DNA of 46,027 bases from Alphaproteobacteria bacterium (GTDB lineage Bacteria > Pseudomonadota > Alphaproteobacteria > Puniceispirillales > Puniceispirillaceae): NCBI GenBank assembly GCA_022425485.1, contig JAKMFL010000048.1, forward strand, positions 7,501-53,527. The letters are read 5' to 3'. The notes below the pieces were generated by a model. The model did not search any database. It was not told the DNA's origin and was given only the letters and a program-made list of their open reading frames with translations. Every line of letters begins with the position of its first letter. Position 1 is the stretch's first letter. Below, piece by piece: positions 1 to 46,027 of this stretch. A program made the translations under genes and the position numbers.

Positions 1-347
1 GCCGCTATATCCGCATTCGGCATAACGCCACCTATAAAACAGCTTATGCGCATCTCTCGCGCTTTGCAGGGGGCATGCGCAATGGACGCGCAGTTCAGCA
101 GGGCGAAATTATCGGCTATGTAGGCTCTACTGGCCGTTCGACAGGCCCGCATCTGCATTACGAAATTCTAGTAAATAATCGGCAGCTAAACCCGTTGACT
201 GTCAAATTGCCTACTGGCGATGCGGTACCAGAAGAGCTGATGTCAGCCTTCAAATCGCAGTTAAAGAGCGTTGAGACAAAAATGCGGGATAGCGTTACGC
301 CGCTTTATGCTGGTATTAGTTTGCAACAAGCCCTTTTATCGCGCTAG
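1..347 (+). CDS. M23-family metallopeptidase, C-terminal part (cut by window start)
   Basis: The reading frame is already open at base 3, so this is the 3' end of a longer gene. The visible residues contain YAHLSRF, an LAGE-type turn region ending GYVGSTGRSTG, and PHLHYEI, which holds the HxH zinc-ligand motif of M23 (lysostaphin/LytM-type) peptidases. The other zinc ligands and any signal peptide or coiled coil lie before the window. About 50 residues follow the domain as a tail without a recognisable motif. The family cleaves peptidoglycan cross-links or, when degenerate, activates amidases during division. Which role applies here cannot be told from the fragment. The following gene starts about 90 bases downstream on the same strand. 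Confidence 0.85.
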   Translation, partial: RYIRIRHNATYKTAYAHLSRFAGGMRNGRAVQQGEIIGYVGSTGRSTGPHLHYEILVNNRQLNPLTVKLPTGDAVPEELMSAFKSQLKSVETKMRDSVTPLYAGISLQQALLSR

Positions 348-382
348 ATTTTCTAGTGTTATTCAATAGGCGTTATTTGCCA

Positions 383-408
383 GCATTACTTAGTGGCATT
401 ACTTAATG
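383..408. repeat. 13-bp tandem duplication
   Basis: Two copies of a 13-base unit (GCATTACTTAGTG then GCATTACTTAATG, one mismatch) lie side by side between the M23 gene and the MOSC gene. It is one of many similar short tandem duplications in this window. Confidence 0.8.
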
Positions 409-439
409 GCGTTTTTTGATAAAACCCTGTGGGCATGCC

Positions 440-1222
440 ATGCACAAATCGACATCTGAAACGCCCAAAGATATGGTTTTACGTGAAATCTGGCGCTTCC
501 CTGTAAAGGGCTTTGCTGGAGAGCGGCTAGACCAGATAGATTGCCTAGCAGACAGCCTGTTGCCGCATGACCGCGAATATGCATTAACCACAGGCCATCC
601 AGTCACGCATGAAAAGTTACCAGAAGGCTGGTTGCCTAAACGTCATTTTCTGCAACTCCTGAAAGAAGCTAGATTAGCCGGGCTTGAATTTCGCTTTGAT
701 AGGCATCGCCAGAAGCTTAGCCTGTATAATAATGGGCAGGAGATTGTCAGCGCCCCCGATAATGACCGCGCACCACTCTCAGAAATGCTTTACCAGCTAA
801 TGCCAGAGGCCTTTACCGGCACCCCTATTCTATGCCGGCTGGATGCTGGCGGCTATAGCGATACCCCTGCCCCATGGATAAGCATTGGCGGAACGGCCTC
901 GCTGGATGCCTTTGCCAAGCTGACGAGAACAGATGTCGCGGCAAGTCGATTTCGCTTGAACCTGATTATTGAAACAGACACGCCCTTCATAGAGCAAAGC
1001 TGGGCTGGCCAAATCGTGAAGATTGGCGATGTTGAATGTGAAGTGATTGAGCCTGTTGGGCGATGCGGGGCGATATCGGTTAACCCGCAAACACATCAGC
1101 GCGAGCGTGATTATCTTCCAGAGATGGAGCGTGCGTGGGGGCACACAGATTTAGGCATGTTTGCGCGTATCTGTAATCCCGGGCTGCTTGAGACCGGCAC
1201 AGTTGTAAGGTTAAAAAAATAG
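440..1222 (+). CDS. MOSC-domain protein with N-terminal beta-barrel domain
   Basis: The protein is about 260 residues. The N-terminal third (WRFPVKGFAGE and following) matches the MOSC_N beta-barrel. The C-terminal half matches the MOSC domain, with FRLNLIIET and the conserved cysteine in GRCGAISVNPQT. Families of this layout are related to the molybdenum-cofactor sulfurase C-terminus and to YcbX/YiiM proteins, which handle Moco sulfur or act with Moco enzymes such as N-hydroxylamine reductases. The exact substrate is not visible. The ATG at 440 was chosen over an upstream TTG at 416; a later ATG at 473 is also possible. The stop codon sits inside the hairpin that terminates the opposing operon. 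Confidence 0.82.
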   Translation: MHKSTSETPKDMVLREIWRFPVKGFAGERLDQIDCLADSLLPHDREYALTTGHPVTHEKLPEGWLPKRHFLQLLKEARLAGLEFRFDRHRQKLSLYNNGQEIVSAPDNDRAPLSEMLYQLMPEAFTGTPILCRLDAGGYSDTPAPWISIGGTASLDAFAKLTRTDVAASRFRLNLIIETDTPFIEQSWAGQIVKIGDVECEVIEPVGRCGAISVNPQTHQRERDYLPEMERAWGHTDLGMFARICNPGLLETGTVVRLKK

Positions 1223-1239
1223 CGGCCTAATAGCCGCTA
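1213..1239 (-). terminator. Rho-independent terminator of the rodZ-DUF4167 operon
   Basis: On the minus strand a 7-bp stem (TAGCGGC paired with GCCGCTA, 6-base loop) is followed by seven T residues. This is a textbook intrinsic terminator for the minus-strand operon that ends with the DUF4167 gene about 40 bases earlier. The hairpin overlaps the stop codon of the convergent MOSC gene. In the plus direction the T-run is poor. Confidence 0.85.
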
Positions 1240-1280
1240 GATTTCTAATATTTATCTTATCGAATTTAATCTATTTCTAG

Positions 1281-1913
1281 CTAGGCAACGGCCTCTGAAG
1301 CATCACTTTTCCCGTCATTTTCATCCGCAACATCTTCTTTAGCTTCTTTGGGTTTTTTGCTAGCCCGAGGTTTGCGTGGCCGCCCTGCGGCAACCATTTT
1401 CTTAACCCCTGCCGCAGCCTCTTCATCTGAAAGCGCCTCGCTCGTGCTCGCGTCTGAACGCTCATCTGCTGGCATCTCTGAAGGCGCCTCTGCTGGCACC
1501 TCTGACGGATTGGCACTTGCCGCTTCACCCGCATTATCACCCGCGCTATCACCAGTATTTTCACTGGCACTTTCACTTGCGCCATTTTGATCCCGTCGCC
1601 GTGATTGCTGGCGCTCATCATGGGCTTTGCGCTGTTGCTCTGCAGTCTGCAAAATAGATTGGTTAATACGATAATAATGATCCGCGAACTGGGTAAAAGC
1701 CTCAGCAGATATACGCTCACCAGCTGCATTCGCATCATGAGCTAGCGCTGTATATTTTTCGAACAACTGCTGGGCGTTACCTCGCAATCGTCCCTCTGGA
1801 CCATTTGAATCAAATGTTGTGTTTCGGTTGAAATTAACCTGATGATTATGCCCACCACTGCGGCGACCTCGCCCTCTGGCACGCTTAGAGTTTTGACCTT
1901 GGTTATGTCTCAT
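1281..1913 (-). CDS. DUF4167 protein
   Basis: The 210-residue protein starts with a basic, Arg/Gly/Asn-rich stretch (MRHNQGQNSKRARGRGRRSG), followed by the conserved DUF4167 core to about residue 90 (RNTTFDSNGPEGRLRGNAQQLFEKY and the region ending FADHYYRINQSI; only key parts given). The rest is low complexity: Ala/Ser/Glu-rich, ending in a Lys-rich segment. The basic N-terminus suggests nucleic-acid binding, but the family has no assigned function that I can state. It is the last gene of the minus-strand operon, 141 bases after prmC. The prfA-prmC-DUF4167 order is common in alphaproteobacteria. ATG start at 1913. Confidence 0.85.
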   Translation of the reverse strand: MRHNQGQNSKRARGRGRRSGGHNHQVNFNRNTTFDSNGPEGRLRGNAQQLFEKYTALAHDANAAGERISAEAFTQFADHYYRINQSILQTAEQQRKAHDERQQSRRRDQNGASESASENTGDSAGDNAGEAASANPSEVPAEAPSEMPADERSDASTSEALSDEEAAAGVKKMVAAGRPRKPRASKKPKEAKEDVADENDGKSDASEAVA

Positions 1914-2054
1914 TGAGTATCCATATTCACAAATTCAACTTGTGCTGAAAATGTTTTTTCAATTTGATGGAAATCTGTAACCGTTGCGCTTTGCGTCAAT
2001 CTGGCTACCTTTCTTTGTTTGAACATGCCAGCGCCAATAGTGCAAGGAAAAACT

Positions 2055-2897
2055 TCACTTTTTTGCCAGAACAAGACATCTTTCAACGCCAGCAAGGTCT
2101 TTTGCAATATCAACCAGCCCTAAACCAGCCTCTTCAGCAATTTGGGCTACAGCTTTGCTTTGGCCAAAACCTACTTCCAAAAATACCTGCCCAGCTTTTG
2201 CAAGAATAGCGCCAAGTTGCGGCAGAAGCGTGCGGTAAGCAGATAACCCATCCTGCCCTGCAAACAAAGCCAAATCTGGGTCATAGCAGCGCACTTCTGC
2301 AGACAGGCTAGCATCCCCCTCACAGATATAGGGCGGGTTTGATAAAATAATATCAAACTGGCCTTGCACCCCCTCAGCCCAAGACCCGATTTGAAAATCT
2401 GCACGTCTAGCAAGGCCAAGCGAAGCTGCATTTGCCCGCGATTGTGCTACCGCTAGAGCGGCACAGTCTATACCCACCCCATACGCATCTGGTAATTCAG
2501 ATAAGGTTGCCAATAACAAGCACCCCGAACCACAGCCTAAATCCAAAACCTTAACAGCTGCGCCTTGATGAGATTTATTTCGTGCGAAGGCTAGCGCTGA
2601 GGAAACCAGCACCTCACTGTCTGGGCGCGGATCCAAGGTCGCATCATTGAGATAAAAGTCACAAGACCAAAACTCTCTTTTGCCCCGCATCCGGCTGATA
2701 GGCTGGCCGCCATTACGCGCATCTATCAGCCTAGCAAGCCTCGTTTTTTGTGCCTCTGTTAGGGATATTTGCTGATGGCTCAATACCGGACTATCTTGCC
2801 CGCAAGCCAGCCCCACTAACCAGCTAGCATCCAGCCTGCTAGCGCTAGTAAGAGCGGCGCTTACTTGTCTGAGGAGCGGGCGAACAGGCTTCGTCAT
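2055..2897 (-). CDS. prmC: Peptide chain release factor N5-glutamine methyltransferase
   Basis: PrmC methylates the glutamine of the GGQ motif in release factors RF1 and RF2, which speeds peptide release. The 280-residue length is normal. The N-terminal helical domain is followed by the SAM-binding motif LDLGCGSG (about 118-125) and the substrate-glutamine motif NPPY (187-190), diagnostic for this family. Its gene starts 3 bases after the stop of prfA, which encodes its substrate, so the two are almost certainly co-transcribed and translationally coupled. Confidence 0.96.
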   Translation of the reverse strand: MTKPVRPLLRQVSAALTSASRLDASWLVGLACGQDSPVLSHQQISLTEAQKTRLARLIDARNGGQPISRMRGKREFWSCDFYLNDATLDPRPDSEVLVSSALAFARNKSHQGAAVKVLDLGCGSGCLLLATLSELPDAYGVGIDCAALAVAQSRANAASLGLARRADFQIGSWAEGVQGQFDIILSNPPYICEGDASLSAEVRCYDPDLALFAGQDGLSAYRTLLPQLGAILAKAGQVFLEVGFGQSKAVAQIAEEAGLGLVDIAKDLAGVERCLVLAKK

Positions 2898-2900
2898 TGC

Positions 2901-3983
2901 CTATTCCTCGTTATCTCCAGCGGCAAGACGTGCAGCCTGATCTTCAGACGCAAGCGCTTCAACCACCTCATCTAGAGCTTCGCCATTTAATATCTTGTCC
3001 AATTTATACAAGGTCAGATTGATACGATGGTCTGTCACCCTGCCTTGCGGAAAATTATAGGTGCGAATGCGTTCTGAGCGATCGCCAGACCCAACCTGCC
3101 CTTTTCTGGACGCGGCACGCTCTGCCTGTTGGCGCGCACGCTCAGCATCATATAATCTAGCCCGCAAAATCTTCATCGCTTTGGCACGATTTTTATGCTG
3201 AGATTTCTCATCTTGCTGGCTGACCATAATCCCGGTGGGCAAATGCGTAATCCGAACCGCAGAATCCGTAGTATTTACTGACTGACCACCGGGGCCCGAG
3301 GCACGAAACACATCTACGCGCAAATCACTTTCATTGATATCAATATCAACATCCTGCGCTTCTGGCAGTACCGCCACTGTCGCAGCAGAGGTATGTATCC
3401 GCCCGCCTGCTTCTGTTTCTGGAACCCGCTGAACACGATGCACCCCAGACTCATATTTCAGCCGCGCAAATACATCCTGACCAGAAATATTCGCGGTAGC
3501 TTCTTTATACCCGCCAATCCCAGTTTCAGAAATTTCCATCACCTCAAACCGCCAGCCTTGCTGGGCAGCAAAACGCTGATACATCGCAAACAAGTCTGAC
3601 CCAAAAAGGGCCGCTTCATCGCCGCCTGTGCCAGCCCGCACCTCTAAAATAGCGTTCCGCGAATCATCACTATCTTTTGGTAGCAATAGCAATTTTAGCG
3701 CATGTTCTGCTTCTTCTTGCTTTTTACTTAGCTCTTCAATTTCTACATTTGCCATTTCAACGAGTTCTGCATCCGCTTCCTCATCGGCGAGAATTTGCCG
3801 CGCTTGCTCTAAATTATCTAGCAAGTCGTTTAGATACTGCGCTTGTTCAGCGATTGGCCTTATTTCAGCGAGCTCACGCGATAATTTGGTCAGCTCATCT
3901 GTCTCGATCTGGCCAGAAGAAAGCCTTTTTTCAATTTCATCGCGCCGCGAAAGCACTTTATTAATATTGGCAGCAATACTCAT
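2901..3983 (-). CDS. prfA: Peptide chain release factor 1 (RF1)
   Basis: RF1 recognises UAA and UAG stop codons and triggers peptide release on the ribosome. The 360-residue length is standard. The catalytic GGQ lies at 232-234 and the stop-codon reading motif is PET at 188-190 (within HRVQRVPET), corresponding to the PxT motif of RF1. The C-terminal segment [19 protein letters not shown] is also typical. An intact RF1 means that UAG is a working stop here, which matters for the amber codon in the reductase gene at 44253-44255. It lies between hisS (41 bases upstream) and prmC (3 bases downstream). Confidence 0.97.
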
Positions 3984-4024
3984 ATTTTGGCCAAAGCCCT
4001 TCTATTGAAATTATCCTAGTAAAA

Positions 4025-5275
4025 TTATCGTGGCAGCACATTTGCTAACCAGCTAGATAGTGCAGATATTTTGACCTCGGCTTGTGTCCCATCTTGCATG
4101 TTCCGCACACTAACTGAGCCGCGCCCTAACTCATCATCGCCAGCAATAATGGCAAATCTTGCTTCCATCTTGCTAGCCGCCTTCATTTTTTTGCCCATAT
4201 TGCCGCTGTGCAAATTCACCGCACTAAAACCTGCATCACGCAAGCTAAAACCAAGCGAGAAAAGCTCTATCTCAGCTGTTTTTTCTGCGGCGATAAGCGC
4301 TAAGTCAGGGCGTTCGGCAGGAACATCCTCGCCAAGCAAGGCCAGCCGTTCGACACCCGCAGCAAACCCAACCGCTGGCAGGGGCGGGCCGCCTAGCGCC
4401 GGCGATAGACCATCATAACGCCCGCCGCCCAAAACAGTGCCCTGTGCGCCCAGCTGATCGGTAATAAATTCAAATGCTGTATGGCTGTAATAATCAAGAC
4501 CCCTGACCAAAAACGGATCTTCTACCCATGCAATTGATGCCGCATCGAGGGCTTGTTTAACCGTATCAAAATGCGCTTCGGCTGCGCTGGTTAGATGCGT
4601 TTTCAGCCGCGGCGCCTCTTGCAAGATTTCTTTATCTGTCTCAGATTTCGAATCTAATATACGCAAAGGGTTGGTATCTAAACGGCGCTGGCTATCCTCG
4701 GATAAAGCCTTTCTATACCCCTCAAGATAGCTGATAAGAGCCGCGCGATAGCTATCTCGGCTCTCACTATCGCCAAGCGTGTTTAGATGCAGGCTCGTCC
4801 GCGCCAATACGCCAAGCGATTTCAAGATGTGCACCCCGCAGGCAATAATCTCTGCATCTGCAAGCGCACCTGCTGGGCCAATAAGCTCGCACCCTATTTG
4901 ATGGAACTGGCGCATGCGGCCCTTTTGCGGACGCTCATATCTAAACATGGGACCGGCATAAAACCAGCGTTGCGGCAAGGTTTGTGTCAGCCCGTTCGAT
5001 ATGATGGCCCGCATCGCAGATGCCGTACCTTCGGGGCGCAAAGTAAGGCCCGTGCCGCCCCTATCTTCAAAGCTATAGGTTTCTTTGGCTACCACATCAG
5101 AGCTCGCGCCAAGTGGGCGACTAAATACATCTGTAAACTCAAAAATCGGCGTCGCTATTTCAGCATAGCCAAATTGCGCCGCACCTTGTTTGGCGCTATC
5201 TATTACATGATTATGTCTGGCCTTTTCGGCGGGAAGCAAATCGCTGGTGCCACGAACTGGCTGAATGGTCTCCAT
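4025..5275 (-). CDS. hisS: Histidyl-tRNA synthetase
   Basis: This class II synthetase charges tRNA-His. Visible landmarks are the N-terminal PVRGTSDLLP, motif 2 with FRYERPQKGRMRQFHQ, the histidine-binding LVRGLDYYSHTAFEF, GGGRYDGL, and a C-terminal anticodon-binding domain. Length is 416 residues. The ATG at 5275 was chosen because AGGA lies about 9 bases upstream; a GTG two codons earlier (5281) is the alternative. It follows ispG by 57 bases, and the rodZ-ispG-hisS order is widely conserved in proteobacteria. Confidence 0.96.
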   Translation of the reverse strand: METIQPVRGTSDLLPAEKARHNHVIDSAKQGAAQFGYAEIATPIFEFTDVFSRPLGASSDVVAKETYSFEDRGGTGLTLRPEGTASAMRAIISNGLTQTLPQRWFYAGPMFRYERPQKGRMRQFHQIGCELIGPAGALADAEIIACGVHILKSLGVLARTSLHLNTLGDSESRDSYRAALISYLEGYRKALSEDSQRRLDTNPLRILDSKSETDKEILQEAPRLKTHLTSAAEAHFDTVKQALDAASIAWVEDPFLVRGLDYYSHTAFEFITDQLGAQGTVLGGGRYDGLSPALGGPPLPAVGFAAGVERLALLGEDVPAERPDLALIAAEKTAEIELFSLGFSLRDAGFSAVNLHSGNMGKKMKAASKMEARFAIIAGDDELGRGSVSVRNMQDGTQAEVKISALSSWLANVLPR

Positions 5276-5332
5276 CGTCACTATTCCTGAAATCAGAAGG
5301 TTGCAGCTACTGCGTGCTAGAAATTTTTTACG

Positions 5333-6451
5333 TTATACCGCCAGCTCTTCTGGCTGCATATTATCTACATGCTCTTCTACCAGACGCACCACATGCTCGA
5401 CAATATCCTCATTCGTCAGCCGGTGATGCGCTAGCCCAGATATATAGACCTGATGATTATCCTTGCCACCGCCAGTGATACCGATATCTGTTTCGCGTGC
5501 TTCGCCCGGCCCGTTCACTACACAGCCAATTATCGAAACCGTTAATGGCTTATTGATATGCTCTAACCGTTCTTCGATTTCCTGTACAGTGGCAATCACA
5601 TCAAATTGCTGGCGGGCACAAGAAGGACAGGAAATAACAGTAACGCCGCGCCGCCGCAAACCCAGCGATTTCAGCATCTCGTAGGCAACGCGCACTTCCT
5701 CTGCTGGGTCAGCAGATAATGAAACCCGGATAGTATCGCCAATACCTGCCCACAGAAGATTGCCAAGACCAATAGCTGATTTCACCGTTCCAGCACGCAA
5801 CCCCCCAGCCTCAGTAATCCCTATATGCAAGGGGCAATCAATCGCTTCGGATAATTGTTGATAGGCGGCAACAGCTAGAAACACATCTGAAGCTTTTACT
5901 GAAATTTTAAACTCGTGAAAATCTAAATCCTGCAGATGACGGGCATGTTCTAACGCTGATTCTACTAATGCTTCTGGGCAGGGCTCAGCATATTTTTCCA
6001 GCAAATGTTTCTCTAACGAGCCGCCATTTACGCCAATGCGCATGGAACAGCCATTATCACGTGCCGCACGCACAACCTCTGCTACCCGTTCTTGATTACC
6101 AATATTGCCGGGATTGATACGCAAACAAGACGCACCCGCATCGGCCGCTTCCAACGCGCGGCGATAATGGAAATGAATATCGGCAATAATCGGCACCGGG
6201 CTAAATTTACAGATTTCTTTTAACGCAGCAGAGCTATCCTCATCTGGGCAAGATACCCGCACAATATCTGCGCCAGCCTGAGCTGCGCTCTCAATCTGTG
6301 CCAATGTTGCTTTAACATCTGTGGTCAGCGTGTTGGTCATGGTTTGTACAGAAATAGGCGCATCCCCGCCAACTGGCACAGAACCGACATGGATCTTCCG
6401 GCATTTGCGTCTGTCTATCTGCCGATAGGGTCTTAATGCCTGCGCATTCAT
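5333..6451 (-). CDS. ispG: 4-hydroxy-3-methylbut-2-enyl diphosphate synthase
   Basis: IspG (GcpE) performs the penultimate step of the non-mevalonate isoprenoid pathway, converting MEcPP to HMBPP with a [4Fe-4S] cluster and reduced ferredoxin or flavodoxin. The 372-residue protein is the short bacterial form. The three cluster cysteines are visible at about C275 and C278 (CPSC) and C310 ([12 protein letters not shown]), with the cluster-ligating Glu in NGPGE. ATG at 6451 is preceded by GAGGAAAG; a GTG directly before it is possible. The 194 bases between the rodZ-like stop and this start hold no gene that I can see. Confidence 0.96.
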
Positions 6452-6629
6452 CACAGCTTTCCTCTTTCAGCCCTGAAACCTTAACATATCTTTTTTCGGT
6501 TTTAATCACTTCCCCTAGTTTTGACTAGAGCCATTGCATCAAATCTGGCTTATTCCAACAGGGAAAAAATAAAATAGGTGATTTGCCTGAGCATCTATTA
6601 AGCAAGCTGTGAGTCTGCTCAGCCTCTAT

Positions 6630-6653
6630 CATCTCAAAATTCATCTCAAAATT
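6630..6653. repeat. Perfect 12-bp tandem duplication across the rodZ-like stop codon
   Basis: CATCTCAAAATT occurs twice without a mismatch. The stop codon of the rodZ-like gene (6646-6648) lies within the second copy, so the duplication sits exactly at the 3' end of that coding sequence. Confidence 0.9.
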
Positions 6654-7797
6654 GTGAGTTGTCTCTGATAAGAGAAAGGCTGTCACGGGTGAGGGCAAGA
6701 TCGCGGATAATCTCACCGGTTTTACCAATTTTTACCGCTTTTTGATCGCCCATTTTCAGGCTGATACCGCCAGCATTACCTGTGCTTAGAAATAGCTTTG
6801 TATCCGCGGTCGCTACAAAATTATCCCCCTTGCGCAGTAATTTGCTGACAACAACCTCTCCATTAGCTTTCACAATTTCCACCCAAGAGGTTGAGGATGC
6901 TGAAATAACAATTTCCGACATGGGATTACGTTGCAAAGCCTGTGCCGCCCCGCCGCGCAATTCTGTTTCAGGATTTTGTAAGTACGGGGCTTCCCCAATA
7001 TTAGCAGAAGGGGGTGTTGTTGATCGGGATGCCTCAGCAGGCGCTAAGGCCGCTATCTGCTGGGCTTGCAGTGCTGGGACAGTATCTTCAAGTATTTGCT
7101 GGATATCGCCCTGCTGGTCTGCTGTATTGCTATTCTGTGAAGCAAGGGGTGCTGATGCATCAGTTTCAACTGGCGCATTTGCTATTTCCACACTTTCAGA
7201 GATTTCTGTGTTTGCAGGGGCGATTTCGTCAGATGGATTGTTTTCTACTTCAGGCTGTATTTGCTGAATAGCGGCGAGGGGTGCAGGCTCAGGGTCTAGG
7301 ATTTCAGGCTCAACGGCTTCGGTTTGGTCAAACCGCTTTACATTATCGAGACTGCTATCATCTAAGCTCGCTATCTGTGCGGTAGACGCCGTGTCTTCCT
7401 GCAAGAAGTTCCAGCCAATATAGCCGGCCAGTCCAGCAACAACCACAAACATGGCAACCATGCTCCCTGCCATTTTTGGAACCAGCGCTTGCACCGGAAA
7501 TTTATAAACAGGTTTGTCGCGCTCTGGATTGGTTGTTTGTTTATAGGCTGCGATAAGGGGTTGGGGGTCGATATTCACCACTTTACAATAATTACGGATG
7601 AACCCCGGAATATAAGCAATCCCCGGTAATCTGCTATAATCATTATCTTCAAGTGCCGTGATGTGGCTTTTGGTTATGCGGGTCATTTCTGCGATTTCAA
7701 CCACAGAAAACCCTGCATCTGCGCGGGCATTGCGCAGAAGCGTGCCTATGTCATCAGCTGTTATTGCTTCATCGTTCCGAACGCTGTCGTTTGTCAT
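6646..7797 (-). CDS. RodZ-like helix-turn-helix membrane protein (DUF4115)
   Basis: The 383-residue protein has an N-terminal Xre-like HTH (IGTLLRNARADAGFSVVEIA through SRLPGIAYIPGFIRNYCK; key parts only), then one transmembrane segment (around MVAMFVVVAGLAGYIGW), a long acidic Ala/Pro/Glu-rich linker, and a C-terminal DUF4115 domain (SSTSWVEIV...LRKGDNF). This is the architecture of RodZ, which links MreB to the elongation machinery. The ATG at 7797 was preferred to a non-ATG start ten codons earlier. It heads the ispG-hisS-prfA operon. Confidence 0.85.
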   Translation of the reverse strand: MTNDSVRNDEAITADDIGTLLRNARADAGFSVVEIAEMTRITKSHITALEDNDYSRLPGIAYIPGFIRNYCKVVNIDPQPLIAAYKQTTNPERDKPVYKFPVQALVPKMAGSMVAMFVVVAGLAGYIGWNFLQEDTASTAQIASLDDSSLDNVKRFDQTEAVEPEILDPEPAPLAAIQQIQPEVENNPSDEIAPANTEISESVEIANAPVETDASAPLASQNSNTADQQGDIQQILEDTVPALQAQQIAALAPAEASRSTTPPSANIGEAPYLQNPETELRGGAAQALQRNPMSEIVISASSTSWVEIVKANGEVVVSKLLRKGDNFVATADTKLFLSTGNAGGISLKMGDQKAVKIGKTGEIIRDLALTRDSLSLIRDNSQF

Positions 7798-7944
7798 ATC
7801 TTGTACCCAAAATTCTTCAGCGCACACTCACCTACTATTCCCCATACCTTAAAAACCCTGAAAACTCTAGAAAAAAGTGAAAAAAGGCCCGGTTTTAACC
7901 TTTTATTCCCTAATTTCCAGTTAGGTTAGCATTTTTGGAATTGC

Positions 7945-9165
7945 TTAGGCTTCTTCTAGCCCAAAGGCATCATGCAGGCTACGCACCGCAAGTTCTGTAT
8001 AATCGGCATCGATCAATACCGAGATTTTAATCTCAGAAGTAGAGATAACATGCAGATTAATGCCTTTCTCGGCTAATACGGCAAACATCGTTTTAGCAAT
8101 GCCAGGCTGAGAGCGCATCGCGGTGCCAATGATGGACACTTTTGCTACATCCGGGTCAGATACGATATCTTTATATTCTAAATCTGATTCAATTGTTTTC
8201 AGGCATGCTACTGCTTTTTCTGCATTCAACGCGCCAACCGAAAAGGTAATATCTGTCCGGCTTTTATCAGGGGACGCACTTTGCACGATCATATCTACAT
8301 TGATATGATTCTCGGCTAGCTTTTCAAAGATAGTCGCGGCAATCCCCGGCTTGTCTGGCAGGCCGACCAACGTTACTTTGGCCTCATCACGGCTATAAGC
8401 GATACCGCTGATTTTTTGTTTTTCCATGTCATTGTCCTCATCAACAACCATTGTGCCTTCATCGCTTGTAAAGCTAGAGCGCACTTGTAAATTCACATTA
8501 TGGCGCATAGCCATCGCAACCGAGCGTGTTTCCAGAACTTTAGCCCCAGCAGAAGCCATCTCTAGCATCTCTTCAAAGGTAACATGATTAAGCTTTCTGG
8601 CTTTCGGCATAATGCGGGGGTCGGTTGTATAAACCCCGTCAACATCGGTGTAGATATCGCAGCGGTTTGCTTCCAGTGCCGCCGCTAGCGCTACAGCTGA
8701 TGTATCAGACCCGCCCCGCCCTAGCGTCGTGATCCGCCCCTCTGGGCTTATCCCTTGAAAGCCTGCGGCAACAACCACTTGCCCTTTATCTAGACGCTCA
8801 GCAATAGAGGCTGTGTCAATATGCTCAATCCGCGCTGCACTATGCACCCCATCTGTATGAAAGGGGATTTGCCAGCCCAGCCAAGAGCGTGCATCAATAC
8901 CAATATTTTGTAATGCGATGGCTAGTAAGCCAACGGTGACTTGCTCACCAGAAGCAACAATCGTGTCATATTCACGCGCATCATGAAGGGGGCCAATATC
9001 GCGTGCCCACGCTACTAGCTGATTTGTGGTACCCGCCATAGCCGAAACCACTACCGCCACCTGATGGCCAGCATCTACCTCTTGTTTTACGCGCTGTGCT
9101 ACCGCTCTGATCCTGTCCAGATCCGCAACCGAAGTGCCGCCAAATTTTTGAACTATACGTCCCAT
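7945..9165 (-). CDS. lysC: Aspartate kinase
   Basis: Aspartokinase phosphorylates aspartate in the first step of lysine, threonine and methionine synthesis. The 406-residue protein opens with the substrate motif VQKFGGTSVAD and carries a kinase domain with TTLGRGGSDTSAVALAAAL and YTDVDGVYTTDPR. Two C-terminal ACT domains follow (around GLPDKPGIAATIFEKL and GIAKTMFAVLAEKGINL), where feedback inhibitors bind. It is the single-function type, without homoserine dehydrogenase. It is divergent from ubiG across a spacer of about 208 bases. Confidence 0.96.
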   Translation of the reverse strand: MGRIVQKFGGTSVADLDRIRAVAQRVKQEVDAGHQVAVVVSAMAGTTNQLVAWARDIGPLHDAREYDTIVASGEQVTVGLLAIALQNIGIDARSWLGWQIPFHTDGVHSAARIEHIDTASIAERLDKGQVVVAAGFQGISPEGRITTLGRGGSDTSAVALAAALEANRCDIYTDVDGVYTTDPRIMPKARKLNHVTFEEMLEMASAGAKVLETRSVAMAMRHNVNLQVRSSFTSDEGTMVVDEDNDMEKQKISGIAYSRDEAKVTLVGLPDKPGIAATIFEKLAENHINVDMIVQSASPDKSRTDITFSVGALNAEKAVACLKTIESDLEYKDIVSDPDVAKVSIIGTAMRSQPGIAKTMFAVLAEKGINLHVISTSEIKISVLIDADYTELAVRSLHDAFGLEEA

Positions 9166-9373
9166 TATGCGTCTTTATTCCTGAATTTTATTCATTATTC
9201 TGTAATAGATGCGCCTAGCAGGAGGCCGCCATTAAGAGCCAATCTCGCAAAAATCACACCAAATTGTTTCCCCTGATACAACAAAAGCTATTATTGTAAA
9301 AGAACATCTTCATCAACGCCGCAGGATAATCGTTGTGCAAAAACATATCAAAGCCCCAAAAGAAAAGAAAAAA

Positions 9374-10114
9374 ATGGCTGATAAGCGCTCAACCATTGAT
9401 GTTGAGGATATTGCGCGTTTTGATGCGCTGGCCGCTGAATGGTGGGACCCGCGCGGCGCAATGCGGCCCCTTCATCAATTTACCCCTGTGCGGGTAGATT
9501 ATTTGCTGAAATGTGCGCGGCGGGCTGGGTTACTGCAAGCATCCGGACGGCTTGATGATATTGAAATTCTAGATATTGGCTGTGGCGGCGGATTACTCGC
9601 AGAGCCAATGGCACGTCTAGGCGCAAAGGTCACTGGAATTGATGCCTCCGAAGGGGCGATTATGGCCGCAAAGGCGCATGCAGAGACGCAAAACCTAGAG
9701 ATTGACTATCGTTTGACAAGCTCAGAGGAAATGGCAGGAGAAGCAAAAAACCATGCCCGTTTTGACTTTATCTATGCATCAGAGGTTATCGAGCATGTTA
9801 CGGACAGGCCTGCCTTTATTGCGAGCATGGCCACGATGTTAAAACCAGATGGAATTGCCGCGATAACCACCATCAATAAAAGCTTGCCAGCGTTGCTGCT
9901 AGCTAAATTTGCGGCTGAATATGTTTTGCGTATTGTCCCTGCTGGCACGCATCAGTTTGACCAGTTTGTTTCTCCGCAAACCTTGCAGGAAGAATGTGCG
10001 GCAAGCGGCATTCTGATTGATGATGTTACAGGCTTCACCCCTGACCTTAAAGGGGGGTTTAAATTCGCCGCCGTCACAGCGATTAATTATGGGGTATCTG
10101 GCCAGCTTATTTAG
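9374..10114 (+). CDS. ubiG: Ubiquinone biosynthesis O-methyltransferase
   Basis: UbiG performs both O-methylations in ubiquinone synthesis. The family signature FDALAAEWWDPRGAMRPLHQ is present near the N-terminus, followed by the SAM motif LDIGCGGGLLAEPMARLGA, ASEVIEHV, and the C-terminal THQFDQFVSP. The ATG at 9374 sits behind an A/G-rich stretch (AGAAAAGAAAAAA), giving 246 residues; a GTG 13 codons earlier (9335) is the alternative. The divergent lysC-ubiG arrangement is common in alphaproteobacteria. The stop codon lies inside a 14-bp tandem duplication. Confidence 0.95.
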   Translation: MADKRSTIDVEDIARFDALAAEWWDPRGAMRPLHQFTPVRVDYLLKCARRAGLLQASGRLDDIEILDIGCGGGLLAEPMARLGAKVTGIDASEGAIMAAKAHAETQNLEIDYRLTSSEEMAGEAKNHARFDFIYASEVIEHVTDRPAFIASMATMLKPDGIAAITTINKSLPALLLAKFAAEYVLRIVPAGTHQFDQFVSPQTLQEECAASGILIDDVTGFTPDLKGGFKFAAVTAINYGVSGQLI

Positions 10115-10133
10115 GTCACCTTATTTAGGCCAA
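10106..10133. repeat. 14-bp tandem duplication across the ubiG stop codon
   Basis: CTTATTTAGGTCAC is followed by CTTATTTAGGCCAA (3 mismatches, in the last five bases). The ubiG TAG (10112-10114) is in the first copy. Confidence 0.75.
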
Positions 10134-10148
10134 GATAATAATGAGCTG

Positions 10149-10174
10149 GTTTAATGATCTTGTTTAATGATCTG
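10149..10174. repeat. 13-bp tandem duplication across the DUF1178 stop codon
   Basis: GTTTAATGATCTT is followed by GTTTAATGATCTG. The minus-strand stop codon of the DUF1178 gene (10164-10166) lies in the second copy. Together with the ubiG duplication, this fills nearly all of the short convergent spacer. Confidence 0.8.
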
Positions 10175-10721
10175 GCGGCAGGTCAGGTAGGGGCATAATT
10201 TCAACCCCCTCATCTAGCAACTCTTCGGTTTCCTCTTTTGTGCAGGTGCCGTAAATATTGGCTTCCTCTGCTTCGCCATAATGAATTTCACGCGCCTTTT
10301 CAGCAAAATTCGCACCAACATTTGTAAAATCTGTTTCGATGGTTTTGCGTAATTGCTGCACAGCATAACGAAGGGCAGAATGATACGCCGCCGCCGCTTG
10401 GCCAGAGGGCGCCCCTGCTTGCATAGCTGGGGCTGACGCTGGTGTTGGCGCTGGCACTTGTGTTGAGGCTAGGGCTGGTACTTGTGTTGGGGGGGTTGGC
10501 GTCTCTTCTGCACCCGCTAAGTTCGCCATATCAGCCTGCTGCCGCGCTTTGGTCTTAGGTGTGGAAAGATTAGGCGCGGCAAGCTGCTTTTCGACGTTCA
10601 CAGAACCACAATATGGACAGTCAATAAGCCCTTTTTTGCTTTGCAATAACACCGCATCTGAGCTTGCAAACCAGCCTTCGAATTCGTGCTCATTCTCACA
10701 AATAAGGGCAAATTTCTTCAT
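10164..10721 (-). CDS. DUF1178 protein
   Basis: The 185-residue protein starts MKKFALICENEHEFEGWF and has a CPYC pair (DCPYCGS), typical of DUF1178. These four cysteine/histidine-rich positions look like a small zinc-ribbon. A Pro/Ala/Thr-rich linker (about residues 60-115) separates it from a helical C-terminal half ending in an acidic tail. No function is established to my knowledge. ATG at 10721 is preferred over a TTG at 10745. It is convergent with ubiG and follows secA, a neighbourhood seen in other alphaproteobacteria. Confidence 0.85.
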   Translation of the reverse strand: MKKFALICENEHEFEGWFASSDAVLLQSKKGLIDCPYCGSVNVEKQLAAPNLSTPKTKARQQADMANLAGAEETPTPPTQVPALASTQVPAPTPASAPAMQAGAPSGQAAAAYHSALRYAVQQLRKTIETDFTNVGANFAEKAREIHYGEAEEANIYGTCTKEETEELLDEGVEIMPLPDLPPDH

Positions 10722-10757
10722 TTCTGTCGTTAGCCTTGTAGCCAAAGAGGCGCTAGA

Positions 10758-13361
10758 TTACGCCTTGCCATGACAATGTTTATATTTTCGCCCAGAGCCA
10801 CATGGACAAGGCGCGTTACGGGGTGTTTTTCCATCTGCTGGCATTGCCGCAGCAGCAGGGGCATCTGTTTGCGGCGCCTGCTGGGTTGGCGGGGCCATCT
10901 CCACATGCGATAGGGCCAGCGTAACGGTACGTCGCATTGAGCCAAGCATAGTTTCAAACATCGCAAAGGCTTCACGCTTATATTCGTTGAGCGGGTCTTT
11001 CTGGGCATAAGCACGCAGATTGATACCTTGGCGCAATTGTTCAAGCTGTAGCAGATGTTCCTTCCACTGCTGATCTAAAACTTGCAGCAGCAGGGATTTT
11101 TCGGCCATACGCATCAGGTCTGGGCCGAAACGCACGGCTTTTTCTGCCATGTAGCTATCTGACAAATTTTGCAACCGCTCGGTTATTTCTTCGTCAGCAA
11201 TGCCATCTTCCGCCACCCAATCCGCGCCGGGCACGTCCAGCCCTAACACCTGCTGCGAAGCTGATTGCAATTGTTCAGCATCCCATTGCTCAGCAAAACT
11301 GCCAGCGGGTATAGCGTCCGATACAATTTGATCAATCGTATCATAGCGCATTTCACGCACCGTTTCGCTGACATCTTGGTCATGCATAATTTCGCGCCGC
11401 TGGGCAAACACCACTTGGCGCTGATCATTCATCACATCATCATATTTCAGCAATTGTTTACGAATTTCAAAGTTATGCGCTTCCACCTTAGATTGGGCTT
11501 TTTCAACAGCTTTATTAATCCAAGGGTGAATAACCGCTTCGCCTTCTTCAAGGCCAAGCTTTTGCAGCATACCGTCTAGACGCTCGGAGCCAAAAATCCG
11601 CATCAGGTCATCTTCTAGGGATAAAAAGAATTTGGATGCGCCCGGGTCACCTTGCCGTCCAGTTCGCCCACGCAACTGGTTGTCGATGCGGCGGCTTTCA
11701 TGCCGCTCTGTTCCCATGACATATAAACCGCCAGCGGCCAGCGCTTTTTCTTTCAAGCCTTCGATTTCAGAAGCGATCTTGGCCGCTTTCTTATCATCAA
11801 TTTTGCCTTCAGCATTTGTTGCTTCTTCGGCGATACGCATTTCATAATTGCCGCCAAGCTGGATATCGGTTCCCCGCCCCGCCATGTTTGTGGCGATTGT
11901 AACAGCGCCGGGCACACCCGCTAGCGAGATAATTTTTGCCTCTTCTTCATGAAAGCGGGCATTTAGCACCTTATGCGCAATCTTACGCTGCGTTAACGCT
12001 GTCGATAACAGCTCAGACTTTTCAATACTGACCGTTCCGACCAACACAGGCTGGCCATTTTTCTGGCAATTTTCTATCTGGGAAATGACCGCTTCATCCC
12101 GCTCTTTGGAGGTTCGATAGACCTCATCGTCGGAATCGATTCTGGAAACAACGCGGTTGGTTGGAATGGCGGTAACTTCCAGCTTATAAATTTCTGAAAA
12201 CTCGCCCGCTTCGGTTAGTGCGGTGCCAGTCATACCCGCTAGCTTGTCATAAAGGCGGAAATAATTTTGATAGGTAACAGATGCAAGCGTCTGATTCTCT
12301 GCCTGTATTTCTACTTTTTCTTTGGCCTCAATCGCCTGATGCAGCCCGTCCGAATAGCGCCGCCCATCCATCGCGCGACCGGTAAATTCGTCAATAATAA
12401 CCACCTGCCCTTGGCGAACCATATAATGGGTGTCACGCTGAAATAACTTATGTGCACGCAAGGCCTGTGTCATGTGATGTAGCAAACTGACATTGGCAAT
12501 ATCATACAAGCTGCCGTCAGACATCAAGCCTGCATCCATCAATAATTGTTCTGCATGCTGAATACCGGCTTCGGTAAAGGTCACAGAACGGGTCTTTTCA
12601 TCTAATTCATAATCTTCCTCGGCCAGCGCACCAATCTGCCCATTGACACTGGTGTACAGCTCAACAGAAGTTTCCGCAGGCCCAGAAATAATGAGGGGCG
12701 TTCTGGCTTCATCAATAAGGATAGAATCAACCTCATCAACAATCGCAAAATGATGGTCACGCTGCACCATATCTTCGAGTGAAAACTTCAGATTATCCCG
12801 CAGATAGTCAAAGCCAAACTCATTATTCGTGCCGTAGGTAACATCGCAACGATAGGCCTTGCGGCGCTCATCATCATCTAAACCAGAGACGATACATCCG
12901 ACAGTTAGCCCTAAAAATTCATAGATTTGCCCCATCCAGCCAGCATCTCGGCTAGCGAGATAGTCATTAACGGTTACCACATGCACGCCCTTGCCAGATA
13001 ACGCGTTCAGGTAAACCGCCAATGTGGCGACCAGCGTTTTACCCTCACCTGTTTTCATTTCAGCGATGCCGCCTTGATGCAGCACCAAACCGCCTATCAT
13101 CTGCACATCAAAATGGCGCTGGCCAAGGGTGCGGCGTGCCGCTTCACGAACCGTTGCAAAGGCTTCTGGCAGAAGCTTATCTTCGCTCTCGCCTGCCTGT
13201 AAGCGCTCGCGAAAAATATTGGTCATATTTTTGAGCGCATCATCGCTTAACGCGGTAAATTCAGCCTCACAGGCATTTACCCCTTCGATTTGTGCTTCAA
13301 GCCTTTTGATCTCGCGGCTATTTGAATCCCCAAACAGGCTCTTAGCTAATCCTGAAAACAT
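10758..13361 (-). CDS. secA: Preprotein translocase ATPase SecA
   Basis: SecA drives Sec-dependent export through SecYEG. At 867 residues it has the usual length. Walker A MKTGEGKT is at 102-109, [19 protein letters not shown] follows, and [19 protein letters not shown] and other helicase motifs are present. The C-terminus ends with the zinc-binding SecB/ribosome-contact tail [18 protein letters not shown] (850-867). The start ATG has AAGGAAGA directly upstream. A 17-base palindrome lies 39-55 bases ahead of the start codon. Confidence 0.98.
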
Positions 13362-13755
13362 CTTCTTCCTTCCCTTGCTCTTACACCTTCCAAGAGCAGC
13401 GCTGATATTATCAGCGTTTTATCCTACGCACGCCTGTTGAAAAGCTACCCCTTGCAGATAGGCATTCGCCTAGCTTTTGTCAAATAAAAGCAAGGCTGAA
13501 AAAGGGAAGGCTGGAGCGGTGCGGGCAGAAAAATCCTCTAAACAGACGCCATGTCCGAAAATAGATGGAGGCCATGCCTTGCGTTTAGGTAAAAAAACCC
13601 GCCAGCCCTTATTGCTGTAAGCAGCGTGGATATGCTAGCAACAAGGGGTATTATAATAGCGGTGATGGCACCGCATTAAACCCATAGATAGTTTGTTTTT
13701 GACGGCATTATTTTCCAAGCCAGACATGAAGAGACCTTATCTGAAAGAGGACGAT
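13362..13755. other. Divergent spacer secA / parvulin, no gene seen
   Basis: I found no credible reading frame here: the longest candidates are under 35 codons with no ribosome binding site. It must hold the promoters of secA and the parvulin gene. A TATAAT hexamer lies at 13652-13657 on the plus strand but without a convincing -35 box at the right distance. A perfect palindrome lies at 13400-13416. Confidence 0.6.
13400..13416. promoter_or_regulatory. 17-base palindrome upstream of secA
   Basis: CGCTGATA-T-TATCAGCG has perfect 8-bp arms around a single centre base, 39 bases ahead of the secA start. No gene ends nearby on the plus strand, so a plus-strand terminator is unlikely. An operator for a dimeric regulator, or a leader hairpin of secA, is more plausible. 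Confidence 0.4.
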
Positions 13756-14631
13756 ATGAAATTCCTATCTTTAAGAAAAACGGCCCTAACGTTTTTACCT
13801 GCATTACTCATTGCTGGTGGGCTGGTTTTTACAAGCCCGAGCAAACCTGTTTTTGCACAGGAACGCATTCTGGTTGCGAAATTAAATGGGGAAGCGATTT
13901 ATCTAGATGAGGTGATGCGTCTGGTCGAAAAACTGCCAGCAGAAGTGCGCCAACAGCCTCTGGAAACCTATTTCGACCGGCTGGTAGATGATATTGTGGA
14001 TTCACGGCTCGCAGCAGCGGCCGGAAATGAAGATGGCCTGACCGAAGATGCCGAAGTTGTTGAACAGATGAGTATTGCTGCCCAGCGCGTGTTAGCGGAA
14101 GCTTGGATAAATAATGAGTTGCGGAAATCTGTCTCAGATGAAGCGGTGCGCCAAGCTTATGATACCTTTGTTGCGGATGAGCAATCCCGCCATGAAGTGC
14201 GCGCACGCCACATTCTGGTTAAGGAGAAAGCAGAAGCAGAGGCTGTGATTACAGAGCTAAAAGGCGGCGCAGATTTCGCCGAGCTTGCGAAAACAAAATC
14301 AACCGGCCCAAGTGGGCCAAATGGCGGCGATTTAGGCTATTTCCCGCGCGGGGCCATGGTGCCAGCTTTTGAAATGGCGGCATTTGATCTAGAGGCAGGT
14401 AGCTTTACACAAGCACCCGTTCAAACGCAGTTTGGCTGGCATATCATCCTTGTTGAAGATAAGCGTGTTGCCGATGCGCCAACCATTGAAGCGCTGGCCC
14501 CGCAACTGCGCCAAAATCTGATTTCCCAGAATCTAGGCCGCTTGCTAGATAGCTTGCGCGTGGATGCTAAGCTAGAACGCCGCACCTTTGCCGATATCCG
14601 GCTAGAAGCCCAAGCCGCGTCAACACAATAG
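13756..14631 (+). CDS. Exported parvulin-type peptidyl-prolyl isomerase
   Basis: The mature protein should fold or escort periplasmic and outer-membrane proteins. A signal peptide is visible (MKFLSLRKTALTFLPALLIA, cleavage near VFAQ-ER). A helical N-domain follows, then a rotamase/parvulin domain (VRARHILVKEKAEAEAV, FAELAKTKSTGPSGPNGGDL, GYFPRGAMVPAFE, QTQFGWHIILVED) and a helical C-terminus. The ATG at 13756 was chosen because AAAGAGG lies 5 bases upstream and it begins the signal peptide. It is divergent from secA, the exporter it probably depends on, and sits directly before argJ. Confidence 0.92.
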   Translation: MKFLSLRKTALTFLPALLIAGGLVFTSPSKPVFAQERILVAKLNGEAIYLDEVMRLVEKLPAEVRQQPLETYFDRLVDDIVDSRLAAAAGNEDGLTEDAEVVEQMSIAAQRVLAEAWINNELRKSVSDEAVRQAYDTFVADEQSRHEVRARHILVKEKAEAEAVITELKGGADFAELAKTKSTGPSGPNGGDLGYFPRGAMVPAFEMAAFDLEAGSFTQAPVQTQFGWHIILVEDKRVADAPTIEALAPQLRQNLISQNLGRLLDSLRVDAKLERRTFADIRLEAQAASTQ

Positions 14632-14634
14632 AGC

Positions 14635-15876
14635 ATGGATGTGCTGATGGCTGAACTTTCTCCTCTCGCGCCGAGTAGCTTTCCTGTGATGCCGCAGATA
14701 AGCGGCCTGTCCTTTAGCACAGCGGCCACAGCTATGAAGTATCAGGGGCGTGACGATCTTATGCTGATGCTAGCAGATGAGGGCGCTGTCTTTGCGGGAT
14801 GTTTTACGACCAGCAAAACAGCGTCTGCACCTGTGCATCTCTCGCGCCGTGGTATTGCCAGCGGGGCGGCCCGCGCGGTGATTACCAATGCGGGCAATGC
14901 AAATGCGTTTACCGGCATACGGGGCGAGCAGGCTATCATGGCTTACCGGGATGTATTTGCTGGCGCGCTAAACATTGCGCCGGAGGGTCTGCTTATTGCC
15001 TCTACTGGCGTTATAGGAGAGGTGTTGGAGGCAGATTTTATCCTGAAAATGAAGGATAAAATACTCGGCCAGCTTGGGCAAAGCAGCTGGCAAGAGGCAG
15101 GCGAAGCTATTCGCACCACAGATACCTTTGCCAAAGGTGCAACAACCAAAGTGACCCTCTCTGGCCAAACCGTTACCATCAATGGCATTGCCAAAGGTTC
15201 TGGTATGATTGCGCCAGATATGGCGACGATGCTGGCCTATCTCGGCACAGACGCAGCTATCTCTCAAAATTGTTTGCAAACCCTGCTAAGCAGGGCAAGT
15301 GACAAGAGTTTCAATGCCATTACCGTTGATAGCGACACTTCTACATCTGATAGTGTTTATCTGGTAGCCACTGGACATGCCAATATCCCGCAAATAACCG
15401 ACCCAGATAGTAGTGAGGCAGCGGCCTTTTTTGATGGGCTGCTAGCCGTGATGACAGATTTAGCCCAGCAGATTGTGCGCGATGGGGAAGGGGCGCAAAA
15501 ATTTGTAACCATAAATGTGACGGGCGCAAAAGACCCTTCGGAGGCAAAAAAAATTGGCTTAGCGGTAGCTAACTCGCCGCTGGTTAAAACCGCTATTGCT
15601 GGCGAGGATGCGAATTGGGGCCGAATTGTAATGGCGGTTGGTAAATCTGGAGCAGAAGCAGATCGCGATAAATTGCAAATTAAAATAGGCGGCTATCTGG
15701 TAGCTGAAAATGGGGCGGCTGTGGACGCGTTTGATGAGCGCCCTATTGCCCTACATATGCAAGGCCAAGAGATAGAAATCAGCATCGATATCGGCCTCGG
15801 CAGCGGCACAGCAACCATCTGGACATGCGATTTAACGCATGGCTATATCACTATCAATGGCGACTATAGAAGCTAA
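14635..15876 (+). CDS. argJ: Bifunctional ornithine acetyltransferase / N-acetylglutamate synthase
   Basis: ArgJ recycles the acetyl group in arginine synthesis, transferring it from N-acetylornithine to glutamate. The 413-residue precursor self-cleaves before a catalytic threonine. The site is visible in KGSGMIAPDMATML, between A197 and T198. The C-terminal subunit ends with the typical DLTHGYITINGDYRS, and ANWGRIVMAVGKSG is present. It begins 3 bases after the parvulin stop; an ATG four codons later (14647) is an alternative start. The argJ-mutT order is common in alphaproteobacteria. Confidence 0.96.
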   Translation: MDVLMAELSPLAPSSFPVMPQISGLSFSTAATAMKYQGRDDLMLMLADEGAVFAGCFTTSKTASAPVHLSRRGIASGAARAVITNAGNANAFTGIRGEQAIMAYRDVFAGALNIAPEGLLIASTGVIGEVLEADFILKMKDKILGQLGQSSWQEAGEAIRTTDTFAKGATTKVTLSGQTVTINGIAKGSGMIAPDMATMLAYLGTDAAISQNCLQTLLSRASDKSFNAITVDSDTSTSDSVYLVATGHANIPQITDPDSSEAAAFFDGLLAVMTDLAQQIVRDGEGAQKFVTINVTGAKDPSEAKKIGLAVANSPLVKTAIAGEDANWGRIVMAVGKSGAEADRDKLQIKIGGYLVAENGAAVDAFDERPIALHMQGQEIEISIDIGLGSGTATIWTCDLTHGYITINGDYRS

Positions 15877-16312
15877 AACAAAGAGAGCGCGTACCCTTTT
15901 GTCTGATAAACCCACCCTTGTCGTGCCCGCTATCGCGCTGGTAGATAAAGATAGCCGTATATTGCTGGCCCAGCGCCCAGAGGGCAAAGAATTTGCAGGC
16001 TATTGGGAATTTCCGGGCGGGAAAATTGAGCAAGGGGAAACCCCAGAAGCAGCGCTAATTAGAGAGATTAGAGAAGAGCTAGGGGTGGAGACAAAAGATA
16101 GCTGTCTAGCGCCCATTAGCTTTGCCTCTCATGCTTATGAAAACTTCCATCTGATCTTGTTGTTATATATCTGCAGACGCTGGCAAAATGCACCAGAATC
16201 TCTAGAAGGGGGGCAGCTAGCATGGGTGCGCCCTCAGCGTCTTCGCGACTATGAGATGCCCCCTGCCAATGTTGAGTTTATAGCTGTCTTGCAGGATTTA
16301 CTCCTCCCCTGA
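15839..16312 (+). CDS. mutT: Nudix hydrolase, MutT-type 8-oxo-dGTP diphosphatase
   Basis: A complete Nudix box is visible (GKIEQGETPEAALIREIREE, then LGV), matching GX5EX7REUXEEXGU. Upstream are AIALVDKDSRILLAQRPEGK and the WEFPGG motif of the MutT subgroup that cleans oxidised dGTP from the nucleotide pool. Length is 157 residues or 151 if the ATG at 15857 is used. Either start overlaps the end of argJ, indicating coupling. Its 3' end overlaps the convergent methyltransferase gene by about 15 bases. Confidence 0.9.
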   Translation: MAISLSMATIEAKTKRARTLLSDKPTLVVPAIALVDKDSRILLAQRPEGKEFAGYWEFPGGKIEQGETPEAALIREIREELGVETKDSCLAPISFASHAYENFHLILLLYICRRWQNAPESLEGGQLAWVRPQRLRDYEMPPANVEFIAVLQDLLLP

Positions 16313-17245
16313 AACCTCGCTAGCTCTGTCACTGGAGCCCGCAAAAGCAGCATCGAAAGAAGTGTTTGCGCTGCCCCTGGCAAGGGGGCGTGGCTGGCTT
16401 GCATCAGGCGCCCAACCGGTTAGGGTTATCAGCTCAATACTAGCGGTTATCTGGCCATCTTCATTGGTGAATCTATCCTGATAAATTTCTGCTGCGCGCA
16501 TAAAAATCTGGCGGCGTGTGAAATGTGGCACTCTGCCAAATAATGCGTTCTGGCCGCCCATGCCGCGAATATCCGCCATAAGTTTAAACATATCTGGATA
16601 GGTGATGGTCAGCAATTCTGCATCGGCAACAGGCAAGGCAAAGCCAGCACGTTGTAATAGCCCGCCCATATCACGAATATCGGCCATCGGCATACAGCGC
16701 GGACTTACCCCGCCCGATATTTCACTCTCTGCTTCACTGAGGCAGGCGCGCAATTCGTGCAAACTTCGCCCCCCCAATAGATTAACACAAGCCAAACCGT
16801 CAGGCCGCAAGGCAAGCCGCATTTGTGCAAGCAGGCCCGGCAAATCATTCATCCAATGCAGATAGAGAGCTGAGAGCACCAGATCACAACTTTGCGGGGC
16901 AACTGGCAAATGTTCGCCCTCACAAAGTACGCTCTCAACAGCCTTCGCGTTCGCAGGCACAAATTGTGCCGCTAAATTTAAAAAGGCAGCACTATGATCG
17001 CTTATGGTTAAATGATAGGGCGCTTTGGGCGCAAGCACCTCTTGTAAAGCGCGGCTGACCTGACCCGTATGGCAGCCAAAATCCAGAATATCGATGAAAT
17101 CGCGCCGGACGATTTGCAAGCGTTCAGCTAGCCTTTCTGCGGCTAATTTTTTCAGAAATTCAAACTCGCCAAAGCTTGCCGCCGCCCTATCTCTTTGGGC
17201 AATCCAAGCTTGATGATTGAAAATCTGGGGCGTTTGTTCTGGCAT
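16298..17245 (-). CDS. SAM-dependent methyltransferase, NDUFAF5/BioC-like
   Basis: The 315-residue protein begins IFNHQAWIAQRDRAAASFGE, has a SAM-binding motif ILDFGCHTGQVS, LYLHWMNDLPG, and GGVSPRCMPMADIRDMG with LLQRAGFALPV. That set matches the alphaproteobacterial relatives of mitochondrial NDUFAF5, a complex I assembly factor that hydroxylates an arginine of the NDUFS7 subunit. It also resembles BioC (malonyl-ACP methyltransferase), but there is no biotin gene nearby, so the first is favoured. The last 35 residues are a Ser/Ala-rich tail. It is divergent from comF, a pairing frequent in this class. Confidence 0.82.
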   Translation of the reverse strand: MPEQTPQIFNHQAWIAQRDRAAASFGEFEFLKKLAAERLAERLQIVRRDFIDILDFGCHTGQVSRALQEVLAPKAPYHLTISDHSAAFLNLAAQFVPANAKAVESVLCEGEHLPVAPQSCDLVLSALYLHWMNDLPGLLAQMRLALRPDGLACVNLLGGRSLHELRACLSEAESEISGGVSPRCMPMADIRDMGGLLQRAGFALPVADAELLTITYPDMFKLMADIRGMGGQNALFGRVPHFTRRQIFMRAAEIYQDRFTNEDGQITASIELITLTGWAPDASQPRPLARGSANTSFDAAFAGSSDRASEVSGEE

Positions 17246-17364
17246 CTAAATCCCTTTTTGCGTTGCGGCAGCCATTTTCGCAAGTGTTATGCGTTTACTT
17301 TTCGAGATGGTCTTAACGTTTAATTTACCAGACCAGATATAGAATGATGCGCAGGAGAATACAA

Positions 17365-17409
17365 ATGCCTGTCCTATTCCAAAATCTATGGCCCCGAAAT
17401 CTGGGGCCC
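17365..17409 (+). pseudogene. Possible original start of comF, cut by TGA
   Basis: An ATG at 17365 with AGGAG eight bases upstream opens the same frame as comF. It reads 15 codons (MPVLFQNLWPRNLGP) and hits a TGA at 17410-17412. After that stop the frame stays open through the usual ComF leader LNQLFSLVLPQTCPLC. The TGA lies in the second unit of a 15-base tandem array and stands where the first unit has CGA, so a C-to-T change in an arginine codon is a simple explanation. Confidence 0.5.
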
Positions 17410-17436
17410 TGAAATAAGTGGCCCCCGAATCTATGG
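17382..17436. repeat. 15-bp tandem array (about 3.7 copies) ahead of comF
   Basis: The units are AAATCTATGGCCCCG, AAATCTGGGGCCCTG, AAATAAGTGGCCCCC and the partial GAATCTATGG. Being 15 bases long they preserve the comF frame and would encode WPRNL, GP-stop-NK and WPPNL. The unit resembles that of the array upstream of lysS (35421-35465). Confidence 0.8.
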
Positions 17437-17469
17437 TTACCTAAACTTAACCAGCTTTTCAGTCTTGTC

Positions 17470-18153
17470 TTGCCGCAGACCTGTCCACTTTGCCAGTCAT
17501 TTGTGAAAGGTACGGGGCTTTGCCCAAATTGCTGGCAAGAATTGCGCCCTATCAGTGCGCCCCATTTTCAGGCTTGCGGACGCCCGCTTGCCTATGCAGT
17601 CTTGCATAGCGTATGCGCGCCCTGCTTGATAAACCCCTTTAATGCCAGCCCAATTCGCAGCAGCTATTGCTATGATGAGGCATCTAAAGGCCTCATACTG
17701 CCCTTTAAACACGCAGATAGGCTGGATATCGCCCCGACAATGGCGACGATGATGGCTCCTCATTTTAAAGCGCTCGCTGCAGAAGCTGACCTCGTGATAC
17801 CTGTACCGTTGCATCGAACCCGCTTTTTAAAGCGCCGATATAATCAGTCTGCCGAACTCGCACGCTGGCTTGTTATGCAAACCAAAATAGAAATAGATTT
17901 CGCCCCGCATTTTTTGGTGCGGGTAAAAGCCACCCCGTCTATGGCAGGCCTGTCAAAAGATAAGCGTGAGCATAATGTGCGCCACGCCTTTCGCCTTGCC
18001 GCCCCCGCGAGCAAACCTCTTATAGCAGATAAACATATCCTGCTTGTTGATGATGTGATGACCACTGGGGCTACGATAAATAGCTGTGCGCAAACATTGC
18101 TGGCAGCCGGGGCAGGCAGTGTATCTGCGCTGGTGTTTGCGCGGGTTGTCTAG
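17470..18153 (+). CDS. comF: ComF family phosphoribosyltransferase-like protein
   Basis: The protein has N-terminal zinc-ribbon cysteine pairs (CPLC, CPNC, and CAPC), then a phosphoribosyltransferase fold with IPVPLHRTRFLKRRYNQS and the PRPP loop ILLVDDVMTTGAT. ComF proteins relate to DNA uptake and single-strand DNA processing in competent species; in most proteobacteria the role is unproven. The start is unclear. TTG at 17470 is the first usable start codon after an in-frame TGA at 17410, but it lacks a Shine-Dalgarno sequence and removes part of the normal leader (LFSLVLP). The glutaredoxin gene follows on the same strand. Confidence 0.8.
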   Translation: MPQTCPLCQSFVKGTGLCPNCWQELRPISAPHFQACGRPLAYAVLHSVCAPCLINPFNASPIRSSYCYDEASKGLILPFKHADRLDIAPTMATMMAPHFKALAAEADLVIPVPLHRTRFLKRRYNQSAELARWLVMQTKIEIDFAPHFLVRVKATPSMAGLSKDKREHNVRHAFRLAAPASKPLIADKHILLVDDVMTTGATINSCAQTLLAAGAGSVSALVFARVV

Positions 18154-18267
18154 AAACGGCCTGCAAAAAACCCTTCTAAAAAAACTAGCAAAAGCCCCCC
18201 TCTTGTTTTCCCTGCGCCGGCTGTCCATATCAGATATAGAAATAAGATACAGGATAAAGGTTTTGCC

Positions 18268-18540
18268 ATGACCAGCCCGCAAATTGATATCTATACCAGC
18301 ATGTTTTGTAGCTATTGTGCGCTCGCAAAGCGGCTGCTGAAATCACGCGGCGTCAGCTTCAATGAGATTGACGTTAGCGACAGTAAAGACCGGTGCTCAG
18401 AAATGCTGGCCCGTGCTGAAGGTCGTCGCACTGTGCCACAAATTTTCATTGATGATATCGGCATTGGCGGCTATGACGAGCTCTATAGCTTGGAAAAAAA
18501 AGGTACGCTTGATACATTGCTGGCTGGATCAGAACAATAG
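18268..18540 (+). CDS. grxC: Glutaredoxin (GrxC type)
   Basis: The 90-residue protein has a CxxC active site written CSYC (C14, C17), the TVPQIFIDD cis-proline loop, and GGYDEL, which binds glutathione. It would reduce disulfides and mixed glutathione disulfides in the cytoplasm. The common dithiol motif is CPYC; the Ser in second position is less usual but retains both cysteines. It sits between comF and a nitrilase-family gene, an order found in many alphaproteobacteria. Confidence 0.94.
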   Translation: MTSPQIDIYTSMFCSYCALAKRLLKSRGVSFNEIDVSDSKDRCSEMLARAEGRRTVPQIFIDDIGIGGYDELYSLEKKGTLDTLLAGSEQ

Positions 18541-18548
18541 TAAAACAA

Positions 18549-18590
18549 AAAAATAAAAAGCCAAAAATAAAAAGCCAAAAATAGAAAGCT
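18549..18590. repeat. 14-bp tandem array (3 copies) after grxC
   Basis: AAAAATAAAAAGCC occurs twice exactly and a third time as AAAAATAGAAAGCT, starting 9 bases after the grxC stop codon and ending about 40 bases before the hydrolase start. Confidence 0.9.
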
Positions 18591-18627
18591 ATACTGATAA
18601 GAAATTGGGCTCAAAAAGGGGGGATTT

Positions 18628-19473
18628 ATGACCTCGGATGCGCGCATTACAAAAGCGGCTGTCCTGCAATATACAGCCAGAGGCACACAAGAAGAAACAC
18701 TGCCTATCATTGAGGCCCTTATTGAGGCGGCAGCAGATGCAGGTGCAGAAATTATCTGCCTTCCTGAATGCGCAAATTTTCTGGCCGCAAACAAACCCTC
18801 TTTAAAAAAGCTTGCTGAAACAGAGGCCAATAGCCGCTCCCTTGCCTTGCTCACAAGCCTTGCGCGGCGCTATCAGATTATCGTCTCAGCTGGTTCGCTG
18901 ATGATGGCAGCAGACCCAGATAATCCAAAGGACAACCGCGCCGCTAATCGAAGCTTTCTGATTACACAGGACGGTGCCATAGCTGGCCGCTATGATAAAA
19001 TACATATGTTTGATGCCGATGTGGGCGACGGCAAAAGCTACCGCGAATCTGACCATTTTCGCCCCGGCACGAGCATTGTGGACGTGCCAACTAACAAAGC
19101 GCATTTCGGCTTAACTATCTGTTATGATGTTCGCTTTGCTAGCCTATATCGGAACTTAGCTCAGCGGGGTGCTGAAATTATCACCATTCCTGCTGCCTTT
19201 ACCCGCCCTTCTGGACAGGCACATTGGCATGTACTTCAACGCGCACGCGCTATTGAAACAGGCTGTTTTGTGTTGGCATCCGCACAAATAGGTACACATG
19301 ATGACGGGCGCAAGACCTATGGCCATTCGCTGATTGTCAACCCTTGGGGGGAGGTGCTAGCAGATGCTGGCACTATGGAAGAGGGGTTTGTGATGGCGGC
19401 TCTGGATCTAGAAGAGGTGACTATCGCCCGCCAGAAAATCCGCAATTTGCAACATGCACCAGATTATTCCTAA
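18628..19473 (+). CDS. Carbon-nitrogen hydrolase, nitrilase superfamily (Nit1/YbeM-like)
   Basis: The catalytic triad of the superfamily is visible: Glu47 (CLPECANF), Lys124 (RYDKIHMFD) and Cys165 (LTICYDVRF). The 281-residue length and HMFDADV segment match the Nit1/Nit2 branch, whose members deaminate oxidised glutathione (deaminated glutathione amidase) or omega-amides. The neighbouring glutaredoxin makes a glutathione-repair role attractive, but that is inference. The ATG at 18628 follows an AAAGGGGGGA ribosome binding site. Confidence 0.88.
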   Translation: MTSDARITKAAVLQYTARGTQEETLPIIEALIEAAADAGAEIICLPECANFLAANKPSLKKLAETEANSRSLALLTSLARRYQIIVSAGSLMMAADPDNPKDNRAANRSFLITQDGAIAGRYDKIHMFDADVGDGKSYRESDHFRPGTSIVDVPTNKAHFGLTICYDVRFASLYRNLAQRGAEIITIPAAFTRPSGQAHWHVLQRARAIETGCFVLASAQIGTHDDGRKTYGHSLIVNPWGEVLADAGTMEEGFVMAALDLEEVTIARQKIRNLQHAPDYS

Positions 19474-19505
19474 AAGACAGCGCGTTTCTGCGGCAGGACG
19501 AGGGG

Positions 19506-20462
19506 TTAAATCAGCGCCTTATCGCCCATATTTAGATATTTCTCCCGCCGGTCTTTTATCAGCGCTTCTGCGTCCATCACCGATAAATCTTGCAGCTGGG
19601 CTTCAATAGAAGTAGCCAAATTCTGAAGGGCTGTATCTATGTTGCGATGTGCCCCGCCAAGCGGCTCTTCAACAATTTGGTCGATGACGCCAAGCGCATG
19701 CATATCCTGTGCGGTTAGCCGAAGCGCCTCTGCAGCTGTTTGCGCCTTGTCCCCGCTACGCCACAGAATAGAGGCACATCCCTCAGGCGAAATCACGGAA
19801 TAAACCGCATGTTCAAACATAACTACCCGGTTGCCAGCTGCCAGCGCAATCGCCCCGCCAGAGCCACCTTCGCCAACAATAGCAGAGATAAGCGGCGTTT
19901 TTAGCCCCAAACAGGATTGTATAGCACGGGCAATGGCTTCTGCCTGTCCACGCTCTTCAGCCCCGCGCCCGGGATAAGCCCCTGCGGTATCCACAAAGCT
20001 AATGACAGGTAAATTAAATTGGTTGGCAAGTGCCATCAGGCGGATAGCTTTGCGATACCCTTCTGGGCGCACCATACCAAAATTACGCTTCACCCGCTGT
20101 TCGGTCGTACTGCCTTTTTCTGTCCCTAAGATGACAACTGGCCGCCCACGAAGTCTGGCCATGCCGCCAATAATAGCATAGTCTTCCGCATAGGCTCTAT
20201 CCCCGGAAAGCTCTATAAATTCGTCAAAAACATGCTCAATAATCTGCACCATTTTAGGGCGTTCAGGATGGCGAGCTACCTGTACTTTTTCCCATGGCCC
20301 TAGCTTTTTATAGGTCTGGGCAAGTTCTTTATCGATGCGCGATTGTAATTTGCCGATCTCCTCAGCGATATTCATGCCAGAATTCCCGCCCAAATGGCGC
20401 AATTCTTCAATTTTGCCTTCAAGAGCAGCTATCGGTTTTTCAAAATCTAAAAAGTGGCGCAT
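19506..20462 (-). CDS. accA: Acetyl-CoA carboxylase carboxyltransferase, alpha subunit
   Basis: AccA and AccD form the carboxyltransferase that makes malonyl-CoA for fatty acid synthesis. The 318-residue protein begins with HFLDFEKPIAALEGKIEEL, then carries GDRAYAEDYAIIGG, FGMVRPEGYRKAIRLM, DTAGAYPGRGAEERGQ and GEGGSGGAIALA, all conserved in this subunit. It is convergent with the hydrolase gene (32-base gap) and follows xerD on the minus strand. Confidence 0.97.
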   Translation of the reverse strand: MRHFLDFEKPIAALEGKIEELRHLGGNSGMNIAEEIGKLQSRIDKELAQTYKKLGPWEKVQVARHPERPKMVQIIEHVFDEFIELSGDRAYAEDYAIIGGMARLRGRPVVILGTEKGSTTEQRVKRNFGMVRPEGYRKAIRLMALANQFNLPVISFVDTAGAYPGRGAEERGQAEAIARAIQSCLGLKTPLISAIVGEGGSGGAIALAAGNRVVMFEHAVYSVISPEGCASILWRSGDKAQTAAEALRLTAQDMHALGVIDQIVEEPLGGAHRNIDTALQNLATSIEAQLQDLSVMDAEALIKDRREKYLNMGDKALI

Positions 20463-20526
20463 ACAAAATTACCATCAAAATAAAAAGTCTTAATAAAGGA
20501 GTTTACACAAATTCTATTGTTTTGTT

Positions 20527-21441
20527 TTACTCGTTTTCCCTATTTTTCGCAAGCGGGTGCGCGGCCCCTACCAGCCCCTTTAGCCTATCTGGGCGCGTGC
20601 GGGTATAGATTTGTGTGGTCGCAATATCTGCATGCCCAAGCAGCGCTTGCAAGGTGCGTAAATCAGCCCCTCTATTCAGCATATGGGTTGCAAATGAATG
20701 GCGCAATTTATGCGGACTGACACGATTAGTATCAATATCCGCTAACATAGCGGTTTTTTTCAAAAGCAGGCTAAAAGACTGACGCGTAATTTCCTTTTTA
20801 CGGCTGGCAAAAAGCTGATCAGAATGAAGTACAGGGCCGTCATCATCGCGCCATTCCAGCCAGTCTGCGCAGAGCTTCAAAGCGAAATCAGTAACTGGCA
20901 CCAAACGTTCTTTGCCGCCTTTACCTGTTATCATCAGCGCTGTTTTCGAGCGTGAGATGTCCTGAATTTTAAGAGCCAATAGCTCTGAGATACGCAAGCC
21001 GCCTGCATATAATAGCTCCAGCGCGGCGGCCATCCGCAGATTATCTGGCGCGGGCAGCTTTGCCGTTGCAGCCAGCAATTGTATAATTTCTTCCTCACTC
21101 AAACTTTTCGGCAGGCTCTCTGGCAGTTTTGGCGCATCAATAAATTGGGCTGGATTATCGAGGCGATATCCATCTGCAACCAACCAGCTCATAAATTGGC
21201 GAAGCGTGCTTAAGCGGCGCGCCCTAGTTCGCGCGGCTAGTCCTTCTGCCTCCCACATCTTGGTCAACTGGCGCAGGTTACCAGCGCTTGCATCAACAAA
21301 ACCTATATCCAAGCTTTCAGCAATTTTTGAAAGGTCTCTTTCATAAGCCAGAAGGGTATTATCAGTTGCCGCTTTTTCAGCTGCCTGCGCCTGCAGGAAG
21401 CGTTCGATAAGACGTGCCTCTTTTGGCGCTAACTCGGTCAT
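20527..21441 (-). CDS. xerD: Site-specific tyrosine recombinase XerD
   Basis: XerD with XerC resolves chromosome dimers at dif sites at the septum. The 304-residue protein has an N-terminal SAM-like core-binding domain and a catalytic domain with the arginine in GGLRISELLAL, the HxLRH box (HKLRHSFATHMLNRG), the second histidine in LLGHADIATTQIY and the nucleophile tyrosine in the same segment. ATG at 21441 is preferred to the GTG just before it. It lies between accA and the large exported protein. No mobile element context is seen, so a housekeeping role is likely. Confidence 0.93.
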   Translation of the reverse strand: MTELAPKEARLIERFLQAQAAEKAATDNTLLAYERDLSKIAESLDIGFVDASAGNLRQLTKMWEAEGLAARTRARRLSTLRQFMSWLVADGYRLDNPAQFIDAPKLPESLPKSLSEEEIIQLLAATAKLPAPDNLRMAAALELLYAGGLRISELLALKIQDISRSKTALMITGKGGKERLVPVTDFALKLCADWLEWRDDDGPVLHSDQLFASRKKEITRQSFSLLLKKTAMLADIDTNRVSPHKLRHSFATHMLNRGADLRTLQALLGHADIATTQIYTRTRPDRLKGLVGAAHPLAKNRENE

Positions 21442-21487
21442 CACCGCCCTCTTTTTTATAGCCTTACGCCCTATTCTGGACGCCCTG

Positions 21488-23605
21488 TTAAGATACAGGT
21501 GAGAAATTACGCCGCAGAAGATGCGCCTTTACCACCTCTTCGGCAAACTGTCCTGCCACTCTAGGCAAGCCAACCTTATGCAAGGCCTTGATAATTTGTG
21601 CACTATCATCTGGGTCTATCCAGCCAAGTGTAACCGGCTGTACCAACATGGAGGCCAGCAAAGCTGTTTCAGCAATATTGCCTGCCTCAGCCAACTCGCT
21701 TAGTGCCAGCAGATGTGGCGGCGAGAGGCGATGATAAACAAGGCTGTTGCTCTTTGCAGGAATGCCAGCCCCTTCGGCTAGAATAACAGTCCAATCATTT
21801 TGCGGCGCTGCCGATTGCTGGGCACGCAAGATCGGCAATAAAGCCCAAGCGTTCGCTTCATCAAGGCTTTGTGCCTGCCATGCAGCACCATTAGCCGCCG
21901 CCAGAATAGCCCCTAGGCTAGCGGTAAAATCAGCTTGCGCAGTGAGGGCGGCCGGCAATGGCTCTTCGGTTCCAGAAAGAGCCAGAAGAAGGGCAAAATC
22001 CTTTTGCAGCTCTGTATCAATATCTTCAGCGTCCCTGAAACGCTGTCTTATCAAGCTTGCATAAAGTTCTGCCAAGAGTTCTGGTCGTCCTGAGCGCAAC
22101 TCTGTCTGAAACGCACGTTGGATAAGCTGGCTCGTATCTGCCTCATTGCGTAGCGCAAGACTGACCCATAGAGAAGCGCTAGCAAGCGCATCATGGTGGG
22201 CGTCTGTGTAACCAGCTGCATCAAGGCCATCAAGGGTTGCGAGTGCCGCTTCGGTTGGCATAGGCGCTTCTAGCAAAGCACGCCAAATTTGCTCGGTCGG
22301 CGCCCGTTCTTGCAAGCCGCGTTCAAACAACATAAAGCTGGTTTTCAAGGCGGCATCTGCGGCCAGATACCGAAAGTTGGAGGCAGCTTGTATCATCGAG
22401 GGCGGAATTTGTTCGAAAGCAGCCAGTGAGATTTGCTCTCGCGCCGCATCCATCAACACCAGATCAACACTATCAAGCGTGGTTAAATCTAGGGAAAGTT
22501 CATCTGTGCGGCCCAACAGCTTATCTACCAGTTGGAAAAAGTTTGCATCTTCCCCGCCACTTACCTTCAAAATATCTGCTGCAAAACGTGCTTTATTTGC
22601 ATCCCCCGCCAACAGCGCACAAATAATCCGGGATTGATGCCAAAAATCATCTAGGGTGCTTTGTGCCTTTTTTTCTGCATCGCGGCAGGCTGTAGCATCA
22701 GCTTGGCGGATCAGGTCATATTCCACCTGCCACCGCTTCCAATCTGCCCATTTATCATCTTCTGGCAACATGCGCACAATTTCTGCGAGCGCGTCTGATT
22801 GCCCTGCTGCGGCCAGCCAGTTTAGGCGGGCAGAGACCAACTCTTCTGCAACGGGGCCAGCACCTTTAGGCGGAACTGTGGCAATGGACACAATCTCAAA
22901 AACTAATTTGTTCAAAATTGGCGCACTACCTAAGGCAGGCACATTACGAAGCAAATATAAAGCCTGCTCGGCATCTGAATCTGACCAGATAAGCGCATTT
23001 AGATCAGGCGATAAGGTGGCTGGCCTTTTCAAACCAACAGATGCAAGGCTGATTTTAGATACAGAACGCCGGCCGATAGAGGTGGCTGGCAAATCGCTGC
23101 GGGGAGAGGTTCTGTTCAGGCTGAGCGTCGGTGTGCCAGAATCAACATCAATGGCATCAACATCAATAGCATCCCCGTCAACGGCATTTTCCTCGATGGC
23201 ATCCCCCTTAACAGCATTTTTGGCCAAATTCTTCTCATCAATGCTATTGATTGGATTATCATCTTTGGGCGCCAACGCACCTTCTTCTGTCAAAGTTTGG
23301 GCAGTTGTTGCGGCCTCGGAATCTGTTTCAGAACTATTATCGGATAGCCTGACAGGGGCGTTATCTGTGCCGGCATGAGCAGACGCACTTTGATTATCCT
23401 CTATTGGCGTATCATCCGTGAGGCTATTGCTCTGTTTAGCGGAGGTGCCAAGCGTTAGCAAATTAATAGGGGTATCGGCGCGCCCTTGTGCCTGTGCATC
23501 CCCAAGAGCCGCAACCAGCACAAACCCTGTGACACATATCGCGGGCAGGCAGAAAAAGGCAGGTAAAGATAGGGATAATATTGGGTTATTGAACAAACGT
23601 TTCAT
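21488..23605 (-). CDS. Exported alanine-rich protein of unknown function
   Basis: I do not recognise a named function. The 705-residue protein has an N-terminal hydrophobic signal (PAFFCLPAICVTGFVLVAAL, cleavage near AQAQ-GR), so it should be exported. Residues from about 30 to 170 are low complexity, rich in Asp, Ser, Thr and Ala, and include a five-residue repeat (DAIDV-type, 23142-23216). The remaining 500 residues are Ala/Leu-rich and look all-helical, like tetratricopeptide-type or other helical-hairpin repeats. Similar large exported proteins occur beside xerD/aroK in other alphaproteobacteria, sometimes labelled antifreeze glycopeptide polyprotein, a name with no functional value. ATG at 23605 overlaps the preceding 45-codon gene. 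Confidence 0.75.
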   Translation of the reverse strand: MKRLFNNPILSLSLPAFFCLPAICVTGFVLVAALGDAQAQGRADTPINLLTLGTSAKQSNSLTDDTPIEDNQSASAHAGTDNAPVRLSDNSSETDSEAATTAQTLTEEGALAPKDDNPINSIDEKNLAKNAVKGDAIEENAVDGDAIDVDAIDVDSGTPTLSLNRTSPRSDLPATSIGRRSVSKISLASVGLKRPATLSPDLNALIWSDSDAEQALYLLRNVPALGSAPILNKLVFEIVSIATVPPKGAGPVAEELVSARLNWLAAAGQSDALAEIVRMLPEDDKWADWKRWQVEYDLIRQADATACRDAEKKAQSTLDDFWHQSRIICALLAGDANKARFAADILKVSGGEDANFFQLVDKLLGRTDELSLDLTTLDSVDLVLMDAAREQISLAAFEQIPPSMIQAASNFRYLAADAALKTSFMLFERGLQERAPTEQIWRALLEAPMPTEAALATLDGLDAAGYTDAHHDALASASLWVSLALRNEADTSQLIQRAFQTELRSGRPELLAELYASLIRQRFRDAEDIDTELQKDFALLLALSGTEEPLPAALTAQADFTASLGAILAAANGAAWQAQSLDEANAWALLPILRAQQSAAPQNDWTVILAEGAGIPAKSNSLVYHRLSPPHLLALSELAEAGNIAETALLASMLVQPVTLGWIDPDDSAQIIKALHKVGLPRVAGQFAEEVVKAHLLRRNFSPVS
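23142..23216. repeat. In-frame 15-bp repeat array (5 units)
   Basis: Five successive 15-base units, the first two nearly identical (TCAACATCAATGGCA, TCAACATCAATAGCA), encode the pentapeptide series NAVKG, DAIEE, NAVDG, DAIDV, DAIDV in the exported protein. Copies are graded in similarity, indicating stepwise expansion. Confidence 0.8.
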
Positions 23606-23723
23606 TTGGCACAACCTTTGTCACGATTTTTGTTGGTGCAGGAATATGCCAGTTTGCTAAAAAAACTGCGCCTAACACGCCCAAAACAACAATAATCAAC
23701 AATGTGACTTTCATAGCGCTCAT
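23586..23723 (-). CDS. Small single-pass membrane protein (45 residues)
   Basis: A short frame runs from ATG 23723 to TAA 23586 and encodes MSAMKVTLLIIVVLGVLGAV, then FLANWHIPAPTKIVTKVVPN and ETFVQ. One hydrophobic segment (residues 6-23) is followed by a polar tail with WHIPAPTKIVTKVVPNE. I recall a similar WDIPAPT...EKVIPD motif in small proteins beside aroK in other Rhodospirillales-like genomes, but could not check this. GAGG lies upstream at suitable distance. The 3' end overlaps the start of the next gene by 20 bases, indicating coupling. The function is unknown. Confidence 0.72.
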   Translation of the reverse strand: MSAMKVTLLIIVVLGVLGAVFLANWHIPAPTKIVTKVVPNETFVQ

Positions 23724-24102
23724 TCTACCTCACCTTCATCAATGGGGCTTTTGTTCTAGCCCCTGCCGTTCATTCCAGCCTTAATTCTAACGCTTTTCTC
23801 ACCTGTCTTGCCATAGGCAAAGCATTTTGGCAAATCACATAGAAGGTCAGCTAACCTTGCCTATTTAACCGCAACTATAGCGCTGCTCATCTGAAATTAA
23901 AACTGAACCTCAATTTTTTGGTAATGCAGGAATATGGCAGGGATAAGGCGAAAAACGCTGGAAATTAGTTCTGCTATCTCCTGCATTGCACATGATCTCC
24001 GCTTTTTCATAATTTTGGCCTCTTAACCAATGCGCATAAATCAGATATAGATTAACCTATTGGCGCACATGAAATAGCGCTTGTATCTTTAATAGCCTTT
24101 GC
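23724..24102. other. Divergent spacer upstream of aroK, no gene seen
   Basis: This 379-base stretch separates the minus-strand small membrane protein from aroK and must contain both promoters. I see no credible reading frame. Its one clear structure is a long imperfect inverted repeat at 23923-23987. Confidence 0.6.
23923..23987. repeat. Imperfect inverted repeat upstream of aroK
   Basis: AATGCAGGAATATGGCAG (23923-23940) pairs with CTGCTATCTCCTGCATT (23971-23987): 9 perfect outer pairs, then most of the remainder, across a 30-base loop that itself contains GCG-AAAAA-CGC. It could fold as a small structured RNA or serve as a DNA element. No T-run follows, so it is not a simple terminator. Confidence 0.45.
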
Positions 24103-24717
24103 ATGATGTCTTTCTCAACTTCTCTTATAAAAAAATTCCGCTCTGATATTGATGGCGACTATGCGTGCCTAACGCCCAAGACTATAGTTTTGGTTGGCTT
24201 AATGGGGTCTGGAAAATCAGCCCTTGGAAAAAGGCTGAGTGTAGCGCTGTCCCTTCCCTTCATTGATAGTGATGCGCTGGTAGAAGAAGAAGCTGGCATC
24301 ACCATTGCTGAAATTTTTGAGCTGGCTGGCGAGACACGTTTCAGAGAGATGGAGCGCAGGGTTATTAAAAGCGTATTAGAGGGCGGCGCTTGCATCTTAT
24401 CAACTGGCGGCGGGGCTTTTTGTAATAAGGAAACACGCACAGCTATAAAGGTAAATGCGGTAAGCGTCTGGATTGATTCGAGTCCAGAAACGCTTCTATC
24501 ACGAATTGGAAATCCAGCTTCGCGCCCGCTATTAACCACAGGCGATCCGCTAGAAATTCTCACTAATTTACGAGAGACGCGCGCCCCAGACTATGCGGAG
24601 GCTGATTTATATTTGCGAACCGGCAAACAATCACATCGAACAGCTATGAAAAAATTATTGGGATTACTGGTTGATACCGGCCAGATCCACCGCCTATTGC
24701 CCGCTTCTGCCAGATGA
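24103..24717 (+). CDS. aroK: Shikimate kinase
   Basis: AroK phosphorylates shikimate in aromatic amino acid synthesis. The P-loop GLMGSGKS is at about 32-39, followed by FIDSDALVEEEAG, the FRxxE motif (TRFREMERRV) and the STGGGAF segment that binds shikimate. The LID arginine region is SRPLL. Length is 204 residues, with an N-terminal extension of about 25 over the minimal enzyme. Two adjacent ATGs (24103, 24106) are possible starts. aroB follows after 14 bases. Confidence 0.95.
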   Translation: MMSFSTSLIKKFRSDIDGDYACLTPKTIVLVGLMGSGKSALGKRLSVALSLPFIDSDALVEEEAGITIAEIFELAGETRFREMERRVIKSVLEGGACILSTGGGAFCNKETRTAIKVNAVSVWIDSSPETLLSRIGNPASRPLLTTGDPLEILTNLRETRAPDYAEADLYLRTGKQSHRTAMKKLLGLLVDTGQIHRLLPASAR

Positions 24718-24731
24718 ATTAGGTTTTGATA

Positions 24732-25847
24732 ATGTCTGACACCATTCATAAAATTCATATCGGCTTGCAAGAGAACAGCTATGACATCTTGATAGGTCGC
24801 AATCTGTTTGCCGATGCGTTTGATGATATTCGCCCCATCATTGAAAATAGACACGTGATCATCATCTCTGATGTACAGGTGGCAGAACTGCATCTTGAAG
24901 CTGTAGAAGCAGCTTTGCGTCCACATGTGCGCAAGCTGCATAGCGCGAGCGTTCCAGCAGGAGAGGCAAGTAAATCTTTTGCCGCATTTGAAAAGCTTAT
25001 TAATGAAATTCTAGCCTTGAATATTGACCGCCGCGCGTTGATTGTCGCGCTGGGTGGCGGGGTGGTTGGCGATCTGGCAGGGTTTGTTGCTGCGAGCTTG
25101 CTAAGAGGCATTGACTTTATCCAAGTGCCAACCAGCCTGCTTGCACAAGTAGATAGCTCTGTTGGCGGCAAGACAGGCATCAATACATCAGCTGGAAAAA
25201 ATCTAGTTGGCGCTTTTTATCAGCCGAAATTGGTACTTGCTGATATTGAAATGCTTTCCAGCCTGCCCTTGCGCGAGTTAAAGGCTGGTTATGCAGAAGT
25301 CGTGAAATATGGGTTGTTAGGAGATGCAGAGTTCTTTGACTGGCTAGAGATAAATGCAGGCGCGATATTAGCAGGCGATCCAAGCAAACTTGCAGAGGCT
25401 GTGCGCATTTCCTGTCAGGCAAAGGCAGATATCGTAGCGCGTGATGAAAAAGAACAAGGCCAGCGGGCTTTGCTGAATCTGGGACATACTTTTGCCCATG
25501 CATTAGAGGCCGAGGCAGGCTATGATGGGCGCTTGTTGCATGGTGAGGCGGTTGCATGCGGATTGCGGCTAGCTTTTGGCTTTTCCCGGCATTTAGGGAT
25601 ATGCTCTGGTCAGGATGAAATGCGGGTGACGGCCCATTTAAGCGGGCTTGGCCTGCCTTCTGAACTTGCTGACCTGCCCGTTATCGCCGATATGTCAGAT
25701 GATCAGATGATTGCCCATATGCGCAAAGATAAAAAAGCCAGAGATGGGAAATTAACATTTATTCTGGTAAAGTCCATTGGCAATGCATTTGTTGAACATG
25801 AAGTTGACGAACATGCTTTGCGCGACTTTTTGGAGAGCTGTCGATAA
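24732..25847 (+). CDS. aroB: 3-dehydroquinate synthase
   Basis: AroB converts DAHP to 3-dehydroquinate, the second shikimate-pathway step, using NAD and a metal ion. Visible motifs are ALGGGVVGDLAGFVAASLLRG, QVPTSLLAQVDSSVGGKTGIN, GYAEVVKYGLL, the metal-ligand region NLGHTFAHALE and LLHGEAVACGL. The 371-residue length is normal. The ATG at 24732 was chosen over a TTG two codons earlier. It forms an operon with aroK, and its stop overlaps the next start (TAATG). Confidence 0.97.
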   Translation: MSDTIHKIHIGLQENSYDILIGRNLFADAFDDIRPIIENRHVIIISDVQVAELHLEAVEAALRPHVRKLHSASVPAGEASKSFAAFEKLINEILALNIDRRALIVALGGGVVGDLAGFVAASLLRGIDFIQVPTSLLAQVDSSVGGKTGINTSAGKNLVGAFYQPKLVLADIEMLSSLPLRELKAGYAEVVKYGLLGDAEFFDWLEINAGAILAGDPSKLAEAVRISCQAKADIVARDEKEQGQRALLNLGHTFAHALEAEAGYDGRLLHGEAVACGLRLAFGFSRHLGICSGQDEMRVTAHLSGLGLPSELADLPVIADMSDDQMIAHMRKDKKARDGKLTFILVKSIGNAFVEHEVDEHALRDFLESCR

Positions 25848-27142
25848 TGTGGCTATCACTAACGGGCCTAGTCGCTGTTATCATTTTACTGATTATTATA
25901 TCTGCTTTCTTCTCAGGCGCAGAAACCGCCCTGACAGCCGCTTCAGAAGCGCGAATGCGCCAACTGGTCAAACGAAAAGGCAATCGTCAAGCGGAACGGG
26001 TAGAAGCGCTGCAAACCAAAAGAGAGCAGCTTATTAGCACCATTTTAATTGGTAATAACGCTGTAAATATCATGGCCTCTGCGCTCGCAACATCTGCAGC
26101 CATTGCCCTGATAGGCGATAGCGGGGTAGCTATCGCAACCCTTGTGATGACTTTCATTATCGTGTTATTTGCAGAAGTGTTACCGAAAAGCTATGCGCTG
26201 AACCATGCAGATAAGCTCTCTTTGCGCATCGCCCTGCCGGTGCAGATTGTGGTCTGGATACTCACACCGCTTACCTGGCTGTTAAATGTTTTGGTAATAA
26301 AGCTTATGCGCCCAGATAATCTGGGGGATACCTCGCGCGAGGAAGAATTGCGAGGGCTAATTGATCTGCATAACCAAGATACAGACGCAGAGGGGCGCGA
26401 AACGGGAGCAATGCTCTCATCAGTTTTAGATTTAGGTGAAATTTCGGTTGAGGAAATTATGACTCACCGCGCTTCTGTAACCGCCATTAATGCAGATGAT
26501 GACCCAGAAGATATTCTGCGCTTTGTGCTGAAATCTCCGCATACGCGCCACCCTGTTTATGCGGGCAAGCCGGAAAATATTGTTGGCGTCTTGCATGTTA
26601 AGGCGCTTTTGCGTGCTATTGAAGAAAATAGCAGCCGTGACATTTCCGGCCTATCTATTACCGACATTGCCACTGAACCTTATTTTGTTCCAGAAACCAC
26701 CCAGCTTTTTGCCCAGCTTCAAGCCTTTCGCAAAAGACGGGAACATTTCGCGATTGTTATTGATGAATATGGCGATTTGCGCGGCATTGTTACGCTGGAA
26801 GATATTTTGGAAGAGATTGTTGGCGAAATTGATGATGAACATGATGAAGGTCTGCCAGAGGTAAAACCGCAGGCAGATGGCTCTTACATTGTCGATGGCT
26901 CGGTGACGTTACGAGACCTAAACCGTATCCTCTCTTTAGAACTACCAGATGAAAAAGCCGCAACCCTCGCCGGATTAATCATCTATGAAAGCCGTCATAT
27001 TCCGGCCATTGGTCAAGAATTTAGATTTCACGGTCTACGCTTTCGGATACGAAACCGCGCTGGCAATCAGCTAACCTCTATTCGTTTATGGCTATCTGAG
27101 CCAGCATCTGAGACGCCGCCCGAACGTAACAAGAAAGATTGA
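25847..27142 (+). CDS. CNNM/CorC-HlyC family membrane protein (DUF21-CBS-CorC)
   Basis: The 431-residue protein has an N-terminal DUF21/CNNM membrane domain (ALTAASEARMRQLVKRKGN and several hydrophobic segments to about 150). Two CBS domains follow (around VEEIMTHRASVTAI and FAIVIDEYGDLRGIVTLEDI), then a C-terminal CorC_HlyC transporter-associated domain (DGSVTLRDLNRIL). CNNM relatives take part in Mg2+/Co2+ efflux, but the substrate is not proven here. It overlaps the aroB stop by one base, an aroK-aroB-CNNM order common in alphaproteobacteria. Confidence 0.9.
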   Translation: MWLSLTGLVAVIILLIIISAFFSGAETALTAASEARMRQLVKRKGNRQAERVEALQTKREQLISTILIGNNAVNIMASALATSAAIALIGDSGVAIATLVMTFIIVLFAEVLPKSYALNHADKLSLRIALPVQIVVWILTPLTWLLNVLVIKLMRPDNLGDTSREEELRGLIDLHNQDTDAEGRETGAMLSSVLDLGEISVEEIMTHRASVTAINADDDPEDILRFVLKSPHTRHPVYAGKPENIVGVLHVKALLRAIEENSSRDISGLSITDIATEPYFVPETTQLFAQLQAFRKRREHFAIVIDEYGDLRGIVTLEDILEEIVGEIDDEHDEGLPEVKPQADGSYIVDGSVTLRDLNRILSLELPDEKAATLAGLIIYESRHIPAIGQEFRFHGLRFRIRNRAGNQLTSIRLWLSEPASETPPERNKKD

Positions 27143-27188
27143 TTGGCTGAGAAGATTTGCCACCCCCTTTGCTGTAATGGAGCTAAAA

Positions 27189-27722
27189 ATGAGCCTGTCT
27201 GCCCCTGCCAAAAGAGAAGCACGCCATTTGCGCCGTATATCCTGTCGCGGCTTTGCCAGAGAAGATGGTTTGCTGGATATAGAAGGCGAGCTTATCGACA
27301 CAAAAGATTATGATTTTCCCTCTTCCACGCATGGCACGATTGAGGCTGGCCACCCCATCCATCATATGCAGGTGCGTATTACCATTAATTTTCAGATGAA
27401 TGTGGTCGCAGCAGAAGCAGTAACCTTGCATGGCCCCTATCAAATTTGTCCAAAGGGGGCTGAAAATATCAGCGGTCTGGTCGGGCTAACCATTGGGCCG
27501 GGTTGGAAGCGGAAGGTTCAAAACGCGATAGGCGGGCCAAAAGGCTGTACCCATATCACTGAATTAATGGGGCAGATGGCAACAACCGCTTTTCAGACCC
27601 TCTATGGAGAAAAAGCCCGCCAACGCCGCGCAACTGGTGCCGACCAAAACCAGCAAATTCGTACACCGCTTCCCTCGCTGACCAATAGTTGTATCGCTTA
27701 CGCTGAAGATACAGACGCCTAA
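27189..27722 (+). CDS. DUF2889 protein
   Basis: The protein (177 residues from ATG 27189, preceded by GGAG six bases upstream; ATG 27177 is the alternative) carries the DUF2889 signature: RRISCRGFAREDGLLDIEGE, LIDTKDYDF, HHMQVRITIN and GGPKGCTHITELM. The conserved Cys/His pattern (CPKGAENISGLVG, GCTHI) suggests a metal or cofactor site, but the family has no secure function. It converges on bolA with no intervening bases: the two coding regions abut at 27722/27723. Confidence 0.85.
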   Translation: MSLSAPAKREARHLRRISCRGFAREDGLLDIEGELIDTKDYDFPSSTHGTIEAGHPIHHMQVRITINFQMNVVAAEAVTLHGPYQICPKGAENISGLVGLTIGPGWKRKVQNAIGGPKGCTHITELMGQMATTAFQTLYGEKARQRRATGADQNQQIRTPLPSLTNSCIAYAEDTDA

Positions 27723-28001
27723 TTAATCCCGTTTTATAGTGATTTGTAAGGCATGAATGGGGCCGGCCAGTAATTCTGCCAATGCTTGATTTACGGCGCG
27801 GTGGGCAGCTACACGGCTAAGCTTGGCAAGGCTGTTTGAGGCGATAGTTACTTCAAAATGGCTTTGCCCGCCGGGGCGGGCGCCTGCATGGCCAGCATGC
27901 TGCCAGCTTACATCCTCTACTTTCAAAAAATCAGGATTAAGGATTTCTTGAAGGCGCATTTCTATAGCTTGTTTTACGCTATTTTCACTCATTTCTGACA
28001 T
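27723..28001 (-). CDS. BolA family protein
   Basis: The 92-residue protein shows the BolA fold motifs: VEDVSWQHAGHAGARPGG with the conserved histidine, SHFEVTI, and LAKLSRVAAHRAVNQAL. BolA proteins pair with CGFS-type monothiol glutaredoxins to move or sense iron-sulfur clusters. No monothiol glutaredoxin is in the window; the grxC product is dithiol. It is divergent from the J-domain gene, the usual alphaproteobacterial bolA-dnaJ-cobS-cobT arrangement. Confidence 0.92.
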   Translation of the reverse strand: MSEMSENSVKQAIEMRLQEILNPDFLKVEDVSWQHAGHAGARPGGQSHFEVTIASNSLAKLSRVAAHRAVNQALAELLAGPIHALQITIKRD

Positions 28002-28086
28002 TTATATACCGCCATTCTCATTTTAAGGGATAGGGATTATGGTTTTGCTACCAGATAAAATACAAAAAAATCACTATAACAGAAAC

Positions 28087-28114
28087 TTGTATTCACACCT
28101 TTGAACCCTATAGT
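28087..28114 (+). promoter_or_regulatory. Candidate promoter of the J-domain gene, close to the ATG
   Basis: TTGTAT (28087-28092) and TATAGT (28109-28114) are separated by 16 bases. Transcription would start about at the ATG (28123), and no Shine-Dalgarno sequence precedes that codon, so a leaderless message is suggested. Confidence 0.4.
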
Positions 28115-28122
28115 CTAGGCCT

Positions 28123-28713
28123 ATGAGAACAAAACGCCAAATAAAGGAACCTTTGAAGCTGAAAGACGGTGACCAAGCCCTTGCTGGGGACGGGGTGCGT
28201 TTATGCATGGCGGCGGGCTGCGATGCGGATGCCCCCCACCCCGCGCCGCGCAACCGTTCTGAATTACGAAGCTATATTTGGTTCTGCCTTGAACATATTC
28301 GCCATTATAATAGTAGCTGGAACTATTATGACGGCATCGAAGGGGATGCGCTTGAAGAGGAAATTAGGCGCGCTACAACGTGGGAGCGCCCAAGCTGGAA
28401 ATTTGGTACCGGCCCTTCTGCTGCAGCCTCCACCAGCCAGCCTTTTGAGGATAAGTTCGGTTTTTTTGAAGAGGAAACCAATAGCCCGCATCCAGCTATG
28501 AGCGGATTAAGCACTGAAGAGAAACAGGCTTGGGCTTTATTTGACCTGCCACCAGATACAGAAATGTCGAGGGTAAAAAAACGTTATAATGAACTGGCGA
28601 AATCCCTGCATCCAGATCATAATAAAACTGACCCTAAGGCTGAGGAAAAACTAAAGGAAATCAATCTTGCCTATTCTGTTTTACGTAAAAACGCTATGAA
28701 GGAAAAGATTTAA
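28123..28713 (+). CDS. J-domain (DnaJ-like) protein
   Basis: The 196-residue protein has an unusual N-terminal part with CMAAGCDADAPHPAPRNRSE and FCLEHIRHYNSSWNYYDG, conserved in the alphaproteobacterial DnaJ-like family next to cobS. A C-terminal J-domain (about 135-190) carries the HPD motif in LAKSLHPDHNKTDP. It should stimulate a DnaK-type ATPase for a particular client. Since the cluster goes on to CobS and CobT, assembly of that chelatase or an iron-sulfur protein is a reasonable guess, not shown by sequence. Confidence 0.9.
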   Translation: MRTKRQIKEPLKLKDGDQALAGDGVRLCMAAGCDADAPHPAPRNRSELRSYIWFCLEHIRHYNSSWNYYDGIEGDALEEEIRRATTWERPSWKFGTGPSAAASTSQPFEDKFGFFEEETNSPHPAMSGLSTEEKQAWALFDLPPDTEMSRVKKRYNELAKSLHPDHNKTDPKAEEKLKEINLAYSVLRKNAMKEKI

Positions 28714-28822
28714 CTACCACTAACCCATTAGAGCAAATAATTTAGCTTCTTAATTGCCTTTCCTAGCTGTGGCTGATAAAGGCTATTTCGTGAAAAATAA
28801 TGACGTCGCCGGAGAATGATTA

Positions 28823-29827
28823 ATGTCTGCTGAAACTACCCATGGACAAACAGCGCACCCTTTAAACGAGCCTGATATTGAGGTGAATGTGCGCGAGGTA
28901 TTTGGTCTAGATATTGATATGATGGTACCTGCTTTTTCAACAAGCTCGCAATATGTGCCTGCGATAGACGCCGACTATCAGTTTGACCATGATACCACCA
29001 TCGCTATTCTAGCAGGCTTCTCGCATAATCGCCGGGTAATGGTACAAGGCTATCACGGTACCGGAAAATCAACCCATATTGAACAAGTTGCGGCGCGCTT
29101 GAACTGGCCATGCTTACGTATCAATTTAGATAGCCATGTCAGCCGTATCGATCTGGTTGGCAAAGATGCTATCGTTCTGAAAGATGGCAAGCAGGTGACC
29201 GAGTTTAAAGAGGGCATCTTGCCATGGGCATTACAAAATCCAGTAGCGCTGGTGTTTGATGAATATGATGCTGGGCGCGCAGATGTGATGTTTGTTATCC
29301 AGAGGGTGCTAGAGGTAGATGGCAAATTAACCTTGCTAGATACCAGCCGGGTGATCACCCCAAACAAACATTTCCGGCTATTTGCCACCGCAAATACCGT
29401 AGGCCTAGGCGATACAACAGGCCTGTATCATGGAACCCAGCAGATAAATCAAGGCCAGATGGACAGATGGTCTATTGTTACGACCCTAAATTACCTGCCG
29501 CATGAAGATGAGGTAAATATCATCCTTGCCAAACAAAAAGCCTATCAAAATGAGGCTGGCAAAAAGCAGATTGACCAGATGGTGCGTATGGCTGATATGA
29601 CGCGTAAAGGGTTTATGGCCGGCGATTTATCTACACTGATGTCGCCGCGTACCGTGCTAACATGGGCAGAAAATGCGCTTATCTTTGATGATATCACATT
29701 GGCGTTTCGGCTGACTTTCCTCAATAAATGCGATGAAATAGAACGGCCTACTATTGCTGAATATTATCAGCGTGTATTCGGCATTGACTTGCCAGAGGCG
29801 CCTTCTGCCACGCAAAAAGCATCCTAG
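28823..29827 (+). CDS. cobS: Cobaltochelatase AAA+ subunit CobS
   Basis: CobS is a MoxR-class AAA+ ATPase that together with CobT powers insertion of cobalt into hydrogenobyrinic acid a,c-diamide by CobN. The Walker A motif GYHGTGKST is at 76-84, Walker B is LVFDEYDAG, and the sensor region has [16 protein letters not shown] is 8 bases before the ATG. Length 334 is typical. CobN is not in the window. The CobST pair is widespread in alphaproteobacteria next to bolA, and may serve more than cobalamin synthesis. Confidence 0.95.
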
Positions 29828-29865
29828 AAAAACGCCGCTGCCTAGCAGAGCAGAAAGTATCCAAA

Positions 29866-31728
29866 GTGAGCAAACCAGACGACCAGTCCGATTTTCTAAA
29901 GGCTAATGCAGCAGCGATGCGTGCGCTAGCAGGTGGGGTGGAACGTCAAGTACGCTATGCTGGGCAAGACACCCATATCGGCAAGACTGAAATCAGACTG
30001 CCTGCCCTGCCGCGTGAGCGTAGCCGCAGCGCCCGCAGTGACAGCCGCGGGGCCGCTGATTCAGCTGGATTGTGGCTTGCCCATCATAATGAGAAAACGC
30101 ATCGTCAGCTCTGTCCAAGCGCACCAGCGGCAAAGGCTATTTTTGAAGCAGCTGAACAAGCACGCGTAGAGGCAGTTGGTGCAAACCAGATGGCAGGCGT
30201 TCGCAATAACTTGTCAGCCAAATTGGATACACGCTATAGCAATATGCCTATTGGCGCCCCCGAATCTGGTGATGATAGCGCCGTGGTTGAAGCGGTTCGG
30301 CTGGTTGTACGCGAAGCGCTAACAGGGGACGCTCCGCCTGCATCCACAGCAATGGTGATGGATTTATGGCGGCCTTGGATACAATCACGGGCAGGCGATC
30401 TTCTAGAAGAGATGCGCATAGCTGAAACAGACCAGCAACAATTCGCTGATCTGTCTAAAAGATTGATTACGGTACTGCAATCTGAGCTAGGCGACACTGC
30501 CGAAAATAACGAGGATGGCGATGATGCTGATGATGATGGCAATCAGGATAATAATGATGATGGCCAGTCAGATGAAGCACAGTCCGCGACCGGTGAAGAT
30601 GACAGCACAGATGAGGATGGTCAGTCCCTAGAACAAGACGGGGACGCTGCTGGCATGGCATCTGAAGACGCGGCCGATATGGAATCGGACGCAGATATGG
30701 ATGGCATGACAGATGGGGAAAGTCCGGGCGGTGAGGCCGGAGAATCGCCCTATAAAACCCAGCAAAATGAAAATCCATATAAAATATTCACGACCGAATT
30801 TGATGAGGTTGTTGAGGCAGCAGATTTATGCGACCCAGCCGAGCTTGAGCGTTTGCGCGGCATGCTAGACAGGCATCTTGAAAATCTGAACCAGATGATC
30901 GGCAAGCTCGCTAATCGTCTTCAGCGCAAATTGATGGCGTTCCAGAATCGCACTTGGGAGTTTGATCTAGAAGAAGGCATGCTGGATGCTGGTAAATTGC
31001 ACCGGGTGGTTACCCAGCCCTATAGCGCCCTTTCCTATAAACAAGAACAAGACACGAAATTCAAAGATACGATTGTCACGCTGCTATTAGATAATTCTGG
31101 TTCCATGCGCGGGCGGCCTATCACTATTGCTGCGGTTACCGCCGATATTCTGGCGAGGACGCTGGAGCGCTGCGGGGTAAAGGTTGAAATTTTAGGCTTT
31201 ACCACCAAAGCATGGAAGGGCGGGTTATCGCGTGAAGCATGGCAGTCTGCTGGTAAGCCAGCGATGCCTGGCCGGCTCAATGATTTACGACATATCATCT
31301 ATAAATCTGCTGATCAGCCTATGCGGCGTGCACGCAAATCGCTTGGCTTGATGCTGCGCGAAGGTATTTTAAAAGAAAATATCGACGGTGAGGCGCTTAT
31401 CTGGGCGCATGATAGGCTAATTGGCCGCCATGAAGACAGAAAAATTATGATGGTGATATCAGATGGTGCGCCTGTAGATGATTCGACCCTGTCCTCAAAT
31501 AGCGGCAATTACCTTGAAAAGCATCTGCGTCATGTCATCACCATGATTGAAACCCGCTCGCCAGTACAGTTGCTAGCCATCGGCATTGGCCATGATGTAA
31601 CCCGTTATTATAAACGCGCGGTAACCATTACAGACGTCGACCAGCTTGGCGGCACCGTAATGACTGAGCTTGCAGACCTATTTGATGAGGATAAGAAAAA
31701 AACCAGCATGGCACGTTTTAAACGCTAG
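29866..31728 (+). CDS. cobT: Cobaltochelatase subunit CobT
   Basis: CobT forms a ring complex with CobS. The 620-residue protein has a conserved N-terminal domain, a very acidic low-complexity linker at about 205-300 (Asp/Glu/Asn-rich) and a C-terminal VWA domain with a complete MIDAS motif, DNSGS at 409-413. The start is GTG at 29866, 38 bases after cobS, without a strong ribosome binding site. The operon ends at the hairpin at 31763-31793. Confidence 0.95.
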
Positions 31729-31761
31729 GCATCTGGCTCTTTTTTTTAAAATTCAAGACAT

Positions 31762-31794
31762 AAAAAACCCCGCCTAAATTAGCGGGGTATTTTC
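31762..31794. terminator. Bidirectional terminator between cobT and rpmB
   Basis: ACCCCGC (31767-31773) pairs with GCGGGGT (31782-31788) around an 8-base loop. An A-run lies to the left and TATTTT to the right, so it can end transcription from both cobT and rpmB. The minus-strand T-run is the stronger. Confidence 0.88.
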
Positions 31795-31802
31795 ATCGCT
31801 TC

Positions 31803-31836
31803 ATGCAGCTAAATTTATGCAGCCAAAGTTATGCAG
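31803..31836. repeat. 14-bp tandem duplication across the rpmB stop codon
   Basis: ATGCAGCTAAATTT, ATGCAGCCAAAGTT and the partial ATGCAG follow one another. The minus-strand rpmB stop codon (31829-31831) overlaps the second copy. Confidence 0.8.
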
Positions 31837-32113
31837 ACTGGACTGCCAATATTTCACGCTTTAGAGAACGCGCATCATCAGCAAGCTCTGCATTACGTGC
31901 CTGTAACAAAAAGCTGTCCAATCCGCCATGCTTTTCGATGGTGCGAATAGCACTGGTTGAAACGCGCAAGCTGACATTACGGCCCAAGATTTCCGAGCTC
32001 ATGCTTGTACGCTGCAAGTTTGGCAGGAATTTACGGCGCGTGCGGTTTTTCGCATGGCTCACATTATTTCCAGACATCACGCCTTTACCAGTAATTTGAC
32101 AACGCTTTGACAT
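31829..32113 (-). CDS. rpmB: 50S ribosomal protein L28
   Basis: The 94-residue protein begins [20 protein letters not shown] and continues with [13 protein letters not shown], the L28 signature. The long C-terminal half is normal for alphaproteobacterial L28. The ATG at 32113 is used because everything upstream in frame is leader. A good sigma70-type promoter lies about 60 bases before it, and a strong terminator follows, so it is probably a single-gene transcript. Confidence 0.97.
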
Positions 32114-32171
32114 TGTAACCCTCGTGGCGACCATGCCGCCGAATGTTCGAATTTTTAAAATAACAATCGGG

Positions 32172-32200
32172 TTTATACTTCCAAAAGGCCAACAGGTCAA
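32172..32200 (-). promoter_or_regulatory. Sigma70-type promoter of rpmB
   Basis: On the minus strand TTGACC (32200-32195) and TATAAA (32177-32172) are separated by exactly 17 bases, ahead of the rpmB start at 32113. Confidence 0.7.
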
Positions 32201-32348
32201 GCAATTCTGTGATCTAGCATGGTAAAACTGCGCTTAAAGCTAGCAAATTTTTCAAGATGGCTATTTTTCTTGTTCTGCCTATCTTTTAGATAAAATTAAT
32301 CTGAACTCTATTTACTTAAATTTAACTTCTTCTTGTTAATATAAGTTT

Positions 32349-32768
32349 ATGAACTTACATCCATACATCCTCGTCAAGCGAAATGTTAAACTTCCAGATA
32401 GGCGCACATCCGTGCAGCTTGAAGCCTATGTTTGGCAGTCCATTGACGCTATCTTATCCTTGGAATCTATCAAATTTTCTCTGTTATGCGCAGAATTGGA
32501 TCAACGCAGAAAGGAGCTTAAGTTAGCCAGCTCCATTCGTCTTTTTGCGCTGATTTATTACCGAACACTCAGCAACCATTTCCATGATGAAATAGGCGAC
32601 GGCAATATGTTGCACAGCCCCAAATCAGACAATTTTAATTGTTTTCTGACGTCTCTGCAGCAATTTTCGCAATATGCGCAGCATGCGAAAGCGCCTTCTC
32701 TGGGGAAGCCAACACCCCTTTTATCTCAGATACAGCGCTTGCCCCGTCTGCTATCACTAGCGCCCTGA
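32349..32768 (+). CDS. Ribbon-helix-helix domain protein
   Basis: Residues 9-75 (VKRNVKLPDRRTSVQLEAYV and FSLLCAELDQRR, SSIRLFALIYYR) match the RHH_4 family of ribbon-helix-helix proteins, small dimeric DNA binders often found in alphaproteobacteria. The last 45 residues have no recognisable motif and are encoded antisense to the 3' end of pyrD (134 bases overlap). No Shine-Dalgarno sequence is visible before ATG 32349. A DNA-binding role is inferred from the fold; the target is unknown. No toxin partner is adjacent. Confidence 0.75.
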   Translation: MNLHPYILVKRNVKLPDRRTSVQLEAYVWQSIDAILSLESIKFSLLCAELDQRRKELKLASSIRLFALIYYRTLSNHFHDEIGDGNMLHSPKSDNFNCFLTSLQQFSQYAQHAKAPSLGKPTPLLSQIQRLPRLLSLAP

Positions 32769-33762
32769 GTTGGCGCAAAATATCTACGACAATATAAGGC
32801 CCGTGTAAGGCCAGCGCAGTATAAAGTTGCAGTAAATCTGCCCCCGCTAGCAAGCGTGCATAGGCCTGTTCAGCGGTTTGGATACCGCCAGCCCCTATCA
32901 ACACCAACTCTTGCGCGCCGCTACGCTTCAAATGACCCGCTGCATCGCTAAGCACCTCTAGGGCACGCCGAGCAAGAGGTTGTCCAGATAACCCGCCTGC
33001 TTCGCCGCGATGGATGCTATTCAAACTATCGGGGCGGGAAATAGTTGTATTCGTTAAAATAAATCCAGCTACCCCTGCCTTGGCACTTGCATCCATAGCG
33101 GCAAACAGGTCATTTTTTTCCATATCTGGTGCCAGCTTTACAAAAACAGGTGGCCGGGCAGGCGCGTGTACTATCGCCTCATCCCGTCCCTTAATTGCGC
33201 CCTCCAACACTGCCTTGATATGGGCTTCATGTTGCAAATCGCGCAAACCAGGTGTGTTAGGCGAGGATATATTGACGGTTAGATAGTCAGCATCCGCACT
33301 CAGAAAATGGGCTGCTTTATAGTAATCTGCGACCCTATCCTTTGCCTCTTTATTAGCCCCTATATTCACCCCGATAATACCGCGGCGCGTGGCAACTTTC
33401 CGTAAATTATTCCGAGCAACCCGCATGCCCTTGGAATTAAACCCATATCGGTTGATGACGGCGCCATCTTCAGGCAACCGGAACAAACGCGGCTTGGGAT
33501 TGCCGGCCTGCGGCTTCGGGGTAATGGTACCTACCTCAGCAAAGCCAAACCCTAACCGGATGGCCCCTTGGCTTGCGACTGCATTCTTATCAAAGCCAGC
33601 CGCGAGGCCTAACGGATTATCAAAAGAAAGGCCAGCTGCCTGAACGGGCAACAAAATCTGGTCTGCGATAGGCGCAAATCCGCGCGAAAGGGCAAATACA
33701 GCTGTATCATGCGCCATTTCAGCGGGAAGTTTTTGCGTCCATTTAGCCGCTAATTGCCACAT
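32635..33762 (-). CDS. pyrD: Dihydroorotate dehydrogenase (quinone), class 2
   Basis: PyrD oxidises dihydroorotate to orotate at the inner membrane, passing electrons to ubiquinone. The 375-residue protein has the class 2 N-terminal helical extension, NPLGLAAGFDKNA, FGFAEVGTITPKPQAGNPKPRLFR (key parts), the catalytic serine region ISSPNTPGLRDLQ and the FMN-phosphate site IGAGGIQTAEQA. It is slightly longer than most homologues, by about 20 C-terminal residues, in the part overlapping the convergent RHH gene. It follows lysS with an 18-base gap. Confidence 0.95.
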   Translation of the reverse strand: MWQLAAKWTQKLPAEMAHDTAVFALSRGFAPIADQILLPVQAAGLSFDNPLGLAAGFDKNAVASQGAIRLGFGFAEVGTITPKPQAGNPKPRLFRLPEDGAVINRYGFNSKGMRVARNNLRKVATRRGIIGVNIGANKEAKDRVADYYKAAHFLSADADYLTVNISSPNTPGLRDLQHEAHIKAVLEGAIKGRDEAIVHAPARPPVFVKLAPDMEKNDLFAAMDASAKAGVAGFILTNTTISRPDSLNSIHRGEAGGLSGQPLARRALEVLSDAAGHLKRSGAQELVLIGAGGIQTAEQAYARLLAGADLLQLYTALALHGPYIVVDILRQLRALVIADGASAVSEIKGVLASPEKALSHAAHIAKIAAETSENN

Positions 33763-33780
33763 GATATCCTGCTTACTTTC

Positions 33781-35403
33781 TTAATTATTTGCCAGCTCAT
33801 CCGCCAGAACCGCATCACATAGCGCGATAGATTTAGACAATCCATAAAGTCTGAAAAAGCTGCCCATACGTGGGCCCTGTTCCTGACCTAGCATGGTTTC
33901 ATACAGGCATTTAAACCAATCCCGCAAATTCTCATACCGCTCTTTACCCGTGGCATAAACCACAGTTTGAACATCGCTTGCCTCTGCATCTTCTGGCAAG
34001 CCAGCCAGCGCAGCACGCAAAGCGGTGATAGCGGTTTTTTCTTCGGCAGTGGCAGAGCGATATTGTTTATCTGGTCGCACACGATCCTGATAGAAGCGCA
34101 CCGCATAACCCGCCAGCCTGTCTAGATGAGGGTGCGTTTCTTTTGAGGTATCTGGTGCATAGCTCTGAATATATCCCCATAGCTCTTCTGCTGTTTCTGC
34201 AGAACAAACAGCCGCTAGATTAAGAAGCAATGAAAAGCTGACAGGCATATCTGCACCTGACATACCGCTTTTAGTATCTGTCTGTTGCTGATGAATATGC
34301 CATGCCGGGTTTTCCAGCCCTTCTTCTGGGCTTTGCTCGGACAATTTGCCAAGATGGCTGAAATACTCATCAACCGCCTTCGGGATTACATCAAAATACA
34401 GCCGTTTTGCACGCTTTGGCTGGCCATACATAAACAGAGCCAGAGATTCTGGACTGCCATATGTTAGCCAATCTTCTACCGATAAGCCGTTACCTTTAGA
34501 TTTTGAAATCTTTTCACCATTTTGATCTAAAAATAGCTCATAGGAAAAACCAGCAGGTGGCGTGCCTTTCAAAACCCGCACAATTTTAGAAGATAGCGTG
34601 ACAGAATCAATCAAATCCTTGCCACTCATTTCATAATCAACACCTAGCGCATACCAGCGCATCGCCCAATCTGCCTTCCATTGCAGTTTGCACCCGCCGC
34701 CTGTGACTGGCACCTCTATTTCGGCATTATTACGCGGGTCGCTATAAGTAATGGTGCCATTTTGCGTATCCACCTTAATAACTTTGGCTTGCAACACATG
34801 GCCTGTATCTGGGCATATCGGCAGGAACGGGCTGTAAGTAGCCTGACGTTCTGCACCCAAAGTTGGCAGAATGACATCCCTAACGGCTTGATAATTATTC
34901 AATATATGCCGTAAGGCTGGGTCAAAGGCGCCAGATTTATACATATCTGTTGCGCTGATAAATTCATATTCAAAGCCAAAACTATCTAAAAAGCTCTGCA
35001 GACGCGCATTATTATGCGCCCCAAAACTGTCATGTGTGCCAAACGGGTCTGGCACATCGGTTAGCGGCTTTTGCAAATGCGGCTCTAACATTTCCTGATT
35101 TGGAACATTATCAGGGATTTTCCGCAAACCATCCATATCGTCCGAGAAACAGATAAGGCGCGTTGGCCGGCCTGTTAGCACCTCAAAAGCGCGGCGAATC
35201 ATAGAGGTGCGCACAACCTCAGCAAAGGTGCCAATATGCGGCAGGCCAGAGGGGCCATACCCTGTTTCAAACAGTACAGGACGGCTAGGGTCATCTCCTG
35301 ACATTTTCGCCAAACGTGCCTGTAATGCGCGGGCCTCAGCAAAGGGCCATGCCTTAGCATCTTCTGCGGCAGAAGTGGATATAGCGGTGGTTTCTGCGGT
35401 CAT
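33781..35403 (-). CDS. lysS: Lysyl-tRNA synthetase, class I
   Basis: The 540-residue enzyme is the class I form, seen in archaea, spirochaetes and alphaproteobacteria. The HIGH-type motif is HIGTF (56-60) and the KMSKS-type motif is KISKS (298-302). It charges tRNA-Lys. No class II LysRS is present in the window. A 15-bp tandem array starts 18 bases upstream of the ATG, so it lies in the leader or promoter. Confidence 0.96.
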   Translation of the reverse strand: MTAETTAISTSAAEDAKAWPFAEARALQARLAKMSGDDPSRPVLFETGYGPSGLPHIGTFAEVVRTSMIRRAFEVLTGRPTRLICFSDDMDGLRKIPDNVPNQEMLEPHLQKPLTDVPDPFGTHDSFGAHNNARLQSFLDSFGFEYEFISATDMYKSGAFDPALRHILNNYQAVRDVILPTLGAERQATYSPFLPICPDTGHVLQAKVIKVDTQNGTITYSDPRNNAEIEVPVTGGGCKLQWKADWAMRWYALGVDYEMSGKDLIDSVTLSSKIVRVLKGTPPAGFSYELFLDQNGEKISKSKGNGLSVEDWLTYGSPESLALFMYGQPKRAKRLYFDVIPKAVDEYFSHLGKLSEQSPEEGLENPAWHIHQQQTDTKSGMSGADMPVSFSLLLNLAAVCSAETAEELWGYIQSYAPDTSKETHPHLDRLAGYAVRFYQDRVRPDKQYRSATAEEKTAITALRAALAGLPEDAEASDVQTVVYATGKERYENLRDWFKCLYETMLGQEQGPRMGSFFRLYGLSKSIALCDAVLADELANN

Positions 35404-35420
35404 TTTACAGTCTGTTCCTT

Positions 35421-35465
35421 AAATCTACTGGCCCAAAATCCACTGGCCCAAAATCTATTGGCCCA
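35421..35465. repeat. 15-bp tandem array (3 copies) upstream of lysS
   Basis: AAATCTACTGGCCCA, AAATCCACTGGCCCA and AAATCTATTGGCCCA follow one another with one or two differences. The unit is similar to that of the array before comF (17382-17436). It lies in the divergent spacer of lysS and the helicase gene, which otherwise shows no gene. Confidence 0.9.
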
Positions 35466-35654
35466 CAAAACCTATCTGTTAAAGTGACAGATAGGCAGGG
35501 GCAGCTAGATGCAAATGTTGTTTCAAGGTGATAAGATGCTGGCGAGGATGGGTCAAGTCTTTGCTAGCCTTACTATTGACGCAGCAAGAGAAGCGAAAAA
35601 GTGCCTCTGATAGCTACTAGGCAATAAAGGGCGCACTAGTCTATAGTGAGCGGC

Positions 35655-38453
35655 ATGACTGTTCCACCCGATTTCTCAAAAAGTAGTTTTTTATGGCCAG
35701 ATCATTCTGGTGTTGTCTGCGTAAGTGCAGAGGGCGAAATAATCCGTCCCATGCCAGCTGAAATCGACAGCTTAATCGCTACTGGTATGCTGGTGGTTTG
35801 CCATAAAAAATGGACGGAAACGCGTTTAGGACAAAACCTTGATAAGGCGTTGGATGTGCTAGAGCTTTTTGCCTTTATCCGTCCGGCTCAAGTTGTCTCA
35901 CCCACCCCTTCGGGGCTTGCTAGTCGGCTAGGTCTCGCCCAGCCAAATAGCGCTGAAGATAAGGTGCTAGCCATCGCAAAGGCTGCCACCCAGCTTCTGG
36001 ATGAATTAGCCGAAATGCCAGAACAGGCGCGTGTTAAGCTGGCTGAAATTGCCGAAATGATGCGGCGTGGGGGGTGGCGTTGGTCTGCACCTATTTTGCT
36101 GCAACTTGGCGTTCATTCTGCTAAGGATGGCCCGCCAGATGGCCGCAATGCTGCTGTTTGGAGCGATATTCCAGAAATTTCTGATAGTGGTTATCGCCCC
36201 CCGCCCGGTATTCAGCCAGTGATGCCAGATGCGGCCAGAACGCGCCTATCTGAAATGCTGGGTAGCCATTCAGAGGTGCGCAGCAGCCAATCTGATTATG
36301 CGGCAGCGGCAGCTTCCATCTTTGCCAGCCCAGATAGCGGCTCTACCCCTTTTATGTTGCTCGCAGAAGCTGGAACAGGCACAGGTAAAACGCTTGGCTA
36401 TCTTGCCCCTGCTAGTTTGTGGGCAGAACGCAATGACGCCGCTGTTTGGATTTCCACCTATACCCGTACATTACAGCATCAAATTGCTGATGAGCTTAGC
36501 CGGCTCTATCCAGACCGAAAGAAGGCTGAAAAAAAGGTGGTTGTGCGAAAGGGGCGCGAGAATTATCTGTGCCTGCTTAATTTAGAAGATGCGCTGGGCC
36601 GGATGCCGGGCGCACCAGCAGATGCTGCTGGGCTTGGACTGATGGCGAGATGGGCAAGCGCAACCCCTGATGGAGACCTAACTGGCAATAGCTTTCCCTC
36701 ATGGCTGGTTGACCTTATCGGCACACGCCTGACGCGGGGGCTGGCAGATAGGCGCGGGGAATGTATTCATTCTGCCTGTACCCATTATCATAAATGCTTT
36801 GTTGAAAAATCTATCCGCACCTCACGCCATGCAGATATCGTGATAGCTAATCATGCGCTGGTGATGATAAATGCGGCTATGGGCGCATCTAAAGGGACAG
36901 ATAAGGGGACAGCTAAGGGGGGGGCAACATCGGGACAGGCTAGTGATAATAATCGGCCCACCCGATATATTTTTGACGAAGGTCACCATATTTTTGACGC
37001 CGCAGACAGCGCCTTTAGTGCGGGTTTAACAGCCTATGAGACAGCAGAGATGCGGTTATGGCTGCGGGGAAGTGAAGATGGCCGGCGTGGGCGTGCACGC
37101 GGATTACAAAAACGCCTTGGCGATCTGATAGCAAATAGCGAAGAAGCCTTAGCGGCACTTGATGCCGCTACGGAAATGGCACGCCTGCTGCCCGGAACGG
37201 GGTGGAAAAAACGAATATCTGAAAATGCGCCCGCAAATGCAGCAGAGCAATTTTTCTGTGCTGTTCGAAATGCGGTTTATCAGCGTGCCAGCGACCCGCA
37301 AAGCCTGTATAATCTGCAAGTAGAGTTGTATCCCGCGACGCAAGATATGCAAGAGAAAGCACAAAAGCTAAAAAATGTGTTTAACGATCTTAGCGTGCCT
37401 CTGACGAAGCTAGCAACCTACCTGCAAGATATTCTAGATGAAAAAGCAGATACGCTAGATAGCCAGACGCGCAACCGTTTAGAAGGTGCACAACGCGGGT
37501 TGATGCGCCGCGCTACCGGCCCGCTGGCCGCTTGGCAGATGATGTTAAATGATTTGCAGCAGGATAGCCGAGAGGGCTTTATCGACTGGATTGAGGTCAC
37601 CAGAAGTGATTTAGGGGACGTAGATGTTGGCCAGCATCGACACTGGCTAGATCCGATGATCCCCTTTAGCGAGAGTGTGCTAGCCCCTGCCCATGGGGTG
37701 GCTGTAACCTCTGCGACCCTGCGCGACAATCAGCTAGAGGACGCAAGCAGTGAGGAAGAGGAATGGCACTCCGCACGGCTTATATCGGGGGCAGCACATC
37801 TGCCGCACCCTGCACTTGTCTCAGCGCATAAATCGCCTTTTGATTATCAAAAACAAGCCCGGATTTTTGTTGTTAACGATATCAGCCGCGAGCGCTATCA
37901 AGCGGTTGCCAGCGCAATGGCAGAGCTGATGAAGGCGGCGGGCGGCGGCAGCCTTGGACTTTTTACCTCTATCGCAAGGCTGAAAAGCACCTACCCTGAA
38001 TTAGAGGCACGGCTGCGGGCAGCAGGGATTCCGCTACATGCCCAGCATATGGACCGGATGAGCCTGCAAACCCTATTACAGCTATTCCGAGAGGATAGCC
38101 ATTCCTGTCTGGTGGGCACGGACGCCGTGCGAGACGGGGTGGATGTGCCGGGCGAGGCTTTGCGGATGATTATCTATGACCGGGTGCCATGGCCCCGTCC
38201 AGATATGTTGTTCAAGGCGCGGGCAAAGTGGCAAGGACGCGATGCATGGACAGACAGAATGACGCGGATGCGCCTGCGTCAAGCCTTTGGCCGCCTCATC
38301 CGCCGCGCCGATGATAAAGGGGTTTTCGTGATGCTGGATAGCCGCCTTCCAACAAGGCTAACCTCAGCCTTTCCAAACGATGTCGAAATTATTCGAACCG
38401 GCCTTGTTGATGCCATCACCCAAAGCCGAAATTTTCTAAAAAGTGAGGGATAA
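35655..38453 (+). CDS. DinG/XPD-like ATP-dependent DNA helicase
   Basis: The 932-residue protein is a superfamily 2 helicase of the DinG/XPD type. Walker A is GTGTGKT at about 240-246 and the DEAH-box variant is DEGHH at about 441-445. Cysteines that probably hold a [4Fe-4S] cluster appear between them (one in ENYLCLLN, then GECIHSACTHYHKC). Motif VI is near the end (RLRQAFGRLIRRADDKG). Such enzymes unwind 5'-3', resolving R-loops or damaged structures. A Gly/Lys/Thr-rich insert at about 413-430 is encoded by 12-bp repeats. The ATG at 35655 or the GTG at 35646 could be the start. Confidence 0.9.
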   Translation: MTVPPDFSKSSFLWPDHSGVVCVSAEGEIIRPMPAEIDSLIATGMLVVCHKKWTETRLGQNLDKALDVLELFAFIRPAQVVSPTPSGLASRLGLAQPNSAEDKVLAIAKAATQLLDELAEMPEQARVKLAEIAEMMRRGGWRWSAPILLQLGVHSAKDGPPDGRNAAVWSDIPEISDSGYRPPPGIQPVMPDAARTRLSEMLGSHSEVRSSQSDYAAAAASIFASPDSGSTPFMLLAEAGTGTGKTLGYLAPASLWAERNDAAVWISTYTRTLQHQIADELSRLYPDRKKAEKKVVVRKGRENYLCLLNLEDALGRMPGAPADAAGLGLMARWASATPDGDLTGNSFPSWLVDLIGTRLTRGLADRRGECIHSACTHYHKCFVEKSIRTSRHADIVIANHALVMINAAMGASKGTDKGTAKGGATSGQASDNNRPTRYIFDEGHHIFDAADSAFSAGLTAYETAEMRLWLRGSEDGRRGRARGLQKRLGDLIANSEEALAALDAATEMARLLPGTGWKKRISENAPANAAEQFFCAVRNAVYQRASDPQSLYNLQVELYPATQDMQEKAQKLKNVFNDLSVPLTKLATYLQDILDEKADTLDSQTRNRLEGAQRGLMRRATGPLAAWQMMLNDLQQDSREGFIDWIEVTRSDLGDVDVGQHRHWLDPMIPFSESVLAPAHGVAVTSATLRDNQLEDASSEEEEWHSARLISGAAHLPHPALVSAHKSPFDYQKQARIFVVNDISRERYQAVASAMAELMKAAGGGSLGLFTSIARLKSTYPELEARLRAAGIPLHAQHMDRMSLQTLLQLFREDSHSCLVGTDAVRDGVDVPGEALRMIIYDRVPWPRPDMLFKARAKWQGRDAWTDRMTRMRLRQAFGRLIRRADDKGVFVMLDSRLPTRLTSAFPNDVEIIRTGLVDAITQSRNFLKSEG
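36891..36914. repeat. In-frame 12-bp tandem duplication in the helicase gene
   Basis: AAAGGGACAGAT is followed by AAGGGGACAGCT and then a run of G. The array encodes a KGTDKGTAKGG insert between the cluster cysteines and the DEGHH box. Confidence 0.75.
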
Positions 38454-38535
38454 TTAAGAACCCCCTATCTGGTTAAGAACTAGCCATTGAAAAAACAGGC
38501 ATCTGTCTTACCGTCGATTTCAAAAATTGATTAAT

Positions 38536-38570
38536 AAAAAAGGCAGCCTTTGCAAAAAAGGCTGCCTGAT
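38536..38570. terminator. Terminator of the groESL operon
   Basis: AGGCAGCC (38541-38548) pairs perfectly with GGCTGCCT (38560-38567). On the minus strand the hairpin is followed by six T residues, ending groEL transcription. On the plus strand GATTTT follows, so it may also end helicase transcription. Confidence 0.88.
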
Positions 38571-38598
38571 TTTACGAGGTGGAAGGTAGAGGGGCTGT

Positions 38599-40257
<1,659 letters not shown>

Positions 40258-40302
40258 TCATCCTTCTTTTAGAGTTCAGTCAAGACGATAGAGAGCGGGA
40301 AA

Positions 40303-40590
40303 TCAGTCGATGATCCCCATAATGTCAGATTCTTTCATGATCAAATAATCCTGACCGTCGATCTTGACTTCGGTTCCCGACCATTTGCCAAACAGAATGC
40401 TGTCGCCAGCCTTGACGTCGAGCGGCTGTACCTTGCCTTGCTCGTCACGCGCACCTGCGCCAACAGCAACAACCTTGCCCTCCATGGGCTTTTCCTTGGC
40501 CGTGTCAGGAATGATAATGCCTCCAGCGGTTTTTTCTTCAGATTCCAAACGCTGGACCAGCACACGGTCGTGAAGGGGCCTGAATTTCAT
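40303..40590 (-). CDS. groES: Co-chaperonin GroES
   Basis: The 95-residue lid of the GroEL chamber begins [20 protein letters not shown] and ends SDIMGIID, with the mobile loop [15 protein letters not shown]. The ATG at 40590 is right behind a strong GGAGGAGAGAG ribosome binding site; frame further upstream covers the CIRCE operator and is not coding. It is the first gene of the operon. Confidence 0.98.
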
Positions 40591-40627
40591 GCCTCTCTCT
40601 CCTCCAGATGAGTTACAATTTAACGTG

Positions 40628-40654
40628 CTGGCACTCGCCGTTAGCGAGTGCCAA
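40628..40654 (-). promoter_or_regulatory. CIRCE operator (HrcA binding site) of groESL
   Basis: On the minus strand TTGGCACTC - 9 bases - GAGTGCCAG matches the CIRCE consensus TTAGCACTC-N9-GAGTGCTAA with one change in each arm that keeps the pairing. It lies between the promoter and the groES ribosome binding site, as expected for repression by HrcA (gene not in this window). Confidence 0.92.
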
Positions 40655-40667
40655 TTTGCACACCGGT

Positions 40668-40696
40668 TAATTGGGCCCAAGGCCCAGTAATGTCAA
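40668..40696 (-). promoter_or_regulatory. groESL promoter
   Basis: On the minus strand TTGACA (40696-40691) and CAATTA (40673-40668) are 17 bases apart, directly ahead of the CIRCE operator. The upstream C (CTTGACA) would also suit a sigma32-type -35 box. Confidence 0.6.
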
Positions 40697-40730
40697 GCAG
40701 ATAGCTAAAAAAAATAACAGTGATTACGAC

Positions 40731-41900
<1,170 letters not shown>

Positions 41901-42323
41901 TCAGGGCGTCGCGTCGCGGCTTGCGGGTGTTGCCAGAACGCGCTGCATCGGTGGTGGTGACAGCGCCAGCGAGCGCCGCCACTGCTTTTCATTCCTCATA
42001 TCAATCTCAACATGGGTGAACCCGAACCGCCGCAGATAATCAGCCTGGTCCGGAATCAGATGCCCGCTGGCCAGAAGCCTGTGACAATAGCCAACGATCT
42101 CACGAAGATGGCGCGCCATGGTAAAGCCGCGCCCATCGGAAAAAGAGGCGAAATGGATGGTGACAGGTGACTGCAACTGCCCGCTGCTGTCAGTTGGCAG
42201 ATCAGCCAGACCCGCCAGTGACGCGCTTGCGTCTATGGCATTGATGTCCCGGTCAACAGGCACCGATCTGCCACTTTGCAGGTCAAACCAGACCCTTTGT
42301 CTGTGCGGTTCAGCCATCACCAT
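41901..42323 (-). CDS. DUF934 protein
   Basis: The 140-residue protein has the DUF934 signature FASFSDGRGFTMARHLREIVGY with DQADYLRRFGFTHVE (key parts). In proteobacteria this family is found almost always beside assimilatory sulfite reductase and is sometimes called an oxidoreductase accessory, with no proven activity. Its start overlaps the end of the reductase gene by 14 bases, so coupling is expected. In most relatives cysH lies next to it; here cysH is missing. Confidence 0.88.
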   Translation of the reverse strand: MVMAEPHRQRVWFDLQSGRSVPVDRDINAIDASASLAGLADLPTDSSGQLQSPVTIHFASFSDGRGFTMARHLREIVGYCHRLLASGHLIPDQADYLRRFGFTHVEIDMRNEKQWRRSLALSPPPMQRVLATPASRDATP

Positions 42324-42855
42324 AGACAGCCTGTTTGAATGGCGTCAGCCCGACGCGGAGCAGATGGTCGCCAAAGCGTTCATCCGTCTTTCTGTTTTCC
42401 AGATACAGAGTCACGACTTCCTCGATCACCGCCGGCACCTCGTCCTCGGCAAAGGACGGGCCGATGATCCGGCCGATGGCCGCTGCCTCGTCGGCGCGCC
42501 CGCCAAGCGAGATCTGGTAATGTTCAACACCCTTCTTGTTGACACCCAGAATGCCTATATCGGCGGCGTGGTGATGCCCGCAGGCATTGATGCAGCCCGA
42601 AATATTCAACCGCAACTTTCCGATTTCGGCACGGCGATCAGGATCGGGAAAGCGCTGAAATATCTTTTCGGCAAGTGGCAGTGACCTGGCATTGGCAAGG
42701 TTGCAGTAATCCAGCCCCGGGCAGGCAATCATATCGCTGATCAACCCTTCCTCGGCCCCGGCCAGCCGGACCTTCAGGGCATCCTTGAACAATGCGGCCA
42801 GATGATCACGCCAGACATGCGGGATGATGATGTTCTGCGTATAGGTGACACGCAA
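42310..42855 (-). CDS. Siroheme nitrite/sulfite reductase, C-terminal fragment
   Basis: This 181-codon frame is the C-terminal quarter of the siroheme reductase. It carries all the cluster ligands: C45 and C51 (CPGLDYC, CX5C) and C88 and C92 (CINAC, CX3C), which bind the [4Fe-4S] cluster and siroheme. It lacks the rest of the enzyme and has no start other than TTG/ATT codons at the duplication. Removing one copy of the 17-bp repeat joins it in frame to the N-terminal part. Alone it could not form an active enzyme; it might complement the other half if translated by coupling. Confidence 0.85.
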   Translation of the reverse strand: MRVTYTQNIIIPHVWRDHLAALFKDALKVRLAGAEEGLISDMIACPGLDYCNLANARSLPLAEKIFQRFPDPDRRAEIGKLRLNISGCINACGHHHAADIGILGVNKKGVEHYQISLGGRADEAAAIGRIIGPSFAEDEVPAVIEEVVTLYLENRKTDERFGDHLLRVGLTPFKQAVYGDG

Positions 42856-42875
42856 TTCTAGGTGACACGCAATTC
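42842..42875. repeat. Perfect 17-bp tandem duplication splitting the reductase gene
   Basis: TAGGTGACACGCAATTC occurs at 42842-42858 and again at 42859-42875 without a mismatch. On the coding strand the unit boundary forms the TAG (42860-42858) that ends the N-terminal fragment, and 17 bases shift the frame. With a single copy the frame reads ELRVTYTQN through the junction. Confidence 0.97.
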
Positions 42876-44222
42876 ACCACGGCCATATGTTTCAGCCAGT
42901 GACGCCATCGCCTCCATTTCCGACGCCGCGGCATCACCGGGCGGTCTGCCAGCAGATTTCAGAGACAGGCTGACATTGGCGTAGCCTTGTGTGTGATGCG
43001 CCATGACATTGGTGCGATACCAGCGGGCGAATGCCGGATCATCATCTGCCGCTTTCGCCAGAGCCGCCTTTGCCGAGGGCGCGGCCGGCAAGTCGGCAAG
43101 GGAAAAATAGCCGGCAATCCGCTGATATTCGGCCACAGGCAAATCGGTTGTGTTGTCCTTTGTCACCTGCCATTCATTGTTCACCGCCTCGCCAAAACTC
43201 TCGATTCCCATGTCATCGACAAGGATTTTGATGCGGGCCTTGTAGATGTTGTCGCGACGCCCGGCAGCGTTATAGACCCGCATGATGGCTTCCAGATAGG
43301 ACAGCAGATGCCGCGCCGGAATGAAATGTGCCAGCTTGCGCGCCACCCGTGGCGTCCGCCCCTGGCCACCACCAACAAACACACGGAATCCCGTCTCACC
43401 ATCGCGGCTCAATGCAAGGCGCAGGCCGATATCGTGAAAAGCAATTGCCGCCCGGTCGTCGGCCGCGGCGGAAATGGCAATCTTGAACTTGCGCGGCAGG
43501 AAGGCGAACTCGGGATGAAGCGTTGACCATTGGCGAACGACTTCGGCCCAGATACGCGGATCCTGCACTTCATCATGCGCCGCGCCGGCAAGCGGATCAG
43601 AGGTCACATTGCGGATACAGTTTCCCGATGTCTGGATGGCATGCATGTCATAGCTGGCAAGCCTGTCCAGAATATCGGGCGCTTCGACCAGCTTGATCCA
43701 GTTGAACTGAATGTTCTGGCGGGTGGTAAAATGGCCGAATCCCCGATCAAAATCACGGGCAATGCCGGCCAGACCACGCATCTGGTGGCTGGACAACACA
43801 CCGTAAGGAATGGCGACGCGCAACATATAGGCATGCAGCTGCAGATACAGGCCGTTTTGCAGGCGCAGCGGCTTGAATTCATCTTCGGTAAGCTCGCCGC
43901 GAAGACGGCGTTCAACCTGATCACGGAACTGCGCCGCGCGCTTGGCAACGAACTGCCGGTCAAAGGAATCATATTGGTATATTGACGGCACCGTGAGCAT
44001 CGCCTTTGCATCTGGCAATGACACCCCATTCACCCGGTCATCTGTTGGCGGCAGGATGCTGGGGCCTCTCGCAGCGCGGATCATCTCGCGTGCCGAAGAC
44101 CCGGCACCGGTATCGTCAGTGACCTCATAGGCGGCGACAACCTCGTCACGCTGTGCCGCGGTGTTGACGATATCGCGTGCGGCGATGATCGCCTCATCGT
44201 CGAACTGTCCGGCAAGCCGCAC
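42858..44222 (-). CDS. Siroheme nitrite/sulfite reductase, N-terminal fragment (with end of a DUF2849 domain)
   Basis: Open for 454 codons from a GTG at 44222. Residues 1 to about 60 are the C-terminal half of DUF2849; the reductase proper starts near ATG 44000 (LTVPSIYQYDSF). It contains two ferredoxin-like half-domains and the first NIR_SIR domain (FTTRQNIQFNWIKL, TSGNCIRNVTSDPLAG) but none of the cluster cysteines, which lie in the next frame. Joined, the reductase would be 557 residues, the usual length for ferredoxin-dependent CysI/NirA-type enzymes. It stops at a TAG created by the 17-bp duplication. The family reduces sulfite to sulfide, or nitrite to ammonia; the neighbours favour sulfite. 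Confidence 0.88.
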   Translation of the reverse strand: MRLAGQFDDEAIIAARDIVNTAAQRDEVVAAYEVTDDTGAGSSAREMIRAARGPSILPPTDDRVNGVSLPDAKAMLTVPSIYQYDSFDRQFVAKRAAQFRDQVERRLRGELTEDEFKPLRLQNGLYLQLHAYMLRVAIPYGVLSSHQMRGLAGIARDFDRGFGHFTTRQNIQFNWIKLVEAPDILDRLASYDMHAIQTSGNCIRNVTSDPLAGAAHDEVQDPRIWAEVVRQWSTLHPEFAFLPRKFKIAISAAADDRAAIAFHDIGLRLALSRDGETGFRVFVGGGQGRTPRVARKLAHFIPARHLLSYLEAIMRVYNAAGRRDNIYKARIKILVDDMGIESFGEAVNNEWQVTKDNTTDLPVAEYQRIAGYFSLADLPAAPSAKAALAKAADDDPAFARWYRTNVMAHHTQGYANVSLSLKSAGRPPGDAAASEMEAMASLAETYGRGELRVT

Positions 44223-44306
44223 ATCCTCGGTCCAGGACAGATCATGGGTCAGCTAGACAACAGATCCGGAGTCCAGCCTGTTGGCGGTAAACTTCACAGC
44301 AGTCAT
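44223..44306 (-). pseudogene. Start of DUF2849 domain, interrupted by TAG at codon 18
   Basis: An ATG at 44306 overlaps the cysG-like stop (ATGA) and reads MTAVKFTANRLDSGSVV, then TAG (44255-44253), then LTHDLSWTED and on in the same frame into the fragment at 44222. This is the DUF2849 family, where this position is normally Tyr (VVYL), so TAC or TAT to TAG is one base change. Normally DUF2849 is a separate gene of about 100 codons; here no stop separates it from the reductase, giving a fusion. Confidence 0.75.
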
Positions 44307-45244
44307 GCCGGTATCCCCGAACTGCCAGCGCTCTTCATTCCGTTATCGGTGAGGATCACCACATCCAGGCCCCGGGCGAGCCGGTCGTCAGCCAGCCTGC
44401 GCTGTGCCCTTGGCCCCACGGCCAGAAGTTCCACCTCGCGGCGCGCAAGCGACAGGACGGCCGGAGATTCGCCTTGCGTATGGATAATCACATCGGCATT
44501 GCGGATGGCCTCGGCAGCAGGGCGTTGCAAATGATCCGGATCATCATGGCCGGACTCAATCACACGCAACCTGCCACTGGCACTGCCATTCACAGATGCG
44601 CTCATACTGGCCATCTGTGCGGTCAGTTTTGCAATCACCCAGCTGTCGGCCTGCGCCGTATCACCATCGATGATACGGGTGCCAATATCGCTCTCGATGA
44701 TCTGATGCTGAAGGCCGCGCCGTCTGGCGGCTGAAAGATGGCGAAGCCGATGCCGGATGCGGTTCAGATAAATGGCAAGGCGGCCATATCCTGTCGGCAG
44801 CATGTCCTCGATTCTGGCACGAAGCCGCTGCGCCAGCACTGGCGAAAATCCGCCTGTGGAAATCGCCACTGTCACCGGATCACGTTCGACAATGGCCCCA
44901 AGATAGAAGCTGCAAAGCGTCGGACAGTCGGGAACATTCACTGGCACACCTGCCTCGCGGGCAATGGTTGCAAGCCGTGTATTCAGGGCCATATCGCCTG
45001 TTTCGATGATGATCAGCGGACGCCCGCGAAACAGGCTGTCTGCCGCCTGCAGGGCGACGCCGGTAATGTGGCGCATCTGCGGGTGGCGCAATTCCCCCGG
45101 CGGCAGGTCCATCCCGGTGACAAGATCGACCACCGGCGCAAAGCCTGCAAGAAGACGGATTTTCGCGGCAAGACCCTGATCAGCGCCGACGACGAGCGGG
45201 GCGACACTGCCAAGATCAATGAATATGGGGAAGCGCTGTGCCAT
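44303..45244 (-). CDS. Siroheme synthase-like precorrin-2 dehydrogenase with degenerate methyltransferase tail
   Basis: Residues 1 to about 215 match the dehydrogenase/ferrochelatase half of CysG: an NAD site (LVVGADQGLAAKIR, with an altered Gly pattern), VNVPDCPTLCSFYLGAIVER, VAISTGGFSPVLAQRLRARI and the dimerisation region. Residues 224-313 align with the first third of the uroporphyrinogen methyltransferase domain (RLRVIESGHDDPDHL, ADVIIHTQ, LARREVELLAVGP). The SAM loop GAGPGD reads ESGHDD and the rest is absent. It would make siroheme from precorrin-2 but not methylate uroporphyrinogen. Its stop overlaps the DUF2849 start, so the short form is probably established. Confidence 0.85.
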   Translation of the reverse strand: MAQRFPIFIDLGSVAPLVVGADQGLAAKIRLLAGFAPVVDLVTGMDLPPGELRHPQMRHITGVALQAADSLFRGRPLIIIETGDMALNTRLATIAREAGVPVNVPDCPTLCSFYLGAIVERDPVTVAISTGGFSPVLAQRLRARIEDMLPTGYGRLAIYLNRIRHRLRHLSAARRRGLQHQIIESDIGTRIIDGDTAQADSWVIAKLTAQMASMSASVNGSASGRLRVIESGHDDPDHLQRPAAEAIRNADVIIHTQGESPAVLSLARREVELLAVGPRAQRRLADDRLARGLDVVILTDNGMKSAGSSGIPA

Positions 45245-45312
45245 CTGGTTTGATCCTGTTATCTGACCGTTCCGCCTCGGCGCGCAGGATCATGGATACT
45301 TTCATCAAGTGG

Positions 45313-45336
45313 CAAAACGGAACACAAAACGGAACG
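45313..45336. repeat. 12-bp tandem duplication
   Basis: CAAAACGGAACA is followed by CAAAACGGAACG. It shows that the duplication habit also occurs in the GC-rich right-hand part of the window. Confidence 0.8.
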
Positions 45337-45507
45337 ACTGTCAGCAATGAAGCTATGAGCGGCCAGCAGGAAAGCAAGGGCGAAACCGGTCGCCGGAAAA
45401 AACTTTTCCCACTGAGATGCGCCGATGATGGTGTCTTTGCCTGACTGTTCCGATTTTCGCGATTTGCCTCCGCCAACCGCTGCATGGATGGCCGAACAAA
45501 TCTCTGT

Positions 45508-45561
45508 GATGCGGCATTTCTGACGATTTGCAAGCCGGGGGGCCGCTTGCTATACCGCATC
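45508..45561 (+). promoter_or_regulatory. Nested inverted repeats in the ctaA leader region
   Basis: GATGCGG (45508-45514) pairs with CCGCATC (45555-45561), and inside them GCAAGC pairs with GCTTGC. A GGTTTTT run follows about 10 bases later, ahead of ctaA. An attenuator or protein-binding leader is possible. Confidence 0.35.
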
Positions 45562-45603
45562 TGCGTATGGGGTTTTTCTGCCTGCAAATTTCGGGGAATC
45601 ACG

Positions 45604-46027
45604 ATGTTGTCATATATGTCTGCAAGCGAGGTTGCAAACCCCGCGCCGATGGCGAAGCGGACCGATTCCCTTGCTTTCTGGTGGTTGCTGGCAATGGCAT
45701 TGCTTGTCGCCATCATGGTCGTGATTGGCGGCATTACACGGCTCACCGGCAGCGGACTGTCGATGGTGGAATGGCGCCCTTTGATGGGAACATTGCCACC
45801 CCTGACAGCCGCCGAGTGGGAGCGTGTATACGCGCTTTATGTTGCGTCGCCGGAATATGCGTCTTTCAACTTCGGCATGGACATGGCCGGCTTCAAACAG
45901 ATTTTCTTCTGGGAATATTTCCACCGTTTGTGGGGACGGCTGCTGGGCGTTGCCTTTGTCGGGCCGCTGTTGTTCCTGATGCTGACCAGCCGCATTCCCA
46001 ACGGGTTTGGCGGCCGGCTGTTTCTGC
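45604..46027 (+). CDS. ctaA: Heme A synthase CtaA (COX15 type), N-terminal part, cut by window end
   Basis: The frame is open from ATG 45604 to the window end (141 codons). It shows a first membrane helix (FWWLLAMALLVAIMVVIGG), the signature GGITRLTGSGLSMVEWRPLM and EYFHRLWGRLLG with a heme-ligand histidine, then the start of a second helix. CtaA hydroxylates the methyl group of heme O to give heme A for cytochrome c oxidase. The pattern is that of the alphaproteobacterial/mitochondrial type 2 form. GGGGAA precedes the start; an ATG four codons later is an alternative. Confidence 0.93.
   Translation, partial: MLSYMSASEVANPAPMAKRTDSLAFWWLLAMALLVAIMVVIGGITRLTGSGLSMVEWRPLMGTLPPLTAAEWERVYALYVASPEYASFNFGMDMAGFKQIFFWEYFHRLWGRLLGVAFVGPLLFLMLTSRIPNGFGGRLFL

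Follow-up and report, generated by a model that had tools for sequence, protein, structure and literature searches.

Assimilatory sulfate reduction is described as incomplete in the SAR116 isolates HIMB100 and IMCC1322, with DMSP and DMSO proposed as sulfur sources, in the accessible parts of PMC3368413; the word 'sulfite' is absent from its main text. Sulfonate monooxygenases yielding sulfite are reported for subclade I in the available portion of PMC12262181. The term 'cysI' was found neither there nor in PMC8547437, and a literature search for SAR116 together with cysI found no paper. Contigs built from two sources are described by the GUNC authors, for whom misassembly is rarer than mis-binning (available part of PMC8201837).

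The DNA analysed here is a stretch of 46,027 nucleotides, hereafter the window (G000:C24:7501-53527, where G000 is the source genome); its end is the contig end. The family is SAR116, with G000 and G004 in genus g1 and G054 in genus g9. As in HIMB100 and IMCC1322, part of the pathway is missing from SAR116 genomes; unlike what the accessible text of PMC3368413 describes for those isolates, the sulfite reductase itself carries lesions here. With the CysI/Sir/NirA reductases the locus shares both half-domains (NIR_SIR and NIR_SIR_ferr), the conserved cysteines and the adjoining cysG-like and oxidoreductase genes, but its frame is broken twice, it has an N-terminal DUF2849 fusion, and the genomes searched yielded no PAPS reductase. 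The account that we favour, and consider reasonably likely as a whole, combines a misjoined g9-like stretch with a natural and recent loss of cysI by two mutations.

A 17-bp tandem duplication interrupts the reductase gene

The initial annotation had claimed that a perfect 17-bp tandem duplication breaks a siroheme sulfite/nitrite reductase gene, and this was borne out. The unit, TAGGTGACACGCAATTC, is present inside cysI (minus strand, 42842..42875) as two exact head-to-tail copies at 42842-42858 and 42859-42875 that are 100% identical, and the Pfam profile NIR_SIR matched the pieces of the gene on both sides, NIR_SIR_ferr matching the upstream piece in addition. No third copy adjoining 42842-42875 was found. 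Elsewhere in the window the 17-mer did not occur at up to two mismatches (chance expectation 0.01), and two matches of it were seen in 0 of 100 shuffled controls. Neither flank continues the repeat, and no microhomology is therefore seen where it begins and ends. A 17-bp target duplication left by a mobile element was also considered and rejected, as no element lies between the copies and microhomology is absent from their ends.

The claim that the duplication makes a TAG and shifts the four cluster cysteines into another frame was likewise confirmed. The stop (42858..42860, minus strand) closes the upstream frame, and the tandem cuts the minus-strand gene into an upstream ORF, 42858-44222, and a second one, 42310-42855. 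The four cysteines (C-X5-C and C-X3-C) are all present in the broken reductase, within CPGLDYC and CINAC, which we take to be the siroheme reductase cluster motif; both lie in ORF 42310-42855, out of frame with the upstream piece. These two pieces are the only NIR_SIR matches in the whole genome G000, and a single continuous reading frame for a CysI/NirA-type reductase is absent from the window copy. The NCBIfam scores of both pieces were all below the curated cut-offs; the gene is assigned from its sequence to the siroheme sulfite or nitrite reductase family, with either sulfite or nitrite as the substrate of the predicted activity. In kind, it would be an ordinary pseudogene.

A second lesion and an intact relative

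Close relatives of the reductase, to which the initial annotation had pointed for comparison, were examined. The best relative among named genomes, at 89% amino-acid identity, was L003 (JADHLH010000005.1). It stems from a metagenome-assembled alphaproteobacterium and is the same contig as G054:C87 (100% match). Its gene (L003:4917-6881) is intact, with a single open frame of 654 residues coding for DUF2849 and then CysI, and contains the identical 17-mer once; aligned with it, the window shows a 17-base insertion. The broken DUF2849-cysI fusion gene of the window spans 42310..44306 on the minus strand. The restored size of 557 codons given earlier did not hold, since DUF2849 is fused ahead of CysI and the intact product has 654 residues; an internal ATG was probably taken as the start for that figure. 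A DUF2849-CysI fusion is found in the window, G049, G054 and G059, whereas DUF2849 forms a separate frame in G055, G057, G010 and G015; the stop at residue 102 of G055 is the end of this separate DUF2849.

Comparison with G054 also revealed a second lesion: codon 18, in the DUF2849 part, is TAG (44253..44255, minus strand) where G054 has TGG. It lies upstream of the duplication in the reading direction, and alone it might spare CysI by reinitiation, which the duplication would not. The window gene thus carries disabling lesions where an orthologue is intact, as a recent pseudogene does.

A reversible switch, in which slippage between one and two copies would turn the reductase on and off, had been raised in the initial annotation, and the identity and tandem arrangement of the copies would suit it. 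It is very improbable here: there are only two 17-bp copies and G054 has a single one, so that several varying copies alone deciding the frame, the mark of a phase-variable switch, were not found, and the independent upstream stop could not be removed by copy loss. An established gene in two pieces would agree with the conserved sequence kept in both, but a split at the 42842-42875 site was reported in none of the 20 other genomes of the order with cysI, several of them with partial copies on short contigs, and we give this reading almost no credence.

The contig changes type within groEL

The window is 84-86% identical to G004 from 21455, the start of the G004 stretch used for comparison, to the end of groEL, and 86-94% identical to G054 over 38608-46027, a g9-type stretch of 7,420 bp that runs up to the contig end. 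The change from g1 to g9 type falls in a GGM-coding repeat (38608..38643), where the longest exact word common to G054 and the G000 contig C43 is 20 nt and is present in the window too. The last g1-type gene ahead of the switch, by comparison with G004, codes for a helicase (35646..38453, plus strand). By comparison with g1 and g9, groEL (38599..40251, minus strand) has a g9-type body with its last few codons of g1 type (GGF end). Beyond it lie groES, of g9 type by comparison with G054 (40303..40590, minus strand), an NAD(P)/FAD oxidoreductase gene with a Pfam Pyr_redox_2 match and 95% identity to L003 over 344 residues (40731..41765, minus strand), presumably fnr and so called here, and a DUF934 gene recognised by its profile match (41901..42323, minus strand). 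On the other side of cysI are a cysG-like siroheme synthase gene (44303..45244, minus strand) and the start of cox15, of g9 type, 94% identical to L003 and cut by the contig end (45589..46026, plus strand). The C-terminal methylase match of the cysG-like product covers only profile positions 8-88 of 212; with just the first part of this domain, precorrin-2 may derive from another enzyme. The cysG-like gene of L003 (4003-4920) has the same partial methylase domain.

The groESL genes of the window were 94.4% identical to those of G054 and 74.3% to those of G004. G000 has another groESL on C43, to which they were 73.3% identical and which in turn was 92.4% identical to that of G004. GroEL ends in MGGMGF in the cassette-bearing genomes G010, G015, G054, G055 and G057; in g1 it ends in MGGMGGF (G004, G005 and G007) or in a shorter GGF form (G001). 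The GroEL of the window joins a g9 body to a g1 end, and that of C43 has a g1 body ending in MGGMGGMM, so both tails are hybrid within the GGM repeat; GGMM is a gammaproteobacterial GroEL ending. GC content was 0.46-0.52 in most of the first 36 kb or so, 0.53-0.545 in the helicase gene and 0.55-0.59 past it, so that composition by itself would not locate a join.

The own groESL, cox15 and aspS of G000 are on C43, without cys genes. In G004 the helicase, groESL, cox15 and aspS genes are all on one contig, and joining the left part of C24 to C43 from groEL onward would reproduce this order. A g9-type continuation past the contig end was not found in G000, where the other matches reach 65-80%. 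On C43, the 2.6 kb beyond groEL had no match in 60 other genomes of the family except for 30 bp in one. Among matches at E <= 1e-100, the fumarase encoded there reaches 80% identity to proteins from other classes of the phylum and no more than 69% to those of alphaproteobacteria; this gene was used for the origin of the tail after a comparison of the PuuD-like protein there, whose best match was 52% identical. No groEL stood beside the PuuD-like relatives in 11 loci examined with flanks of 1.5 kb or less. Where this tail (1-2620), of non-alphaproteobacterial type, meets the groEL repeat, there is probably another chimeric join.

Two side observations concern the same repeat. In L146 (G000:C43, 1-2620) the genes adjoining groEL code for a fumarase, an unknown protein and a urate-oxidase-like membrane protein, at a GC content of about 0.40-0.45. 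Contigs of G005 also break at the groEL 3' end (start of G005:C162, end of G005:C138), as if the repeat troubled assemblers.

The closest relative thus changes abruptly inside a shared repeat while the genome's own version of the locus lies elsewhere in the assembly. Because of the switch from g1 to g9 type, the hybrid GroEL tails and the gene order of G004, we read C24 and C43 as very probably both assembly chimeras at the groEL repeat, a reading made from the sequences themselves. Several independent signs suggest that the last 7.4 kb of the window (38608-46027) would then belong to a SAR116 bacterium from genus g9 or a near relative of that genus, and that the assembler would have attached this g9-like stretch to a g1 contig within the GGM-coding repeat with which groEL ends. 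As in the chimeric contigs of metagenome-assembled genomes in the available part of PMC8201837, DNA of two sources would stand in one contig of a genome with low marker-based contamination; here, in contrast, both sources would be genera within a single family, with the join in the protein-coding repeat of groEL.

A real horizontal transfer would instead have placed a g9 segment with groESL, fnr, DUF934, cysI, cysG and cox15 in the groEL 3' end of a g1 strain, leaving second copies of groESL and cox15, after which cysI decayed. Both junctions, in C24 and C43, are at the groEL 3' end, as an insertion would require. The other junction, however, leads into DNA of quite a different kind, both foreign tails are short and reach contig ends, the g9 part has no continuation in G000, and seven other g1 genomes (four of them less than 80% complete) gave no cysI. 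We regard such a transfer as improbable and retain the chimera.

An assembly artefact, another option of the initial annotation, is therefore likely for the contig and not necessarily so for the repeat. Taking the reductase for this organism's own gene was probably wrong, since a different SAR116 genus is the most likely owner of the stretch. The initial annotation did not include the second lesion, the 7.4-kb stretch from another genus, the cysI-free g1 genomes or the stops in G058 and G059.

Distribution of cysI and of premature stops

cysI was found at E <= 1e-60 in 21 of the 136 genomes of the order, leaving out matches at 27-28% identity (G005, G046) and a short piece in G023, which were too weak. 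The order aspS, cox15, cysG, (DUF2849) cysI, DUF934, fnr, groES, groEL was found in G010, G049, G054, G055 and G057, and G015 has the same cassette order without an fnr match there. In G001, G004, G005, G007 and G000:C43, aspS, cox15, groES and groEL occur without the cassette, and cysI was not found in the seven other g1 genomes, among which G002, G003, G006 and G007 are less than 80% complete.

Premature stops in cysI were present in three of the 21 genomes, G000 included although its copy is attributed to another organism, and all three are g9-type copies: besides the window, cysI is interrupted by a TGA in G059 and by a TAG in G058, the gene being conserved in other respects. Copies of g9 type number nine, namely those of the window, G049, G052 and G054-G059, with G052, G056 and G058 partial. 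G053, also of genus g9, was left out since its cysI is only 53% identical. This copy (G053:C38:2555-4042), at 53% to its own genus and nearer the level of genus g8, is possibly replaced or misplaced.

Natural lesions or sequence errors

We compared cysI with aspS, for which 118 of the 136 genomes had a match (the 18 without one left out, partial genes counted) and 0 of the 118 a premature stop. In this comparison, set up after the stops had been seen, Fisher's exact test gave p = 0.003, and p = 0.025 when two split aspS genes (G002, G016) were counted as broken. In these two genomes aspS comes in two matches with about 0.3 kb of extra DNA between them (G002:C106:5033-7028 and G016:C101:4907-6972). 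A split in a gene expected to be essential looks like misassembly, so gross errors do occur in these assemblies. No premature stops were seen in the flanking genes compared on the same contigs. Non-overlapping segments of sampled genes at 50% identity or more, with stops within 15 residues of the query ends ignored, contained internal stops in 0 of 44 cases in G059 and 1 of 56 in G000. In G058 there was one among 16, close to where the reference ORF starts.

Between the cysI of the window and that of G054, dN/dS was 0.096. Nonsynonymous to synonymous changes were 15:35 on the window branch and 10:50 on the G054 branch (p = 0.11), and relaxed selection on the window branch was thus not significant. 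The cysI lesions are either very young or wrong.

Exact tandem units of 13-60 bp numbered 15 in 272 kb in G000, 10 in 318 kb in G004, 15 in 428 kb in G057, 3 in 60 kb in G054, 1 in 209 kb in G059 and 16 in 199 kb in G058. An excess of short duplications as a sign of faulty assembly was therefore rejected, this class being ordinary in the family. Among the 41 units whose length is not a multiple of three, 38 were checked for reading frames, and two of them, that of the window and one in L276 (G057), were flanked on either side by frames of 150 codons or more, with no frame running through the unit.

The competing possibility is that the contig is chimeric and that errors of sequencing or assembly, in a tail of thin coverage, produced both the extra 17-bp copy and the TAG, so that the g9-like owner would have an intact gene. 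The consensus of a metagenome-assembled genome may contain mistakes, the lesions do fall in a tail reaching the contig end, cysI still shows purifying selection (the low dN/dS), and split aspS genes occur in other metagenome-assembled genomes of the order. Against this stand two lesions in one gene with none in its neighbours, premature stops of the same gene in other g9 genomes and the scarcity of stop-bearing sampled segments. Common short-read assemblers use words longer than 17, and a short-read assembly would need a read spanning the 17-bp junction. We consider such errors unlikely, though well worth keeping in mind.

Of the origins proposed in the initial annotation, natural recent loss is thus the one favoured for the lesion itself, with a sequence error as the residual doubt. 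Both cysI lesions are, on the sequence comparisons above, probably natural and recent: the DUF2849-CysI gene of the true owner would have been inactivated by a nonsense change in the DUF2849 part and by the 17-bp tandem duplication in the CysI part.

Sulfur supply without a detected PAPS reductase

PF01507, the PAPS reductase (CysH) family, was searched in 28 distinct genomes (sets of 9 and 21 with two common to both), many of them incomplete, and no PAPS reductase was found. The seven PF01507 matches, in six genomes, were six CysD and one DndC-like protein; in the positive controls, 14 of 14 genomes were matched. The DndC-like DNA phosphorothioation protein is L228 (G015:C1:809708-810238). 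In the SAR116 genomes covered by this search, CysI is thus not accompanied by any PAPS reductase that could be detected.

In such bacteria CysI could use only sulfite from other sources, for example sulfonates, and we infer that it uses the sulfite released by sulfonate monooxygenases. Reduced sulfur such as DMSP could replace the role of the reductase. With no PAPS reductase found in these bacteria, cysI would be dispensable.

Implications for SAR116

Among the nine g9-type copies, three carry null lesions that differ from one another and would be recent, in a gene conserved in other respects; several independent losses may lie behind them. We hold it to be an evenly balanced matter whether the g9 sulfite reductase, lacking a PAPS reductase, is at present disappearing in several separate events, with g1 having lost the whole cassette earlier. 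If true, ocean bacteria would here display, as a natural series, successive stages in giving up one step of sulfur assimilation. G000 is rated 99.86% complete and 0.04% contaminated, and a genome so rated would credit genus g1 with a sulfite reductase that, on present evidence, g1 does not own. The part worth following is the possible recurrence of broken cysI in genus g9. If the lesions are real, this recurrence means that individual SAR116 strains can be tested for the loss of sulfite assimilation, and it is relevant to the question of which bacteria in the ocean need DMSP or another form of reduced sulfur.
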